Origin: Virgibacillus sp. NKC19-16
GTDB lineage: Bacteria > Bacillota > Bacilli > Bacillales > Amphibacillaceae
NCBI RefSeq assembly: GCF_021560035.1
Contig: NZ_CP074373.1
Coordinates: forward strand, 2,848,001 to 2,912,000
Direction of reading: 5' to 3'
Length of the DNA: 64,000 nucleotides
Within the stretch, counting starts at the first letter, position 1, and every line of letters begins with the position of its first letter. This document shows positions 1 through 64,000 of the stretch, in pieces. The position numbers were made by a program, and so were the translations under genes. Under the pieces are notes generated by a model, which was not told the DNA's origin, searched no databases, and was given only the letters and a program-made list of their open reading frames with translations.

Positions 1-728
1 AGATCATCTATCGTATATTTAGTAACGTCAGGTTTTACTCCAGCCCCCGTTTCCATTACTTTTGATAAAAGTTCGTTTAATTCGTCACCCGATTCATCAT
101 ACGCTTCTTTCTCTTGTTTGATGAGCTGCTTCATATCAATCAAATCACCTAATTGTCGCTCTAAAATAGCAGCGACTTCCTCGTACGACAGGTTTGACTT
201 CATATTCTCTTGTACCCCTGCCATTTTCATCATTATCTTTCCAAATTGTGAATGTACGGTTTCAGGTTCTTCACTGCCTGGCTCATTATATGCAGATTGT
301 ATTTCATTTTCCGCATGTTTTTCCGCACCAGTCCACTCCATTGATAAAACGGTCTCAGCAAAATCATTCGCATCGAATCGGCAGCCACTTACATCAAGCA
401 CACAAATCGCACATGCCTTTTCAATGCTGAAGCCAAGATTGAAGAATCGGCTGAGCCGACTGTGAAAACCCATCATATTCACACCATATTCCTTAAATTC
501 TTCCGTGTAATATGCCTTAATTACGTCCGGACTAAACTTTTTCCTTACAAACTCACCCAGAGCGAAGTCTTCCGCTTGCATTGTTAATGTCAAAAAGGAT
601 TTTAGTACATGATAGTCACTTATACCCAGCTTTCTTATTCGTTTTAACAATTTTTCATTATCTGTTCGTTCCGTTAAATGTATCGGTTTATGAAGGATCG
701 TATTCGCCCAATCGATTGCCTTTTTCAT
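1..728 (-). CDS. Unknown protein, C-terminus beyond window edge
   Basis: An open frame runs from an ATG at 728 to the first base of the window without a stop, at least 242 codons. It begins MKKAIDWANTILHKPIHL. Its ATG overlaps the TGA stop of the upstream gene (ATGA), so the two are translationally coupled and probably work together. I see a Cys-Ala-Ile-Cys stretch in mid-protein and a Lys/Glu-rich later part with no membrane segment or signal peptide. I do not recognise the family; the context resembles paired immunity or contact-system accessory genes, but nothing in the sequence proves it. The 3' end is missing. Confidence 0.7.
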   Translation of the reverse strand, partial: MKKAIDWANTILHKPIHLTERTDNEKLLKRIRKLGISDYHVLKSFLTLTMQAEDFALGEFVRKKFSPDVIKAYYTEEFKEYGVNMMGFHSRLSRFFNLGFSIEKACAICVLDVSGCRFDANDFAETVLSMEWTGAEKHAENEIQSAYNEPGSEEPETVHSQFGKIMMKMAGVQENMKSNLSYEEVAAILERQLGDLIDMKQLIKQEKEAYDESGDELNELLSKVMETGAGVKPDVTKYTIDD

Positions 729-1222
729 TTGACCGATTGATATATCCCTCGAACAATCACATGCTTTGGAAATCGGCTTTCAAAGAGACATGCTATTGCC
801 AGCAAATAATTATGAAAAGGTTCCCTTTGCGTTTTTCCATCAAAGACATTAACGCTGCCAACCGGAATTTGAAGCTCTTCCTGGTCATAAAATACGTTCC
901 TGTTTATCTCCTCCGCTATAATGTCATCGCTTCCATTTTTAACATTGTCTTTTTTACGATACACTTCAATATCACGTGACAGACTGAATGATTCTCCCGT
1001 TAGCATAGTATCATAGTCACCAACGATATGCCATTTCTGTTGAAGATCTGTATACCCAGTACGGTGTGCATATCTCCACATAACTCCATATGTTTCCCTG
1101 TCAAAGGTATAATCCATGAACGGATAAGCTTTGATCAAATCAATTGATTCCTCGTAAACGTTCTCCCATTCTTCCTTATTGATTTTGCTTGGCAGAATAT
1201 CCATAAAAATATAAACACCCAT
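725..1222 (-). CDS. Unknown soluble protein, 165 aa
   Basis: The start at 1222 (MGVYIFMDILPSKINKEEW) is preferred to an upstream ATG at 1267 because AGGGAGGGG lies just before it, while the upstream ATG has no ribosome site. The protein is rich in aromatic and acidic residues, with no signal peptide or membrane segment. Its stop TGA overlaps the ATG of the next gene, so both are one transcript. I do not recognise the family. Confidence 0.7.
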   Translation of the reverse strand: MGVYIFMDILPSKINKEEWENVYEESIDLIKAYPFMDYTFDRETYGVMWRYAHRTGYTDLQQKWHIVGDYDTMLTGESFSLSRDIEVYRKKDNVKNGSDDIIAEEINRNVFYDQEELQIPVGSVNVFDGKTQREPFHNYLLAIACLFESRFPKHVIVRGIYQSVK

Positions 1223-1403
1223 TTTACCCCTCCCTAATATAGTGAATATTGAGATATTATATTTCATACATTGATACCTGCAACAACCAGAGACAAGGCA
1301 AAACTTGTCCTATGTATACAGATTCTAACCCAGCTGTCTTCAGATAGTAATCATGCCGCAATATTTCCCCCTCCTGAGTTATATTGCGGCATCGACATAC
1401 CAG

Positions 1404-2384
1404 TTATAATGACATTTTCAACTTTTCTATTTTCTCTTTTTCAAGCCCTGTGACCTCAGCGATTAAGTCCAATGGCAGCTCCTTCTTAAGCATGGCTATC
1501 GCCGCTGTTTCCATTGCTTCTTCTTTTCCTGCCTCTTTCCCTTCTTCTCTCCCACGTTTTATCCCCCGCTCTTCCCAGGAAATAGGCAGTTCTAAAATTT
1601 CATCCGGGTTATCCAATTGCTGAACCTCATTCATAAGTTGTTCCTCCTCTTCTTCATTTAATATTAAATATTCCTCAAAAAATCCGATAATTAACCTGGA
1701 TTCTGCTGGGTCTAGCTCCATCCTCACTAACATTCGCAGAAATTCCTTCTTCACCTGCACCTTTTCTTCTTCTGAATACCCCATCTTGCTTAGCAATGCT
1801 GCGGCCGCCGGGTTATCCGATTTGATATAATCCCGCCAGTTATTTTTCCGCAATTCCAACATTAAAAAGTTAAAAATCAAAACATGAAAGAAGGGAAATC
1901 CAATCGAAAATTCATCCTTCTCGTACCGATTTTCATCGTAGCTGAAAACAGCAATAGGTAAAATGGGTTTCCTATACTTATTATACAGTAAACTGAAATA
2001 GTGATACATCCGTTCATGGAAATCAGTTTCTGTATAACTTTGCGGCTCTACATGGATAATTAGAACTGTTTCTACATCTTTTAGCTTTGTTTCCACTACA
2101 ATATCCAATCTTCGGGTTTTGTCATCAATCAGATCTGTAAATACCTCTCCGGGCAATGGAGTAATTGCAGTGAAATCCACATTCCAGTGAACTTCCGGGA
2201 AAAAGGCTTCCAGGAATTCTTCAAAAAATGTGTTGATTAGTTGCTTGAATAGCTGATCATGTTTGGTATACGGTTTCGCTTTTTCTGTAATTGGTTCCTG
2301 TTTGTTGTAATCGGTGGGGTCTTCATTTACCAAGTATTGCTTGAAATCGATAGGAGTTTCTCTAACTTGTGTGTCTGTTGCCAT
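1404..2384 (-). CDS. Rpn-family recombination-promoting nuclease / putative transposase (PD-(D/E)XK)
   Basis: 326 residues. The N-terminal part (about 40-200) has the Rpn/YhgA layout: a DQLFKQLINTFFEEFLEAFF helix, then RRLDIVVETK and VLIIHVEPQS, which supply the Asp and the Glu-x-Gln of the PD-(D/E)XK nuclease core. The C-terminal third is a charged region with an Arg/Gly/Lys/Glu-rich stretch (REEGKEAGKEEAME) common in this family. Rpn proteins in E. coli are Ca-dependent DNA endonucleases linked to horizontal transfer. Here the gene stands alone with no inverted repeats that I can see, so it is a resident nuclease rather than a visible insertion sequence. Confidence 0.8.
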   Translation of the reverse strand: MATDTQVRETPIDFKQYLVNEDPTDYNKQEPITEKAKPYTKHDQLFKQLINTFFEEFLEAFFPEVHWNVDFTAITPLPGEVFTDLIDDKTRRLDIVVETKLKDVETVLIIHVEPQSYTETDFHERMYHYFSLLYNKYRKPILPIAVFSYDENRYEKDEFSIGFPFFHVLIFNFLMLELRKNNWRDYIKSDNPAAAALLSKMGYSEEEKVQVKKEFLRMLVRMELDPAESRLIIGFFEEYLILNEEEEEQLMNEVQQLDNPDEILELPISWEERGIKRGREEGKEAGKEEAMETAAIAMLKKELPLDLIAEVTGLEKEKIEKLKMSL

Positions 2385-2594
2385 TATAACACATCCTTTG
2401 TGATTTATAAGAGGACTTAACGAGGTGTAATTCTAATATCAGTATATCAGAATAAATTTAAGCGAACAAGTGTTTGTGTATGGGTTTTCATGTTAGGGGA
2501 CGAATCACTGTCCCCCATCCCTCAACATGAATTTTTCTACTCCATTAGGGCAAACTAATGAATAAACTTTTAGGTTCAAGGAGGTTTGATTTTT

Positions 2595-2714
2595 ATGGAT
2601 AGCACACAAGAATTTGTAAGGAAATTTCATGAACAGAAGAAGAAAAATGAACAGAATAAAGCGCGAAAAGGTAGTCGAAACCGATCAAATAGATTACCAA
2701 GTAAGCGACATTAA
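2595..2714 (+). CDS. Small basic protein, 39 aa (DUF4023-like)
   Basis: ATG at 2595 is preceded by AAGGAGG at optimal spacing and the frame ends at TAA 2712-2714. The peptide starts MDSTQEFVRKFHEQKKK and is almost entirely hydrophilic, Lys/Arg/Asn rich, ending in LPSKRH. Length, the D-(S/N)-T-x-E-F-V opening and the LPxKxH end agree with the DUF4023 family of small Bacillaceae proteins as I remember it; the function of that family is unknown. A rho-independent terminator follows about 40 bases downstream, which supports a real monocistronic gene. Confidence 0.65.
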   Translation: MDSTQEFVRKFHEQKKKNEQNKARKGSRNRSNRLPSKRH

Positions 2715-2753
2715 TAATTATTTACCACACCCAAGTAATCTTCATAAGCAGAT

Positions 2754-2785
2754 AAAAGCCAAGCCCACCTGAGGCCTGGCTTTTA
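2754..2785 (+). terminator. Rho-independent terminator of the 39-aa gene
   Basis: AAAAGCCAAGCC pairs with GGCCTGGCTTTT across a short loop, with one mismatch, ending in a T run. Confidence 0.75.
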
Positions 2786-2845
2786 CCATTCAACTTAGTA
2801 ATTTTCATAGGGGCAACTCGAGCACTGCCTCCTTTTGGGTATTGA

Positions 2846-2875
2846 GGAAGCAATCGCCCCGTCCCCATGCTTCCC
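2846..2875. repeat. Intergenic palindrome, GGAAGC/GCTTCC family
   Basis: GGAAGCA and TGCTTCC arms enclose a CCCCGTCCCC core. The same arms and core recur near 8073, 11901, 44166, 52782, 54273, 60677, 60729 and 62391. It sits directly downstream of the PTS IIA gene, so it may also end that transcript. Confidence 0.6.
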
Positions 2876-2881
2876 CACAAA

Positions 2882-3214
2882 TCACTCTTCCAATTTCTCA
2901 ATCCGCTTCTCCAACTTCTCCATCATTTTCAATTGCTCAATCATCCGTTTAATCAGCTGGAGTTCAGCTTGTGCGGTCATGAGATGGTCTTGTGCATGTA
3001 TCATGAAAAAGCTTGGGACTGGTTGTTCATCCTGTGTTTGGATGAGTTGGGTTTGGTATTTATGACCTTTTAAAAATTCTTCGTTTGCTTCTTCCAGCAA
3101 CTCACTTGCTTTTTCAAAGTTGTATTCTTCCGCTTCATCCAGCGCTTCATACGCAGCACCGCGGGCATTTCCGCCGTGCAGAATTAACTGTGTCATAATT
3201 TCATCGTAATTCAT
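2882..3214 (-). CDS. PTS lactose/cellobiose-type enzyme IIA
   Basis: 110 residues, the usual length of the LacF/ChbA family. The protein is helical (NARGAAYEALDEAEEYNFEKA) and carries the conserved MIHAQDHLMTA motif near residues 71-80 with the phospho-accepting histidine. It takes phosphate from HPr and passes it to the IIB cysteine. It is the last gene of the operon, 15 bases after the IIC stop, with a GAAGGAG ribosome site. No phospho-beta-glycosidase follows, so the hydrolase for the imported sugar phosphate must lie elsewhere. Confidence 0.9.
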   Translation of the reverse strand: MNYDEIMTQLILHGGNARGAAYEALDEAEEYNFEKASELLEEANEEFLKGHKYQTQLIQTQDEQPVPSFFMIHAQDHLMTAQAELQLIKRMIEQLKMMEKLEKRIEKLEE

Positions 3215-3229
3215 TGTTACACTCCTTCA

Positions 3230-4534
3230 TCATGATGTCTTTTCTTCGGCAGCAGCTTTATTTTCTTCTTCGACAAGCTGTCTATCGTACTTCTTAAAGA
3301 ATGGGTAATAAATTGCTGCTGCGATTGCTACGTTTACAAGCTGTACGATTCCTGCCAGCCATGATCCCCCGGTTGCGATAAATCCACCAAAGAAAACCGG
3401 GACAGTAAATGGTGGCTGCACAATAACAGGCGGCAAAATACCGGTCGCAAATAAAATATAGTTAATGGTCACAATAACAACAGGCCCAAGTACAAATGGA
3501 ATGATTAAAAGCGGATTTAATACAATCGGCACACCAAAAATTAGCGGCTCATTGATATTAAATAATGATGGGATAATTACAGTTTTTCCGACTTGTTTCA
3601 GCTGCGTCGAGGCAGCGAAGAGCAGGAACACAGCTAGTCCCAATGTTGCACCAGATCCACCAAGATGGGTAAACATATGGAAGAATGGCTCTGTAACGAT
3701 ACCGCCCGCTTCTTCCCCCCGGCTTACCGCTTCGGCATTCTCCGCTAAATTGGTCATCCAGAACGGATAGACAACCGAAGATACAACATTCATTCCGTGA
3801 ATTCCGATTGCCCAAAGTACAAGCATGAGCAAAATCATACCAAGTGCTGCCCAATATGAGTTCGATGCAGCAACTAATGGACTAAATAGGTCCAATACTG
3901 CCTGTGGAATCGTTATGCCAAAATTAGCCCATACGATCCAAGACACGATCCATACAAGTGGCAGAATGATCATAAATGGAATGACGGCTCGAAAGGTTCG
4001 CATCACATACGGTGGTACTCCAGCAGGCATCTCAAATGTAACACCTTTTTTTATCAGAAAATTCATTGCTTCTGTTGTGAGAATCCCTAAAATAATAGCA
4101 ACAAACAGCCCCTGGCCTCCCAGATATTGCAAGATTTCCCCAAATGGCACCTGTTCAATATCTGTTACTGGAAATGCAGTCATAAAGAATGCAAGCATAG
4201 AAAGAATACCTGCCATCACTGCATCCATGTCTTTTCGTATCGCCAGACTATACCCGACACCGAACGAAACGGTCAAGGCCATGACCCCAAATGTCAGATT
4301 ATATGGGAACAAAAGCTGAGGCTGTATGGGTTCTACTGCATTTGCCCATGCGTCAATGATCCCCCAGTTCAGTGATGTCGGCGGGTTTGCAATAATCAGG
4401 AAGATGGCTCCCGTAATAATTACAGGTAACGCAAAAATGACGAATGCATCCCGGATTGCCTGCAGGTACGTATTTTGCGCAATCTTACCTAATGGTTCCA
4501 TTAAATGATCTTCAAGCCATTGTTCGAGTTTCAT
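3230..4534 (-). CDS. PTS cellobiose/diacetylchitobiose-type permease IIC
   Basis: 434 residues with about ten hydrophobic segments, typical for the CelB/ChbC group. The family signature region around GIHGMNVVSSVVYPFW and the later NINEPLIFGVPIVLNPLLI stretch (sugar-binding loop) are present. It forms the membrane channel for a beta-linked disaccharide or oligosaccharide. Gene order in the operon is small membrane protein, IIB, IIC, IIA. The exact substrate (cellobiose, chitobiose, lichenan fragments) cannot be told from the sequence. Confidence 0.9.
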   Translation of the reverse strand: MKLEQWLEDHLMEPLGKIAQNTYLQAIRDAFVIFALPVIITGAIFLIIANPPTSLNWGIIDAWANAVEPIQPQLLFPYNLTFGVMALTVSFGVGYSLAIRKDMDAVMAGILSMLAFFMTAFPVTDIEQVPFGEILQYLGGQGLFVAIILGILTTEAMNFLIKKGVTFEMPAGVPPYVMRTFRAVIPFMIILPLVWIVSWIVWANFGITIPQAVLDLFSPLVAASNSYWAALGMILLMLVLWAIGIHGMNVVSSVVYPFWMTNLAENAEAVSRGEEAGGIVTEPFFHMFTHLGGSGATLGLAVFLLFAASTQLKQVGKTVIIPSLFNINEPLIFGVPIVLNPLLIIPFVLGPVVIVTINYILFATGILPPVIVQPPFTVPVFFGGFIATGGSWLAGIVQLVNVAIAAAIYYPFFKKYDRQLVEEENKAAAEEKTS

Positions 4535-4584
4535 CGTTACCCCTCCTTGCCTTATCCCCTTAACAAAGGAGGATAAGGTAGTCT

Positions 4585-4902
4585 TTATTTCATCATTTTT
4601 ATTGCTTGATCTAATACTTTATCCCCGTCCATCAGTGCAAATGCACGCTGATCAACGAGTTCCACAGGTATATTGTGCGCTTCTGCAACTTTTGTTACTT
4701 CTTTTTTCAGGTGGCGTACTTGCGGTTCCAGTAAGGCAACATCGTATTTATCAGCATCTTTTTTAAATTCCCCGGTTCCTCCTGCGTGAGCTTCTACATC
4801 CATACCTCTTTTTTCTGCGGCTTGTTGTACTTTCTGCGCCAATTGGCTGGAAGTTGCACCCCAACTGCACAGAATAACCAATTTAAATTTATCGTTTGCC
4901 AT
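4585..4902 (-). CDS. PTS lactose/cellobiose-type enzyme IIB
   Basis: 105 residues with the phosphorylation loop LVILCSWGATSSQLAQK near the N-terminus; Cys12 is the expected phosphocysteine. The rest is the Rossmann-like IIB fold (KYDVALLEPQVRHL). It receives phosphate from IIA and gives it to the sugar in IIC. It lies 50 bases before the IIC start, in the sigma-54 controlled operon. Confidence 0.9.
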   Translation of the reverse strand: MANDKFKLVILCSWGATSSQLAQKVQQAAEKRGMDVEAHAGGTGEFKKDADKYDVALLEPQVRHLKKEVTKVAEAHNIPVELVDQRAFALMDGDKVLDQAIKMMK

Positions 4903-4913
4903 ATTACCACTCC

Positions 4914-5147
4914 TTAATTATTTTTTACTTTCTTTTGAATTATTTCTTTTGCCATGGTATCAACTTTCTTGTAATGACCCATCAGCCAGCTTGAAAACCA
5001 GCTTGCGACAAAAATAACAATAGAAAAAGCGATACCAAAACCGAGAATAACTCCGGATGAAGGTTTATCGGTGATGAATGCATAGATACCATTTCCGATC
5101 CAAATCAATGAAAACACAGATGCATATATGAAAAGGAATTTTTTCAT
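4914..5147 (-). CDS. Small membrane protein in PTS operon, 77 aa
   Basis: Two hydrophobic segments (about 4-22 and 32-56) and a basic tail rich in Lys. Its ATG at 5147 follows AAAGGAGGG and overlaps the stop of the 18-codon leader (ATGA). It ends 11 bases before the IIB start. I do not recognise a family. Position as the first full gene of a LevR-type PTS operon suggests a helper of the permease, but that is inference. Confidence 0.7.
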   Translation of the reverse strand: MKKFLFIYASVFSLIWIGNGIYAFITDKPSSGVILGFGIAFSIVIFVASWFSSWLMGHYKKVDTMAKEIIQKKVKNN

Positions 5148-5200
5148 CCTATCCCTCCTTTAATTGCTTCCATAGTAGCTTCCAAAATCGCAGCATTCAT
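5144..5200 (-). CDS. 18-codon leader peptide, coupled to next gene
   Basis: ATG at 5200 follows GGAGAAGGGAG and encodes MNAAILEATMEAIKGGIG, ending in TGA at 5146-5144 inside the ATGA of the 77-aa gene. It is the first reading frame after the sigma-54 promoter. It could be a true micropeptide or only a device that loads ribosomes on the next gene. Confidence 0.5.
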   Translation of the reverse strand: MNAAILEATMEAIKGGIG

Positions 5201-5225
5201 TACGATTTCTCCCTTCTCCTATACT

Positions 5226-5243
5226 ATGCAAAAACTATGCCAA
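5226..5243 (-). promoter_or_regulatory. Sigma-54 (-24/-12) promoter of PTS operon
   Basis: On the minus strand TTGGCATAGTTTTTGCAT has the required GG-N10-GC spacing and near-consensus TTGGCA and TTTGCA elements. It lies 26 bases upstream of the leader ATG. The neighbouring activator carries the GAFTGA loop that contacts sigma-54, so promoter and activator support each other. Confidence 0.88.
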
Positions 5244-5327
5244 CATTGGTGTTCGTTTAATAAAACACGTATAAAAGCCGCTATGTCAATACAATGATTT
5301 TTTCCTTCTTTAAGAAATCAACACATA

Positions 5328-5363
5328 AAAAAATGTGTGCAAGGCTGTTTGCACACATTTTTT
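5328..5363 (-). terminator. Terminator of the levR-like gene
   Basis: AAAAAATGTGTGCAA pairs with TTTGCACACATTTTTT around a GGCTG loop directly after the activator stop. The stretch between this hairpin and the sigma-54 promoter is only about 85 bases, so the enhancer sites for the activator should lie here or overlap the hairpin. Confidence 0.8.
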
Positions 5364-8013
5364 AGCGTGATAATTTTACAAGTTCGCGTCTTATTTCTGT
5401 GGGAATCTTCGTATTGAATGTTTCCTCTAAGTCTTGGAAGAAAGGATCCCAAATCTCCTGTTCCTGGTCAGATAGAACCGTTTGGCTGTCGAGCGGAAAA
5501 GAGGAAATAAGCTTATCGTGATCATTTTTCATTTTATTAGAAATGAGCCTGTCAATCATTCCGCCAATATGCATCCACATTCCGAGTTCACGATCATTGG
5601 CCCAATTATAATAATCACGTATTGGAGGGATCCTTTTATCCAGAAGGTCTGCTATCATTTTAGGATTTCCAAAGGTAACGATTTCCTGCAATCCCCTTAC
5701 TATTAATGGATGGATCTCATCTGTGGAAATCTCACTGCTTACGTCAGTCAAAGAATAGGGTTTTCTAGTGATTTCCAGCAGTTTATGCATCCTGGAAATT
5801 CCCTCTTCCTGGAGTAGCTCCCAGGCTGGAATATACGGAATTCCGTCAATCGAAACAGGAACGGTGCCGATAATAGCAATCACCTCATAATATTCCTTTA
5901 GCTCCATGAGCACAGAAGTATCCTTTGATGTAGGGTCAATTCTCACAGTCCTGACTAATACATCTTCATCCATCGCAGAAAGCTGGTTGGCAATCCATGA
6001 TTCCAGAAGCTGTGCAGCACCCTCACCGGTAAAACAAACGGTTGCTATTAGCCTTCGTTTTTGAAGACTTGTCGTTTCTGCCTCTTTTTTCACAAACTTC
6101 AGCATCGCTTGCTTTGTCTCTTCATAAATCCCATCAAGTGTCTGATCCGAAACAAGCGACTGTCTGCCAGCCTCCATCACCATGGATAAGTTTACACTTG
6201 ATAATGTTTGAATCGGAATATTAAGTTCATGCCTGATCGCATCTCCCATAGTGATCAATGATCCGATATCAACCAGTAGCAAAACACCTTTTTCATTTTT
6301 CCAGCCATTAATCGTCTGTATTACCCGCTCATACGTTTCCTCTGCAGAAATATTCAGCGGCATATCAACTGCATGAATAACCTCGTTACCCAGTAAATAA
6401 TTGGCCACTTCAGCCATGGAAGACGCTGTGGATTTTCCATGTGTCACAAGCAGAACCCCTATATTACTTTCTGAAGTCTCCGCATCCCTATGCTGATTCT
6501 CAGGTGTAATAAAATGGGCAATTAATTCAATTTCTTCCTGTGGCAGATCCATTCCGATTTGCTGATGTAAGTGATGTGCAATACGGTTTGCGGCCTGTCG
6601 ATAGGATGCATTAGGGTGAATCATTACAGGGATAGACTCTTTTTTAACGTCTTCACGCAAATGATTCCGGTAATTTTGCAGATGTAAACCAATCACATAG
6701 AGCTGACTGTCTTGAATGGAAAAGGAAAGGATGTCCTGCAACTCACGCTTTGCAGACGCGAGCGCTTGAAATAGGTCATCATCAATTAATTGCTGCCAGC
6801 TGTGCTGATGGATTGGTGGATGTTTATATTTTTGCATTAAATCAGTGATATAATCTTTCACCACGTTTTGTAGATCTTTCTTACTGTTTTGACGAGCCCC
6901 ATCCTTGCTTGTGTCATCCAGGCGTTGGTATATATTTGGAAAATCGCTCTGTTTTACATTTTCTGCATGATTGACTTCAATCTGCTGTGGGGGATTTCCA
7001 TTTTCCCGACGATTAGCCATATCACCAGGAAAATCCTCCAATTTAATGACAACCTCATCTTGCCTGCGGTTCAAATACCGGTAATAGGCTCGCGCACAGG
7101 CAATTTGAATATCACTCTTCAGCTGACCAATATTCCCAGGACATTCGTACGTGAGGAATACCCTGCGACAATCCTGAGCAATGGACAAACGGGCGTTCAT
7201 TTTTGAAGCTTCTTCCCGGAGAAAGTAATCAAGTAGCTCTTCCCGTTCAGAAGCCGTTCGTTCACGTAATGGTGGAATATTTAATTTTATCGAAAACCTG
7301 CGCATCAGTGTCGGAAGCAGAACATCTTCTGGACTCTCTGTCGTAGCACCAATGAAAGCAACATCGGCCTTATTCTCCTGGGTTGCTTCTCCGAGGCGAT
7401 GATACACACCATTGTCGATCAGATAAAATAGCATTTCCTGCCCAGATGGAGGAAGCCGGTGAATTTCATCCAAAAAGAGAATGCCGCCATTCGCCTTTTC
7501 CACTAATCCCACCTTATTTTCCGTCGCACCAGTGAAAGCCCCTTCTTTGATTCCAAAAATCTGTCCGACCAGGAGTTCCGGGTTTTGCGCATAATCTGCA
7601 CAGTTAAACGCGACAAAAGGAATATCACCTGGTCCGTCTGATTTCTCAATTGCCAATTGGGAAAGTTTTTCAGCCATATAAGATTTTCCCGTACCGGTTT
7701 CCCCTGTCAATAGGATTGGGAGTGGTTTGGATGGATATAAAAAAGCTGCCATTCCTGTTTCCAATATGGGATGAAGACTTTCATCCGATCCGATCAAATC
7801 CGGTTCTGCAGTATCTTTATTTGTTGGTGTTTTCACCGAATACCGCACAGGTTTACCAGGTATTTTTACCACCTTATCCACCTTTACCAAATCGTTCAAA
7901 TAACGACTCGCAGTCGAACGATCGATTTCCAGCTGTTCGCCCACCTCATCTGCAGTTACGCTATCCTCGCTCATTTCACCAAGTTGCTTATATATATCCA
8001 TAATTCGACTCAT
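5362..8013 (-). CDS. LevR/ManR-type sigma-54 activator with PRD and PTS EIIA-mannose domains
   Basis: 883 residues. Order: winged-helix domain (about 1-60), AAA+ sigma-54 interaction domain with Walker A GETGTGKS (104-111), the KEGAFTGA loop that touches sigma-54 and Walker B ILFLDEIHRLPP, then a PRD (about 400-520), an EIIA-mannose-like domain with THGKS (about 530-660), a IIB-like stretch and a C-terminal PRD. Such proteins are phosphorylated by HPr and the cognate enzyme II, so the activator fires only when its sugar is passing through the PTS. It is upstream of and parallel to the PTS operon with its own terminator. Closest named relatives in function are LevR of Bacillus subtilis, ManR and CelR. 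Confidence 0.92.
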   Translation of the reverse strand: MSRIMDIYKQLGEMSEDSVTADEVGEQLEIDRSTASRYLNDLVKVDKVVKIPGKPVRYSVKTPTNKDTAEPDLIGSDESLHPILETGMAAFLYPSKPLPILLTGETGTGKSYMAEKLSQLAIEKSDGPGDIPFVAFNCADYAQNPELLVGQIFGIKEGAFTGATENKVGLVEKANGGILFLDEIHRLPPSGQEMLFYLIDNGVYHRLGEATQENKADVAFIGATTESPEDVLLPTLMRRFSIKLNIPPLRERTASEREELLDYFLREEASKMNARLSIAQDCRRVFLTYECPGNIGQLKSDIQIACARAYYRYLNRRQDEVVIKLEDFPGDMANRRENGNPPQQIEVNHAENVKQSDFPNIYQRLDDTSKDGARQNSKKDLQNVVKDYITDLMQKYKHPPIHQHSWQQLIDDDLFQALASAKRELQDILSFSIQDSQLYVIGLHLQNYRNHLREDVKKESIPVMIHPNASYRQAANRIAHHLHQQIGMDLPQEEIELIAHFITPENQHRDAETSESNIGVLLVTHGKSTASSMAEVANYLLGNEVIHAVDMPLNISAEETYERVIQTINGWKNEKGVLLLVDIGSLITMGDAIRHELNIPIQTLSSVNLSMVMEAGRQSLVSDQTLDGIYEETKQAMLKFVKKEAETTSLQKRRLIATVCFTGEGAAQLLESWIANQLSAMDEDVLVRTVRIDPTSKDTSVLMELKEYYEVIAIIGTVPVSIDGIPYIPAWELLQEEGISRMHKLLEITRKPYSLTDVSSEISTDEIHPLIVRGLQEIVTFGNPKMIADLLDKRIPPIRDYYNWANDRELGMWMHIGGMIDRLISNKMKNDHDKLISSFPLDSQTVLSDQEQEIWDPFFQDLEETFNTKIPTEIRRELVKLSR

Positions 8014-8072
8014 ACGATCCGAACCTCATTCTTAAGAAATAATTACTCATGCTTTACGGTTATTATAACATA

Positions 8073-8103
8073 GGGGAAGCATGGGGACGGTTTGCGTGCT
8101 TTC
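8073..8103. repeat. Intergenic palindrome, GGAAGC family copy
   Basis: GGGGAAGCATGGGGACGG with a partial GTGCTTTC arm. It lies in the 470-base gap 8014-8482 between the divergent activator and lipoprotein genes. Apart from this copy and the promoter at 8378 I see nothing in that gap. Confidence 0.55.
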
Positions 8104-8377
8104 TCTTTTTAATTGCTCGTATGTGGATTTATGTGATTCCGGCATCAACCGATGTAGATAATGTGAAATAATTGTACCCACTGGATTGGATAGCATAAAA
8201 ACGTACGAATGGCAGGAAATATGTGACTCAGTTTTAGTTAAATTCTAAGACATAGGCACCTGTATTAAGAGCCCTCCACAAAACAAACATTATGATAATG
8301 TTACTTCCTAACTATTTTAGTAAATAAAGCCTATATAATTATCACCCAACATTTTGACAATAAAATATGAAAAACTA

Positions 8378-8406
8378 TTGACATTATGTATCTAATTAAA
8401 TATACT
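8378..8406 (+). promoter_or_regulatory. Sigma-A promoter of the peptide-binding lipoprotein gene
   Basis: TTGACA at 8378-8383, 17-base spacer, TATACT at 8401-8406. The GTG start is 77 bases further on. Confidence 0.8.
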
Positions 8407-8482
8407 ATCTAATTAATAAATACAAATTTAAAAAAATTACGAAACAAACGTAATTAAACAACCAGAAGGGAAGATAATCACA

Positions 8483-10048
8483 GTGAGAAAAGCATTTTTT
8501 CAAGTAATTTTATTCGCAAGTCTGATTGTTATTTTAGGAGCATGTGCCAGTGAGCCAGATTCAGAGAGTGCATCAGGAGGATCTGATGGAAGTAGTGGCG
8601 GGGGATCGCTTGTCGTTGCGGTTGGCGCGGATGCTCAGCAGCTGGATCCACACCTTGGAACGGATATTCCTTCTGCCAATATCTATCATAATAAAATCTA
8701 TGAAACGCTTATAAAACAGGATGAAAATATGGAATTTCAGCCAGGCCTTGCTACTGAGTGGGAACGGGTGGATGACGAAACATGGGAATTCACATTAAGA
8801 GAAGGCGTGCAGTTTCATGATGGTGAATATTTCAACGCAGAGGCTGTTAAGGCAAATCTGGAACGGGTGACTGATGAAGAAATTGCTTCACCAAGAGCTG
8901 ATCTATTCAACATGATTAGTGAAATAGAAGTTATTGATGACTATACCATTCGACTGGTAACAGAATATCCATTTTCTCCTCTGCTATCAAATCTAGCACA
9001 TTATGCTGGTGGTATAATTAGTCCAAAAGCGATTGAAGAAGACAATAATGGAGAAAGTTCATTACAGGAAAACCCGGTTGGGACAGGCCCTTTTACATTT
9101 GGAGGCTGGGAGCCGGGAGCAGAGATTTCTATTGTAAGAAATGAAGATTATTGGGGTGACCCGGCGACTGTGAATGATGTGACATTTACAGTGATCCCTG
9201 AAGGACAAACCCGAATCGCTATGGTCGAAACCGGAGATGCACATATTGCGGAACCAATTAACACAAGTGACGTTCCTCGAGTTGAAAATTCAGAAGATAT
9301 GGAGTTACATGAAAGTGAAGGATTAGGTGTCGACTATATTGGTGTAAATATGAATAAAGAACCTTTCGATGATAAACTTGTAAGGCAAGCAATTAATTAT
9401 GCACTCGATACGGAAACTATGATTGAACACGTCTATAATGGTGTTGGCGTTTATGCTGACGGTCCAATCGGTCCATCCGTCATCGGCCATTCGCCTGAAT
9501 TAGAGGGCTACGGGTATGACCCGGAGAGGGCAAAGGAACTGCTAGAGGAAGCAGGATACTCAGATGGCTTTGAAACAACTATTTGGACAAATGATGATCA
9601 GGCTAGAGTAGACGTGGCTGAAGTGGCGCAAGCACAGTTAGCAGAGGTTGGAATTGATGTTTCCGTCGAAATACTGGAATGGGGCGCTTACTTAGAACAG
9701 ACGTCCAGCGGGGAGCATGATATGTTTGTTCTCGGTTGGTCAAACATGACAGGTGACGGGGATTATAACCAATATTATATGTTCCATTCGGATTCGATGG
9801 GGCCACAAGGGAATCGCGTTTTCTATGATAATCCGGAAGTAGACAAGTTGATCGACCAGGCAAGACAAGAAAATGACCCTGATGTCCGTAATGAAATCTA
9901 TAGCGAGCTACAGCAAATTGAAAAAGAAGATGCACCATACACGTATCTAAGACATACACAAGATGTCGCAGCAGTGCAAAAAGGTGTAGAGGGATTCTGG
10001 ATACATCCTTCAGGCATTTTGATGTTAAATGATGTGGTGATTGAGTAA
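8483..10048 (+). CDS. ABC transporter substrate-binding lipoprotein, peptide/opine family 5
   Basis: 521 residues. A lipoprotein signal peptide ends in LGAC, so the mature protein is anchored at the Cys near residue 21, followed by a Gly/Ser linker. The SBP family 5 signature region (LATEWERVDDETWEFTLREGVQFHDG) and the C-terminal domain typical of DppA/OppA/GsiB are clear. It captures peptides or similar ligands outside the membrane. No permease or ATPase genes are next to it, so it is a solitary receptor that must share a transporter. GTG start at 8483 with AGAAGGGA upstream. Confidence 0.9.
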   Translation: MRKAFFQVILFASLIVILGACASEPDSESASGGSDGSSGGGSLVVAVGADAQQLDPHLGTDIPSANIYHNKIYETLIKQDENMEFQPGLATEWERVDDETWEFTLREGVQFHDGEYFNAEAVKANLERVTDEEIASPRADLFNMISEIEVIDDYTIRLVTEYPFSPLLSNLAHYAGGIISPKAIEEDNNGESSLQENPVGTGPFTFGGWEPGAEISIVRNEDYWGDPATVNDVTFTVIPEGQTRIAMVETGDAHIAEPINTSDVPRVENSEDMELHESEGLGVDYIGVNMNKEPFDDKLVRQAINYALDTETMIEHVYNGVGVYADGPIGPSVIGHSPELEGYGYDPERAKELLEEAGYSDGFETTIWTNDDQARVDVAEVAQAQLAEVGIDVSVEILEWGAYLEQTSSGEHDMFVLGWSNMTGDGDYNQYYMFHSDSMGPQGNRVFYDNPEVDKLIDQARQENDPDVRNEIYSELQQIEKEDAPYTYLRHTQDVAAVQKGVEGFWIHPSGILMLNDVVIE

Positions 10049-10074
10049 AGCGGAATATCTTATAACACAAACTA

Positions 10075-10106
10075 GATGGCCTGTAGTTAATTAACTACAG
10101 GCCATC
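10075..10106. terminator. Bidirectional terminator between convergent genes
   Basis: Perfect palindrome: GATGGCCTGTAGTTAA and its complement, followed by TTTT. It serves the lipoprotein gene on + and possibly the acyl-CoA synthetase on -. Confidence 0.85.
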
Positions 10107-10144
10107 TTTTGTCGATTTTAATTTTTATAAGTGTAAAAGCTCCC

Positions 10145-11749
10145 TTACCCATTCACCTTCTTCGATCCTTCCCAATACATCTCCCGCAAACGGAATTTCT
10201 GCAGCTTACCTGTAGCTGTTTTCGGTAAAGCATCCACAAATTCAACAGATTTTGGTGCTTTAAAATGTGCCATCTCATCCCGGCAATATGCAATAATCCC
10301 TTCTTCCGTAATGTTTGCCTCAGGATACAACACGATAATCGCTTTGGGCACCTCTCCCCATTTTTCATCGGGAATAGCAATAACAGCTGTCTCCATCACG
10401 TCCGGATGTTTATATAACACGCCTTCCACTTCAGTAGAGGACACATTTTCGCCGCCGGAAATAATCAAATCTTTAGCACGATCCCGTATTTCAATATAGC
10501 CATCCGGATAGGTAACCGCTAAATCACCGGTATGAAACCACCCGTCCTTGATTGCTTCTGCTGTTTTTTCTGGATCCTTATAATATCCTTCCATCACAAC
10601 ATTACCGCGAGTTATGATTTCTCCTAATTCCTCCCCATTCCAGGCGACTTCTTTTCCATCTTGATGGACGACCTTTGTTTCCCCGTTAAAAGCGAGTTCT
10701 ATCCCCTGTCTTGCCTTGATCGTTGCCTGTTCGTCCGCTGATTTAGCGTCAAATTCCTTTTTCCATTCATTATAAAGAATAAATGGCGATGTTTCCGTTA
10801 GACCGTAAACATGAATCATATTTAGGCCTAGAGTTTCCTGCGCTTTTTGAATAAGCGCTGCCGCTGGTGGTGCGCCTGCAGTCGCCATACGTGGTTTTGT
10901 CCTGATATTCACATCACTCGCTTTTGGATCATTTATAAGCATGTTAATGACAGTCGGTGCTCCGCATAATAATGTAATATTTTTATTTTCAAATAGGTCA
11001 AGAATTAATGGTGGATCGACTTTGCGCAAACAGACATGGGTTCCGCCAGCCGCTGTAATCGCCCATACACCTCCCCAGCCATTCGCATGAAACATCGGCA
11101 ATGTATGTAAATAAACATCATCATGACCCACACCGAGATGGTACATGAAATTTGCCGCATTAAGATAATTACTGCGATGGGTGAGCATTACCCCTTTTGG
11201 TTTGGAAGTTGTCCCACTAGTATAATTCAATGTTAGGAGCTGATTTTCATCGATTTCAACCTCAGGCGGTGTCGCGTTCTCGGGAATATTTTGCAAAAAC
11301 GCCTCATAATCCAATCCTTTTAAGTCCGTTTCCTGTCCTTCCACATCTACGATAATAATCTCATCCAGGTTAAGTTTATCTTCTATTTCCTTAATCGGCC
11401 CGCTAAACTCCTCGTCAACAATTAACATTTTCGCATCACTGTGCTTGATAATGTACTCCATATCTGTTGCTGTTATCCGATAATTCAAAGGGACCATAAC
11501 AGCACCAAGCTGACTTATTCCATAAAAACTCTCCAGCATATAATGCGTGTTTGGCAGCATGACCGCAACATGATCACCTTCCTTGATACCTGCCGCGTGC
11601 AGAGCAATCGAAAGCTTATCTGTACGCTCACCAAATTCCTTATATGAAAACTGCTTCTTTCCATCGATAACAGCCGTCTTTTGCGGATAGTATTTCACTG
11701 CCCTGCGCTTCCAATCGAGTGGGGTTAAGTTGGCAAAGATAGAAAACAA
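10145..11749 (-). CDS. Acyl-CoA synthetase (AMP-binding, long/medium-chain fatty acid ligase type)
   Basis: About 530 residues. The adenylate-forming motifs are intact: YTSGTTSKPKGVMLTH (P-loop), VYGLTETSP, and the late TGDLAVTYPDGYIEIRDRAKD hinge plus PKTATGKLQKF with the catalytic Lys. It activates a carboxylic acid to its CoA thioester through an acyl-AMP. Closest to the FadD/AlkK group; the chain length is not readable. The start is uncertain: a TTG at 11749 touches the AAAAAGGAG ribosome site with no spacing, while an ATC eight or nine bases on would fit the spacing better (see findings). Confidence 0.88.
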   Translation of the reverse strand: MFSIFANLTPLDWKRRAVKYYPQKTAVIDGKKQFSYKEFGERTDKLSIALHAAGIKEGDHVAVMLPNTHYMLESFYGISQLGAVMVPLNYRITATDMEYIIKHSDAKMLIVDEEFSGPIKEIEDKLNLDEIIIVDVEGQETDLKGLDYEAFLQNIPENATPPEVEIDENQLLTLNYTSGTTSKPKGVMLTHRSNYLNAANFMYHLGVGHDDVYLHTLPMFHANGWGGVWAITAAGGTHVCLRKVDPPLILDLFENKNITLLCGAPTVINMLINDPKASDVNIRTKPRMATAGAPPAAALIQKAQETLGLNMIHVYGLTETSPFILYNEWKKEFDAKSADEQATIKARQGIELAFNGETKVVHQDGKEVAWNGEELGEIITRGNVVMEGYYKDPEKTAEAIKDGWFHTGDLAVTYPDGYIEIRDRAKDLIISGGENVSSTEVEGVLYKHPDVMETAVIAIPDEKWGEVPKAIIVLYPEANITEEGIIAYCRDEMAHFKAPKSVEFVDALPKTATGKLQKFRLREMYWEGSKKVNG

Positions 11750-11900
11750 CTCCTTTTTAATTTGGTTTTTAATGTTCAGTTATTTGTATGACATCGCTTA
11801 CAACTTAAATAGTAAAGTAAACGGTTGTATCTTGCAAGAATTATTCTAAATCTTAGTGAAAAAAGTGGGATGTTTGCGCGTTTTGCTCTTTTTGGATAGT

Positions 11901-11931
11901 AAGGAAGCAAGACAACCGTCCCCGTGCTTCC
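11901..11931. repeat. Intergenic palindrome, GGAAGC family copy
   Basis: AAGGAAGCAAGACAACCG with the complementary GTGCTTCC end. It abuts the hicB stop and may act as its terminator. Confidence 0.55.
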
Positions 11932-11937
11932 CATAAA

Positions 11938-12396
11938 CTACTTTTCATCAGGTCGTTTATCATCTTTAACCCTATAATAGGAATGGGACCTTTCTTTAAC
12001 TAATTCAGGAAAGTAGTTGCTTCCTGCAGTTTCTTGTAAACCCGCATTTACAAAACCATTGACTAAATTATTAACGCTCACCCCTTCCCTTTCAGAGGTT
12101 TCAACTAATTTTTTATGCACCGTTTTACCCACCCTTAAGGTAAATTTTCCACTATATTCATTTGTATATATTTTTGGTTCTGGAATTGGTAAGCTATTTT
12201 CTATACAAAATTCCAACCAGTCAACTTTAGCATCTTCAAGATTTTTTAACGCATCTGTTTGCGTAACTCCATCAGACATACACCCTTCTAACTCTGGTAG
12301 AGAAGCTAGCCAGCCGCCACCATCTTCTTCTGTAATAGGCTGGAGATCAATATTATAGTCCAGTGATAGATAATAATTTAAATCCTTCTTAGTCAT
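11938..12396 (-). CDS. hicB: HicB-type antitoxin
   Basis: About 152 residues from MTKKDLNYYLSLDYNI. The N-terminal half is the HicB partial RNase H-like fold (EEDGGGWLASLPELEGCMSDG), the C-terminal half a ribbon-helix-helix DNA-binding domain (KFTLRVGKTVHKKLVETSEREGVSVNNLV). It would block the HicA toxin and repress the operon. The ATG at 12396 overlaps the hicA stop by eight bases. An upstream in-frame ATG at 12423 lies inside hicA and is less likely. Confidence 0.9.
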   Translation of the reverse strand: MTKKDLNYYLSLDYNIDLQPITEEDGGGWLASLPELEGCMSDGVTQTDALKNLEDAKVDWLEFCIENSLPIPEPKIYTNEYSGKFTLRVGKTVHKKLVETSEREGVSVNNLVNGFVNAGLQETAGSNYFPELVKERSHSYYRVKDDKRPDEK

Positions 12397-12640
12397 AATT
12401 ATCCTCCTCACGAATTTCTTCAATTAATTTTATGATTTCTTTGACATATACTGTCTTCACTTTGCCTCCATGCACCGAAATAGTTAAAGGCCTATTTCTT
12501 ATCTTATGAAAAACGATTTTATGGCTTCTACCCTCTTTCACTTGACAGCCATAATACTTAATTAGGGTTTCTAATTCACGCCAATCTGTATTGTCAGGAC
12601 TTCTTATAATTTTTTCAAACTTTTTTTCTATCCTTGACAT
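12389..12640 (-). CDS. hicA: HicA-type mRNA interferase toxin
   Basis: 83 residues from MSRIEKKFEK; AAGGAG sits eight bases before ATG 12640. The fold is the double-stranded RNA binding-like HicA core with the catalytic His in EGRSHKIVFHK. The usual order toxin then antitoxin is kept. HicA cleaves mRNA when HicB is lost. Confidence 0.9.
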   Translation of the reverse strand: MSRIEKKFEKIIRSPDNTDWRELETLIKYYGCQVKEGRSHKIVFHKIRNRPLTISVHGGKVKTVYVKEIIKLIEEIREEDNYD

Positions 12641-12677
12641 AAACAATTCTCCTTATTCTATGTGGGGAGCACCGTAT

Positions 12678-12725
12678 ATGATACCATCATTACATAAATG
12701 ATATCATCCCTTTCCTAATTGTCAA
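12678..12725 (-). promoter_or_regulatory. hicAB promoter with overlapping operator palindromes
   Basis: On the minus strand TTGACA (12720-12725), 16-base spacer and TATCAT (12698-12703). Two palindromes of the form ATGAT-N(0-3)-ATCAT lie at 12698-12707, over the -10 box, and at 12678-12690. This is what autorepression by the HicB ribbon-helix-helix domain would need. Confidence 0.65.
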
Positions 12726-12821
12726 TAATCTCATTAAAAAACAATAGACCGTTTTCATTGAGTCCACTCGCTTTACCCACTATAATATAACAAATAGACT
12801 TTCTACTTAAGGAGGCTAATC

Positions 12822-13277
12822 ATGCCAAGCGGAACGCATACGATAGAATTAAATGTCCCTATCGAAAATATCTGGAACTTTGTTCGTGACATGAACAAAT
12901 GGGCGCCGTTAGTACCCGGCTATATTGATCATAAAATTTTAAACGATAGACAATCGACATGGAAATTCAAAGCAGATCTCGGAGTCGTGCATAGAAAAGT
13001 AAGTCTGAAAATAGATATTACAAAATGGCAGAAACCAACAACAGTTACCTTTGACCTCACAGGGTTGAACGAAAAATTTTCGGGAAATGGCTATTTTGAA
13101 GCAGAAGCAATAGATGCTACAAAAACAAAAATGACAGGCAATCTTGATATCACCGCAAAAGGTATGAAAGGATCAGTGATAAATCCGGCATTGAAATCAT
13201 ACGTTCCAAAAATTGCGCAAGAGTTGACGGAAGCCATTGCGAGTGAAATTGTCGAACGTAAAACGATCGCGGAGTAG
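12822..13277 (+). CDS. CoxG-like SRPBCC-fold protein
   Basis: 151 residues of the START/SRPBCC fold (MPSGTHTIELNVPIENIWNFVRD opening, GNGYFEAEAID middle, amphipathic final helix). It resembles carbon monoxide dehydrogenase subunit G, which helps deliver or anchor CO dehydrogenase, but no cox structural genes are nearby, so a general lipid or ligand-binding role is as likely. AAGGAGG precedes the ATG. Confidence 0.75.
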   Translation: MPSGTHTIELNVPIENIWNFVRDMNKWAPLVPGYIDHKILNDRQSTWKFKADLGVVHRKVSLKIDITKWQKPTTVTFDLTGLNEKFSGNGYFEAEAIDATKTKMTGNLDITAKGMKGSVINPALKSYVPKIAQELTEAIASEIVERKTIAE

Positions 13278-13279
13278 GA

Positions 13280-13312
13280 ATAATTTCAATTACATGTAGT
13301 TGAAATTATTTC
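13280..13312 (+). terminator. Hairpin after the CoxG-like gene
   Basis: AATAATTTCAA pairs with TTGAAATTATT around a ten-base loop, followed by TTCT; a weak AT-rich terminator. Confidence 0.55.
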
Positions 13313-13362
13313 TGCTGCATCACCAAATTATGGTATGATAAAAGAAACGAGGGGGAATAAAA

Positions 13363-14733
13363 ATGACACAATTCCAAGCTCACCAAAAGAAAAAGAATCT
13401 AACACTAACTCCGCAGCAACTGGCAATTTATAAACAAAGCAAGGTGCTCGAAGCGACAGACGAAGCGGGGGATTATTTCTACCTGTTTTTTTATAAAAAT
13501 GATTTCCTAACAGGGATACACGCAGATGATATTGACACCGACACGCATGTTCATCGTGCATTTACGGAAGGACTTCACTTCGAAGGATCGCATCCATTAA
13601 CCAAGCAATTAATCCGCGCCTATAGGAACATCCACTTTCTTCCTATTGAAAAACTCTATAAAAAAATCCAAGATACCTCCTATTCCCAGTTAGAAACTGC
13701 ACTGATCAAAACGTACTTCGATGCCTTCTCGTCTACCGATTCCATTCATAAAGTACTCAAAGATACCTTTAACCACTACCAACGAAATGGCCAATCACTC
13801 GCGTCCTATCAATTATTAAATATTTACTTAAACTATGATAATACCAATACCTTTGCACGCGATATGATTAGTGGCGCGCAATTCAAAAACCAATCAAAAA
13901 TGTATCAAGATTTGGAAAAGCTGTCAGAAAAAGATCCTATTCAATTGGAATCCCTATGTTTTGATAACTTATACCATACAGAGCATGTAATGATGCTTCT
14001 TCAATTATATAAGGAACAAAATCGCTGGACAGATGAACTCGCATTAAGAATCACCTTACTCAAATCCCACTTTACACCTGAAAATTTCACAGCAATCCGA
14101 GTAATGATTGAGCCGCTACCCACCGACGAGCAGATGACGTTATTACAGGAATTGAATCAATCCAACAACAATCCTGTCTTGCACGAAGCATTAATCACTA
14201 AACTGCTCGCATCCGGCAAACCAAATGACATCCTTGAATTCATGATGACAACGAAGGTTCAGCCAGACGAAGAACAATTAACAGGAATAATAACCCACAT
14301 CGAACAAGCTGGTCTCACAGATCTGACTTCATTTTTTAAAAACGGCAATTACCGATTGTTGGAACTTAGTAAAAACCCACAAACAATAGAACGACTGGCT
14401 ACCCCATTCATTTCATCCTTTCTGCAAGACCATACTATAGGCGAAATCCTCGATTGGTTTCAACCATTCCGTGACGCAAATTTCCACCTCCCAGTCGAAC
14501 AAAAGCTATTGAAAATGCAAACATTAGTTGACGACCCTGACCGTCAATTCAATTTAGGAGAATTATATCTATACTTTCGCCAATTGGAAAAAGCACTCGA
14601 TTGCTTTAAATGGGAAGTGGAACTAGATCCCCAAGCACACAGCTCCGTAAAATATGTTGCAAAAATTTATCAGGAGCTGGGGTATCCGGACGAAGCTGCT
14701 GCTTATCAGCAGTTGCTGCAGATGCAGAAATAG
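13363..14733 (+). CDS. Helical-repeat (TPR-like) protein, 456 aa
   Basis: A soluble protein with no signal peptide. The N-terminal 100 residues are mixed; the rest is built of helix pairs, and the last repeat (FNLGELYLYFRQLEKALDCFKWEVELDPQ, then YVAKIYQELGYPDEAAAYQ) fits the tetratricopeptide pattern. Such repeats bind partner proteins. GAGGGGG precedes the ATG. The function is unknown. Confidence 0.7.
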   Translation: MTQFQAHQKKKNLTLTPQQLAIYKQSKVLEATDEAGDYFYLFFYKNDFLTGIHADDIDTDTHVHRAFTEGLHFEGSHPLTKQLIRAYRNIHFLPIEKLYKKIQDTSYSQLETALIKTYFDAFSSTDSIHKVLKDTFNHYQRNGQSLASYQLLNIYLNYDNTNTFARDMISGAQFKNQSKMYQDLEKLSEKDPIQLESLCFDNLYHTEHVMMLLQLYKEQNRWTDELALRITLLKSHFTPENFTAIRVMIEPLPTDEQMTLLQELNQSNNNPVLHEALITKLLASGKPNDILEFMMTTKVQPDEEQLTGIITHIEQAGLTDLTSFFKNGNYRLLELSKNPQTIERLATPFISSFLQDHTIGEILDWFQPFRDANFHLPVEQKLLKMQTLVDDPDRQFNLGELYLYFRQLEKALDCFKWEVELDPQAHSSVKYVAKIYQELGYPDEAAAYQQLLQMQK

Positions 14734-14875
14734 GATTCATAGTCTTACTTCTACAATTACTATCGAATAAACCCCAGAGTTTGGTGGCATTTTAAGCGCA
14801 AAAATAATTTGCCATAAAACGCCCCATTTCTGGAGCTTTTTTCGATTGTACTTTGTAGAATCGTATCTATATCAT

Positions 14876-14922
14876 AAAAAGCCGTTCACCTTCATATATA
14901 TCATGAAAATGAACAGCTTTCG
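14876..14922. terminator. Hairpin in 350-base gap 14734-15085
   Basis: AAAAGCCGTTCA pairs with TGAACAGCTTT. It lies between convergent genes and can end both transcripts. I see no gene in the rest of the gap. Confidence 0.55.
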
Positions 14923-15085
14923 TAAATGATTTTTGTTCTCAAATAATTCCATGCCTTTTCAACATGTTTTATTGAAAATATTTCAACAGAAAACCCTCAA
15001 AATTGACCAACCTAGCTATGTCCAACTTCTCACGTTGTCTTTCTATTATTTTTACCAAATAATGAGTCTTCTATATACAGTCATA

Positions 15086-16132
15086 TTATGTTCGTCTCTT
15101 CCCAAACCACCACCCGATTAATGGTGGCACACCAATGACTATCACCAAAATTCGAGTCAGCTGCAGTGCACTGACAATTGCAGGATCTCCGCCGACATTA
15201 TAAGCCGTTAAGACCATTTCGAATAACCCGCCAGGAGCAATACTTAAAATCGCAGTAGCATAATTCAGTGTTGTAAAATTAGCTAGTATAATACCCAGCC
15301 CAAAAGCAATAAGTATGAGAACAATAGATAGACCAAAGTAGACAAAACAATATTTCCCGCCCAATTTCAAATCCCGGAACAAAATATTTTTCCCGAGACC
15401 AGCACCAATCATTACTTGACCGGCGTTCATCAAAAACGGCGGAACAGCCGCCAATTCGATCGGGCTGACGTTCATTACCGCGGTAACACCAAGTGCACCG
15501 ATGATAATTCCAGCCGGGATCTTATTGCGTACGAGCAGCGCAACTAGCACAGGGATAATAAACCATAAATAGCTCCAACCCCCGGCAGTCGCGCCTGCTA
15601 CTGTTTGATTCGCAGCAGCTTGTGCCTCTTCAGAAAAAAGATACGTCATTGCTGTTGGAATCGTAAAAAGTACGGTCATTAGTCGGATCGTTTGGAAAAT
15701 AACGACGAAAGCGGATTTTGCATGTAGTGCTTCGCTGGCTATCGTCATCTCTGTCAAACCACCAGGAATACTTGCGAAAATACTTGTGATTTTATCCACA
15801 GTAATCCATTTTGTCACAATGACTCCCAGCATAATACTTGCCAGAATTAAGACACAGGTTAATAGAATATAAGGAAGAAAATACGGCCAAATCGTCTGGA
15901 ATGTTTCTGCTGTAAAATATAACCCAAAATAGATTCCGATAATAATTAATCCGGCATTTTTAATCGAATCCGGCAACGAGGCTTCTCTTTTTGTAAATCC
16001 TTGCCAGAGCATGACAAATGTCAGGGCGCCCAATAACCATGGAAGCGGGAGGCTCAGGATGTTGAAAAGGTAGCCGCCAAGTGTAGCTATGCTGATCGTT
16101 TCGATTAAACGTTGGATTTGTGTGTTTTTCAT
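15086..16132 (-). CDS. AbrB-type (duplicated) membrane transporter
   Basis: 348 residues, about ten hydrophobic segments in two halves that each end in a Gly-rich stretch (SIFASIPGGLTEMTIASEAL and SIAPGGLFEMVLTAYNVGG). This internal duplication is the hallmark of the AbrB/ammonia-monooxygenase-like membrane family. The PGGxxEM motif is the conserved core. Substrate unknown. AAGGAG precedes the ATG. Confidence 0.8.
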   Translation of the reverse strand: MKNTQIQRLIETISIATLGGYLFNILSLPLPWLLGALTFVMLWQGFTKREASLPDSIKNAGLIIIGIYFGLYFTAETFQTIWPYFLPYILLTCVLILASIMLGVIVTKWITVDKITSIFASIPGGLTEMTIASEALHAKSAFVVIFQTIRLMTVLFTIPTAMTYLFSEEAQAAANQTVAGATAGGWSYLWFIIPVLVALLVRNKIPAGIIIGALGVTAVMNVSPIELAAVPPFLMNAGQVMIGAGLGKNILFRDLKLGGKYCFVYFGLSIVLILIAFGLGIILANFTTLNYATAILSIAPGGLFEMVLTAYNVGGDPAIVSALQLTRILVIVIGVPPLIGWWFGKRRT

Positions 16133-16299
16133 GAAGGAAACTCCTTTATCTATACACTGCTATCATACAGGAAATAGGCGATTTTTGGAATGATTGTTAT
16201 TGATTTACATCTGCGTCAGAATTGTGAAAAAGGTGGGTTTCATTTAAAATGATGTAAAATGTAATAGATTAATATCTCCAAACGATTGGATGTGTACCT

Positions 16300-17102
16300 A
16301 TGACGAAGAAGATTGGAATTGACGCGGGCGGATCACTGGTAAAACTGGCATATGAAGAGCGAGGACAAATACATGTGAAAACATATTCTATTGAAGAGAT
16401 GGATCAGCTCCTCAACTGGTTACGGTTCATTTCGCCAGACGCAGTTCTCTATTTGACTGGTGGAAAGAGTGGCTATTTGCAAAGTGTTGTGCAACAGTCC
16501 AGCCATCAAATAGATGAATTTGAAGCCACCGCAGAAGGAACACGTTTTTTATTAAAGCAGGAAAAAAATATATTTGAAGAAGATTTTATTTTAGTAAGTG
16601 TTGGGACAGGAACTTCCATCTATCACGTAACTGCAAATGCCCATGAACGGCTCCTCGGGAGTGGAATTGGTGGAGGTGCACTGATGGGGATTGGTCACTC
16701 ATTACAGGGAAAAGTGATTTTCATGAGCTGGTTAATCTCGCAAAAGAAGGAAGTTATACAGGCAGTGATTTACTGGTCAAGGACATCTACGCACCGAATG
16801 AACCGCCGCTCTTAGGTGATTTAACCGCAGCTAATTTTGGAAAGGCGCATCTGAATAAAGATGCTACAGAGTACGATCACATGGCAAGCCTGATCAAGTT
16901 AATCGGCGAAACGCTCATTTTGCTGTCCACCCAGGCTGCCGGATCACAGCAGGTTGAAAGGGTTGTTTTTACAGGAAGTACGTTAAATGGCAATGAGCCA
17001 CTTAAAAATGTGTTAGGTGGCTTTCAGGATATGATGGCCTATGAACCGGTATTTCTGGAGAAAGGTGCTCATGCTGGGGCGATTGGGGCTTTGATGGTGT
17101 AA
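16300..17102 (+). pseudogene. coaW: Type II pantothenate kinase, frameshifted
   Basis: The first 135 or so codons read MTKKIGIDAGGSLVKLAYE...VSVGTGTSIYHV...GSGIGGGALMGIG, the ATP-binding acetate-kinase-like core of CoaW. The frame then runs into unrelated residues and stops at 16813. From about 16705 the next frame continues as SDFHELVNLAKEGSYTG and on to GAHAGAIGALMV. Restoring one A (ATTACAGG to ATTAACAGG at about 16704) gives an unbroken protein with LTGKSDFHELV. The enzyme makes 4'-phosphopantothenate for CoA. Either a second kinase (CoaX) exists elsewhere or this is a sequencing error. Confidence 0.85.
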
Positions 17103-17167
17103 TAAAATAGATTGAAGCAATTATAAGCGCCCTAGCAAAAACTGAAAATGTAAAAAATGCATTAAAT

Positions 17168-17216
17168 AAAATGTACCCTATAAGCAGGTAAGTGTCTACT
17201 CTATAGGGTACATTTT
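17168..17216 (+). terminator. Terminator hairpin after coaW
   Basis: AAAATGTACCCTATA and TATAGGGTACATTTT form a 15-bp stem. Being symmetrical, it can also end queE transcription from the other strand. Confidence 0.75.
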
Positions 17217-17307
17217 ACAGATGGCAATAGCTTTTTATCCTATAAGTTCTCAAGTTTGATAGAATCATGTAATAGAAGTCGTCGGGTACAGTTTCAGAAC
17301 CCAACAA

Positions 17308-18030
17308 TCAAACCCCTCGCTTATTCCCCCATAAATACGTATGTAGCTGCGGGAGCACTCGCACATCTTTCAATACGTTACTTTCCATTACCTGGTCAAT
17401 TAATAGCTCGTATTTACCTAGTAAATGATCGAGTAAATTTTCGTTATTGTCAGTCTCGGTTTCATCATTCCCAACCTGAAGATATAGCGTAACAGCTGGG
17501 TATCGCTGATGTAGTTCCGTTGCGTAACGCAAATCATCTTGATCAAAAATAACAATCTTCAAACTAAAATCGCCTGCTTGCGTTTGTTGCAATGATTCGA
17601 TGATAAAATCCAGTGTGTCAAAATTTGTTTTCATTCCTGAACTTGGCGGTTTAGGCGAAAGGGTCAGGTCATCAATTTTCGTAAACCAGTCCTGCCATCT
17701 GCTACCTTGCGTTTCCAAGGCCACTTTTATCTGGTGATCATGCAATAAATCTACCAATTCATCAATTTGACGTAGTAATCCAGGATTTCCGCCAGATAGC
17801 GTAACATGTCCGAAGTGATCGCCGCCTTTTTCACTTAAAACATCCATAATTTCTTTCGGTTCCATCATTTGAATTGCATTTTTTTCAGATCCATCCCATG
17901 TAAACTTTGAGTCACACCAGGAGCAGGAATAATCACAACCAGCCGTTCGCACAAACATGGTCTTTCTTCCGATCACCATACCTTCTCCCTGAATGGTCGG
18001 ACCAAATATTTCCAGCACAGGCAGCTTCAT
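17308..18030 (-). CDS. queE: 7-carboxy-7-deazaguanine synthase
   Basis: 240 residues. The radical-SAM cluster motif C-x3-C-x2-C is visible in RTAGCDYSCSWCDS, and the substrate region FGPTIQGEGMVIGR lies before it. QueE converts carboxytetrahydropterin to carboxydeazaguanine in queuosine synthesis. Start chosen at 18030 ([17 protein letters not shown]), preceded by AAAGGAGG; the ATG overlaps the queD stop by one base (TAATG). Order on the transcript is queC-queD-queE. Confidence 0.93.
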   Translation of the reverse strand: MKLPVLEIFGPTIQGEGMVIGRKTMFVRTAGCDYSCSWCDSKFTWDGSEKNAIQMMEPKEIMDVLSEKGGDHFGHVTLSGGNPGLLRQIDELVDLLHDHQIKVALETQGSRWQDWFTKIDDLTLSPKPPSSGMKTNFDTLDFIIESLQQTQAGDFSLKIVIFDQDDLRYATELHQRYPAVTLYLQVGNDETETDNNENLLDHLLGKYELLIDQVMESNVLKDVRVLPQLHTYLWGNKRGV

Positions 18031-18464
18031 TATTTTCCTACCTCCTTTGGTCGATAAATACAATAACTTGTAGGTGTTTCCCTTAAATAGACCTGCAAGC
18101 ACACCGGCTGGTTCGACAATGTATGTAAATAATCCTGAACGATCTCATAAATGGTACGGGCGACAACCTCAGTCGTAGGGAAAAATGTAGCATCATCATC
18201 GGAAAAAGCAGCATCCTTATTCAATATTTCATGGTCAAATCGTTTATGGATTAAATCCTTGATTGCTTTAAAATTCACCAGAAATCCAGTATCATCCAAA
18301 TCATCGCCAACGATAGTAATATTGGTAAAATAAGTATGTCCATGCGTCACTTTGCACTTTCCGGCATCTTCGTGCGGAATGTAATGGGCTGCTGCAAAAT
18401 GAAAATCCTTGTTCAACTCATATGCATAGGAATGCGGGGACACGGGATAAATTTGCTGCATCAT
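18030..18464 (-). CDS. queD: 6-carboxy-5,6,7,8-tetrahydropterin synthase
   Basis: 144 residues. Zinc-binding histidines are in [10 protein letters not shown] and [11 protein letters not shown], the pattern of QueD/PTPS enzymes. It makes carboxytetrahydropterin from dihydroneopterin triphosphate. The ATG overlaps the queC stop (ATGA), so translation is coupled. Confidence 0.93.
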
Positions 18465-19123
18465 TCTACTATCACCCCGGCTTTCCTCTTCTCATAATTT
18501 TCCAGTCCGCGATTGCGCAATTTACAGGAAGGGCACTCACCGCAACCGCTGCCTTTCACCCCGTTATAGCAAGTTAGCGTGTTATTTTTCACAAATTCAA
18601 ATGCATCCAATTGATCACTGAGCTCCCATACTTGTGACTTGTCTAACCACATTAATGGTGTGTGGATCACAAAGCGATCATCCATGGACAAGTTCAACGT
18701 TACATTCAGTGATTTGATAAAGTCATCACGACAATCCGGATAACCGCTAAAGTCCGCCTCACTTACGCCTGTGATCAGATGTTTGGCACCAATTTGTTTA
18801 GCTAACACACCAGCAAATGAAAGGAATAACAAATTCCTTCCAGGTACAAACGTCGATGGCAGCCCGTCCCCCTCTGTGATTTCGATATCCTCCCTCGTTA
18901 ATGCATTTGGAGCTAATTGATTTAGTAAAGACATATCCAGTTCATGTTGTTTAACATCCAACTTTTGGCAAATTTCTATGGCGGAATCCAATTCATTATT
19001 ATGACGCTGCCCATATTGAAAGGTAACAGCCTCAACATGATCAAATTTTTCCAATGCCCAAAATAGACAAGTGGTACTATCCTGTCCGCCACTGAACACC
19101 ACAACTGCCTTGTTATTATCCAT
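18461..19123 (-). CDS. queC: 7-cyano-7-deazaguanine (preQ0) synthase
   Basis: 220 residues. The PP-loop [13 protein letters not shown] binds ATP, and the C-terminal [19 protein letters not shown] supplies the zinc cysteines. QueC forms preQ0 from carboxydeazaguanine and ammonia. It is the first gene of the operon, after a preQ1 riboswitch. queF is not in the window. Confidence 0.95.
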
Positions 19124-19173
19124 GTAATTTCTCCTCTCTTTACCTTAAAAAGAAGAGCTCGCTACATTTTCCA

Positions 19174-19206
19174 TAAAAAAACAACACAAAGAAGCACGTG
19201 TTGTTT
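19174..19206 (-). terminator. Riboswitch-controlled terminator before queC
   Basis: AAACAACAC pairs with GTGTTGTTT around CGTGCTTCTTT-type loop sequence, then a long U run. It lies immediately 3' of the preQ1 aptamer on the minus strand, as expected for an OFF switch. Confidence 0.85.
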
Positions 19207-19210
19207 GCCT

Positions 19211-19248
19211 CCTAGTATTTTTATAGAGGGATGGAATTGCGAACCTCT
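19211..19248 (-). ncRNA. preQ1-I riboswitch aptamer
   Basis: The minus strand reads AGAGGTTCGCAA, then CCCTCTATAAAAA and ACTAGG: P1 stem AGAGG/CCTCT, the AAAAA-rich tail that folds back as an H-type pseudoknot, and the terminal CTAGG. This matches the preQ1 class I consensus. It precedes queCDE and represses them when preQ1 is plentiful. Confidence 0.9.
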
Positions 19249-19345
19249 CCTGCAAGATTTGCAGTTTACTTTTTTGAATGTGGTTCAATTTTAACATACT
19301 TTTTTTAATCACGTTAGAAAGTAAGCGTTCTCATAAAATAAAAAT

Positions 19346-20761
19346 CTATTTATCTTTAAGCACTTCTTCAATCTCTTTTTTCATGTGATCGTCAGCACGT
19401 TTCTTCCCATATTTCGATACAGACACAGTATACAGGATAATACCTAAGATGACCCATAAAATAATGATAACCCACTCATAAGGCCACACAAGTGCTGACG
19501 GCATGCCTGGCATGTAAAGTACCGTTACGCCGCCCGCCATGACAATGGCAATCCAGCCAATCGTGGTACCTCCTCGAAGACGAAAGGGGCGCTTCATGTC
19601 CGGAGATTTTTTTCGTAAAATAATAAAGGATATTGCTACCATTAACCATGCAACCACTAATCCAAGTCCACCAGCGTTAACCAGCCATGTAAGCGCAGGT
19701 CGACCCAATAATGGGGCAGCAGTAGAAAGAATACCAATTAACAGAATAGCTTTATAAGGCGTTTTATATTTCGGATGCAGGTCACCCAGCGATTTAGGCA
19801 GCATACCAGCTCTAGCAAGCGCATAAATCGCGCGGCTGCCACCGACATAGAAGCCGATCCAGCTTGTTAAAATCCCACCAATACCACCTAAAACAAGTAT
19901 ATTCCCCATCATCGCACTACCGCCAAAGGCTGTTGCCATCGCATCCGCCGTTACCAGATTCGATTCACTAATAGCAGAAGAACTCATGACTCGCGATACC
20001 CCGAATATTACAGCGATATACCATAGTACAGCCAGAACGACCGAAGCAATTAATAATTGACCAATCCGTTTTCGAGGTAAATTTATTTCTTCGGCAGCTT
20101 GTGGGATAACATCAAAACCGACAAACATAAATGGTGTCATAATTACTACGGTCAATATCCCAGCGATCCCATTTTCAACTAATGGTTGCATATTTTGCAC
20201 ATTTCCTGCAGCTGTACTACCAGTAATCAGCAATATACCCGCTATTAGAATCAATAACGTAAAAATACCTGTAATCGCAGTAGAGAACTTAATCCCACGA
20301 TAATTGATCCAAGCAATAAGAACAGAACCTAAGATACCAATACCTGCCCAAGTTATCGTCACATCCCAGCCAGCAATCGTGTATAAATAACCCTGACTGT
20401 AGTCCGGAATCAAATATTCGAAAACAGTAGGAAGCGCTACCGCCTCGAAAGCTACCACAGATACATATCCAAGTACAATCGCCCACGTTGCGATAAACGA
20501 GGCTATCCTTCCCATTGCTTTGTAGCTATAGACATGTTCCCCTCCCGCCAGTGGAATAGCAGAGGCTAATTCTGCATAAGTGAGGCCAACGAATATAACC
20601 AGCATTCCACCAAACGCAAACGCCAGAATAGCACCTAAAGATCCAGCTTCCGTTATCCATAAACCAGTTGTTACAACCCATCCCCATCCGATCATTGCAC
20701 CGAATGCAAGTGCAAGCGTATCCCATTTTCCGAGGATTTTTTTTAACTTTTGATCGCTCAT
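19346..20761 (-). CDS. APC-family amino acid permease
   Basis: 471 residues with about twelve membrane segments. The first segment carries the GAMIGWGWVVTTG glycine-rich helix of APC transporters and the second half keeps PFMFVGFDVIPQAAEEI. It likely imports an amino acid or amine with protons or sodium. GGAGG lies before the ATG. A solitary gene; substrate not readable. Confidence 0.88.
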   Translation of the reverse strand: MSDQKLKKILGKWDTLALAFGAMIGWGWVVTTGLWITEAGSLGAILAFAFGGMLVIFVGLTYAELASAIPLAGGEHVYSYKAMGRIASFIATWAIVLGYVSVVAFEAVALPTVFEYLIPDYSQGYLYTIAGWDVTITWAGIGILGSVLIAWINYRGIKFSTAITGIFTLLILIAGILLITGSTAAGNVQNMQPLVENGIAGILTVVIMTPFMFVGFDVIPQAAEEINLPRKRIGQLLIASVVLAVLWYIAVIFGVSRVMSSSAISESNLVTADAMATAFGGSAMMGNILVLGGIGGILTSWIGFYVGGSRAIYALARAGMLPKSLGDLHPKYKTPYKAILLIGILSTAAPLLGRPALTWLVNAGGLGLVVAWLMVAISFIILRKKSPDMKRPFRLRGGTTIGWIAIVMAGGVTVLYMPGMPSALVWPYEWVIIILWVILGIILYTVSVSKYGKKRADDHMKKEIEEVLKDK

Positions 20762-20911
20762 TTACTTACCTCCAATTCATCTTAATGAATCCTTTAGTGA
20801 ATAAAAGCGAATCATTCTTTTGGATTTAGCGATATGTTAGTCCTCCTGAATTATTGTATTACGTTGGAAGATTTAAAATGATATGAAATTGACCTATCTA
20901 AAAATGCGGCA

Positions 20912-20971
20912 AACGAAAAACCAGATTTATAGGTAGGAAAAATACTTCCATCTATAAATCTGGTTTCGTTT
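20912..20971. terminator. Long hairpin in gap 20762-21119
   Basis: AACGAAAAACCAGATTTATAG pairs with its near-complement, a stem of about 20 bp. No gene precedes it on the + strand, so it most likely ends the 21120-21278 gene on -, with reading through about 150 bases. Confidence 0.5.
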
Positions 20972-21056
20972 AAAATTAATTTAGGTTAAAATATTTAGGT
21001 GATTGGGGGATTATATATTGCCCGGGAAATAATTATCAAATCTTGTCATTTCTTAG

Positions 21057-21110
21057 AGGGGCCTGTCTCTCATTACACTAATACGGTAGAGCACTGAGGG
21101 ACAGACCCCG
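21057..21110. repeat. GGGTCTGTCCC-family intergenic palindrome
   Basis: Arms GGGGCCTGTCTCTC and GAGGGACAGACCCC enclose a TA-rich middle with an ACACTAATACGGTAGAGC core. Related copies are at 24908, 25816, 27429 and 34067. Confidence 0.7.
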
Positions 21111-21119
21111 TGTTATCGT

Positions 21120-21278
21120 TTACGAAATGTAATAATTTTCCTCTTGTATATGCAGAACTCGCCCATTTATTATCTTTTTCGCCATTTCATACGCTTCCCT
21201 ATTTGTTTTTGCTTGAGTTACTGTTTTTTTTACTAATCCTTCTTCCAGTTGGTACGTGATGACATATTCATTCTTCAT
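21120..21278 (-). CDS. Small unknown protein, 52 aa
   Basis: Starts MKNEYVITYQLEEG with AAGGGAG before the ATG at 21278; a longer reading from 21374 would have no ribosome site. Predicted beta-beta-alpha-beta pattern with no membrane segment. The stop is followed within ten bases by a GGGACAGACCCC palindrome. Unknown function. Confidence 0.6.
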   Translation of the reverse strand: MKNEYVITYQLEEGLVKKTVTQAKTNREAYEMAKKIINGRVLHIQEENYYIS

Positions 21279-21583
21279 TTTTACAAACTCCCTTGTGTTA
21301 AATAACATAAATTTTAACGCATGACCGCATCGACAAACATGGCATGCATACCCGATAATCCAAAAAATTGCCATGCAGACAATAATTTAATGTCTCTTAT
21401 AATTTTCTTCTTTTCATATGTTTTTATACTCATTTGTATTTTTTATTTGGACGGGAATACTTATACTGGGATATCCCGCACTTAGCAAGCACATTCCAAC
21501 TTCCTTATACTAACCAAACCTTATCCTATATGATACAATTACCTAACTTACTCACGTAAAGAAGATAGTTAAGGGAGGCTGAA
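21279..21583. other. 305-base gap, nothing clear
   Basis: The gap between the divergent 52-aa gene and the acyltransferase-like gene is AT-rich. I find no gene, hairpin or convincing promoter with both boxes. Confidence 0.5.
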
Positions 21584-22855
21584 ATGATGGAGGACGACAG
21601 GTTATGGTATCGGCTTGATAATGCTGGAAAATTGTATACATCCATTATTTCTTCACGCGCAACCACTTTATTCAGGGTATCTGCAACGCTTACCTCCCAA
21701 ATCGATTCCAAGCTTCTGCAAGCAGCCCTTGAGTCAACATTGGAGCGGTTTCCTTTTTATAAGGTACAATTAAAACAAGGTTTCTTTTGGTATTATTTTG
21801 AAGGAACGGACCAAACTCCAAGGGCGGAGGAAGAAATATATTATCCATGTATGAGTTTATCAATTAAAAGACGCGGATCGTTTCCGTTTAGGGTGCTCTA
21901 TTTTAATAACAGAATTGCCATGGAAATATCGCACAGTATTACAGATGGCACTGGTGCAATGAAATTTCTGCGTGAACTCGTCACAAACTACCTTCACCTG
22001 AAGGAGTCTGTCCCTTTAAAAAGGGAAGAAATAGATCAGGAACAACTGCAATTAGAAACGGAGAATGCATTTCGGAAGTATTATGAAAAGGATATTCCTG
22101 TCTTAAAATCGCGCGTCGGGAAGTCGTTTAAGCTCCCAATCCAACTCGATAAAAAAGGCCATTATCACATCACAACAGGGATTATAAAGGTGGACGAGTT
22201 AAAGCGAAAAGCGAAGGAATATGATACTTCCATTACGATATTACTGACGGCCGTTTATATGGAGAGTCTGTTAGCCATTCAAGAAAGAACCGAACGCCGG
22301 AAGCTCCCTATCGTCATTAATGTCCCAGTAAATATGCGATCCTTTTTTGCAAGCGAGACGATGCGCAATTTCTTTGTGAGCATCACCCCCTCCATTGACG
22401 CGAGGCTAGGTACGTATGATCTTGAAGAAATCGTGAATGAAATAAAGATTGAGTTTAACCGGTTACTTACAAGGAAAAAATTAAAACAGTATATCAAACG
22501 AAGTGTCATTGGTGAAAAATCATTAGCATTACGGTTAATGCCTTCACCAGTGAAAGATATTGTCGCTCCATCCATTTATTCGTTTTTCGGGGAAGGCCAA
22601 TATACAAGTGGTCTATCCAACTTGGGAGTTGTCCAAGTGCCAAGCGAAATAGAGCAATTTATCGAACGATTTGAATGCTATCCCCCTCCAAGCATCGGGA
22701 ATAAAGTAAAGGCAATGTTGATTAGCTACAAATCTCATATGTACATCTCTTTTGGAAATTTGTCCAAAGACCGCATGCTGGAGCGTGAATTTTTTCGAAG
22801 AATTCGTGAATTGGAAATTGATGTGACGATAGAAACAAACGATGAGGAGAGTTAA
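21584..22855 (+). CDS. Acyltransferase-like protein of condensation/alcohol acetyltransferase fold
   Basis: 423 residues. The catalytic HxxxDG motif is present as HSITDG near residue 118, and RSFFASETMRNFF resembles the DFGWG-like second region of CoA-dependent acyltransferases. This fold joins an acyl group to an alcohol or amine. It is followed at one-base distance by a zinc-ribbon membrane protein, which suggests a membrane-tied lipid or cell-surface modification. AGGGAGG precedes the ATG. Confidence 0.75.
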   Translation: MMEDDRLWYRLDNAGKLYTSIISSRATTLFRVSATLTSQIDSKLLQAALESTLERFPFYKVQLKQGFFWYYFEGTDQTPRAEEEIYYPCMSLSIKRRGSFPFRVLYFNNRIAMEISHSITDGTGAMKFLRELVTNYLHLKESVPLKREEIDQEQLQLETENAFRKYYEKDIPVLKSRVGKSFKLPIQLDKKGHYHITTGIIKVDELKRKAKEYDTSITILLTAVYMESLLAIQERTERRKLPIVINVPVNMRSFFASETMRNFFVSITPSIDARLGTYDLEEIVNEIKIEFNRLLTRKKLKQYIKRSVIGEKSLALRLMPSPVKDIVAPSIYSFFGEGQYTSGLSNLGVVQVPSEIEQFIERFECYPPPSIGNKVKAMLISYKSHMYISFGNLSKDRMLEREFFRRIRELEIDVTIETNDEES

Positions 22856-22856
22856 T

Positions 22857-23570
22857 ATGGCTTATTGTCCCAAGTGTGGCATCAAGGTTGAAAAAGGCAA
22901 TCGGCCTTGCCCACTATGCGGTTTTCACATCCCAGAAGTGAATGAAACGGAAAAAGTCGCGTCTCGTAAATTTCCAAAAGCCGCCAATCCATATCCTGTT
23001 CATTTGAGAAGAGTGCTGAACCGTATTTTTGTTTTCGTATCGCTATTAGTGTTCGTGGCTATAAGCCTCATGTTCTATGTAAACTATGAATTAAATGAGG
23101 CATTTACATGGTCAAAATACAGCAATTTAAGTGTGCTCGCGGGGTGGGGGCTTTTATATTTTTCATTCGGATATGTACAAAGTTATTATAAAGTTATTTT
23201 TGGAATAGCTGTGATTGCATTAGTACTACTGTTTGGACTGGACATCTTCCACGGGGGACTGGATTGGTTTTTTCCATTAGCATTCCCGATCGTAGTGGGA
23301 GCCTCTGTGATCGGTTTTGCTTACTGGAGCTTGATCAGAGCCCTATCTGTAAAAGGCTTTAACGTGATTGGCTTTTTCTTTATTGCTGTTGTGATCCTAT
23401 CGATGTGGATCAATTTCTTCATCAACAGCCACCAAAATGAAATAGATCTGTCAAGCTGGTTCATTGTTACTGCACTACAGCTTTTGCCTGTGTTATCAAT
23501 CATGCTTTATGTGAAATATGGCATGCCGGAACATGTCAAACAGAAAATCGCCAGGAAATTCCATTTATGA
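22857..23570 (+). CDS. Zinc-ribbon membrane protein (DUF6320-like)
   Basis: About 238 residues. N-terminal rubredoxin-like zinc ribbon CPKCGIKVEKGNRPCPLCG, then six hydrophobic segments. The start MAYCPKCG at 22857 follows GAGGAG; a longer start at 22842 would overlap the upstream gene. Pairing with an acyltransferase of the alcohol acetyltransferase type fits the DUF6320 partners I remember. Likely a membrane partner of the upstream enzyme. Confidence 0.75.
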   Translation: MAYCPKCGIKVEKGNRPCPLCGFHIPEVNETEKVASRKFPKAANPYPVHLRRVLNRIFVFVSLLVFVAISLMFYVNYELNEAFTWSKYSNLSVLAGWGLLYFSFGYVQSYYKVIFGIAVIALVLLFGLDIFHGGLDWFFPLAFPIVVGASVIGFAYWSLIRALSVKGFNVIGFFFIAVVILSMWINFFINSHQNEIDLSSWFIVTALQLLPVLSIMLYVKYGMPEHVKQKIARKFHL

Positions 23571-23681
23571 AATTGGGGCTTATACGTTTGAAATTGTATA
23601 TATAGTGACACTGGTAAAGTATGAAGAATTCATTCATGTGGAATTCAAGGATCGGGATAATAGCTTGGAAGGAGAATCACT

Positions 23682-24908
23682 ATGAGCAATCACAACCAAG
23701 AAAATTATGGACAAATGCAGGATTTGATAAACTATATCGACGAAGGGCTTAAAAAAGCGAAACTCCCTGGGAATACGAAGGAAAAAATAAGTGAGGAGTT
23801 GGAAGACTTAAAAACCTTCATCCTGGACGCACGCCCCCCACGTATCGCCATTGTCGGAAGAAGAGGTGCCGGGAAGTCGAGTTTGATTAATGCAATATTT
23901 GGTGAAATGCGCGCGGAGATTGGCGACGTAAAAGCGCAAACCGGTTCTGGAAAATGGCATGCCTATATATCCGATTCCGGCACACTTGAAATCCTGGATA
24001 CACGTGGATTAGGCGAAGCGGATCAACCTGAGGAGGCATTCACCGAAAGTGCTGCGATCGATGAAGTACAGGAATCCATTAAGGAAAAACGTCCGGATGC
24101 TATCCTTTTCTTGAGCAAAGCAAAAGAGGTAAGTTCACGGATCGACGAGGACATCACACAGCTCAAGCAACTGAAAGAGTCGGTGAAAACCTACCATGAC
24201 TATGATATCCCCGTCATTGGAGTCGTAACCCAAGTGGATGAGCTTAGCCCTAAGTCGGTGGACAAGCCTCCATTTGATCACGAAGTAAAACAGAACAATA
24301 TCGCAGAATCCGAAGCTGTTTTGGCTGCAAAATTAAATGAAATATCCACTGTATCAGTGAAAATCATTCCGGTTTCTGCCTATTTCGAAATCGAGGATAA
24401 CATCATTTCCTATGATCTCAGATGGAATATTGACAAATTGGTCGATTACCTGATTGAACAGTTGCCCAATGACGCCCAAATGATTCTAGCCAAGCTGGCA
24501 AAAGTGAAATCCGTCCAAAAAAAGTTAGCGCGGAGGATTGGGAAAAATATTTCCGGGATAACCGGATTGATTGGAGCTAATCCCATTCCTCTTGCTGATT
24601 TACCCATCATTACCGGTATGCAAATGGCCATGATCAGCTCGATTGCATTAATTGGTGGCAGGAGAATGAATAAAAAAGACCTAAGAGAATTTCTCAGCGC
24701 ATTAGGGTTGAACCTGGCCGCCGGCTTTGCTTTTCGGCAAGTCTCCCGTCAGCTCGTACGACTATTTCCAGGGGCAGGTACCGTCATATCAGGCGCCATC
24801 GCATCCTCGGGAACATACGCATTATGCGAGGCATCCATTGCCTACTTTATCGACGAAAAATCATTAGGTAACGTGAGAGCCATCTATAAAGATAAATACG
24901 AGGCTTAA
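23682..24908 (+). CDS. Era/Der-like GTPase with C-terminal membrane-associating DUF697-type domain
   Basis: 408 residues. G1 is GRRGAGKSSLINAIFG, G3 is DTRGLGEADQ, G4 is TQVDE. The C-terminal part (about 290-390) has hydrophobic helices GITGLIGANPIPLADLPIITG and a Gly/Ala-rich segment like the YcjF/DUF697 family. Such GTPases act at the membrane in stress responses. GAAGGAG lies before the ATG. Its operon ends in a GGGACAGACC palindrome. Confidence 0.85.
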   Translation: MSNHNQENYGQMQDLINYIDEGLKKAKLPGNTKEKISEELEDLKTFILDARPPRIAIVGRRGAGKSSLINAIFGEMRAEIGDVKAQTGSGKWHAYISDSGTLEILDTRGLGEADQPEEAFTESAAIDEVQESIKEKRPDAILFLSKAKEVSSRIDEDITQLKQLKESVKTYHDYDIPVIGVVTQVDELSPKSVDKPPFDHEVKQNNIAESEAVLAAKLNEISTVSVKIIPVSAYFEIEDNIISYDLRWNIDKLVDYLIEQLPNDAQMILAKLAKVKSVQKKLARRIGKNISGITGLIGANPIPLADLPIITGMQMAMISSIALIGGRRMNKKDLREFLSALGLNLAAGFAFRQVSRQLVRLFPGAGTVISGAIASSGTYALCEASIAYFIDEKSLGNVRAIYKDKYEA

Positions 24909-24960
24909 AAGGGACCTGTCCCCCGCTACGCTAAAGGGCTAAAGCGGCGAGGGACAGACC
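24908..24960. repeat. GGGTCTGTCCC-family palindrome, shared by GTPase and holin-like gene ends
   Basis: GGGACCTGTCCCCCGC ... GCGAGGGACAGACC with middle TACGCTAAAGGGCTAAAG. It lies between convergent genes and could end both. Confidence 0.7.
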
Positions 24961-24969
24961 TTTTTCCGT

Positions 24970-25047
24970 TTATTTTTTTGATTTGACAACTCCAACCATT
25001 AATGTACCAAACGTGATCATCAGGACAAGCGCTTCAAATACTGTCAT
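24970..25047 (-). CDS. Holin-like toxin micropeptide, 25 aa
   Basis: ATG at 25047 after GGAGGGATACCGG; the product is one hydrophobic helix, MTVFEALVLMITFGTLMVG followed by VVKSKK. The opening MTxxEAL and the -FGTL- core match the small putative holin-like toxins of Bacillales (relatives of TxpA/BsrG type I toxins), as I recall the family. An antisense RNA antitoxin would be expected; I cannot assign one. It is convergent with the GTPase gene. Confidence 0.65.
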   Translation of the reverse strand: MTVFEALVLMITFGTLMVGVVKSKK

Positions 25048-25264
25048 CCGGTATCCCTCCTTCTCAGCGTGTTTAGTCAGGAGAATGAACCGTTTCCCAT
25101 GAAATCATTTTGTCGTATTTATTGATTTGATTTTATTTTCGCGTAGAAAATGTTCCATAATGTTTTTGATTTGTTTGTATGTCTATTATTATAATTTATG
25201 ATATGGGCTTATCCGCTTGTCCTATTCCACTTATTCATAAAAAAATTAAAAAGAACAGGAATTT

Positions 25265-25681
25265 TTATTCTACTTCGAGGTAAATACACTGATGCAAAGG
25301 CGGGCTCCCGAGTACCAGCCAAATTTTAATGAACAACTCCAATCTCGGTTGCGATACATTATTAAATATTTTGCTTATATTCGGTGGCTTCATATCCAGT
25401 TGATACGCAACATCTTTAATATAGATATTCTTTTGTTTAGCTATTTCTTTGAAGCGGTTCTTAATTACAGGCTGTTTATTGTTTTCCTGGAAAGGATTAA
25501 CGGAATCGAAATGCTTGATTTGTTCAATTTTATCCGCAATACAACCAACAATGAACTCCTCTATTTTATAATCGTCCCTCCTGTTTTTGTCCCGATGGCG
25601 ATTAATCAGATTTTCCAATTCTGTAATTTCCTTGATTTGATCATAAGTTTCGTCATTTAGTTGGATGATCACTTCTCTCAT
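25265..25681 (-). CDS. XRE-like helix-turn-helix protein, 138 aa
   Basis: The C-terminal half (about 75-135) is an XRE/Cro fold: NRFKEIAKQKNIYIKDVAYQLDM followed by KPPNISKIFNN. The N-terminal half is an Arg/Lys/Asp-rich helical region that may dimerise. A likely DNA-binding regulator; target unknown. The gap 25048-25264 upstream of the next gene is AT-rich with nothing visible. Confidence 0.7.
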   Translation of the reverse strand: MREVIIQLNDETYDQIKEITELENLINRHRDKNRRDDYKIEEFIVGCIADKIEQIKHFDSVNPFQENNKQPVIKNRFKEIAKQKNIYIKDVAYQLDMKPPNISKIFNNVSQPRLELFIKIWLVLGSPPLHQCIYLEVE

Positions 25682-25815
25682 GTATAAATCACCTCACTTT
25701 TGGCAAATGTATAATTGAAAGGATGATACCATTGATAAAGCATAATGATAAAGAAGATGTAATCGACGTTATACACGAAACATTTGATAAAGGCAAGAGC
25801 GATAAGTGACATAAA

Positions 25816-25870
25816 AGGGGGTCTGTCCCCCACTACGCTAAAGGGCTAAAGCGCTGAGGGACAGACCCCT
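25816..25870. repeat. GGGTCTGTCCC-family palindrome
   Basis: GGGGGTCTGTCCCCCAC ... GAGGGACAGACCCC with the middle TACGCTAAAGGGCTAAAGC almost identical to the copy at 24908. It abuts the NhaC stop. Confidence 0.7.
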
Positions 25871-25881
25871 TCTTTAACACA

Positions 25882-27411
25882 TTAATGCGCCGGGGGACTG
25901 TCCCCTCGATTACCCAAATAACGCAAGAGGAAGAATTGAACGACGATACCGGCAATGAGTAATACAATACCGCTTCCAATGAAAGAATACAATAGATATA
26001 AGACTCCCGCTATCCCTGCAGGCACTAGTGCATAGGGGATCTGTGTATTAACATGCGCGATGTGATCCGATTCGGAAAAGATGGATGCCATCACTGTTGT
26101 ATCAGAAATAGGTGAGACATGATCTCCAAAAATCGACCCGGCAAAAATCGCTCCGATAACGATTGGGATAAGATCTTCGCCACCCATCGTATAGGCCAGT
26201 GGTATCGCAATTGGCGTTAAAATGGACATCGTTCCCCAAGAGGTACCTGTTGCAAAAGAGATAAACATAGCAATAACAAAAACCAGAAATGGAATAAGTG
26301 CTGCCGTCATCCATCCTTCTGTCGCACTTACGACGAATTCCGCAGTTCCAAGTACTTCCGTTACTGTTCCAATCGACCAAGCCAGGATAATAATGATAAG
26401 TGCTGGCAACATGGTACGAATACCACCAAGTAAGGTATCCTCACACTTTTTCAAACCCATACCTTGAACCAGCGCGATAATAATACCCACTGCTGTCATC
26501 GCAAATGCGCCCCAAGTTAGTGCAACGGAAACATCTGTATCAGCAAGCGCATCCATCATTGATTTTCCAGTGGCACCACCACCTGAATACCATAATCCCC
26601 AAATACTTACAGAAATAAGTGTTACAAGTGGAAGGATGAAATTCCAAACACTGCCTTCTCTTTGATGCGGCTCTCCCAAATCCTGATCAACGGAAGACAG
26701 TGGTGTTGAACCATCTGGTATTAATTTTCCAGTAGTATGCGCACGATGTTCCGCTTTTGCCATTGGCCCAAAATCTTTCCCGGCAATAATCATCGGGACG
26801 GCTAATAGACATAGTATCGCATAAAAATTCCAAGGAATGGATTGTAAAAAGACGAAGTAAGGCTCCATCCCAACAATACTTAAACTCGCAAAAGCCGCTG
26901 CAATTAAAGACACCTGAAAACCGATCCAATCGGAAACAGGACCAATCGTTGCCATCGGAGCAGCTGTTGAGTCAATGACATAGGATAACTTCTCCCGCGA
27001 TATATTATGTTTTTTGGTGATATCTTTTGTCGCATTTCCAACAATGACAGAGTTTACGTAGTCGTTAAAGAAAATGAGAATCCCTAAGAAATATGGCAAA
27101 AATAGCACACGCTTCTTCGTCGTTAACCGCTTTTGTAACACCCTGATCAGCCCTTCAGAACCACCAGTCTTAAACATAAAAGCAGCCCCAGTTCCAAGCA
27201 GTGCGGTCATGACAAGAAAACGCGCGTTCCATGGATCAATCATTACATCCTTCATCCATGTGAAAGTCAAACCAACTGCCTCAAACGGGTTCCATCCCGC
27301 CGCAATTAAGCCGCCAACCCAAATACTGACGAAAAGAGAAATTAAAACACGCTTTGTCATAATGGCTAAAACCACTGCAACAAGCGGTGGGACAATCGAT
27401 AACACGTCCAT
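25882..27411 (-). CDS. NhaC-family Na+/H+ antiporter
   Basis: About 509 residues with eleven or so membrane segments; the NhaC core FATGTSWGTMSILTPIAIPLAY and GDHVSPISDTTVMAS are clear. It expels sodium (or exchanges malate/lactate-type substrates in some members) and suits a saline habitat. ATG at 27411 lies eight bases after AAAGGAGG; a TTG at 27417 is too near the ribosome site. Confidence 0.9.
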   Translation of the reverse strand: MDVLSIVPPLVAVVLAIMTKRVLISLFVSIWVGGLIAAGWNPFEAVGLTFTWMKDVMIDPWNARFLVMTALLGTGAAFMFKTGGSEGLIRVLQKRLTTKKRVLFLPYFLGILIFFNDYVNSVIVGNATKDITKKHNISREKLSYVIDSTAAPMATIGPVSDWIGFQVSLIAAAFASLSIVGMEPYFVFLQSIPWNFYAILCLLAVPMIIAGKDFGPMAKAEHRAHTTGKLIPDGSTPLSSVDQDLGEPHQREGSVWNFILPLVTLISVSIWGLWYSGGGATGKSMMDALADTDVSVALTWGAFAMTAVGIIIALVQGMGLKKCEDTLLGGIRTMLPALIIIILAWSIGTVTEVLGTAEFVVSATEGWMTAALIPFLVFVIAMFISFATGTSWGTMSILTPIAIPLAYTMGGEDLIPIVIGAIFAGSIFGDHVSPISDTTVMASIFSESDHIAHVNTQIPYALVPAGIAGVLYLLYSFIGSGIVLLIAGIVVQFFLLRYLGNRGDSPPAH

Positions 27412-27428
27412 AAGCAATACCTCCTTTG

Positions 27429-27481
27429 TGGGGTCTGTCCCCCGCTACGCTAAAGTGGTAGAGCGGTGAGGGACAGACCCC
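27429..27481. repeat. GGGTCTGTCCC-family palindrome upstream of nhaC-like gene
   Basis: GGGGTCTGTCCCCCGC ... GGTGAGGGACAGACCCC, with TACGCTAAAGTGGTAGAGC between. It lies directly upstream of the ribosome site, so it may sit in the 5' leader of the antiporter mRNA. Confidence 0.7.
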
Positions 27482-27560
27482 TATGTTTCAGACCCCTATG
27501 TTTGGATTGTTTGATATATATGTTTCATCCAAAATTAATATTACTTTCCTTTTGAACAAA

Positions 27561-27597
27561 AAAAGCCCTTTTCTCAGGCAGAAAGGACTTCTTTTAT
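27561..27597 (-). terminator. Terminator of purU
   Basis: On the minus strand AAGTCCTTTCT pairs with AGAAAAGGGCTT, followed by TTTTTT, 25 bases after the purU stop. Confidence 0.7.
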
Positions 27598-27621
27598 AAT
27601 TATAAAATTTTAGGTCAAGCG

Positions 27622-28521
27622 TTAAAATACAATCGTCTTATTCCCATGAACAATAATCCGGTCATCTAGATGCCATTTGACTGCTCGCGCAAGTACACTG
27701 CGCTCGATGGACTGGCCTACTTTTTTCATAGCTTCCACATTATCACGATGATCCACGCGGCTGATATCCTGTTCAATAATCGGCCCCTCATCCAGATCAT
27801 TCGTCACATAATGGGAAGTGGCCCCAATCATTTTCACGCCACGCTCAAAAGCTCGCTCATAGGGCTTCGCACCGACAAATGCCGGCAGAAAAGAATGATG
27901 GATGTTGATAATACGATTATGATAGGTCTCCACAAAGCTTGGTGTAAGTATCTGCATGTAGCGAGCCAGTGCAATCACGTCAATGTCATAATCCTGCAAA
28001 AGCTGTTTCTGCTTTTCCTCAACTTGGTCACGAATGTCTTTGTTCGCCGGTATGTAATAAAAAGGAATACCAAACGACTTGACCATTTCTCTAGCAGTTT
28101 CATGGTTACTGATAACAACAGCAATATTCGCCATCAGATCCCCACTCTGCCATTCCCATAATAACTCCAGCAGGCAATGCGGCTGACTGGACACAAACAC
28201 CGCCATGTTCTTTATTTCATTTACATAGGTAATTTTCCAGTCCATGTTAAATTTTTCAGCAACCGAATGGAAATCCTCCTCCAGTAGATTGGCCTTCTCT
28301 TTTAATTCATCACATTCAAATTCAATCCGAATAAAAAACTCTCCACCGATCGGATCCATCGTATATTGGTCCGACTCGATAATATTGGCCCCATGATCAT
28401 AAAGAAATCGGGAAACAGCTGACACAATTCCGGGCTGATCCGGGCATTTGATCAAAAAGCGCGCCCGGTTTCGATTTTTGTCTTGAAATGTATGGATTTT
28501 TTCTTCAATATAACGATTCAT
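27622..28521 (-). CDS. purU: Formyltetrahydrofolate deformylase
   Basis: 299 residues from MNRYIEEKIHTF (GAGGGAAG precedes; an ATG 33 bases earlier has none). N-terminal ACT domain (PDQPGIVSAVSRFLYDHGAN) then a formyltransferase domain with NIHHSFLPAFVGAKPY and THYVTNDLDEGPIIEQD. It hydrolyses 10-formyl-THF to formate and THF, balancing one-carbon units. The gene stands alone. Confidence 0.92.
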   Translation of the reverse strand: MNRYIEEKIHTFQDKNRNRARFLIKCPDQPGIVSAVSRFLYDHGANIIESDQYTMDPIGGEFFIRIEFECDELKEKANLLEEDFHSVAEKFNMDWKITYVNEIKNMAVFVSSQPHCLLELLWEWQSGDLMANIAVVISNHETAREMVKSFGIPFYYIPANKDIRDQVEEKQKQLLQDYDIDVIALARYMQILTPSFVETYHNRIINIHHSFLPAFVGAKPYERAFERGVKMIGATSHYVTNDLDEGPIIEQDISRVDHRDNVEAMKKVGQSIERSVLARAVKWHLDDRIIVHGNKTIVF

Positions 28522-28713
28522 TTTTTCTTCCCTCGCCTTTGTTTTTATGTTCATACTTTATTTGATTTGTAGGATAGGGTCAAGGGAGATGAGTATTTAT
28601 TTTTTAAAACAGGCATGCGCATACATAAAAAGATACCCATGCTGCCAGGGTTTAGTTGAACATTCCCTACTATAATGGTAAAATTTATCTAGTAATAAGA
28701 ACAAGCACATCGC

Positions 28714-29148
28714 ATGCACTTACATATGAAAGGGTGTATTATCATCGCTGAAAATGAATTGGAACTAAATTTAAATCTAGAGGATATCAAACTTGTAAAT
28801 CTATCAACAGAACGTAAAAAGAACGGCGGCAAGATCGATAGAAAGAATAATATTGAAATACTTGAATTTAACAAAGAACGGAACCAAATTGCTGTAGAAT
28901 ATACAGAAAATGTAACTGGGGCGTTAGATTTAAACTTGACGATAGAAGCAATTTTTTCAGTGGAAGCTGAAAAGGATTTAACTGCAACACAACTGGAAGA
29001 GATTGTTAAAAAAGGGGATATCGATCATTTGGCTTACCCCCTATTAACAGAATCTACGCAAATCACTTCGTTTATAACAGGAAAAGTTCAAGGCATACCG
29101 ACCATTTTCCCTCCTATGTTGGAAGATAAAGCGGATAAAGATAAATAG
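28714..29148 (+). CDS. SecB-like protein
   Basis: About 140 residues. Predicted beta-rich core and a final AYPLLTESTQITSFITGK...GIPTIFPPM stretch that resembles the C-terminal region of SecB-family chaperones (LxP-x-aa..i-s.lv.rg.fP....pp). SecB-like proteins in Gram-positives often accompany toxin-antitoxin or defence loci; here none is adjacent. The ATG at 28714 has no ribosome site, while AAAGGGTG lies before in-frame ATT/ATC codons near 28738-28744, so the true start is doubtful. Confidence 0.6.
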   Translation: MHLHMKGCIIIAENELELNLNLEDIKLVNLSTERKKNGGKIDRKNNIEILEFNKERNQIAVEYTENVTGALDLNLTIEAIFSVEAEKDLTATQLEEIVKKGDIDHLAYPLLTESTQITSFITGKVQGIPTIFPPMLEDKADKDK

Positions 29149-29167
29149 TTGCCGGTATTAATTTATG

Positions 29168-29210
29168 AAAAAAGCTGTTAGATTCCTATATTAGGGCTAA
29201 TAGCTTTTTT
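29168..29210 (+). terminator. Terminator of the SecB-like gene
   Basis: AAAAAGCTGTTAG pairs with CTAATAGCTTTTTT around a 16-base loop. Confidence 0.75.
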
Positions 29211-29367
29211 ACTTATTTTTAAAATAATGCTGGAATTTCTCTCTCTTCTACTAATCCATCAATAATAAGTTATGTTTGACTAACGGTACGCCTTAGGCTA
29301 ATTGTTTAACAAACGTAATTTACTTTATTACAATAATGGTTGTCGCTAAAAAACGAGGAGGACAAAA

Positions 29368-30498
29368 ATGAACGCTAACTATAAAACATTATTAGAGCCT
29401 TATTCATTATCAAAAGATGTGGAATTAAAAAACAGAATAATCATGGCGCCAATGACAAACTTTTCATCTAATCCGGACGGTTCGGTTACAGAAGCTGAAG
29501 TAAATTATTACGCACGGCGTTCGAAAGGTGTGGGGGCAGTTATTACAGCATGTGCCTATGTAACTCCTAACGGGAAGGGATTCCCTGGCGAGTTCGGCAG
29601 TGACCGCGATGAACTTATCCCCAGCCTAAGACAATTGGCCAACGGCATTAAAAATCAGGGAGCCAAAGCAATTTTACAGATTTTCCATGGAGGAAGAATG
29701 TGTATCCCAGACCTTGTTCCAAATGGGGAAATTGTCAGTGCGAGCAATGTATCGGCTGAAAACGGTGCAACAGCTGGCGTGGAACCTCGTGGATTAACGG
29801 AAGCTGAAATCGTGGAAATCATTGACGCATTTGGAGAGTCCGCACGTCGGGCGATCGAAGCTGGTTTTGATGGAGTTGAGATTCACGGAGCGAATGCTTA
29901 TCTCATCCAGCAATTTTTCTCTCCTCACTCCAATCGCCGCGATGACCAATTTGGAGGAAACGTGCAAAAACGCATGACATTTCCATTGGCGGTTGTTGAT
30001 AAAGTGCAACAGGTTGTTAAAGAACATGCGAAAGAGCCGTTTGTCGTTGGATATCGTTTTTCACCAGAAGAGCCCGAAACACCTGGCATTACGATGGGTG
30101 ATACCCTCCAGTTGGTCGATGTGTTATCTGAGAAAGGACTAGATTATCTGCATGTATCCCTAGGCGATTTCTGGTCCAAAGCAAGAAGGGGAGCCGACAC
30201 AACGAAGACACGTGTGGAACTGCTATTAGAAAAAATCAATAACCGCGTCCCATTAATCGGTGTAGGTTCCATCTACTCTGCTGATCAAGCGCGTGAAGCA
30301 TTCCAAACCGGAATCGCATTCCTAGCGCTTGGAAGAGAAATAATTATCGATCCAGACTGGGTACAAAAGATAGAAGTAGAAAAAGAAGCCGAAATTAATA
30401 CCTTATTAGACGTCAACAAGCAAGAAGAATTAGAGGTACCAGATCCATTATGGAAAGCTATTACAACTACGCCAGGCTGGTTCCCAGGGGTGGAATAA
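29368..30498 (+). CDS. Old-yellow-enzyme family NADH/NADPH-dependent flavin oxidoreductase
   Basis: 376 residues, FMN TIM barrel. Opening LKNRIIMAPMTNFSS, the active-site region VEIHGANAYLIQQFFSPHSNRRDDQFGG and the barrel end VGSIYSADQAREAF are diagnostic. It reduces activated C=C bonds. GAGGAGG precedes the ATG. Confidence 0.9.
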   Translation: MNANYKTLLEPYSLSKDVELKNRIIMAPMTNFSSNPDGSVTEAEVNYYARRSKGVGAVITACAYVTPNGKGFPGEFGSDRDELIPSLRQLANGIKNQGAKAILQIFHGGRMCIPDLVPNGEIVSASNVSAENGATAGVEPRGLTEAEIVEIIDAFGESARRAIEAGFDGVEIHGANAYLIQQFFSPHSNRRDDQFGGNVQKRMTFPLAVVDKVQQVVKEHAKEPFVVGYRFSPEEPETPGITMGDTLQLVDVLSEKGLDYLHVSLGDFWSKARRGADTTKTRVELLLEKINNRVPLIGVGSIYSADQAREAFQTGIAFLALGREIIIDPDWVQKIEVEKEAEINTLLDVNKQEELEVPDPLWKAITTTPGWFPGVE

Positions 30499-30517
30499 GC
30501 AGTGATAGTTGGATAAA

Positions 30518-30562
30518 AAGAGGCACATGTATACCTGTTACTATTAGGTATACATGTGCTTT
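30518..30562 (+). terminator. Terminator of the oxidoreductase gene
   Basis: GCACATGTATACCT pairs exactly with AGGTATACATGTGC, followed by TTTTATTTT. Confidence 0.85.
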
Positions 30563-30627
30563 TATTTTCCAAAGAAAGAAGCGCAATTAGCTACCAATCT
30601 CAGCTTAGTTTTTTCACCCTCCTCTTA

Positions 30628-31452
30628 TCACAAGTTCCCGGGATGGTTATAAACATACTCCGGAAAATCAGTAACAATCCCGTCAACTTCGTGCTCCGCT
30701 AACCTATCTGCCTGTTCCTGTGATCTTACGGTATAAGCCCAGATTTCCATTTCGGCTGCATGAACGCGATCAACCAGTTCATCTGTCACAACATTCATAC
30801 TTGGATTAAAGTAATCAGCATAGCTTGCAAACGCTGCTAACTGCTCATCGGTAACATCTGCTGCCTCAAGCCCAAGCAGTACACCATGTGGAATATTCGG
30901 TACCAGTTCTTTTGATGTTTGAACTGAATCATGATTGAACGATTGAATGATAACTTTATTATTATTCGGTTTATGCATATTGCGTTCTTTCAAAGCATCA
31001 GCAACTTTTTCTTCGATACCTGGATATAGTTCTGGTGCTTTCAATTCAATTAAAATACCAATTTTTCCACGATAAGCATCGATGATTTCTTCAAACGTCG
31101 GGATCTTCTCCCCCGCAAATTCCTCACCAAACCAGCTGCCAGCATCCAGTTGCTGTATTTCTTCCAGCGTATAATCACCAACAGCACCTGTTCCATTTGT
31201 TGTCCGGTTTACTGTGGTATCATGAATGGCAACCAATTCCCCATCCTTCGTCATTTGCACATCGATTTCAATGTAGTCAGCTTTCATCTCAAAAGCTTTG
31301 TCAAAGGCGACCATCGTATTTTCAGGCGTGTGTCCCGAAGCACCTCGATGTGCCACATTCGTAATCTCCTGCCCGCTTGCAGCAAGAGTAGGAGCGGTGA
31401 ACAGGCTCATAAAAATAATCGTCATGAAAAAAATAGAAAAAATACGCTTCAT
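30628..31452 (-). CDS. glpQ: Secreted glycerophosphodiester phosphodiesterase
   Basis: 274 residues. A Sec signal peptide (MKRIFSIFFMTIIFMSLF, cleavage after TLAA) exports it. The GDPD motif NVAHRGASGHTPENT, IEIDVQMTKDG and AIHDTTVNRTTNGTG give the catalytic His pair and metal ligands. It releases glycerol-3-phosphate from glycerophosphodiesters or teichoic acid. Confidence 0.9.
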   Translation of the reverse strand: MKRIFSIFFMTIIFMSLFTAPTLAASGQEITNVAHRGASGHTPENTMVAFDKAFEMKADYIEIDVQMTKDGELVAIHDTTVNRTTNGTGAVGDYTLEEIQQLDAGSWFGEEFAGEKIPTFEEIIDAYRGKIGILIELKAPELYPGIEEKVADALKERNMHKPNNNKVIIQSFNHDSVQTSKELVPNIPHGVLLGLEAADVTDEQLAAFASYADYFNPSMNVVTDELVDRVHAAEMEIWAYTVRSQEQADRLAEHEVDGIVTDFPEYVYNHPGNL

Positions 31453-31640
31453 AAATAAAATCTCCCTTCCTAGTAGTTATCTATTATTATAAAGAAAGAC
31501 TATTAAGTTAGAGTGAAGGAGAAGATAAATCTATGTAAGGAAAACTACTAGATTCGTAGGAAGCCAAAAGTCCCCCTGCCCTTTTTTAAATCGAAAAAAT
31601 GAGGAATCAGAGAAATAATACCCCAATTCCTCACACTCTC

Positions 31641-32525
31641 TTACCGCCAAAGGTCTCCCATTCTTTCCGGAAAGTCAATAAATGGATTGCGGTTTCCCTG
31701 AATGTCAAAGATCGCCTGATTCCGGTGCTTTTCATAAATTTCAGGTGGAAAAGCCTGATGCCAATCCAGTAAAAGCGCTGTATCAATTCCAGATTCATAA
31801 GAGGATTCGATCTGATCAGGATATCTTACTAAAAAATACAGCATGGCACGGGCAACAGTCCCTTTCCCGTACTCCGGTTCAAACAATTCCTCGTCTGCTT
31901 TCCCACACGCCGCTTCAATCCGATTAGCTCCTGCCTCCGGATTATATTCCGTAAAGTCATGATACGGATAATTGCTCCTAATTGAATTGCAAACAGGTTC
32001 ACACGTAAATAAATGGTGAAGATCACCGCGCATCGGCTCCTGTTCGTTAAACCACGATTGTGGCACCGAATGCTCACAATTATATTTAAAATCTTGCTCG
32101 ATTTGTACGATTTTGTCCTGGTCGAGTTCTGAAGTTTTTTCAATCGCTTCCTTTCGCTTCAACGACGTTTCATAATCTTCATTAATAACTGTTTCTGCCT
32201 TCCGTTCTTTTCCTGAATAAACACTTGCTAGATTACCATCTGGCCGCAAGTCAACCCATGGATAAACATATTCACTCGGATCATAGCGTATCTGATTCGT
32301 ATGGGTTTCTCGAAGAAGCTTGGTGAGGGCTGATAGATCGGAAAAATCAATTTCACGATAATAGTGCCGGATCGCCTGACTATCTGTTTCCTCATCATAA
32401 TATGCCTTTTCATCTGTTTCCATTTTTACTCTTACGCTTGCATGCTCGGAAAGAATGCTACGCAAATACGCACGATCGGTTGTCACTGGAAGAAGCTTTT
32501 CCTTTTGGTCATAGGTCAAAATCAT
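31641..32525 (-). CDS. Endonuclease I (EndA/NucM) family nuclease
   Basis: About 294 residues. The beta-beta-alpha-metal core is clear: CEHSVPQSWF with the catalytic His, then MRGDLHHLF and CNSIRSNYPY. Secreted homologues degrade DNA and RNA for nutrients; here I find no signal peptide. Start at 32525 is preferred (AGGAGG seven bases before); the ATG at 32531 is only one base from the ribosome site. Confidence 0.85.
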   Translation of the reverse strand: MILTYDQKEKLLPVTTDRAYLRSILSEHASVRVKMETDEKAYYDEETDSQAIRHYYREIDFSDLSALTKLLRETHTNQIRYDPSEYVYPWVDLRPDGNLASVYSGKERKAETVINEDYETSLKRKEAIEKTSELDQDKIVQIEQDFKYNCEHSVPQSWFNEQEPMRGDLHHLFTCEPVCNSIRSNYPYHDFTEYNPEAGANRIEAACGKADEELFEPEYGKGTVARAMLYFLVRYPDQIESSYESGIDTALLLDWHQAFPPEIYEKHRNQAIFDIQGNRNPFIDFPERMGDLWR

Positions 32526-32779
32526 TTTCATTCCTCCTGAAAAATGGATTTATTAGCTACATACCCGCCTCACCTTTTACACACATGAATTTTCAAAATT
32601 ATTGTATCAAACGTTTCTCTATATGAATAGATACATTTTGCCCGCTATAAAAGTACTAAAGAATTAATACCTGATAAGAAAATAGTGCAAGGGGACTGCT
32701 TCGGTAATTATATGCTATAATTAGAAGAAAGTTTGCAGCGGAGTGAACAGAATGAATCGTTTTAAAAGGAGACCTACCC

Positions 32780-33145
32780 ATGGATAAACATATCGTGTTT
32801 TACGACGCAGAATGCCCGTTATGCAGAACTGTAAAGGCAGTATTGCAAAAGCTTGACTGGCTGGATAGAATCAATTGGCATCCCGTCCAGGAAGTAAACG
32901 AGGCGACAAGGGAAAGAATAAATCGTTATAAAAATATGTACGACGAAATTTATATGTATACCAAAGATAAGAAGATTCTAACAGGTTACTATACAATACG
33001 AAAAATTTTATCCCTCCTGCCTGTAACAATCCCGCTGGCCGTACTCATGCACCTGCCGCTTGCTAAAAATATTGGTGATCCTGCTTATCGCTTTATTTCG
33101 AAGCGGCGCTATCAGTGGTTTGGCCGCGTGCCGTATTCGTGGTGA
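32780..33145 (+). CDS. DCC-family thiol-disulfide oxidoreductase-like protein
   Basis: 121 residues. The DUF393/DCC hallmark YDAECPLCRTVKAVL carries the CxxC pair, and the end is a YRFISKRRYQWFG helix. Thioredoxin-like fold; partners unknown. AAGGAGA lies before the ATG. Confidence 0.85.
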   Translation: MDKHIVFYDAECPLCRTVKAVLQKLDWLDRINWHPVQEVNEATRERINRYKNMYDEIYMYTKDKKILTGYYTIRKILSLLPVTIPLAVLMHLPLAKNIGDPAYRFISKRRYQWFGRVPYSW

Positions 33146-33238
33146 ATTTTTTCCTTTTGCGATAATAAATCTTTTCAAAACTCAGCCTATATCATTTCAA
33201 AAAGACATCACAATTTAGCTAATTACATAAAAATTCAT

Positions 33239-33266
33239 TTGATAAATACCTAATATTGTATATAAT
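33239..33266 (+). promoter_or_regulatory. Promoter of the phd-uma2 gene
   Basis: TTGATA at 33239, 16-base spacer, TATAAT at 33261; the GTG start is 40 bases further. Confidence 0.6.
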
Positions 33267-33305
33267 ATAAATATATTAGCTAACAACAAAGAGGGGTGTC
33301 GAATA

Positions 33306-34022
33306 GTGAGAGTGCCTTCAACGAAAATGCAAAATAGTTTCGGAGAATATTTGAAATATGTCAGCAGGTGAGGATATCATTGTGACAAAAAGTGGAAAAG
33401 ATACGGCTAAAATCATGGCCTGTTATGATCCAGATTATGTCAAAGAAGAGCAACCAGCATACCGATCTTCAGATGGCTGGGTGACGTATGAGGAATTTTT
33501 GGAACTAAGGAGGAAGCGGAGCAAAGGTTTGAATTAATTGATGGCGTCATTTATAACCTTGCCTCTCCTTCCTACAAGCACCAGCGTGTAGTTGGCGAGC
33601 TTTACGGCGCATTTTACAATGGCTTTAAAGGAAAAAAATGTGTTCCGCTCACATCTCCGTTTGATATAACTTTCTTTAAAGAAGAAGACAACGTCTGTGT
33701 CGTCCAACCGGATATTGTGGTCATCCGCGACAAAGACAATTTGGACGAGAAAGGCAACTATAAGGGGACACCAACGCTGGTAGTCGAAGTGTTATCACCC
33801 TCCACGAGAAATAAAAATATGTTGAAAAAGCTTGAATTATATAAACAGTGCGGTGTCAACGAGTACTGGATTGTCGATCCCATTAATGAGCATATTTTGG
33901 TTTACGTGCTGGAGGACAATGATATTGTAAACAACAAGACCTATTCAAAAAGCGCCCAGCAGGCAGTTCGCTCCGAGGTGTTTGAAGAGTTGGAGGCAGA
34001 CTTGCAGGATGTCTTTGCTTGA
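33306..34022 (+). pseudogene. Phd/YefM-type antitoxin domain fused to Uma2-family nuclease, frameshifted twice
   Basis: From GTG 33306 the frame reads VRVPSTKMQNSFGEYLKYVSR and stops. One frame over it continues as AGEDIIVTKSGKDTAKIMA and on to WVTYEEFLELR. A second shift near 33510 leads into EAEQRFELIDGVIYNLASP, the start of a Uma2 (DUF820, PD-(D/E)XK) nuclease that runs to 34022 with VQPDIVVIRDKD and TPTLVVEVLSPSTRNKN. Undone, the two indels (two bases lost near 33365, one A near 33510) give one polypeptide of about 240 residues with an N-terminal Phd dimerisation domain. AAAGAGGGG lies before the GTG. Confidence 0.75.
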
Positions 34023-34066
34023 GCATTTGATTGATGGGGATGAACAGCAGGGGCATGATTGTGAAT

Positions 34067-34116
34067 AGGGCCTGTCCCCACCGCTTTAATATGATAAAGA
34101 AGTGAGGGACAGACCC
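34067..34116. repeat. GGGTCTGTCCC-family palindrome
   Basis: GGGCCTGTCCCCACCGC ... GTGAGGGACAGACCC, between the convergent uma2 and symporter genes; can serve as terminator for both. Confidence 0.7.
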
Positions 34117-34132
34117 AATAAGCCTGACTTTC

Positions 34133-35650
34133 TTATCTAGCATGTCGCTTCAAATAATAATGCTTCTTCTGCTTTTCTAAATACTCAGCCAGAATACTAA
34201 CAGATATCATTACGGTGTAACCCAACAGCGAACTGTAAAACATTGCTTCAAACACCTGTTCAATAATCCCTGTTCCTGTTAAAAAGATGAAACAGCTCGG
34301 CCCCAACACAACGGATGCCAACGCGCCTGTACGATGCGCTTTTTTCCAAAAGTAGCTTAGCGTAATAGGCGCCGCGATACCACTTAGGATTGCTGAGGTG
34401 CCGATTTGAGCTAATAACGCCAACGAATCCGGTCTATCAATAGACATGTATAACGTGAGTCCTCCAATTAGGATAAGCGAAATCCGGGAAACCCTTACTG
34501 CTTTTTGATCTAATTTTCTCTTGGAAATTTTTTTATCTTTGTAAAGAATTGGAGCCACGAGCACTTTATAAAGATCGTTGCCAATGCTTGTTGTCATGCC
34601 GAGATACAGGCTATCTGTCGTGGACAAGATAGCTGAAATAATTCCTACGACCATTAAGACTACTAGAATAGTAGGAAAAACCTCCATAATATAGGCTGGT
34701 ACTGCACTATCTGGAGATGACAGATTTGGGACCGTAATACGTGCAGCCATACCAGCAAATACAGAAAACGTAGATAGTACAAATAACGTTATTCCGGAAG
34801 ATAGCGTAAACTTACGTAAATCCTCTTTCTTCTCTACAGTCAGCACTTTATTCATTAGATGGGGAAGCAAAGCAAAACTAAACAGCAGCCATTGGATGCT
34901 CAAAATAGCAAATACACTGTGAAACGGACCGTTCTCTGAAGTTAGACCTAACATACTTCCATCGATTGCGCCCATCTGCGTTTGCAAGTTACCTAAAACA
35001 TTCCATCCCCCTCCGATGGACCAAAACAGCGAAATAAACAACAGGACGGAAATGACCGACATGACCGTACCTTGTATTCCGTCCGTGATCAACTGGGCAA
35101 AGGCGCCCCCCAAACTAACATAGACGACAGTTATGGTTACCCCTATAAGAATTCCCCACATGTACGGGATCCCTATGATTGTTTCAAACATGGTTGCTAA
35201 GCCAACATTTTGAGCAACAATATAATAAATGTTGAATAAAATGAGTAAGGCAACAACTACCTGTAATGCTTTACTTTGATATCGAATCCCTAGCCATTGC
35301 GGCAAGGTGAGGCTGCCTTCCTTTTTTTGCCCCTGCTCCCAGAAGGTTTTAGCAAAAAGAAGCAACCCTATCCATGAGACCCCAAAGCATCCCAGCGAAT
35401 ACCAAAGTACCGGTGCACCATAGGTATAAGCCCACCCGGGAACTCCGATAAATAGATTTGCACTTGCATAGCTTGCCCCGAAACTGATTCCGACAATCCA
35501 GGGATTCACCTTTCCTTTTGCGATAGCAAATCCTTTCATCGACTTACTATGGGCTGAACCTCGTTTTCCTAGCCAGGTCGTTAATAGAAAATATCCCAAC
35601 AACGCTCCCAATATCAGCCATATTAATATATTATTATCATCACCCAGCAT
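34133..35650 (-). CDS. Sodium:solute symporter (SSS family)
   Basis: About 505 residues, thirteen or so membrane segments. The SSS core ISFGASYASANLFIGVPGWAY and the sodium-site helix AILSTTDSLYLGMTTSIGNDLY are present. Start ATG 35650 overlaps the TGA stop of a 32-residue membrane peptide (TGATG). It is the last gene of an operon behind a SAM riboswitch, so the substrate is likely a sulfur compound (inference). Confidence 0.88.
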   Translation of the reverse strand: MLGDDNNILIWLILGALLGYFLLTTWLGKRGSAHSKSMKGFAIAKGKVNPWIVGISFGASYASANLFIGVPGWAYTYGAPVLWYSLGCFGVSWIGLLLFAKTFWEQGQKKEGSLTLPQWLGIRYQSKALQVVVALLILFNIYYIVAQNVGLATMFETIIGIPYMWGILIGVTITVVYVSLGGAFAQLITDGIQGTVMSVISVLLFISLFWSIGGGWNVLGNLQTQMGAIDGSMLGLTSENGPFHSVFAILSIQWLLFSFALLPHLMNKVLTVEKKEDLRKFTLSSGITLFVLSTFSVFAGMAARITVPNLSSPDSAVPAYIMEVFPTILVVLMVVGIISAILSTTDSLYLGMTTSIGNDLYKVLVAPILYKDKKISKRKLDQKAVRVSRISLILIGGLTLYMSIDRPDSLALLAQIGTSAILSGIAAPITLSYFWKKAHRTGALASVVLGPSCFIFLTGTGIIEQVFEAMFYSSLLGYTVMISVSILAEYLEKQKKHYYLKRHAR

Positions 35651-35748
35651 CAACTTCCCCCACCTTTTTGTTTCGGGTAGATTTTATTCCATATTATCAA
35701 TCCCACAATCCAACATATGACGATGGCAATCCAATAAATTGTAAACAT
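35650..35748 (-). CDS. 32-aa single-span membrane peptide coupled to the symporter
   Basis: ATG at 35748 follows GGAGGAAATT. The peptide opens MFTIYWIAIVICWIVGLIIW and ends in a basic YPKQKGGGS tail: one membrane helix. Some SSS carriers have a small membrane partner (YhdT with PanF, YhjC with YhjB); this one is much shorter. Its TGA overlaps the symporter ATG. Confidence 0.65.
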   Translation of the reverse strand: MFTIYWIAIVICWIVGLIIWNKIYPKQKGGGS

Positions 35749-35793
35749 AATTTCCTCCATTTTCTTATCGAATGGTAGAACTTCATTTTATTA

Positions 35794-37166
35794 TTATTTT
35801 GTCTGAACAGTTCCAATCCTTTTCGCAGGATGGTTATCCGGCAAGTGAGCACTTCCTTTTTCAAACATATTTTCTCTTAACGTCTGTCCTTCATATTCCT
35901 GTCGGTAGACACCACGTTTCTGTAATTCAGGAACTACATGATCAACAAACTCACGATAGGTACCCGGTGAATAAGCTTGGGCAATCGTAAAACCATCCAC
36001 ATCTCCTTCATTCGACCACTCCACCATGCGATCTGCAATTTGTTCCGGAGTTCCAATAAATTTAACGGTACCATTTCCAAGCCCATGATTTTTAACAGCT
36101 TCTCGTAAGGTCCACTTTTTATTCGGATCTTTTGTATATAAATCCAAATTTCCCTGAACTGCTTCTGTCTCAATATCTTCAATGTACTGATCCGGATCAT
36201 ATTTGGAAAAATCAATCCCAGTATGCCCTGACAAAAGCGAAGCCGTACCCTCAAAGCTAATATGATTGATCAAATCTTCATATTTCATATTAGCCTCTTC
36301 TTCAGTTGATCCGATAATTGGTAGAATCAATTGAGAAACAAATACATCCTCCTGTCTTCTCCCCTGTTCCACCGTTCGCTTCCGTATATCTGCAACATAC
36401 GCTTTTAAAGCTTCCAGTGAATGATTTTTTGTAAAAACAGCTTCAGCATGTTTGGCAGCAAAATCTCTCCCCTTTGGAGAAGCTCCTGCTTGAAAAAGTA
36501 CCGGGGTGCGCTGAGGCGACGGTTCTACCAAATGCGGGCCTGGAACATTGAAAAATTCACCTTCATGGTCGATCAAATGTACTTTATCCGGATCTGCATA
36601 GGTATCGTTTTCTTTATCATAAACAACCGCATCGTTCTCCCAGCTGTGTTCCCATAATTTATAGACAACGTTCAGAAACTCATCTGCACGGTCATAACGG
36701 AGTTCCTTGGGTAGACGGGTCTTAAGGCCAAGATTAACTGCTTCGCTTTCCAGATACGATGTCACCACATTCCACGCAATCCTACCCCGGTTAAATGATC
36801 AAGTGTCGATAACTGCCGTGCTAGCGAATAGGGTTGTGCATATGTAGCGGAAATCGTCGGCGCAAAGCCCAAATTTTTAGTGACTGCTGCCATTGCCGAA
36901 ATAGGGATTAACGGATCATGCGCTGGAAGCTGAACTGCATGCCGAGCAGCCGCATCATGGCTGTTTCCATATACACTGTATGTTCCAAGTACATCGGCAA
37001 TAAATAACGCATCAAATTTCCCACGTTCTAAAATTTGAGCTGTTTCTGTCCAATAAGATAAACTATTATGATTTGTTCCCTGATCCAATTCATGTTTCCA
37101 CAGCCCCATGGAATGCGGAGAAGGTGAATTTTGGATAAACCCGTTCAAATGAATTTGTTTTGTCAT
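35794..37166 (-). pseudogene. LLM-class flavin monooxygenase (NtaA/SnaA/DszA type), frameshifted
   Basis: From MTKQIHLNGFIQNSPSPHS the frame runs to SARQLSTLDHLTG and then into a stop near 36762. The other frame carries AWNVVTSYLESEAVNLGL and continues to 35794. Adding one G to the GGGG run at about 36790 restores the family motif LDHLTGGRIAWNVVTS, giving about 457 residues, the usual length. The family oxidises nitrilotriacetate, dibenzothiophene sulfone or related C-N and C-S compounds with FMNH2 from a partner reductase. A SAM riboswitch lies upstream, so sulfur scavenging is the likely job. Confidence 0.85.
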
Positions 37167-37327
37167 AATGTAAATACTCCTTTTTTAATAGATTTTAAGT
37201 TTGGCTCCTCGTGCTCCGTTATAAAACAGTTCACCTCCTAAAAATAATCAAACTTTCCTTATATAATTACTCAGATTAAAAGATACGTGTATCGCGTGCA
37301 GAAATCCAGCTGTCACCAATTTCCAAT

Positions 37328-37357
37328 AAAAAAACCTCTACCGATGAGGAAGAGGTT
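37328..37357 (-). terminator. SAM-riboswitch terminator
   Basis: On the minus strand AACCTCTTCCTCATCGGTAG with AGAGGTT forms a stem, followed by seven Ts. It follows the aptamer directly. Confidence 0.85.
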
Positions 37358-37373
37358 AAAATTTATTTAAACA

Positions 37374-37470
37374 CGTCTCATCTTTCAAGCGAAATGCTTG
37401 CTGGAATTAGCACCGTGTTAACGGTTGCTGCGGGATCACAGGACCAGTTCCTCCCCCGACTCTTGATAAG
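37374..37470 (-). ncRNA. SAM-I riboswitch (S box)
   Basis: Minus strand begins CTTATCAAGAG, then GGGGGAGGAACTGG, GATCCCGCAGCAACC and GGTGCTAATTCC, and ends at AGATGAG closing P1. These are the landmark segments of the S box. High SAM should favour the terminator and switch off the monooxygenase-symporter operon. Confidence 0.92.
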
Positions 37471-37574
37471 GAAATATTCAATTTTTAAGATTTCTACATA
37501 TCATAACGGATACAGGAAAAACTGTCAAGTGGGAAATTTAGATAAACTTTCTTCAACAATATGGCCTTAAATTA

Positions 37575-37607
37575 AAAAGAGCACAATTCTCACTTCAGAA
37601 TTGCGCC
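37575..37607 (-). terminator. Terminator of the MFS transporter gene
   Basis: GCGCAATTCT and AGAATTGTGC form the stem on the minus strand, followed by TCTTTTTAATTT. Confidence 0.75.
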
Positions 37608-37644
37608 CCTTAGTTTAAGATTATCTTCCATATCAGTAAATATT

Positions 37645-39054
37645 TTAACTTTCCGTTGAACGATCTCTCGGTTTTACTTCTTCTTTGAGTTTAAACGAAA
37701 GTATGAATCCAAGGATTGCTGTGATTGCCGCTACGATAAAGGAAACATTCACACCATGAATAATACCATTCACTGTGTCGTCTTGTATGGCAGTTGTCGT
37801 CATGATGGTGACAAGAACCGCAGTACCGATCGACCCGGAGACTTGGCGGAATGTGTTATTAACCGCAGTCCCATGTGGTATAAGATGGTCAGGCAACTGA
37901 TTCAAGGCCAGGGTTGTCATTGGCATCATCACCATTGCAATTGAAATCATTCGAATACCATTCATGCTTGCTAGATATGCGAAGCTTGTATCCGCAGATA
38001 AATCCGTGAACGCGAAAGTGGTCAGTGATAATAGTAAAAGACCACCGCGAGCAAGCCACTTTCCTCCAAATCTATCAAAGAGATATCCGGTAATCGGATT
38101 TGAAAATCCCATAATAATAGCTCCAGGTAACAACACAAGACCGGATGTGAGTGCCGAGAACCCAACCATATTCTGCATGTATAATGGCAAAATAACATTT
38201 GTTCCAATCATTGCAGCGAAGACAACCATCCCAAGAGCAGTCGCTAGCGTAAATGTGCCATGTTTAAACACCCTGAATTCGAGGAGCGGCTCTTTCAATT
38301 TCAATTGTCTTGTAATGAACCAATAGAGAGAAATTGCCCCGAAAACAATAGATAAGATTACCTGATAGCTGAGCCATCCAGCGTCTCCAGCGACACTGAA
38401 ACCGTACAGGAGCCCACCGAACCCAATGGTTGAGAGGATAACAGATAATATATCCAATCTCGGATTCTTCTGTTCCGTCACATTTTTGAGTAAGAAGTAA
38501 GCCGCTATAATGTCTATAATCGCAATGGGCAGTACAACATAAAAAACACTGCGCCATGGGAATTGATCAACAAGAAAGCCTGCTAGACTCGGACCAATTG
38601 CCGGTGCAAATGCGATGACAAGCCCGAACAATCCCATCGCCGAACCTCTTCTGTGTACGGGAAAGGTAAGGAACAAGATTGTCTGCATAAGCGGCATCAT
38701 TATACCAGCTCCTGCCGCTTGAAAAACGCGTCCAGCCATTAAGAATGAGAAATTTGGTGAAATAGCTGCAATAAAAGTTCCTATAGTAAACAATCCCATA
38801 GCAGTCAGAAACAGCTTACGTGTTGAAAATTTATCTATTAAAAAAGCTGTTACTGGAATCATAATACCGTTTACCAGCATGAAAACAGACTGCAACCATT
38901 GCGCTGTACTCTCACTTAAATTTAGGTCTTCCATGATAGGCGGAAGCGCAGTCCCAAGAAGTGTCTGATTCAAAATAGTAATAAAAGCACCTGATAATAA
39001 TATCGCGAAAAGCGGTATTTGTTTTTTCCAATTAAACGTTTTTGTATTTTCCAT
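37645..39054 (-). CDS. MFS drug exporter, DHA2 (EmrB/LmrB) type
   Basis: About 469 residues with fourteen membrane segments. Typical motifs: LNQTLLGTALPPIMEDL at the first segment, GRVFQAAGAGIMMPL (motif A region) and FAPAIGPSLAGFLVD (motif C). Drug/H+ antiporter. Start at MENTKTFNWKKQ (AAGGTGG before); an ATG 36 bases earlier has no site. Confidence 0.88.
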   Translation of the reverse strand: MENTKTFNWKKQIPLFAILLSGAFITILNQTLLGTALPPIMEDLNLSESTAQWLQSVFMLVNGIMIPVTAFLIDKFSTRKLFLTAMGLFTIGTFIAAISPNFSFLMAGRVFQAAGAGIMMPLMQTILFLTFPVHRRGSAMGLFGLVIAFAPAIGPSLAGFLVDQFPWRSVFYVVLPIAIIDIIAAYFLLKNVTEQKNPRLDILSVILSTIGFGGLLYGFSVAGDAGWLSYQVILSIVFGAISLYWFITRQLKLKEPLLEFRVFKHGTFTLATALGMVVFAAMIGTNVILPLYMQNMVGFSALTSGLVLLPGAIIMGFSNPITGYLFDRFGGKWLARGGLLLLSLTTFAFTDLSADTSFAYLASMNGIRMISIAMVMMPMTTLALNQLPDHLIPHGTAVNNTFRQVSGSIGTAVLVTIMTTTAIQDDTVNGIIHGVNVSFIVAAITAILGFILSFKLKEEVKPRDRSTES

Positions 39055-39309
39055 TATATACCACCTTTTCTTGCAATAAAAACTAATCATAGATTAAATC
39101 ACATTTTCCCAATATATCATATCAAAAACATAAAAGGCAATTTTAAAGTTTCAGTAGGATTGTATTTTGTAGTTGATTTTAGGGATGAAGAAAATAGCAG
39201 AGGAAATTATACTCCATAGAAGTTGTTTAAAACGCTATATGTAAAGCAGCTCATCAGTTTTAACGGGATTTCCGTTCTTACTCAAACAGAACGCCTTAAT
39301 GGAATAACA

Positions 39310-39400
39310 TTAGAAAACTTGGTTGTCACCAAGCCTTTAGGTAACAACCAAAGTCCGCACTTATGTAGCATAGGAAAGTTTATACTTTCCTATCTGCCAA
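39310..39400. repeat. Dispersed 90-bp repeat, copy 1
   Basis: TTAGAAAACTTGGTTGTC ... CTTATGTAGCATAGGAAAGTT ... CTGCCAA. The same order of segments is at 44450-44538. Two internal hairpins: one from TTGGTTGT/ACAACCAA, another from the GGAAAGTTTATACTTTCC palindrome. It lies between genes and has no reading frame of its own. Confidence 0.75.
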
Positions 39401-39476
39401 GTAAAAAATGATCAAATTATTTACAGGTATTTATTCCAAATAAGCGTCCCATTGTTTTAAAAATTTCCATCATTTG

Positions 39477-39701
39477 CTATATTGTTTTCTGATATTTATC
39501 ACGTTGTATAGCAAATAACAGCCAAATGACAAGTAATATTGTGGATACATAGCTGATATCCTTTTCAATTGGATGCCCAAGTGCCAAACCAACTATATCT
39601 TTGCTTAGAAAGGTTAAAATAGATAGGGCAACCACAGCAAAAATGGAGTGAATGATTAATTTAGTAAACCTAACTTCTGAAATTTTTGGGAAGTTTAACA
39701 T
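39477..39701 (-). CDS. Small two-span membrane protein, 74 aa
   Basis: Two hydrophobic segments (about 14-36 and 48-64) with a short loop, basic end RDKYQKTI. AAGGAG lies before the ATG. Function unknown; a DUF2178-like character is possible. Confidence 0.55.
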   Translation of the reverse strand: MLNFPKISEVRFTKLIIHSIFAVVALSILTFLSKDIVGLALGHPIEKDISYVSTILLVIWLLFAIQRDKYQKTI

Positions 39702-39842
39702 ATAAACAACTCCTTAATTCGGTGAAAATTACGCACCACCGACCAAAATGGACCGATTGTTGAGCAGCAAGACTGTATTTTTTAATCATCTTACTTCACA
39801 CTTGCACTTTAACACATTAGAGCAGCGGGGGACAGTCCCCGC

Positions 39843-42800
39843 TCACACCACAAATTGGGTCCGACTTGAACCCTCTTTTGTTTTCCTCACCTCAAGCACT
39901 GCCGGAAAAATCGTTTTTAACTCTTGTACATGGGAAATAACGCCAATCATCCGGCCTGATTTTTGCAGGTCAACCAGTGCATCGATTGCTTTATTCAGCG
40001 ATTCCTCATCTAATGTACCGAAACCTTCATCAATGAACATGGTTTCAATTGAAATATTTCCTTGAAAACTTTGAATCACATCGGACATGCCGAGTGCTAA
40101 ACATAGGGAGGCATTAAACTTTTCCCCGCCTGACAATGTCTTGACATCCCTCGTTTGCCCGGTATAGGCATCATAAACATCAAGTGTGAGTCCGCTTTGC
40201 CTTCCGTGGGATTCCTGGCGATCACTTCGCATCAGGAAAAATTGGCCATTGGACAGGCGCTTCATGCGCTGGTTTGCAGCGTCAATGATTTGCTCTAAGT
40301 ATTCGATTTGCAGATACCGCTCGAATGAGACTTTTTGCATGTTCTGACCTCTGATGACGTCATATAAATCCGTAATAGTGCTCAAGTTCTTTTCCGTTTC
40401 GCGAACGCGCACGTTTGCATCCATGATACTTGTCTTCAGCGACGCTGCTTCTTGATGATATTCCTTGGATTGATTCCATTTTTTAAACGCTGCTTCATAA
40501 GCTTGTTTTAACTCACTCAATCGTTCTTGCAAGACACGTAAATCCACATGTTGCTTGTCTTTTAGTGCGTCTTTTAATTCAGCTACTTGTTCCTGTAATG
40601 TTGATCGATTTTGGTTAAAAAGCTCAATATCATTTTTCAAATGCTGTGAGTCTCGTTCAGGCATCTTCGCTTGCTGATACGCTTGTTCCTCGTCAAAAGC
40701 AGCCTGCGTAAGTGCGTCGATAAACTGCTGATCGCACTTTTGTCGCTTCGTTTTCGCCTCTTCTACTTGCTTATTCGCATTGGTGAGATTGCTGGTAGCT
40801 TTTGTTTGTTCGTCTCTCGCTTGCTGCAGCTTTGTCTGCGCGTCCTGCCAAGACTTTTCCAGCTGGTTTTTAACGCTTTCCGTTTCCTTTATCTTCTGTT
40901 CTAATACAGATAACGCCCTTACTTCCTCAGGGATGCGCTGTATTCTTTCCTGGTAAACGGCGAGATCCGTTTCATAATCTGTTTTGGCTTGCTGATGTGC
41001 TTTTTCAGCCTCTTTTTCTTTTGCTTCCAGCTGCTTGTAAGCTTCATTTGTCTGTTCATATTCTTCCTTATATTTAGCAAGCTTTTCCCTTATGGTCTGA
41101 AGCTCATTTACTTCTGCTTTTAGTTTTTTTCCTTCATCAACGATTTGGTCTTTAGCTGTTGATACCGCGTCAACCTGTACCGAATAGGATGCAACTGCAC
41201 GCTCTTTTTCCTTCAATTGTGCTGTAATGGATTCCAGATTAGCAGCTGCAGTTCGGTAAAGCTTGTCCTTCTCATCCAACTCCTGCTTTGCAGAATCGAG
41301 TTGCTCTTTTGTGATCATTTCGGATTCACTTGTAGCTTTCCTAGGATGATCGTGACTCCCACAAACCGGGCAAGCCTCCCCGTCATGCAGGTGGCTGGCT
41401 AAAACATGCGCCTGATCATTAAGCCACGTTTTCTCTAATGTGGTATAGGTTTCTTTTTGTTTTTCAAAAACTTCCTTCCTGTGGGTTTCTTCCTTCTTGT
41501 GTTCAGCTTGTTTTTCGCTTAAATCTAGGAAATCGATCAACACTTTTGCTTGTTCCCGCATGTCTATTAATTTTTGCTGTTTGTCCGGCAGTTGGCTAAC
41601 TTGTTGATCCATTACCTTGATCTGCTCATTATAATTTTCCGTTTTAGCCTTTTTATCTTTGATTTCTGCCTGGAGCTTTTGCAGCTGATTGAAGGCGTGC
41701 TTTTCTTTGTTCTTCAGCTCCTGTACCTGTTGTTTTTTTACATCGATTTCTTTGACGATTGGTAAAAATTCTTGAAAACGATCGAGTTGTCTGCGGATGT
41801 CTTCCCTTTCCGTCTGTTTCGCTTCCTCCTGCTGATAGATGATCTGGACCTTTTCAACGCTATCGTCAGCTAATTTCTTTGCGTTTTCAGCATCATGTAG
41901 AATCTTTGTCTTGTTCTTTTCTTCCGCTCGCCATTCTTGCCTTTGATTTTCATATGGCACAATTTTGCTTGCACGTTCGGCATCTTCAAGCTGTTTTTGC
42001 TTTTTTTCATATAAGGGGACTTGACTTTTTAGTTCCTTCAACCGGCCCTCTTTTCGACTCAACTCTTCAAAACGCTCATTTAGTGCTTGCGCCTGGTGGA
42101 ACTCGGTCTGCTTTTTATCATGCGCTTTGTATGCTTCTTCATATTTTTTCTGATCCATGCTTATTTGCTGGGCGTAAAAGCTGAGCTCCGCATCCAATCC
42201 GTCGATAATCTGATGTTCATTATAGTGCTCCTCGGATAACACTTGGAAAATAAGAGATTCTTCGCGCATTGGAAGGCTCGCGCGAATATGTTCGATATAA
42301 TTATCCCGCGTTTGTTTGGCTTGATTAAACGCATCTTCTATCGCCTTTTTCTTCGTCCGCAATCGCTCACTGATTTGTTGGTACGGTTCAGTTTTAAAAA
42401 GCCGGCGCAAAATTTCCTCCTTATTTTCCGTTTGGGAGGTTAACAGTTTTCGAAATTCACCCTGTGGCAGCATGACGATCTGCTTAAATTGATCTTGCGT
42501 TAAGCCCATTAAAACTTCTATCTTTTTATCAATCTCGGAAACAATTTGCCGGTCCACACAAGGGACTTCACTTCCATCTACTATTTCAAAAAACGCATAG
42601 CGCTCCCCGGTTTTCGACTTATTTCCTTTTTTCACATGCCCCAATTGCCGGAGCACACGATAGGTACACCCCTTTAATTCAAATAGAAGTTCAACCGACG
42701 TATGTGTATCATCATTTGCAAAATCACTTCGGAGCATCATACTATTTTCCCGGTCTTGCCCACTAGCCGACCCATACAAGGCAAAACAAATCCCATCAAA

Positions 42801-42932
42801 AATCGTCGTCTTTCCAGCTCCCGTATTCCCGGCAATTACAAACAGACGATTACCCTCTAAATCATTAAAATCAATGACTTCTGTATTTTTATAAGGTCCA
42901 AATGCCGTCAATGTTAATTTGAGTGGTTTCAA
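39843..42932 (-). CDS. sbcC: SbcC exonuclease subunit (SMC-like ATPase)
   Basis: 1029 residues. Walker A FVIAGNTGAGKTTIFDGI near the N-terminus, a long coiled coil on both sides of the zinc hook CPVCGSHDH (about residue 505), the signature LSGGEKFNASL and Walker B MFIDEGFGTLDEESL. It works with SbcD to cut hairpins and ends of DNA. Start is a TTG at 42932 with AAGGAGG at proper distance. It overlaps nothing and follows sbcD by 27 bases. Confidence 0.95.
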   Translation of the reverse strand: MKPLKLTLTAFGPYKNTEVIDFNDLEGNRLFVIAGNTGAGKTTIFDGICFALYGSASGQDRENSMMLRSDFANDDTHTSVELLFELKGCTYRVLRQLGHVKKGNKSKTGERYAFFEIVDGSEVPCVDRQIVSEIDKKIEVLMGLTQDQFKQIVMLPQGEFRKLLTSQTENKEEILRRLFKTEPYQQISERLRTKKKAIEDAFNQAKQTRDNYIEHIRASLPMREESLIFQVLSEEHYNEHQIIDGLDAELSFYAQQISMDQKKYEEAYKAHDKKQTEFHQAQALNERFEELSRKEGRLKELKSQVPLYEKKQKQLEDAERASKIVPYENQRQEWRAEEKNKTKILHDAENAKKLADDSVEKVQIIYQQEEAKQTEREDIRRQLDRFQEFLPIVKEIDVKKQQVQELKNKEKHAFNQLQKLQAEIKDKKAKTENYNEQIKVMDQQVSQLPDKQQKLIDMREQAKVLIDFLDLSEKQAEHKKEETHRKEVFEKQKETYTTLEKTWLNDQAHVLASHLHDGEACPVCGSHDHPRKATSESEMITKEQLDSAKQELDEKDKLYRTAAANLESITAQLKEKERAVASYSVQVDAVSTAKDQIVDEGKKLKAEVNELQTIREKLAKYKEEYEQTNEAYKQLEAKEKEAEKAHQQAKTDYETDLAVYQERIQRIPEEVRALSVLEQKIKETESVKNQLEKSWQDAQTKLQQARDEQTKATSNLTNANKQVEEAKTKRQKCDQQFIDALTQAAFDEEQAYQQAKMPERDSQHLKNDIELFNQNRSTLQEQVAELKDALKDKQHVDLRVLQERLSELKQAYEAAFKKWNQSKEYHQEAASLKTSIMDANVRVRETEKNLSTITDLYDVIRGQNMQKVSFERYLQIEYLEQIIDAANQRMKRLSNGQFFLMRSDRQESHGRQSGLTLDVYDAYTGQTRDVKTLSGGEKFNASLCLALGMSDVIQSFQGNISIETMFIDEGFGTLDEESLNKAIDALVDLQKSGRMIGVISHVQELKTIFPAVLEVRKTKEGSSRTQFVV

Positions 42933-42959
42933 TGTGCTTCTCCTCCTTCCCTAGAGCGT

Positions 42960-44144
42960 CTAGTTCGTGACATAGTCTTTCTGTTTTTCCGTTTCATTAT
43001 TTTCTTTTAAAAGATCATCCAGCACTTCTTTGAAAATGACTTCCGTTTCTTCTGTTGCTTCCTGACCTTTCACCTCTTTGTAAAATGCCTGAAAAAGCTC
43101 CAGATCGTTCATTTGGGTACGTTCGACTGATCTCTCGCCATCTTCAGACGAAGGAGCGTGAAAGTAATTTTTACGCTCCACATGCATCGCATTCGGATAG
43201 ACCGACCTGATTTTTTCCATCGGTGAAAGGACTGCTGTTTCATCTGTTAACCGAACAAACACATAATCTTCACTCACCGAATGTGTCATTATTTCCTCGA
43301 GAGATGCCTCCACTGTGCGCATATCCCTGCTTGGGGTCAGATGACGTTTTTGGATCGTAACATCCCCATGTTCATCCATCTCCACGACATGATATCCTTT
43401 TTTATGATGCTCTTCTGATATCGAAAATTTTAAAATGGATCCAGCATAACGAGTCGCCTCATCAGACACGTAATGCGCCTGATGCAAATGGCCAAGTGCC
43501 GTATAATGAAAGGATGAAAAATGGCGCGCGTCCACATATTCCGATCCGCCAATGGAGAGCGGCCGTTCCGATTCACTAGTATTTTCCTCTTCTTCGCCAT
43601 ATGGCGTAACAAAGGCATGTCCGACAAAAACATGACGGGCTTTTTCGTCCATATTCGCTGTAATATGTTCAACTATCTTTTCCGATGCATCATTATGCGT
43701 GCGGATCGTATCATCATCTAAAATATTTCTGACGGTACTCGGATCACAATACGGGACGAGATGAAAATGAACTTCCCCATGCGCGTCGTTTAAAATGATC
43801 GGCTGCATACCGCTTGTGAAATTCCCCACAATATGAAAGCCATTGTTTTGCATAATGCCACTTCCAAAATTTAACCTGCTCGGGCTATCATGATTGCCCG
43901 CAACAGCAAGAACTGGCGTTTTCAATTTCAACACAATCGTCTCAAGCACCTCATCCAAAAGATGAACAGCCTCAGTAGGCGGCACCGCCCGATCATATAA
44001 ATCACCAGCAATAATAACAGCATCCGGCTTTTCCGCTTCCACAGCCTGAATAAACTGCCGCAGTATGTAATCCTGATCCTCCGTCATATAAACACCCTGA
44101 ACAAGTTTCCCCAAATGCCAATCCGCCGTATGAAAAAATTTCAT
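42960..44144 (-). CDS. sbcD: SbcD exonuclease subunit (Mre11-like)
   Basis: 394 residues. Calcineurin-like phosphoesterase motifs: FHTADWHLGK, AGDLYDRAVPP, VAGNHDSPSRL and GHLHQAH. The nuclease partner of SbcC. Ribosome site GAAAGGGGAG. It is first in the two-gene operon, with a GGAAGC-family repeat upstream at 44166. Confidence 0.95.
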   Translation of the reverse strand: MKFFHTADWHLGKLVQGVYMTEDQDYILRQFIQAVEAEKPDAVIIAGDLYDRAVPPTEAVHLLDEVLETIVLKLKTPVLAVAGNHDSPSRLNFGSGIMQNNGFHIVGNFTSGMQPIILNDAHGEVHFHLVPYCDPSTVRNILDDDTIRTHNDASEKIVEHITANMDEKARHVFVGHAFVTPYGEEEENTSESERPLSIGGSEYVDARHFSSFHYTALGHLHQAHYVSDEATRYAGSILKFSISEEHHKKGYHVVEMDEHGDVTIQKRHLTPSRDMRTVEASLEEIMTHSVSEDYVFVRLTDETAVLSPMEKIRSVYPNAMHVERKNYFHAPSSEDGERSVERTQMNDLELFQAFYKEVKGQEATEETEVIFKEVLDDLLKENNETEKQKDYVTN

Positions 44145-44165
44145 TATATATCTCTCCCCTTTCTA

Positions 44166-44194
44166 GGAAGCATAGGGACGGTTCTTTTGCTTCC
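44166..44194. repeat. Intergenic palindrome, GGAAGC family copy
   Basis: GGAAGCATAGGGACGG followed by a TTGCTTCC arm. A second, partial copy (CCGTCCCCATGCCTCCC) lies at about 44336-44352. The gap 44145-44574 holds these and the 90-bp repeat but no gene. Confidence 0.6.
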
Positions 44195-44449
44195 TCGTAG
44201 TTTGTTATTCAGTTTCACAGATAACGAGATTTCAAAATACACTTTCCCCCATTGTACCACGCCTCACCCACGAATTTGCATAAATCAAATCAAAATAGCA
44301 TTCGACAAAATTCGGGTGAACAGGCACTGTTTGACCGTCCCCATGCCTCCCACTTTCCGCAACAAAATTACTTATTTCTTCCACATTTATCACAAATTCT
44401 TCCCAATCTCTTTCTTTATTATAAAGGTGAGCGGGGTATCAAGGGAAGT

Positions 44450-44538
44450 TAGAAAACTTGGCTTTGTCAAGCTTTTAGGGCAAAGCCAAAGCCTGAGCTT
44501 ATGCAGATAAGGGATTTTTAAACTTTCTTGTCTGCCAA
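44450..44538. repeat. Dispersed 90-bp repeat, copy 2
   Basis: TTAGAAAACTTGGCTTTGTC ... GCTTATGCAGATAAGG ... TTGTCTGCCAA. Same segment order as 39310-39400, about 65-70 percent alike by eye. It stops just before the gene at 44575, so the first codons of an ATG at 44545 would lie at its edge. Confidence 0.75.
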
Positions 44539-44574
44539 AAAAGAATGCTAACAATGACAAAAAAAGGAAAGACG

Positions 44575-45174
44575 GTGAATACATTGGAATTGTTAAGTAT
44601 CAATGGATTATGTCAAATCGTTGGTGTCACAGAAAAAACGGCAGCAGATTGGACCAATGATTTTAACAACTACATCCCGAAAACATCCCAGTGGGGGACA
44701 ACATATTATCCCCCTGAAGCAATTGAGACTTTAAAATTCATTAAAGCATGTAAAAATAAAAACTATCAGACGCCGCAAATTAAGAATATGCTAGCGAATA
44801 ATATTTCTCCTATCACAATGGAAAGGACGATAGAAGATGTGCAACAGTCATTAGAAGAAGGAAATTACAAAGAAAATATTTTGACAGTGATGCAAACAAT
44901 CGGAAAGACCGTTTCAAATGTCGCAGATCAGGAAAAATCGTTAAAAGCCTTACAAGAACAGAACGATGAGCAAAACAAACGAATCAAAAACATGGAAAAA
45001 CAGGCCAAAGAAATAAATGATTTAAAACAAGAAATCAAAAATTTAAAGCAAAAACATATACCAGCAAAAGAATATGAAGCAAAAAAGAAATCTTTCGCAA
45101 AGCTTTTTGAACAACAAAAGGAGGATCACATATGTTTCAGCCAGATAGTAAAAAAGCTAAACCAGGAGATGTAG
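44575..45174 (+). CDS. MerR/RacA-like DNA-binding protein with coiled coil
   Basis: About 199 residues from a GTG at 44575 (VNTLELLSINGLCQIVG), preceded by AAAGGAAAG; an ATG at 44545 is inside the repeat edge and lacks a site. N-terminal helix-turn-helix of MerR type (VGVTEKTAADWTND...YYPPEAIETLKFIK), then about 90 residues of coiled coil (QEQNDEQNKRIKNMEKQAKEI) and a basic end. The layout is that of RacA-like or plasmid DUF3967-type proteins. Its last 43 bases overlap the next gene. Confidence 0.65.
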   Translation: MNTLELLSINGLCQIVGVTEKTAADWTNDFNNYIPKTSQWGTTYYPPEAIETLKFIKACKNKNYQTPQIKNMLANNISPITMERTIEDVQQSLEEGNYKENILTVMQTIGKTVSNVADQEKSLKALQEQNDEQNKRIKNMEKQAKEINDLKQEIKNLKQKHIPAKEYEAKKKSFAKLFEQQKEDHICFSQIVKKLNQEM

Positions 45175-45350
45175 TAGAGTTTAAAAGAGAAGATTTGCTT
45201 TTAACTGGAAAGACATTACCATCAAAAAGTAAAAATAGTATTATCGTTGAAATATCATCTGAAAGTGATTTGGAAGCTGTTAATCGCGGTCATCCTAACA
45301 CGGTAGTTGCCCATGAAAAATATAGGGTTATTAATAAAGGAAAAAATTAA
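45132..45350 (+). CDS. DUF2187 (YkvS/YdbO-like) KOW-type protein
   Basis: 72 residues with a KOW-like SH3 barrel (AKPGDVVEFKREDLLLTGKTL ... RGHPNTVVAHEKYRVI). ATG at 45132 after AAAAGGAGG; it lies within the 3' end of the upstream gene in another frame. Followed by a strong terminator. Family of unknown function. Confidence 0.75.
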   Translation: MFQPDSKKAKPGDVVEFKREDLLLTGKTLPSKSKNSIIVEISSESDLEAVNRGHPNTVVAHEKYRVINKGKN

Positions 45351-45351
45351 T

Positions 45352-45385
45352 AAACCATGAGAGGATTAGCCTCTCATGGTTTTTG
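45352..45385 (+). terminator. Terminator before the CRISPR array
   Basis: AACCATGAGAGG pairs with CCTCTCATGGTT, followed by TTTTG. It isolates the array from transcription of the two upstream genes. Confidence 0.85.
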
Positions 45386-45458
45386 TTAAAAACGTTTTTT
45401 CATGCATCTATGTAGATTATTGCCTCCTTTTCTATTAAAGTCGAGTACAAAATGCATT

Positions 45459-45494
45459 ATCACAGTTCCATTAGCGCCATTTTCTTGTTATAGT
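45459..45494 (+). repeat. Highly decayed CRISPR repeat upstream of the array
   Basis: 36 bases that match the array repeat at 24 of 36 positions (ATCACAGTTCCATT ... GTTATAGT), separated from the first array repeat by 32 bases, about one spacer. Read by hand, so the count may be off by one or two. Confidence 0.55.
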
Positions 45495-45526
45495 TAAAAT
45501 ATAGCAGAAAGAGGATTTTACGTGTT

Positions 45527-46945
45527 GTCATAGCTCCATCAAAGTCATCGCTGTGTTATAATGTCTCAATCGCTTCAGGGTGATAATAGATGTCATAGCT
45601 CCATCAAAGCCATTGCTGTGTTATGATCCATTGACCCGTATTCAAGTTCATATGAAGGTCATAGCTCCATCAAAGCCATTGCTGTGTTATGATACAGACA
45701 GGGTTTTCTTTTGCTTAATTTGTGTCATAGCTCCATCAAAGCCATTGCTGTGTTATGATTAAAGTCCTTAACAAAATCGCGATGGTTGTGTCATAGCTCC
45801 ATCAAAGCCATTGCTGTGTTATGATTCGGTCGTCATAATCTCCTTCAAAGGAGAAGTCATAGCTCCATCAAAGCCATTGCTGTGTTATGATTGCGCAAAG
45901 TCGGGAACCATACCCTATTCGGTCATAGCTCCATCAAAGCCATTGCTGTGTTATGATTGTTCGGGTGGTAACAATTCGCCTGCTTCAGTCATAGCTCCAT
46001 CAAAGCCATTGCTGTGTTATGATAATGTATGATCAATGGATTTGAGTAGTTTGGTCATAGCTCCATCAAAGCCATTGCTGTGTTATGATCCACTGCATTT
46101 TCTTCATTTACATAAGCGCGTCATAGCTCCATCAAAGCCATTGCTGTGTTATGATTTAGATGTCTTTTTTCATCTTTCCATGCCTGTCATAGCTCCATCA
46201 AAGCCATTGCTGTGTTATGATGGTTAACGACATCATCTGATAAATATTCTTGTCATAGCTCCATCAAAGCCATTGCTGTGTTATGATTCCGATAGCTTTT
46301 CTATATCGATAACTTTTGTCATAGCTCCATCAAAGCCATTGCTGTGTTATGATTGAGGAATTGTATTTGAAGTTAGGGATTGTGTCATAGCTCCATCAAA
46401 GCCATTGCTGTGTTATGATAAGCACAAGGGAATTCGTCAAACGTTATGGGTCATAGCTCCATCAAAGCCATTGCTGTGTTATGATCATTTAGTAATAGAT
46501 AGTGGGTATCAAACAGTCATAGCTCCATCAAAGCCATTGCTGTGTTATGATCTTCGAAGAAGTTGAACCACTTTTCTTACTGTCATAGCTCCATCAAAGC
46601 CATTGCTGTGTTATGATTGAAAGGGCTGGTATACAAACTGATTTAAGTCATAGCTCCATCAAAGCCATTGCTGTGTTATGATTCGCCACCTCCGCCAGAA
46701 GGTTGTCCTTCCGTCATAGCTCCATCAAAGCCATTGCTGTGTTATGATTCCAGAGGAGGATACGGCAAAAAATTTCATGTCATAGCTCCATCAAAGCCAT
46801 TGCTGTGTTATGATCATCAATCTATGCTCATAATGTCCAAACCCGTCATAGCTCCATCAAAGCCATTGCTGTGTTATGATAGTCAGAAGTAGACAACCTT
46901 ATAGACACGGTCATAGCTCCATCAAAGCCATTGCTGTGTTATGAT
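45527..46945 (+). CRISPR. Type II-C CRISPR array, 22 repeats and 21 spacers
   Basis: 36-bp repeat beginning GTCATAGCTCCATCAAAG and ending CCATTGCTGTGTTATGAT, spacers of 29-30 bases, period 66. The first repeat (45527-45562) differs at three places; the other 21 look identical. The repeat is close to the one known from Geobacillus Cas9 systems, in the same orientation. Each repeat ends in TGTTATGAT, an extended -10 box, so every repeat can start a crRNA, as in Neisseria II-C systems. A terminator follows at 46959. The array runs head-on into cas2. Confidence 0.98.
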
Positions 46946-46958
46946 ACGTAGCCAATAG

Positions 46959-46995
46959 AGCCTGCTAAAACAATACTTTGCAGGCTTTATTGTAT
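46959..46995 (+). terminator. Terminator at the 3' end of the array
   Basis: AGCCTGC and GCAGGCT arms around a 14-base loop, followed by TTTATTGTATT. It supports + strand transcription of the array. The rest of 46996-47155 is AT-rich and is where an adaptation leader would lie. Confidence 0.7.
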
Positions 46996-47155
46996 TATTA
47001 TTCCGCTGAATAATTATTTTTCCCTGCAACACGTAATCCATATTTTAAAAAAATAACTCGCATTTGTCTCTTTTTAACTACAGTATGCCCTGTTTCTCTA
47101 TCTTTTATACCCCAAACCTTCTACTATCTCCATTTTTCCATACTTCTATACATAT

Positions 47156-47464
47156 CTAAAAAAGAGTCAGTTGATTTATCGTCACCTTTTCCTCATTTTT
47201 CGTTTTATCTCCTAGTAAAAAGCGCATCCGCTCATATTGTTTTTCCGTTATAGGCAACGCACGAATCGACCCTTTTGGCGGAAGGTTTCTCTTTACCTTT
47301 TCAAGCTGTCGTTCCATTGACTCGTGGCCATTACACAGCCTGCAATAAACAGAAAACTGCATCATGTCAAACCCTTCATCAAGTAAGTAATTTCTGAAAC
47401 GGGTATAGTCTCGCCGCTGCTTTTTTGTTTTTACCGGCAAATCAAAAAATAACATTATCCTCAT
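47156..47464 (-). CDS. cas2: CRISPR-associated endonuclease Cas2
   Basis: About 102 residues (MRIMLFFDLPVKTKKQRRDYTRFRNYL). The N-terminal beta strand with MLFFDLP and the length fit Cas2. It forms the Cas1-Cas2 integrase. ATG at 47464 lies seven bases after AGGAG; another in-frame ATG at 47482 overlaps the cas1 end and is also possible. Confidence 0.92.
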   Translation of the reverse strand: MRIMLFFDLPVKTKKQRRDYTRFRNYLLDEGFDMMQFSVYCRLCNGHESMERQLEKVKRNLPPKGSIRALPITEKQYERMRFLLGDKTKNEEKVTINQLTLF

Positions 47465-47474
47465 AAAACTGCTC

Positions 47475-48368
47475 CTATTCATATTGATGTACCTTTGCAG
47501 GGAGTAATTCAGGTAGCTTTTGATACGAATAATCTTGCTGACGGCAACTGGCAACAAAGCTTTTCACCATTTCATCGATAGCAGCCGTAATGGGATGTCT
47601 TTCACCGGAAATCAGAATATCTGTATTTGCTAAATTAACTAGCCCTGCTCGAACTTCTGCATCCCATTTCTCCACATCTTGACCAGCAACATGGCAATCA
47701 ACAATAGGACGAAGCACTTCCATAAAGTCATCGGCTAAATTAAAAGCATTTAATTGGTTATCATGATAAAGACCTAAGCAGGTGGTGAAACCGTAATTTG
47801 CGAGAGCCCGTGCTACTAATCCCCGCATAATGGCATAGCCATAATTGAGAAGGCGGTTCGTTGGGTCAGTTGAGCGACGTGTAAAACTTGAATCAAATAA
47901 ATGCTTAAAATATAACTTTGCAGCGACTGCCTCACGATTGGTCGCGTCTCCAGATTCTACCTCTTTTATTAATAGACTTAGTTCCTTACCGCCATCCTTC
48001 TCCATTACATCTAAGCACTTCGCTTGATTTAAAATTTTCTGCTGAATAATTTGTTTCCATACCCGCTTTTTAAAAGGTTTCGTAAGTGCCATTTGCATCT
48101 CTAATACTGTCAATTGTCTGGAATGCTGGTGGAAACCTGTCCAGATTCCATTCGGAAGTTTTCTAGAATCGCATGTAAACAGACTTACCTTATGCTCCGC
48201 ACATGCGCTTAGGACATTGGCAGTGATTGTTACCGCTTGCGCCTCAATAAGGATCGAGGCAATATCTTGCATGGGAATCGTAATGGTATCTTCTTGCTGT
48301 ACGACTAGTTGAGAGCGCTTGACTGATAGACGGGCATTGTTTGTGATCATGATATGACGCCAACTCAT
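47475..48368 (-). CDS. cas1: CRISPR-associated integrase Cas1 (type II)
   Basis: 297 residues. The type II pattern ILIEAQAVTITANVLSAC near the start, a helical domain with NREAVAAKLYFKHLF (metal-ligand Glu region) and GFTTCLGLYHDNQLNAFNLADDFMEVLRPIVD (His and Asp ligands) are present. It integrates new spacers with Cas2. AGAGGAG precedes the ATG. A terminator separates it from cas9, so cas1-cas2 may have its own promoter. Confidence 0.96.
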   Translation of the reverse strand: MSWRHIMITNNARLSVKRSQLVVQQEDTITIPMQDIASILIEAQAVTITANVLSACAEHKVSLFTCDSRKLPNGIWTGFHQHSRQLTVLEMQMALTKPFKKRVWKQIIQQKILNQAKCLDVMEKDGGKELSLLIKEVESGDATNREAVAAKLYFKHLFDSSFTRRSTDPTNRLLNYGYAIMRGLVARALANYGFTTCLGLYHDNQLNAFNLADDFMEVLRPIVDCHVAGQDVEKWDAEVRAGLVNLANTDILISGERHPITAAIDEMVKSFVASCRQQDYSYQKLPELLPAKVHQYE

Positions 48369-48428
48369 ATTCTGATACTCCTCTCATTCTATTATTCACT
48401 ATCTACCAGTCTCTCCATTTACTAGAAT

Positions 48429-48470
48429 AAAAATACAGCAAGTAGAAAGAAATCTACCTGCTGTATTTTT
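48429..48470 (-). terminator. Terminator between cas9 and cas1
   Basis: AAAAATACAGCA with TGCTGTATTTTT, extended by GTAGATTTCTTTCTAC-type inner pairing, right at the cas9 stop. Confidence 0.8.
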
Positions 48471-51400
48471 TACAACGTTTGTTTTATTTTTTTCTGTTTA
48501 AACGTTTGACGTGATTCCTTTTTAACGAGTGACAAATCACCTAAAATACCAACCTTATATTTTTCCAGTGTGTCAATTCCACCAAGCGTATAACGGCGCG
48601 CAGTCTGTTCATGTGGAACATTTGCCTCTTTAAAAATAACCCGGTTGCTGCCAATATCAATGGTACTAAAGTAGAGGAATCTATCTTCATCCCCACGTCT
48701 CAGTCGAACTAAGTCATATGGATACAGACTAAATTGAAACGCAAAAGTTTCATCAAGCTCGTTCCATTGTTCGTATCCTTTTCCTGCTGTGACTACTCTT
48801 TTCGGCAACTCCGGCAAACTCGCATCTATAACATAGACTGGCACTGCATGATACTTCTCTTCTTTTAAAAACAGGTCAATTCGGACAAGATCGCCATTTT
48901 GAGCAACCCCACCATTCACTTTCCGGACATGCGATCGTTTATCAACTTCGACTTTTACACGGCGGATCGGGTTGCCCTTTCCCTTCTTGCTCGGTTTATA
49001 AAGCTCCTCTTCAAATGCCTTTTTAGAATTACCACCTTGGGCAAGGTACCGTTGTTTAATTGCTTCATAAGTGGCAGGATCAGCTTCCTTATTTACCATC
49101 GCAAAATCGCCATATTTGTCAAACTTTATCTCTTGTAATGGAACCCGTTTGACGATAATGGTTTTTCCTGTACGTTCATCAACGCCGCCTTTCATCATGA
49201 TGGTCTCTTTATGAGCCGAACCTGTAACCGAACGCCTCGCCATTCGCGAAACCATCATATAAGAAGGGAGAGGGAGCTTGGCATCAAGTGCATGGTGAAT
49301 CTCCTCAGGATTTGGCAATGCCGAAAGATGAGTTAAAAGCTCATCGCGAAAACCTTCCCATGGGCGCGGGAAAAATGGCTCTTTTATTTTTGTATTGTTT
49401 TCTTTTCCTTTGTGATAATTGGTTAAACGTTGCACTATTCCATCATCCGTACATGCTACTACTATAGCATCCAGTGCATGGTGAAGATGGGTTTCCTCAC
49501 GGTGCTTCTCAAGTCCCCATCGACTACGCATATGAGAGGTTATTCGCCCATTCACTGTATTAACCCACTTTTTTCGGCCAGAATATTTTGGCTGAAGTCG
49601 CTGTTCCACAAAGTTTTTAAAAAATCGGCTGATATATCGTGTGTCATTCAAATGACGTTCTTTCACCAATTCTTCTTCACGTGCAGAGAATTCCTTCTTT
49701 AAAAGGTACTGCTTCTTCGGTTTTGAGAACTTTGCATTACTATTGACGTAATCCTCAAAGTCCTCCAGCGATTCCCTCTATTTCTCAAATAATCAAAGGG
49801 AATCCGATTTCCTTTTTTTCGGTTTTCGTCGCTATAGACAAGCACTTTATTATGGTAGTTATCCATAAAGCTTTGGCTATATGGCAAAATGTGATCCACA
49901 TCCAATTTCGGTGCACTGTTTCTTTCTCGCTTCAATTCCTTAAAAAATTCTTCTGCAGGAATTTTCTTTTGTGAATAGGCACACTTACGCTCTTGTTCTT
50001 CCCAAAGCTTATACCTCACAATATCATGACCTTTGGGATTTAAAATTCCGAATTCCGTAAGCATTTTAATCGCACCGGTATTTCGCTCATAATTGGCTCG
50101 CTGCGATTTAACTAGTTTGTTACGCTCTTCATGCGTCTTTGAAAGCTCACGTGCCAGTTCAATATGAACGGAAACAGGTGACCCGTATCGTTTTATAATT
50201 GCATTAACAACTTTACGCGATTGAGTAAGCGCCCGTTTTACAACCGGATTTGCAATATCATCAGGAATCGGCGGTAGCAACTTCTCGCGCTTGGCCTTTT
50301 GCAATCCTGTCGTATCATAACCTAATTCATCCGCTGCTTTCTTAAAAGTTAGTCCTTTTTCCATATGCGGCAACAAGTTTTGTATTGCTTTCGATGATAG
50401 ATGACCGAACTTAGAATAAGAAAGCAGGAGAAGCGAATCAATCAGTTCTTCAGCAAATACCCGTTTTGCCAGATTTTGAGAACTCTTTAAATAATTACGG
50501 ATATCTTTATCCGTTTTATAGACAGTCAGCGCAAAGCCTATCGCATCGTAATCATCCTTATTGTAAGTCTCTCCCGTATCGGCAGTGTGTATATCGGTTA
50601 CCCGCTTAATTTGATAGAACGCATTCAAGTTAACAAAAGGAAGTTTTTCGTTTTGATTAAGCTTCGCCTCAGGATCGTAGGTTAGCTCATTAAATTTCAG
50701 GGTCTCATCAAGCTTTATCCACTTCCGGATATCTGAGTACTTAACTACTGGTGCACTTTTACGCTTGGCCAAATCCTCCCGATTAAAAAGTTTTTCTAAA
50801 ATAGTAGCGCGCTGTTCTGTTGTCAGTGGCTCCACATTTGTACCAACTCTAATCCGGTTGATTTTATCCAGGGCCATGTAGTATTGAAATGTATAAGTTG
50901 CTTTAGGAATACGGCGCTCTTCCGGCTCAAGGGAACAAGAGCCTACTTTCTTCAAAATTGCGCTCCCTGAAGCAAAAGGAAGCTGATGGTTCCAGATTTT
51001 CAAATAGGCTTCCTGCAGTTCTTCAGTAGCATGCGAAGAGCGGAATCCACGCTGACTTTCGAAAAGCGTCACAATTTCCTGTTCCAGGTCATAGCGGCTC
51101 ACATTAAACACATACTCCCCACTTGAATTGCGGCGTTTATCATATTTCATAAACTCCGGGTCATTCATCCACATTTCCCCGACCGTACGATATTTTGTTA
51201 ATCGTTCCTTGTTGTCTTTAACACTCGAAAGGACAGCCCCAGTCTCTTTGTCGCTTTGTTCGGATTTTCGGTTCGACTTGAAGCCGCGACGCTGGGCAAG
51301 ATGAATGAGTAGGCGCCCCCATTCCTGCCGACTTAATAACCGATCCAACCCTTCCAGGCGGATGTCCCATATATCAACAGAACCTTCTTGAAGGGGGTAA

Positions 51401-51699
51401 AGCTGCTTCAACTCCTGTTCATTTAATACGTCAAAATTTACAAGAAGCTGACGAATTTCCTTTTTCCTTTCACTACGGCGACGCAAACGCCGGCGAGAGG
51501 AACGCGCTAATCGACGAGGTTCTGCTAACGAAGCACCCGTTTTCGGAATTTCCGCTTTGTCAAACATTCGCACCCCTGCATCAACAATGGTAACTGTTTC
51601 AAATTTTTTATTGTTCTCATCCAATGCAAGCTCAATGACGCTCCACCCAACTGAATTTGTGCCAATATCAAGTCCTATACGATAATCTAAATCTTTCAT
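48470..51699 (-). pseudogene. cas9: Type II-C Cas9, split by a one-base frameshift
   Basis: From ATG 51699 (AGAGGAGGAGC before) the frame runs 666 residues: RuvC-I RIGLDIGTNSVGWSVIE, an Arg-rich bridge helix (RRLARSSRRRLRRR), recognition lobe, RuvC-II PVSVHIELARELSK and HNH KLDVDHILPYSQ with the His near residue 600. After FDYLRNRG it leaves frame and stops at 49699. The other frame continues SLEDFEDYVN, ELVKERHLNDTRYISRFF, RuvC-III HHALDAIVVAC and the C-terminal PAM domain to 48470. One extra G in the GGG run at 49774-49776 gives RGESLEDFEDYV and about 1080 residues, the length of Geobacillus Cas9. All catalytic motifs are intact. Confidence 0.93.
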
Positions 51700-51749
51700 C
51701 CTGCTCCTCCTCTATTATCATTTTTAATAAGCTTTGCCATTTTTTCTAT

Positions 51750-51908
51750 AAAAAAGACCTCAGCTACGTACGAATAGCTAAGGTCAGTCTTGTTGTATGT
51801 AGTGGGGAGACACCCATCATAGACGGGCAGGCGATCCCCAACGCCACGAGCTACTTACTCAAAGTAGCCTTATCATAGAAACATCAAAGCCATTGCTGTA
51901 CTATGATA
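51750..51908 (-). ncRNA. tracrRNA of the II-C system
   Basis: The anti-repeat at 51872-51907 reads ATCATAGTACAGCAATGGCT on the minus strand, complementary to most of the array repeat. Downstream follow GGCTACTT/AAGTAGC, GGCGTTGGGGATCGCC and CCCGTCTATGATGGG hairpins and a terminator (GACCTTAGCTATT...GTAGCTGAGGTC plus T run, stem at 51756-51785). Start is expected near 51908. It is parallel to and just upstream of cas9. Confidence 0.92.
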
Positions 51909-51913
51909 AATCT

Positions 51914-51942
51914 ATCATAACCTTTGACCTAGGTATTGTCAA
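51914..51942 (-). promoter_or_regulatory. tracrRNA promoter
   Basis: TTGACA (51937-51942), 17-base spacer, TATGAT (51914-51919) on the minus strand. It places the tracrRNA start at the first base of the anti-repeat. Confidence 0.88.
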
Positions 51943-52113
51943 GTATATGCAGTTTTGGATTAAGATGGAACTATGATTTAAGTAAATTTTTGGTAATTTG
52001 TTGGCTAGGAGAGAGTTACAACTAGGGTCTTTACTAAGAATCCTTTACAAATTGGCTCAAAAATGTATGTATTTTCATTTAAGAGCAATTAATTTATACG
52101 AATACACCTTAAT

Positions 52114-52215
52114 TTATTTAAGAACCTTACCACTATTATGGATTTCAATTACAATTAAATTTAGATTTATTGTTATTGTGGATATCCTTTTTAATACGTT
52201 TCTAAGATTGTGCAT
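52114..52215 (-). CDS. Possible 33-aa peptide upstream of tracrRNA
   Basis: ATG at 52215 after AGAGGTG; the peptide begins MHNLRNVLKRISTITINL and has an Ile/Leu-rich middle. A promoter TTGACA-N17-TACTAT at 52301-52329 points to it. Short and of unknown family, so it may be only part of an RNA gene. Confidence 0.3.
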   Translation of the reverse strand: MHNLRNVLKRISTITINLNLIVIEIHNSGKVLK

Positions 52216-52300
52216 AATTTCACCTCTATTCAATTGGTAAATAGATATACCAAGGATACACTAATTATAAATTTTCGCAACTTTCCCCTAACTATCTTGA

Positions 52301-52329
52301 ATAGTAATCTATCAAAATTTAATTGTCAA
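52301..52329 (-). promoter_or_regulatory. Strong promoter between orphan repeat and tracrRNA
   Basis: TTGACA at 52324-52329, 17-base spacer, TACTAT at 52301-52306 on the minus strand. Nothing annotated explains it except the 33-aa frame. Confidence 0.55.
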
Positions 52330-52426
52330 GTTTTCCTTTTAAAATAATTTTTATTGTTATTAATAATAGAATATTGTATTATAAACTTTAGTATACATTT
52401 ATCCATACCTTATTTTGGTAAATAGA

Positions 52427-52461
52427 GTCTTAGCCCCATCAAAAGCCATTGCTTATATGAT
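52427..52461 (+). repeat. Orphan CRISPR repeat on the far side of cas9
   Basis: GTCTTAGCCCCATCAAAAGC with CATTGCTTATATGAT resembles the array repeat (GTCATAGCTCCATCAAAG ...) with a few changes, one inserted A and a 2-base loss. It is in the same orientation and keeps a TATGAT box. No second repeat is found next to it. Confidence 0.75.
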
Positions 52462-52494
52462 TGTTTCAGTAAGCTGAGACAGACAAAATAATTT

Positions 52495-52536
52495 AAAACT
52501 GGTTCCGATCATTGGTTTTTGATCGGAACCAGTTTT
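52495..52536. terminator. Perfect 16-bp hairpin beyond the orphan repeat
   Basis: AAAACTGGTTCCGATC and GATCGGAACCAGTTTT around a ten-base loop. Preceded at about 52462-52482 by a small hairpin TGTTTCAG/CTGAGACA. The 990-base gap 51943-52932 holds this, the orphan repeat, the 33-aa frame and a GGAAGC palindrome, and otherwise nothing I can name. Confidence 0.7.
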
Positions 52537-52781
52537 CATTGGATTATTTTCATTATCTATTGGATGATGTGTATTCATAGCAGTGTACTTTCTCAAATTT
52601 ACCGTCATGAATACTTCCTATTCATTAACCTTTAGAAGTATAAGGACAGATCCCCCTTCTACTTGCTGCTTGCTATCTAATAGACCATTAACATGTTTTG
52701 GAACACTCACTCCCCTTTTATATATTACTGTCTTTTATAAATGCCCTGCAAACATTTCTCCAACATAATCCGCTTCTAAAA

Positions 52782-52813
52782 AAGGAAGCAGAAGAACCGC
52801 CTCCGTGCTTCCC
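52782..52813. repeat. Intergenic palindrome, GGAAGC family copy
   Basis: AAGGAAGCAGAAGAACCGCC followed by TCCGTGCTTCC, and a second CCCCTGCTTCC right after. Confidence 0.5.
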
Positions 52814-52932
52814 TGTCCCCTGCTTCCAGTCTATAAGTCTACCAGACAAGCGCCTTTTTTAACGAATCCTCCTACAAACACCGCCATTCTCTCTTTAAAT
52901 CTTCATAGCATGAGAGAGAAGGAGGTGATAGA

Positions 52933-54261
52933 ATGTTAGGATTTTCCATGATTCAACTTACAAGAAATCATAGTACTAAATTTGACAAGGAATTGCGTCA
53001 GAGTCTTATTCATTTATATAAGCCTTTTCGCCGTACACCTTGTTTTTTACACCGTCCATTTGAAAAACTACTAAAAAAATCCAAGAAATTCCCCGTCATT
53101 ATCGAATTTGAACAACAAGATGCAAATGCGGCAGCAAATAAAGTTCATGAACTCGTTAAGCCTGAATTCAGATCCAAGATAAAACAAGACTTTCAATGCA
53201 CATGTAGCTGCTCGGCAACCTTAACTGCATCCACCATCGAAAAACTTATGAACGACGATGGTTGCCAGATTAAAAAAATATATTATGATCGAGAAGTCAA
53301 TGCTTTGTTGGATGTTGCTTCTCCATCCGTTCATGCCGAACAATTGAATGAACAAGGTCTGACTGGAACAGATATCAATATCGCTGTCCTTGATACTGGG
53401 GTTCATCCGCACCAGGATTTAACAGAATCAACGAACCGAATTATTGCCTTTAAAGATTTTATTAACGATCGACAGGATCCTTATGACGATAATGGGCATG
53501 GAACACATTGCGCAGGGGATGCGGCTGGTAACGGATTTTTATCAGACGGTAAATACCGCGGACCTGCTCCGGAAGCTGGTGTTATTGGTGTAAAGGTACT
53601 CAACAGAATGGGTTCCGGATCCCTTTCCACGATTGTTTCCGGTATTCAATGGTGTATCGACAATAAAGAGGAGCACCAAATCGATGTCATTTCCCTATCT
53701 TTAGGGGCAGCTGCTGATGAATCTGACTGTAATGATCCACTTGTTCAAGCTGTAGAGGCAGCATGGGAAAGCGGTATTGTTGTTTGTGTAGCTGCCGGAA
53801 ATTCGGGGCCTGATCAACGAACGATCGGCACTCCTGGAATCAGTTCAAGGGTCATTACCGTTGGAGCAATAGATGATCAGAATACAGATGATCGTTCAGA
53901 TGAAGAAATAGCACCTTTTTCAAGTCGCGGACCTGCTTGTGGGGAAGAGTCAAAACCAGATATATTAGCTCCTGGGGTAAATATTATTTCCCTTAGAGCT
54001 CCAAGATCTTTCCTGGACAAAACAAATAAGTCAAGTCGAGTCGAAAGCAACTATTTCTCTTTGTCAGGAACATCGATGGCAACACCAATCTGTGCTGGTA
54101 TAGCTGCTCTTGTCCTTCAGGCAAATCCGGAATATACCCCTGATCAGGTGAAACAGGAACTACTTCAAAGTGCGACCGATCGCGGATTGCCGCCTTATGC
54201 TCAAGGTGCAGGGTATGTTGATGCAAAAGAAGCTGTCACATTAGATAATAACGAACAATAG
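52933..54261 (+). CDS. aprX: AprX-like subtilisin family (S8) serine protease
   Basis: 442 residues. The catalytic triad is clear: Asp in AVLDTGVHPH, His in DNGHGTHCAGD, Ser in LSGTSMATPICAG, with oxyanion Asn in AAGNSGP. The N-terminal 130 residues form an inhibitor-like propeptide (FPVIIEFEQQDANAAANK). No signal peptide, which suits the cytoplasmic AprX group. AGAAGGAGGTG lies before the ATG. Confidence 0.9.
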   Translation: MLGFSMIQLTRNHSTKFDKELRQSLIHLYKPFRRTPCFLHRPFEKLLKKSKKFPVIIEFEQQDANAAANKVHELVKPEFRSKIKQDFQCTCSCSATLTASTIEKLMNDDGCQIKKIYYDREVNALLDVASPSVHAEQLNEQGLTGTDINIAVLDTGVHPHQDLTESTNRIIAFKDFINDRQDPYDDNGHGTHCAGDAAGNGFLSDGKYRGPAPEAGVIGVKVLNRMGSGSLSTIVSGIQWCIDNKEEHQIDVISLSLGAAADESDCNDPLVQAVEAAWESGIVVCVAAGNSGPDQRTIGTPGISSRVITVGAIDDQNTDDRSDEEIAPFSSRGPACGEESKPDILAPGVNIISLRAPRSFLDKTNKSSRVESNYFSLSGTSMATPICAGIAALVLQANPEYTPDQVKQELLQSATDRGLPPYAQGAGYVDAKEAVTLDNNEQ

Positions 54262-54272
54262 GTGAGACTGAA

Positions 54273-54302
54273 GGAAGCATGAGAACCGTTCTCATGCTTC
54301 CT
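54273..54302 (+). terminator. Perfect palindrome after aprX-like gene (GGAAGC family)
   Basis: GGAAGCATGAGAAC and GTTCTCATGCTTCC pair fully around a two-base centre. A member of the GGAAGC family placed as a terminator. Confidence 0.7.
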
Positions 54303-54380
54303 CCCTTTCACTCCCTAAAATCCGTTCATAAATCCGAAATTCAAAAATACATATAGTACTATCTGTGCAATTAGAAAGAG

Positions 54381-55004
54381 GTGACTATTATCAGTACGAA
54401 TACTCAAGAACAGGAATACACCCAGGCAAGCTTCCAAGCACTTACGGATGCCATACTCCCGCCCGATTCTGAGTACGCTTATGATTTCCCTGACATGGGG
54501 GTTCATGCGTATATCATTTATGCGCTCGATCACTACGTTTCTATTCAGCAACAACTGCATCACACTGTCGTACCCCTCGCTTATCCTACAGCTGTCATGC
54601 TAGATACCGCAGCGGCGAAACTTGTATATACACATCAAGCACACCCCTCTCCGCAAAGTCATTTTCCAGGCGGAGGAATGTTTTCTTTCCTTTCCCGCCA
54701 AGACCGTATACGAACATTAGCTGCACTTGAGAATCTTTATGTCGATATGTACGCACTACCATCTCCTTACCAAAATAATGCAGGACTCGTCAAACATGTG
54801 ACGGATGCCCTTAACCGCTTTTCCATGTTTGGCTATTATTCAGAGTGGCCCGCTTATGGTTCAACACGATTGTACCCACCAGATTCCCGGCGCCTTCAAT
54901 TTTTTCCACCGGGTTGGCAACAAGTTGGTTATCCCGGTGTATCATTAGGTTATCGCGATTTCCGTGGGTTTTTATTAAAAATGGGCAGAAGTGAGGTTGA
55001 ATAA
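54381..55004 (+). CDS. Gluconate 2-dehydrogenase subunit 3-like small subunit
   Basis: About 207 residues. The fold of the small subunit of membrane GMC dehydrogenases is suggested by ASFQALTDAILPPD, then a central ALENLYVDMY and the end GWQQVGYPGVSLGYRDFRG. Its job is to assist export or assembly of the flavin subunit. It overlaps the next ATG by one base (TAATG). GTG 54381 lies inside the AAAGAGGTGA ribosome site; an in-frame ATC at 54390 would have better spacing. Confidence 0.8.
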   Translation: MTIISTNTQEQEYTQASFQALTDAILPPDSEYAYDFPDMGVHAYIIYALDHYVSIQQQLHHTVVPLAYPTAVMLDTAAAKLVYTHQAHPSPQSHFPGGGMFSFLSRQDRIRTLAALENLYVDMYALPSPYQNNAGLVKHVTDALNRFSMFGYYSEWPAYGSTRLYPPDSRRLQFFPPGWQQVGYPGVSLGYRDFRGFLLKMGRSEVE

Positions 55005-56710
55005 TGAAGACAGATCCTGATGTAATTGTTATTGGAGCTGGCGGTGGCGGGCCTGTTATTGCCAAAGAGCTTGGGGAACGCGGAATCAATGTGTTGGTGG
55101 TCGAAGCAGGCCCATGGTATGGAAATAAAAAATGGCCGGAGCCGAATCAAAATCGTGGGAAGGCAAAGATGAGTTCCGACCCCGGGGATCTCGATGGTTC
55201 CCTTTACCGCAATCAGTTTACACGACTGGAAAATGATATGAATGATTTGGTTACTGGTAAATTTCGCTGGGGATCGGCTGACCGGAGGCGTACGCCTTGG
55301 TACAGGAATGTTCCTGATCGTTCATTTTTATATCAAAGTGCCGGAATTGGTGGCTCAACAGTTCATTATTATGCCAACTCACTACGAGCATTTCCACAAG
55401 CGATCGATGACGAATGGCCGATAAATTACGATGATCTCATCCCCTATTATGAAAAAGTGGAAAACACATTACCGGTTGAATTTGCACCAACCACATCGAA
55501 AGAGGCACTTTTTTACTACGGGGCGGAGAAGGCTGGATTTCCCCTAAATCAGACATTAGATGTAACAAGCAGCGGATATCGACCGCAGCCGAATGCTATT
55601 TTGCCACCGAATGAGCATCTCATGGATCCAGATGTTTCTTTAGAGGAATTAAGTCATATGGAAGGTTGTACATTAAGCGGGCATTGTGGGCAAGGATGTC
55701 CTTATGGCCCATCGCTAGAGAAAATGGCGAAACGATCAACCAATGTCAGTTATGTTCCCCTCGCGATGAAGACAGGAAATGTCACGTTTAGGCCAAATAC
55801 ATTTGTCATGAAAATTTTAACGGAAGACAGCGCCAGCGGAAAACCCCGCGCGACAGGTGTTCAAATTAGAGATACGTGGACAGGTGAAATGGAGGAATTA
55901 AGCGCTGGAATTGTCGTAATGGCGGCAGGCTGTATTGAAACGCCACGCCTTTGGTTGAACTCCGAATTGCCTCATAATGACTGGGTTGGGCGCGGTATGA
56001 CCACACATTATATGGATATGGTAACAGGAACATTTGATGCGCAAACATTAATGGAAATTTTAGGGAGTCCATCTGTTAATCCATTCGTTGGGCATACGTC
56101 AGGTGCACGGCTTGATTATCCTGGACTCGGCATGATTGAAAATCTTGGAGAAAGCCCGGGTCTGTCTGCTCAACAAGCTTTCGGGTTCAGTCAATATGGG
56201 TATAACATCCTGCGCGGCCCTGGTTCTGACAAATGGGATCAACGCGGAAGACTGACTGGGTCTGAACTGGAAGAAGCCATGAACGGCTACAAAAGATCAC
56301 TCACACTTTTAATCGTCACAGATGATGAGGTCCAGTATCAAAACAGAGTTGAGCTCGATCCCAATATTAAAGATGAACATGGTCCAGTGCCGTTCGTACG
56401 TTATACACCAAGTGAAAAATCGAAAAAGAGAAGAGATCAATTAGCAAAAGTCGCCACAACGATGTTGCGAGGGGCAGGTGCAAGTCAAGTCCACCGAAGT
56501 GACCTGCCACCGAATTATTACATTCACATCCAAAGCACGATGCGAATGGGCTTTGTCGTTGACTCGTCTTGTGAAGCGTATCAGGTGCAAGGACTCTACA
56601 TTGCCGACAATAGCGTCGATTATAATGCCCTTGGCGGCCCAAACCCAACCTTAACGACCCAGGCACTCGCCACCAGGACTGCAGAATTGTTAGCTGACAA
56701 GTATTTTTGA
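55004..56710 (+). CDS. GMC-family FAD dehydrogenase (gluconate/sugar-acid type)
   Basis: 568 residues. N-terminal FAD-binding VIVIGAGGGGPVIAKELGERG, the QSAGIGGSTVHYYAN loop and C-terminal HIQSTMRMG and PNPTLTTQALATRTAE GMC motifs. It oxidises an alcohol or sugar acid with a small subunit upstream. The cytochrome c subunit usual in Proteobacteria is absent, so electrons must go to quinone or another carrier. Confidence 0.9.
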   Translation: MKTDPDVIVIGAGGGGPVIAKELGERGINVLVVEAGPWYGNKKWPEPNQNRGKAKMSSDPGDLDGSLYRNQFTRLENDMNDLVTGKFRWGSADRRRTPWYRNVPDRSFLYQSAGIGGSTVHYYANSLRAFPQAIDDEWPINYDDLIPYYEKVENTLPVEFAPTTSKEALFYYGAEKAGFPLNQTLDVTSSGYRPQPNAILPPNEHLMDPDVSLEELSHMEGCTLSGHCGQGCPYGPSLEKMAKRSTNVSYVPLAMKTGNVTFRPNTFVMKILTEDSASGKPRATGVQIRDTWTGEMEELSAGIVVMAAGCIETPRLWLNSELPHNDWVGRGMTTHYMDMVTGTFDAQTLMEILGSPSVNPFVGHTSGARLDYPGLGMIENLGESPGLSAQQAFGFSQYGYNILRGPGSDKWDQRGRLTGSELEEAMNGYKRSLTLLIVTDDEVQYQNRVELDPNIKDEHGPVPFVRYTPSEKSKKRRDQLAKVATTMLRGAGASQVHRSDLPPNYYIHIQSTMRMGFVVDSSCEAYQVQGLYIADNSVDYNALGGPNPTLTTQALATRTAELLADKYF

Positions 56711-56737
56711 CGAGGGAGGCATACCAAAGAATGTAAA

Positions 56738-56770
56738 AACTATCCCCTCACAATTAGTAAGGGGATAGTT
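56738..56770. terminator. Bidirectional terminator
   Basis: AACTATCCCCT and AGGGGATAGTT form the stem between convergent GMC and symporter genes. Confidence 0.8.
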
Positions 56771-56778
56771 ACGTTTAA

Positions 56779-57924
56779 CTATTTATTACGCATTACCTTA
56801 TCAACAATTAAAGCAATAGCTCCATCTCCGGTTACGTTTGCGGCTGTACCGAAGCTATCTTGGGCCATATACAGGCCGATCATTAAGCCTAAAGCTGTTT
56901 CATCAAATCCAAGCATGGTACTTAGTAAACCTAATGCAGCCATGACCGCGCCACCAGGGACACCAGGTGCAGCAATCATAATAATTCCCAGCATCATAAT
57001 AAATGGTAGTATCATGCCAAATGTAGGCATTGATAAACCATTGGAGAGTACCATGACAGCAACGGAACAAAGCACAATCGTAATCGTACTTCCAGATAAA
57101 TGAATCGTCGCAGATAACGGAACGGCGGAATCTGCTATCCCATCACTAACTTCATTTTCCTTTGATTGCCTAACGGTGACTGGAATCGTTGCAGCACTTG
57201 ACATTGTTCCCAAGCCGGTAAAGTAAGCTGGAAGCATCGTTTTTAAAGCTGAAAAAGGATTTCTGCCTGTAAAAGCACCTGCAGCCGTAAAAAGAATAGT
57301 TAGCCACACCCAATGAACGGCTATAGCTAAGACTAACACTAAACCAAATGCCCGTAACGTATCTGCGACCGCCCCATCAGCAGCAAGTTCTGCGAATATA
57401 CTCCCAATATAAAACGGCAAAATAGGAATGATAATCTTCCAAATCATTCGTTCAATGATCTCTTTCCCTTCATCAAAAAAGGACTTCATTGTCGGGCTGT
57501 TAATCCTTGTGATACCAATACCAAATACAAACGCGGCTACTAATGCTGTCATGACCCCCGTAATCGGGTCAATGGTAAATTCAAAAAAGGGTTCAAACCC
57601 TGCTGTTTCCTCTGCCGTACCACCACTCTGGCCAGCTAGCATTGGTATAAAAATAATAGCAACAATAAATGCTAATGTACCAGCAAGTATGGTTGATGAG
57701 TAAGCAATAGCCGAAGTTAGTCCAAGCATTTTTCCTGAATGCTTTCCAAAACTGGCAATACCACTGACAATAAAAAAGATGATAATGAGCGGAATCGTGA
57801 ATTCGAGAAATTGTCCAAAAATCTCTTTAAACGTAACGATGATTCTAGTAATAAATTCAGGTACTATCAGGCCAACGACAATCCCGGTCACGATCCCAAG
57901 AGCTAACTTTATAATTAATCTCAT
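56779..57924 (-). CDS. Dicarboxylate/amino acid:cation symporter (DAACS family)
   Basis: About 381 residues from MRLIIKLALGIVTG (GGGAGGATG before). Eight or so membrane segments, hairpin loops GLGTMSSAATIPVT and SATIHLSGSTITIV, the serine-rich hairpin and substrate-binding core of glutamate/dicarboxylate symporters. Uptake with sodium or protons. Confidence 0.9.
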   Translation of the reverse strand: MRLIIKLALGIVTGIVVGLIVPEFITRIIVTFKEIFGQFLEFTIPLIIIFFIVSGIASFGKHSGKMLGLTSAIAYSSTILAGTLAFIVAIIFIPMLAGQSGGTAEETAGFEPFFEFTIDPITGVMTALVAAFVFGIGITRINSPTMKSFFDEGKEIIERMIWKIIIPILPFYIGSIFAELAADGAVADTLRAFGLVLVLAIAVHWVWLTILFTAAGAFTGRNPFSALKTMLPAYFTGLGTMSSAATIPVTVRQSKENEVSDGIADSAVPLSATIHLSGSTITIVLCSVAVMVLSNGLSMPTFGMILPFIMMLGIIMIAAPGVPGGAVMAALGLLSTMLGFDETALGLMIGLYMAQDSFGTAANVTGDGAIALIVDKVMRNK

Positions 57925-58079
57925 TTCTGAAACATCCTCCCCCCCTATAACATACAATATGACTTTATCACACAGCTTATTCTAAAACAAGATAATTTTC
58001 AGAAACAAGTAGCATGGAGCCACCTTTATTCCGACAAGGACGTTTTCTAAAAGATTGTTGCTTTTGACACAAAAGCTAT

Positions 58080-58480
58080 AAAAGACGGCGTAATACTGTT
58101 TGCTATAAGTATTTGCTATAATCGCCGTTCGGGATCGCTCCGGGCGGATGCTTTCCGCGGGCACGGCCTCAGCCTCCTCGCGGAAGATCACCGCTGCGGG
58201 GTCTTCGGACACGTGCTGTTCCCGCAGGAGTCACCGCCCTTCGCTCACCCAAACTGGTGAGGTGGTTCGATATTTTGAATATTGATTACTAATGCAATTT
58301 AGCGCAGTACCTGAATGCCAACGCAGGAAATACATAGAGACTCCGGCGGAAGGAAAGGAATCAGTGAGACCCCGAAGTGCGCAGCACGAGGAGGCTCGCC
58401 AGCCGTGCTAAGGTGCGCGGAATGTATTTCCGGAGCGGAGAAAAAGTACCGATCTTAATTTCAAGTTATGCCGTCTTTTT
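58080..58480. repeat. GC-rich 400-bp inverted-repeat element
   Basis: Ends AAAAGACGGCGTAA and TTATGCCGTCTTTT are inverted. Inside, two blocks of roughly 110 and 120 bases (58130-58245 and 58340-58445) are diverged inverted copies of each other: GCTCCGGGCGGATGCTTTCC and its like on the opposite strand, with GAGGAGGCT and ACCCCG segments in both. Much more GC than the neighbours. No protein-coding start or transposase; likely a MITE or structured RNA element of Bacillaceae. Confidence 0.75.
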
Positions 58481-58599
58481 TACATCAACTCCGAAGATTT
58501 AAAAACAACAATATTTACGAAAGTACCCTCCCACAACGTATAAGCCTCAATAAACTGGTTACATTAAGCAAGAATCATACCATAGAGGGAAGTGGAGAA

Positions 58600-59916
58600 A
58601 TGTCGCGCGAATTATACGATATGATCGGTATTGGCATTGGGCCTTACAACCTTGGAATGGCGGCTCTTCTTGAGAATACACCTGAACTTGATGGTGTGTT
58701 TTTCGATAAGACGCCGAAGTTTGAATGGCATCCCGGGATGTTAATTGAACATATGAGTTTGACAATCCCATTTTTAGCGGACCTTGTCACGTTTGCTGAT
58801 CCAACAAGCAAGTTCACGTATATCAATTATTTACACGAACAAAACCGCCTGCAACAGTTCTATTTCTTTCGCAAATTTCAGGCCCCGCGCCAGGAATATA
58901 ATGATTACCTCGGGTGGGTCGCAGGTCAGTTAGATCAGCTACACTTCGGTTATGAAGTTGTGGATGTTATCGACCATAAAGAAGCTGATGAGCCTCATTA
59001 TGAGGTGGTAGTGGAAAAAATCTCAACCAAAAATCGAACCTCTTACTTTACAAAAAATGTAGTAATGGGAACTGGTAGCGAACCATTTGTGCTGGATACG
59101 ATGGAAGGACAACCAAAGGAAGATGTGTTACATACGAGTCGGTACATGTATGAAAAGGAAGATCTGGTTCAATCACCAAATATTACGGTAGTAGGTTCCG
59201 GTCAAAGCGCCATTGAAGTACTTCTGGATCTATTGAAGGAACAAGAAAATAAAGAGTTTCAATTGACGTTACTCACCCGTTCCAGTGGACTGTTTCAGTT
59301 GGAGAATGCCAAATTTGGCCAGGAATATTTTTCACCTGACTTTATAGATTACTTTCATTCGCTCGACCTTAAGCAGCGAGATAACACATTGGAAACCCTA
59401 GGGAGCTTGAGAAAAGGGATTAATCCGGAAACGCTGATGGAACTATATGAGACGCTTTATCACAAAACAATTGGAAAAAAGAAGCAACCGGTAACGATCC
59501 AACCCAATACAGAAGTAAAGAATCTAAGTAAAAAGAATAACAAGTATGTCTTGCATTGTCATCAGTGGCAAAAAGAAAATGACTTTGAATACGAAACGAA
59601 TAAGGTTATCCTGGCCACCGGGTATAAACCGCATATTCCGGACTGGTTTTATGATCGTTTTCAAGACGCAATTGAGTGGGAAGATGACAAGCGTTATAAA
59701 GTCACCAGGGATTATCAGCTCACGTTTAAGTCCAAAAGAGACCATCATTTTTTCACCCTAACAAATTTGGAGCATTCTCATGGAACAGCAGCCACCAATT
59801 TAGCCTTATCCGTCCAAAGAAACATCCAAATCATCAACCTGGTCGCAGGACGGGAAGTATATCAAAACAAACGGAATACGATTTTTCAACAGTTTAGGAT
59901 GGAAGATGAATCTTAA
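58600..59916 (+). CDS. L-lysine N6-monooxygenase-like hydroxylase
   Basis: About 438 residues from MSRELYDMIGIG (AGTGGAGAA before; a longer start at 58468 lies inside the inverted element). FAD site GIGIGPYNLGMAALLE, NADPH site TVVGSGQSAIEVLLDL and the late ATGYKPHIPDWFYD are those of SidA/IucD/PvdA. It hydroxylates lysine or ornithine for a hydroxamate siderophore. No synthetase (IucA/IucC) or uptake genes are adjacent. Confidence 0.88.
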   Translation: MSRELYDMIGIGIGPYNLGMAALLENTPELDGVFFDKTPKFEWHPGMLIEHMSLTIPFLADLVTFADPTSKFTYINYLHEQNRLQQFYFFRKFQAPRQEYNDYLGWVAGQLDQLHFGYEVVDVIDHKEADEPHYEVVVEKISTKNRTSYFTKNVVMGTGSEPFVLDTMEGQPKEDVLHTSRYMYEKEDLVQSPNITVVGSGQSAIEVLLDLLKEQENKEFQLTLLTRSSGLFQLENAKFGQEYFSPDFIDYFHSLDLKQRDNTLETLGSLRKGINPETLMELYETLYHKTIGKKKQPVTIQPNTEVKNLSKKNNKYVLHCHQWQKENDFEYETNKVILATGYKPHIPDWFYDRFQDAIEWEDDKRYKVTRDYQLTFKSKRDHHFFTLTNLEHSHGTAATNLALSVQRNIQIINLVAGREVYQNKRNTIFQQFRMEDES

Positions 59917-59955
59917 GTTTAAAAAGAATAGTACAAATCACAAGGAGGAATTATT

Positions 59956-60207
59956 ATGGGTTTTATATGGAGTTTAATTGTTGGAGGAATTCTAGGTTGG
60001 TTAGCAAGCCTAATTGTAGGTAAAGATGTACCAGGTGGAATCATTGGTAATATTATCGCTGGTTTTATTGGTGCGTGGATTGGCTCTTCACTATTAGGAA
60101 GTTGGGGCCCTGAAATTGGTGACTTTTACATTGTCCCAGCGTTAATTGGTGCCATTGTACTTATTTTCATCGTAAGTTTGATTATGAGAGCGATGAGGAG
60201 TACATAA
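59956..60207 (+). CDS. GlsB/YeaQ/YmgE-family membrane protein
   Basis: 83 residues with three hydrophobic segments and the family Gly pattern GGILGWLASLIVGKDVPGGIIGNIIAGFIGAW cut here as two parts. General-stress small membrane protein. AAGGAGG before the ATG. Confidence 0.88.
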   Translation: MGFIWSLIVGGILGWLASLIVGKDVPGGIIGNIIAGFIGAWIGSSLLGSWGPEIGDFYIVPALIGAIVLIFIVSLIMRAMRST

Positions 60208-60250
60208 TGAAAGAGTTTGTGCTCGTTGGAACGTAATTAGTCCTTATCTA

Positions 60251-60288
60251 AATGGAAGCAAGAACACCTCGTGAGCCCTTGCTTCCAT
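60251..60288. terminator. Hairpin after GlsB-like gene (GGAAGC family)
   Basis: AAATGGAAGCAAG and CTTGCTTCCATTT arms; ends directly at the ASCH gene stop, so it serves both strands. Confidence 0.75.
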
Positions 60289-60630
60289 TTATTCTGCAGA
60301 TTCGAATTCATGAACCCATACATTCATCTCAGGCTCCCATTTCATACCAGGATGTATAGACAGTATAGACTGTTTATATTCCTCCACGTTTTGGAACCCT
60401 TCCTTTAGAGCATCTTCATCTGTAACGTCCCCCAGTTTTTGCTCATATACATCTGTAACTATAAATCTACGGTTGTTTAGCACCATGACCTCATCAACAT
60501 CTGCATAACGATCATTCCGACGAGTCGCCGTTTTTTCTCCATTGATTACTTTATCTATGTCTGCTGGAATGGTAACCAACCTATCAATTGAACACCTTTT
60601 AGGTGGAAGCGAATGGTTCTTATTGTTCAT
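60289..60630 (-). CDS. ASCH-domain protein
   Basis: 113 residues. The ASCH opening is visible in DKVINGEKTATRRNDRYADVDEVMV, then FIVTDVYEQKLGDVTDEDALKEGF. The PUA-like fold binds RNA or modified nucleotides. AAGGGGAG lies before the ATG. Confidence 0.8.
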   Translation of the reverse strand: MNNKNHSLPPKRCSIDRLVTIPADIDKVINGEKTATRRNDRYADVDEVMVLNNRRFIVTDVYEQKLGDVTDEDALKEGFQNVEEYKQSILSIHPGMKWEPEMNVWVHEFESAE

Positions 60631-60676
60631 CTAGATTCTCCCCTTTTTTCCATTGTATCAAATATGTATAATTGGT

Positions 60677-60758
60677 GGAAGCATGGGGACGGCTCTTTTG
60701 CTTCCTTGAAGTATTAAGGCTTATCAAGGAGGCATGAGAACCGTCCCCATGCTTCTTC
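60677..60758. repeat. Two adjacent GGAAGC-family palindromes
   Basis: Copy 1 at 60677-60705 (GGAAGCATGGGGACGG ... GCTTCC), copy 2 at 60729-60758 (AGGCATGAGAACCG ... CCCCATGCTTC). The second directly follows the BCCT stop. Confidence 0.6.
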
Positions 60759-60762
60759 TTTC

Positions 60763-62289
60763 TTACAATTTTTGTTCTTTAAAAAGTTCCCTGCATACAC
60801 GTGGTGCACTCCAAAATGTGGTTAACATCAGCAAGGATACGGGGACAGCCGTTACTACAATAAAGGATTGCAGGGCGTCGATGCTCGATTCCCCAATCGT
60901 GATTAGTACCGTTGCCACAATTCCCATAAGAAATGCCCAGAATACACGCAGTAATCTAGAAGGGTCCCCATTTCCAGTAATGGCCATCGAAATCGTCAAG
61001 GACATGGAATCTGTCGTTGTCAGGACGAAAATAATGGTCGCTAACAGGAATAGAAAACCGATTATCGTTCCAAAAGGAAGCTGATCCGCAATGGCAATCA
61101 TCGCTGCTGGCGGACCATCGCTATTTAGCGGCCCTGAAACAGAACCAGGGTTACTTTTTTCCCCAGCTATTCCTGTTCCACCAACGATCGTAAACCAGAA
61201 CGTCGTTACAACAGGCGCGATTACTGCAATAGCTGTAACAATTTCCCGAATTGTACGGCCACGAGAGATACGACTGACAAATAATGCCATCATCGGCGCA
61301 TAACCAAGGAACCAAGCAAAGAAGAAGACGGTCCATCCACCAAGCCAAGCCCCATCACTAGTGAAAGTACTCATCGTGATGAAATTTTCTACATATAAAC
61401 CAAATGACTCCAGATATGAATCGAAAATAAATAGCGCCGGACCAAGTATAAGAACAGCCCCAACAAGAAACAGAGATAAAATAATATTATAACGGCTCAT
61501 AATTTGTATCCCTTTATGAATTCCAGTAGCGGCAGAAATGGCAGCCAATATGACAATTACAATAATAATCATGCATTGAATAACTATATTATTTGGAACT
61601 CCAAACAAAGCATTTAACCCATAACCAGCTTGTAAACCAAGGAATCCGATTGGCCCAATCGTACCAGCCGCTACCGAGATAATAGAAAATACATCTACAA
61701 ATGTGCCAAGTACACTTTTTTGCATAATCTTATCTCCAAAAATCGGATAAAGCAATGCTCTCGGCTTAAGTGGTGCACCGCGGTGATAATGTGCATACAT
61801 CAATACAAATGTTCCAAGGGTTCCAAGTATCGCCCATGCAAGAAAGCCCCAATCGACAAAACTAGTGGCAAGTGCAGGAGAAACAGCCTCCGCAGAACCT
61901 GCCTCAATACCAGAAAAATGTGGTGGAACCGTCAAAAAATGACTCACCGGTTCAGCAGCAGCCCAGAATACGCCTCCCGCTGCCAGCAATGTGCACATAA
62001 TAATAGAAATCCATTTGAAATTGCTCATCTCTGGTTTATCCAACTTACCTAATCGAATTTTTCCATACTTTGAATATCCCAGAAATAAGGCAATGAAAAA
62101 CGTTCCCAACAGAAGAATTTGATAAACTTTACCAAAATATGTTGCCGACCAATCAAACAAGTAACTCACGCCATTAGCAACCATTTCCTGGTTGACCAAT
62201 GCGAGAATCACAAAGGCAAGCAAAGCCCCACCACTTAAAAAAAGGACAGGTTTATCAATCGTTTGCTTATTTTTACTTAAATTATTCAA
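60763..62289 (-). CDS. BCCT-family compatible-solute transporter
   Basis: 508 residues with about twelve membrane segments. The BCCT signature is present as GWTVFFFAWFLGYAPMMALF then SRISRGRTIREIV. Members import glycine betaine, choline or ectoine. Supports a saline habitat. TTG start 9 bases after AGGAGG. Confidence 0.9.
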   Translation of the reverse strand: MNNLSKNKQTIDKPVLFLSGGALLAFVILALVNQEMVANGVSYLFDWSATYFGKVYQILLLGTFFIALFLGYSKYGKIRLGKLDKPEMSNFKWISIIMCTLLAAGGVFWAAAEPVSHFLTVPPHFSGIEAGSAEAVSPALATSFVDWGFLAWAILGTLGTFVLMYAHYHRGAPLKPRALLYPIFGDKIMQKSVLGTFVDVFSIISVAAGTIGPIGFLGLQAGYGLNALFGVPNNIVIQCMIIIVIVILAAISAATGIHKGIQIMSRYNIILSLFLVGAVLILGPALFIFDSYLESFGLYVENFITMSTFTSDGAWLGGWTVFFFAWFLGYAPMMALFVSRISRGRTIREIVTAIAVIAPVVTTFWFTIVGGTGIAGEKSNPGSVSGPLNSDGPPAAMIAIADQLPFGTIIGFLFLLATIIFVLTTTDSMSLTISMAITGNGDPSRLLRVFWAFLMGIVATVLITIGESSIDALQSFIVVTAVPVSLLMLTTFWSAPRVCRELFKEQKL

Positions 62290-62390
62290 AAATGACTTCC
62301 TCCTAGCTACTTTTAAAGCAGCAATATAAAATTAAGACGCAACGACAGAGAATACAGTTTTTGAAAGGACATGTCAAGAGAGAAAATAGT

Positions 62391-62419
62391 GGAAGTATGA
62401 GGACGGTTCTTTTGCTTCC
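62391..62419. repeat. GGAAGC-family palindrome upstream of BCCT
   Basis: GGAAGTATGAGGACGG followed by TTTGCTTCC. Confidence 0.5.
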
Positions 62420-62523
62420 TAGCAGGAGCCCTTGCGAGGCATTATAAAATGAGTGGTCTGATATCATATTGGCCGCTAATAAAACTTCAGGAGATTTACA
62501 TTATATGGTGACGGAATTAACTG

Positions 62524-62765
62524 ATGTTATTAAAAAAAGAACCCGATTTCTTCGGGCTCTTGGCCATTTTGGATTATATAAAGACAGATGAAGAATATAG
62601 AGGGGAAGGCTTTGGTACAGAAAGTCTTAAAGAAATAATTCAATACTTGAAAATATTGTCTTTTGATTATATAGCCCTTTCCCCAGTCCCATTTGAAGAA
62701 GAAGAAAATGGGAATAAGAAAAAAGAGACTATTGAGAGCTTGAGTGCGTTTTACCAGAACTGTCC
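62524..62765 (+). pseudogene. GNAT acetyltransferase remnant
   Basis: A frame of about 80 codons carries the acetyl-CoA loop YRGEGFGTESLKEIIQYL and FDYIALSPVPFEE, the C-terminal part of a GNAT enzyme. The N-terminal half is missing. At its 3' end the sequence runs into a TGTCCCCATGCTTCCC repeat, which may mark the breakpoint. Confidence 0.5.
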
Positions 62766-62783
62766 CCATGCTTCCCTTTCCTC

Positions 62784-64000
62784 CTATTTCCGCATCATTT
62801 CTCCAACATACACAGAATCGATAATCGTTCGTTTTAAAACATTCCCGTCTTTCGTTGATCCTTCTATATCAATGGTAATATTATACGCTTGGTTTTGTTT
62901 ATCAAAGGTCAATTCCTGGGATAGATTTGCATCGCCGGCGACGAACCATGTTTCACTATTTTTTGGATTGCCCGACTCTGTTACATGATAAGTCGCTTTA
63001 ACGGTGTCTTCCAATACTTCTTTGGAATTATTAACGTTTAAATTGTACGTAAGCTGCTGATCTTTTTGTAAACTAGCTATCTCTTTTTCCGTTTTTTCAC
63101 CAAGATCTAGTTTCATTTCCGTGTCATAATTGGCCACTAAAAGGTATGCATTGTCTTTCTCAGTAGCCATTTCTACTTGCCACTCCCCAGCTTGAGGTTT
63201 ATCTAGCGTCAACGAATGGCTAATAGCTCCCGGGAAAAATCCTTCATCTTGTCTTACTTTTTCGGCGTTTGTATTCACCTCTTTACCAGAAGGATCTATC
63301 ACGTTTATTTCCGAAAGCTCATCTGCCGTTAATACATGGAGTGTCACCTTAGCAACATTTTCTTCCACTGCCACATTAATGTTGTTGTCGTTTTCCTCTG
63401 ACAGAGAACCACCATGAACCCATTGATTCGTTGCAGGTGTATTGTTTTGCGCACTTTCTTTCTCTCCAAAAATATGTTTCTCTTCCAGTGCGTAATCACC
63501 TGCTATATAGTCCTCAAACACAGGAAAAGTCAGCCCGGTTCGAATGGACGTATGATTCCAATCGCCAATTGCTAATTCGTGGCCGCCTGGAAGATTGCTG
63601 CTTGCGGTCGTTACCACCCCGTCGTTATCTCCATAGCTGGATAGGTACGTACCACCAAACCATGTAGACGAAAACATCGATCCCCAGTCTGTACCGCCCA
63701 ACGTGAAGTAATCATTAGCATACGCAAGAGGCTCTTGATCCATCATGACCCGAAAGTTTTCCATGTATCCGGTCTCCATTGCCGTTGTTCCTTCCCCACG
63801 CATACCAATTAAATCCGCAAGCCAACCTGCCCAAGAACTATTCGCTAAATCTGCCAGCTGTGACCCGTGATGCGGGCTTGAAAGCGTAATTACATTATCT
63901 ACATATTCGGATGCACCATAGTAGGTCAGCGCTGTTTGTGCATCAATACCGCCCTTACTATACCCGATGATTGTTATCTTTTTGCCCTCAAAATGGGATG
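62784..64000 (-). CDS. Lipase-like alpha/beta hydrolase, N-terminus beyond window edge
   Basis: The open frame runs on past the window end. The nucleophile elbow is in ITIIGYSKGGIDAQTAL (GxSxG), followed by LSSPHHGSQLADLA, as in triacylglycerol lipases of the PGAP1-like group. The later part ends in two beta-rich domains with a final DSVYVGEMM, like secreted lipases with C-terminal sandwich domains. The likely signal peptide is outside the window. Confidence 0.8.
   Translation of the reverse strand, partial: SHFEGKKITIIGYSKGGIDAQTALTYYGASEYVDNVITLSSPHHGSQLADLANSSWAGWLADLIGMRGEGTTAMETGYMENFRVMMDQEPLAYANDYFTLGGTDWGSMFSSTWFGGTYLSSYGDNDGVVTTASSNLPGGHELAIGDWNHTSIRTGLTFPVFEDYIAGDYALEEKHIFGEKESAQNNTPATNQWVHGGSLSEENDNNINVAVEENVAKVTLHVLTADELSEINVIDPSGKEVNTNAEKVRQDEGFFPGAISHSLTLDKPQAGEWQVEMATEKDNAYLLVANYDTEMKLDLGEKTEKEIASLQKDQQLTYNLNVNNSKEVLEDTVKATYHVTESGNPKNSETWFVAGDANLSQELTFDKQNQAYNITIDIEGSTKDGNVLKRTIIDSVYVGEMMRK

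Follow-up and report, generated by a model that had tools for sequence, protein, structure and literature searches.

Type II-C is the subtype on which programs for orienting CRISPR arrays differ most (PMC12638026); its arrays have been described as running opposite to the cas operon (PMC3936727). In Riemerella anatipestifer II-C, insertion between cas2 and the array has been published; transcription in Flavobacterium columnare runs toward the variable end (PMC8092290), and in Campylobacter jejuni a new spacer appears at the distal end (PMC4283603). A survey of 357 unique II-C systems found 60% of first repeats mutated against 5% of the others, and terminators on the upstream side in 12% of systems, which was no enrichment (PMC12080349).

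The locus described here is built like the II-C systems of Neisseria and Campylobacter, with the genes cas9-cas1-cas2, an array opposite to the cas operon and an extended -10 box at the repeat end, and the polarity that we infer for it is also theirs, new spacers being acquired at the 3' end or next to cas2. It differs from them in that its host belongs to the Bacillota and its cas9 is broken. The Geobacillus II-C systems (L051 and L060) share the plan of repeat and leader hairpin, with the dyad at 27.0 nt, although the leader is 98 nt long in L051 and 210 nt in the window.

The locus and its array

The window, that is, the whole stretch of DNA analysed, comprises 64,000 nt (G000:C1:2848001-2912000) of the single contig that makes up the 3.83 Mb source genome of Virgibacillus sp. 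NKC19-16. As read from its sequence, the locus is a type II-C CRISPR-Cas system with cas9, cas1, cas2 and a minus-strand tracrRNA:

45352-45388, no strand assigned: terminator hairpin of a small upstream gene, the outer boundary of the locus (45340-45395 folds at -21.6 kcal/mol, z -6.9)
45389-52825, no strand assigned: whole CRISPR-Cas locus, replaced by 45 bp in the same-genus genome G153
47156-47464, minus strand: cas2, TIGR01573 (scanned as 47156-47470; the ATG start at 47464 was picked by eye)
47475-48368, minus strand: cas1 of type II (cas1_NMENI), TIGR03639, 298.5 bits
48470-49669, minus strand: downstream piece of cas9, past the frameshift, a 399 aa ORF, TIGR01865
49699-51699, minus strand: upstream piece of cas9, a 666 aa ORF, TIGR01865
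51745-51907, minus strand: predicted tracrRNA, with anti-repeat 51907-51872, tail GTGGCGTTGGGGATCGCC and a hairpin with T-run near 51785-51745 (ends set by eye)
51914-51942, minus strand: promoter-like TTGACA-17-TATGAT ahead of the tracrRNA (by eye)

No csn2 or cas4 was found, the same-strand ORFs of at least 80 aa between tracrRNA and array being cas9 (in two pieces), cas1 and cas2; matching to cas family profiles covered these four ORF stretches. The repeats read on the plus strand and the cas genes on the minus strand, giving the opposite orientation of array and operon. An intact Cas9 is absent, as the 1076 aa relative from L043 aligns partly in one frame and partly in another, the two overlapping at 49750-49774, with a break near residue 645 of the relative, in what we take to be the HNH region; intact homologues exist. 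The frameshift may be real or may be a base-calling error of the assembly. Since cas9 is frameshifted, the system may be idle in the source genome; an intact Cas9 is required for activity, not for classification as II-C. The sole Rfam match at gathering score in the window lies away from the locus, a SAM riboswitch (RF00162) at 37375-37472 on the minus strand.

Genome G153 offers a clean empty site (locus L086), where 45 bp stand in place of 45389-52825; homology to the window extends to 45388 in this genome and to 45386 in G154, and neither of these same-genus genomes has a Cas1 match at E 1e-30. Elsewhere in G153 (L079, ~3584-3625, minus strand) there is a relic repeat followed by ACGTAGTCAAAAAGCCT, which closely resembles the beginning of the window leader, and we regard this relic as the scar of a lost array. 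Together, the empty site and the relic repeat suggest that related systems have been gained or lost within the genus.

The array spans 45459 to 46945 on the plus strand:

45459-45494, plus strand: fossil repeat, the oldest, 24/36 identical
45527-45562, plus strand: oldest regularly spaced repeat, with three changes at positions 19, 23 and 34; its -10 TATGAT has become TATAAT
45563-45591, plus strand: spacer 1, the oldest, resembling the HTH gene directly upstream
45592-46945, plus strand: 21 identical repeats and 20 spacers, the youngest repeat being 46910-46945

An earlier note on this DNA had described 20 identical central repeats together with an identical last one, a copy with three changes at 45527 and a still older copy at 45459 that keeps about 24 of its 36 bases. 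Our counts agree in each respect: the exact 36-mer GTCATAGCTCCATCAAAGCCATTGCTGTGTTATGAT occurs 21 times, starting from 45592 to 46910, with spacers of 29-30 nt. The copy at 45459 was put to a formal alignment test, in which its score of 24/36 was reached by one of 12,793,000 positions in 200 shuffled windows. It starts 68 bp ahead of the 45527 repeat, where the usual step is 65-66, and the chance of such a score over 11 offsets round the expected place is ~9e-7; other matches in the real window reach at most 23/36, the anti-repeat at 51872 excepted. In the source genome, no further repeat copy within 3 mismatches occurs outside the array.

Isolated single repeats (30-33/36), away from any array that we could see, are present at five places: L078 994-1029 (in the window's own genome, 906393 onward), L080 3072-3107, L081 1894-1929, L082 1969-2004 and L085 1488-1523. 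Four of the five are in genomes without a match to the window Cas1, and those of L080 and L085 sit 33 and 23 nt downstream of a TATACTTATAAT box. They could be collapsed arrays or crRNA-like single guides.

Spacer 1 resembles homologues of the HTH gene, at 25/29 in the window's own copy (44701-44729), which directly adjoins the old end of the array, 27/29 in G153, 26/29 in G154 and 23/29 in each of G043 and G060, while spacer 9 matches G052 at 27/30 and G021 at 24/30. The likeness of spacer 1 to the HTH gene possibly reflects an old self-target or a mobile homologue. A C at +5 is found in G153, G154, G052 and the own copy, and is absent from G043, G060 and G021; the PAM was dropped as a test of direction, the matches being too few and too mixed. 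Searches for phage and plasmid targets of the spacers returned weak matches only, at E 5 or worse, and exact seeds in viral contigs gave 0 matches for a 17-mer of spacer 20 and 11 for a 16-mer of spacer 6, which we take to be about the number expected by chance.

Direction of transcription and growth

The strand from which crRNAs would be made follows from the predicted tracrRNA. Its anti-repeat matches the repeat at 30/36 and lies upstream of cas9, and the tail GTGGCGTTGGGGATCGCC follows the anti-repeat in 23/26 relatives, with one-base variants in L048, L051, L060, L061 and L065; the tail was not found in L064, L067 and L069, whose contigs end before it. Since a minus-strand tracrRNA can pair only with plus-strand repeats, crRNAs are predicted to be made rightward, toward cas2 and away from the decayed end, as the earlier note had proposed. 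Directly upstream of the tracrRNA promoter, at ~51976-51957 on the minus strand, stands ATCATAGTTCCATC, which is like the 5' third of the repeat.

An alignment of Cas1 yielded 31 named loci, one genome per species, of which 26 in addition to the window have a readable array. The array starts 394-668 bp past the cas1 stop in all 27 loci. Among the 20 arrays that are complete, the oldest repeat is altered in 14 and intact in 6, a proportion comparable to the 60% of first repeats reported for the extra repeat of Feussner et al. 2025 (PMC12080349). Four of the 14 are copies with 10-12 changes (L044, L045, L051 and the window fossil), and the count becomes 13/20 once such copies no longer count as repeats. 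The repeat at the cas2 end is altered in 0/26 loci and internal repeats in 19/490, L045, with its two repeat types, being excluded from both counts. As the array walk began at an exact copy of the repeat, the flank beyond was checked separately: no altered repeat follows the youngest one, the best 36-mer at repeat spacing on the cas2 side scoring 11-16/36 in 27/27 loci.

The flanks differ in the same sense. When compared with relatives, the 60 nt on the cas2 side are conserved at z 5.1 to 8.5 in 6/10 loci and at 1.4 to 3.4 in the other 4/10, and the 60 nt on the far side score z -1.9 to 0.9 in 9/9, which places the leader on the cas2 side:

46946-47155, plus strand: leader on the predicted integration side, 210 nt from the last repeat to the cas2 stop

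The growing end of the array is thus very probably 46945/46946. Decay in relatives, conservation of the cas2-side leader and the strand of the tracrRNA agree on this, bearing out the earlier suggestion of a growing 3' end near cas2. The opposition of decay and transcription, which the earlier note treated as an oddity, is the norm in published II-C systems, and the polarity itself is ordinary. Growth at the 45527 end instead, with the decayed repeats proximal to the leader, would be in keeping with most CRISPR types, whose leader lies at the transcription-5' end (PMC12638026). We consider it highly improbable: repeats next to a leader are the ones that get copied and remain intact, whereas the repeats at this end would be the worst of the array. 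The flank on the far side, moreover, is unconserved in all nine comparisons, and homology to G153 reaches 45388, just 70 bp short of the fossil, on that side.

A search with the window array against 155 family genomes gave, by inspection, no shared spacer; apart from spacers 1 and 9, no window spacer matches better than 22/30 in the loci analysed outside the own genome, many of which have partial arrays. The array of L045 (8574-10969) consists of blocks of two repeat types, 21 older repeats and 16 nearest cas2, plus 2 altered older ones. This two-block pattern fits growth at the cas2 end; we do not take it as proof, because neither block equals the outgroup repeat type.

We hold with high confidence to an array that is read rightward and grows on the cas2 side, the oldest end being 45459/45527 and the youngest repeat 46910-46945; its repeats would contain promoters, and a leader hairpin would end its transcripts. 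Cas1-Cas2 would insert new spacers at 46945/46946, against the leader 46946-47155, as the polarity, the conservation of the leader and published work on II-C suggest.

Promoters in the repeats and decay of the oldest copies

All intact repeats end in the extended -10 TGTTATGAT with no -35, in agreement with the earlier observation that each repeat has its own extended -10 box, and a standard scan of 45300-47160 found no plus-strand sigma-70 site. The form TGnTAnnnT closes the repeat in 24/27 loci, L044, L045 and L056 having TAn instead of TGn before the -10.

How the oldest repeats have decayed supports a promoter in each repeat better than the motif alone. In the ten altered oldest repeats with at most 6 changes, 19/35 changes lie in positions 1-12, 13 in positions 13-24 and 3 in positions 25-36, and the extended -10 itself (positions 28-36) carries 1/35 where 8.75 would be expected (p 0.0005, without correction for kinship). 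The four more decayed copies contain 42 changes, 4 of them at positions 28-36 (2 in L044, 0 in L045, 0 in L051 and 2 in the window fossil), which makes 5/77 over all 14 altered oldest repeats, against ~19 expected, again without correction for kinship. Three copies, those of L057, the L044 fossil and the 45527 repeat of the window, have exchanged TATGAT for the consensus TATAAT. The extra repeat of Feussner et al. 2025 (PMC12080349) is alike in that its mutations lie mainly in the 5' part of the repeat and in that some loci have an upstream terminator; the terminators there are on the transcription-upstream side, whereas the hairpin described below is on the leader side.

As the sequences suggest, every spacer would be transcribed from the extended -10 at the 3' end of the preceding repeat. 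In an oldest repeat that is no longer copied, the part that pairs with the tracrRNA would then be free to decay, which would account for the observed pattern, and the promoter part would be kept because spacer 1 still needs a promoter. Age need not be the only cause of the damage. Selection against useless extra crRNAs (ecrRNA), an idea proposed in PMC12080349, would likewise concentrate changes in the tracrRNA-pairing part, where 19/35 fall in positions 1-12; the same source reports that the oldest repeats of II-A decay even more, so age alone suffices, and we consider such selection possible though rather unlikely. Both explanations are compatible with growth at the 3' end.

A hairpin in the leader

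Directly beyond the youngest repeat, the leader of the window contains a further feature:

46953-46992, plus strand: terminator-like leader hairpin, with arms 46953-46965 and 46980-46992 and its dyad 27.5 nt from the repeat

The earlier note had placed a hairpin at 46959, and it is real, with 13 pairs, -19.9 kcal/mol and z -6.0. Its U-run is broken (TTTATTGTATT) and its loop is 14 nt long, for which reasons it may be a weak terminator; a terminator scan admitting loops of 3-8 only omits it.

A helix of ten pairs can be aligned in 26 Bacillota leaders (set A2), where 95.4% of cells are paired and pairing falls to 60-69% when the arms are slid by one column. Seven pairs are changed on both sides, with 51 double-change cells against 20.3 after shuffling (0/500 shuffles as high), the rows being sequences and not independent events. 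The 26 non-Watson-Crick cells of this set include 14 G-U and 1 A-C, and a looser count over 59 folding leaders, partly biased by the folding program, gives a weaker 26 G-U against 12 A-C (p 0.017); the excess of G-U over A-C points to selection on RNA. Measured from the repeat, the centre of the dyad falls at 27.25 nt (sd 0.65, range 25.5-29.5), and the 27th leader, L069, has no such hairpin. As a yardstick, 30 groEL loci were scored out of the 59 genomes with a groEL match, and 22/30 of their 3' flanks have a terminator of comparable score, at distances from the stop codon with an sd of 28.1 nt.

A covariance model of the hairpin matched five sites that its training set lacks, all of them at or beside a repeat:

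L062: E 4.6e-8, with one repeat adjoining
L094: E 2.6e-8
L099: E 8.7e-7
L047, 13553-13614: E 2e-6, at the junction of a second array
L052, 6383-6444: E 7e-4, at the transcription-3' junction of an opposite-strand array

Eight further matches are copies of training rows. The best score in the 30 groEL loci was E 1.6, no match at E 2 or better was obtained in 15 more distant Cas1 loci, and none at E 1 in the whole genomes of L068-L070. With matches at second arrays and none at groEL or distant Cas1 loci, the hairpin goes with arrays and not with cas2.

Cas1 searches of Bacillota as a whole, and of an order and phylum centred on Neisseriales, contributed a further 37 leaders, for a total of 64. 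The set excludes loci with no array in the stretch examined or with the array masked (L062, L063, L068, L070, L071, L135, L136, L139, L144, L147, L165, L167, L170, L172, L176 and L177), repeats of the same place (L159, L162, L166 and L179), the opposite-facing arrays L137, L138, L141 and L142, which served as controls, and L092-L102, of which eight are identical to training rows, only L094 and L099 are new, and L101 has the coordinates of the masked L063. The first 52 nt fold with z below -2 in 59/64 leaders (median -5.3), L069, L140, L155, L158 and L168 having no hairpin; in controls, z below -2 was reached by 9/64 leaders at nt 71-122, by 2/20 far flanks and by 3/16 cas-side flanks of other type II-like arrays, most of which have oppositely facing repeats. 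After clustering at 80% identity across Bacillota and Pseudomonadota, the hairpin is present in 53/58 clusters, with its dyad at 22-30 nt in 47/58, and AANCC occurs at +10..+22 in 34/58 against 1.9 expected. Before clustering, the dyads of 17 leaders peak near 23.7 and those of 35 leaders near 27.4, the distances for L171 and L180 being approximate as their repeats are incompletely defined. At least 5 T stand in the 8 bases after a G-C pair of the stem in 44/52 leaders of the two peaks and fewer in 8/52, namely 2-3 in L171, L178 and L182, which we would guess from repeat type to be alphaproteobacterial, and 4 in five others.

A palindrome (AAACCCATTG/CAATGGGTTT) is given, with no role, for the Riemerella II-C leader in PMC5006608; it is like the hairpin described here in its AAnCC core, the kind of dyad and its location between cas2 and the array, whereas that account concerns one species and, in its accessible part, assigns no role and compares no distance. 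The accessible part of a search of CRISPR operons for structured RNAs (PMC9067536) mentions II-C in connection with one repeat and one tracrRNA only, and the accessible parts of PMC12282179 and PMC13016550 do not mention a II-C leader hairpin. We found no general description of one in open-access journal papers, and the conserved hairpin may be a little-noticed shared part of II-C systems.

In our reading the integration leader contains a terminator, formed by this hairpin, termination being the more likely shared role in the Bacillota on the present comparison. As each repeat ends in a predicted promoter, the youngest would fire into the leader, toward cas2; its promoter would always be without a spacer and would face the cas operon from the operon's 3' side. 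Hairpin and U-run, within ~50 nt, would end both this RNA and read-through from the array.

That the hairpin simply terminates leftward transcription of the cas operon is improbable. The cas genes do converge on it, and an A-run ahead of its 5' arm in the window's clade could work both ways. Its distance to the repeat nevertheless stays steady while the leader from repeat to cas2 varies from 66 to 345 nt (L060 excluded, its cas2 frame being misread), second arrays away from cas2 have it too (L047 and L052), and the T following the stem are better conserved than the A preceding it, with medians of 6 of 8 bases against 4 in Bacillota and 6 against 3 in Pseudomonadota.

Termination accounts for the T-run on the crRNA side, but not for the fixed position of the dyad or for dyads poor in T; with 8/52 centred hairpins having fewer than 5/8 T, it may not be the shared role. 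Judging by the near-fixed distance and the AANCC core, the hairpin may in addition serve Cas1-Cas2 or DNA bending. Going further, the dyad could be mainly a DNA site for spacer integration, through docking of Cas1-Cas2, bending or a cruciform, and the T-run secondary. The near-fixed distance, the frequency of AANCC and the few T in L171, L178 and L182 would all fit, as would the cruciform of leader or repeat palindromes that PMC5382924 suggests recruits Cas1-Cas2 in II-A. The preference for G-U over A-C favours RNA, however, and a T-rich stretch follows the stem in most leaders of the two peaks, so that we hold a mainly DNA role to be plausible but unlikely. A bolder reading, which we hold to be possible but short of probable, combines the two: II-C leaders across phyla would share a dyad with an AAnCC core, ~24 or 27.5 bp from the junction, with a double role. 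It would stop crRNA-strand transcription coming from the orphan promoter of the youngest repeat and would place Cas1-Cas2 for insertion.

If this is true, what serves II-C systems as integration leader would be a terminator and not a promoter. With a leader hairpin that can be recognised, the growing end could be told from the sequence by itself, and the age order of II-C spacers would become readable. Why a subtype with repeat-borne promoters would keep a stop signal at the site of insertion, and what Cas1-Cas2 recognise there, also become testable questions.
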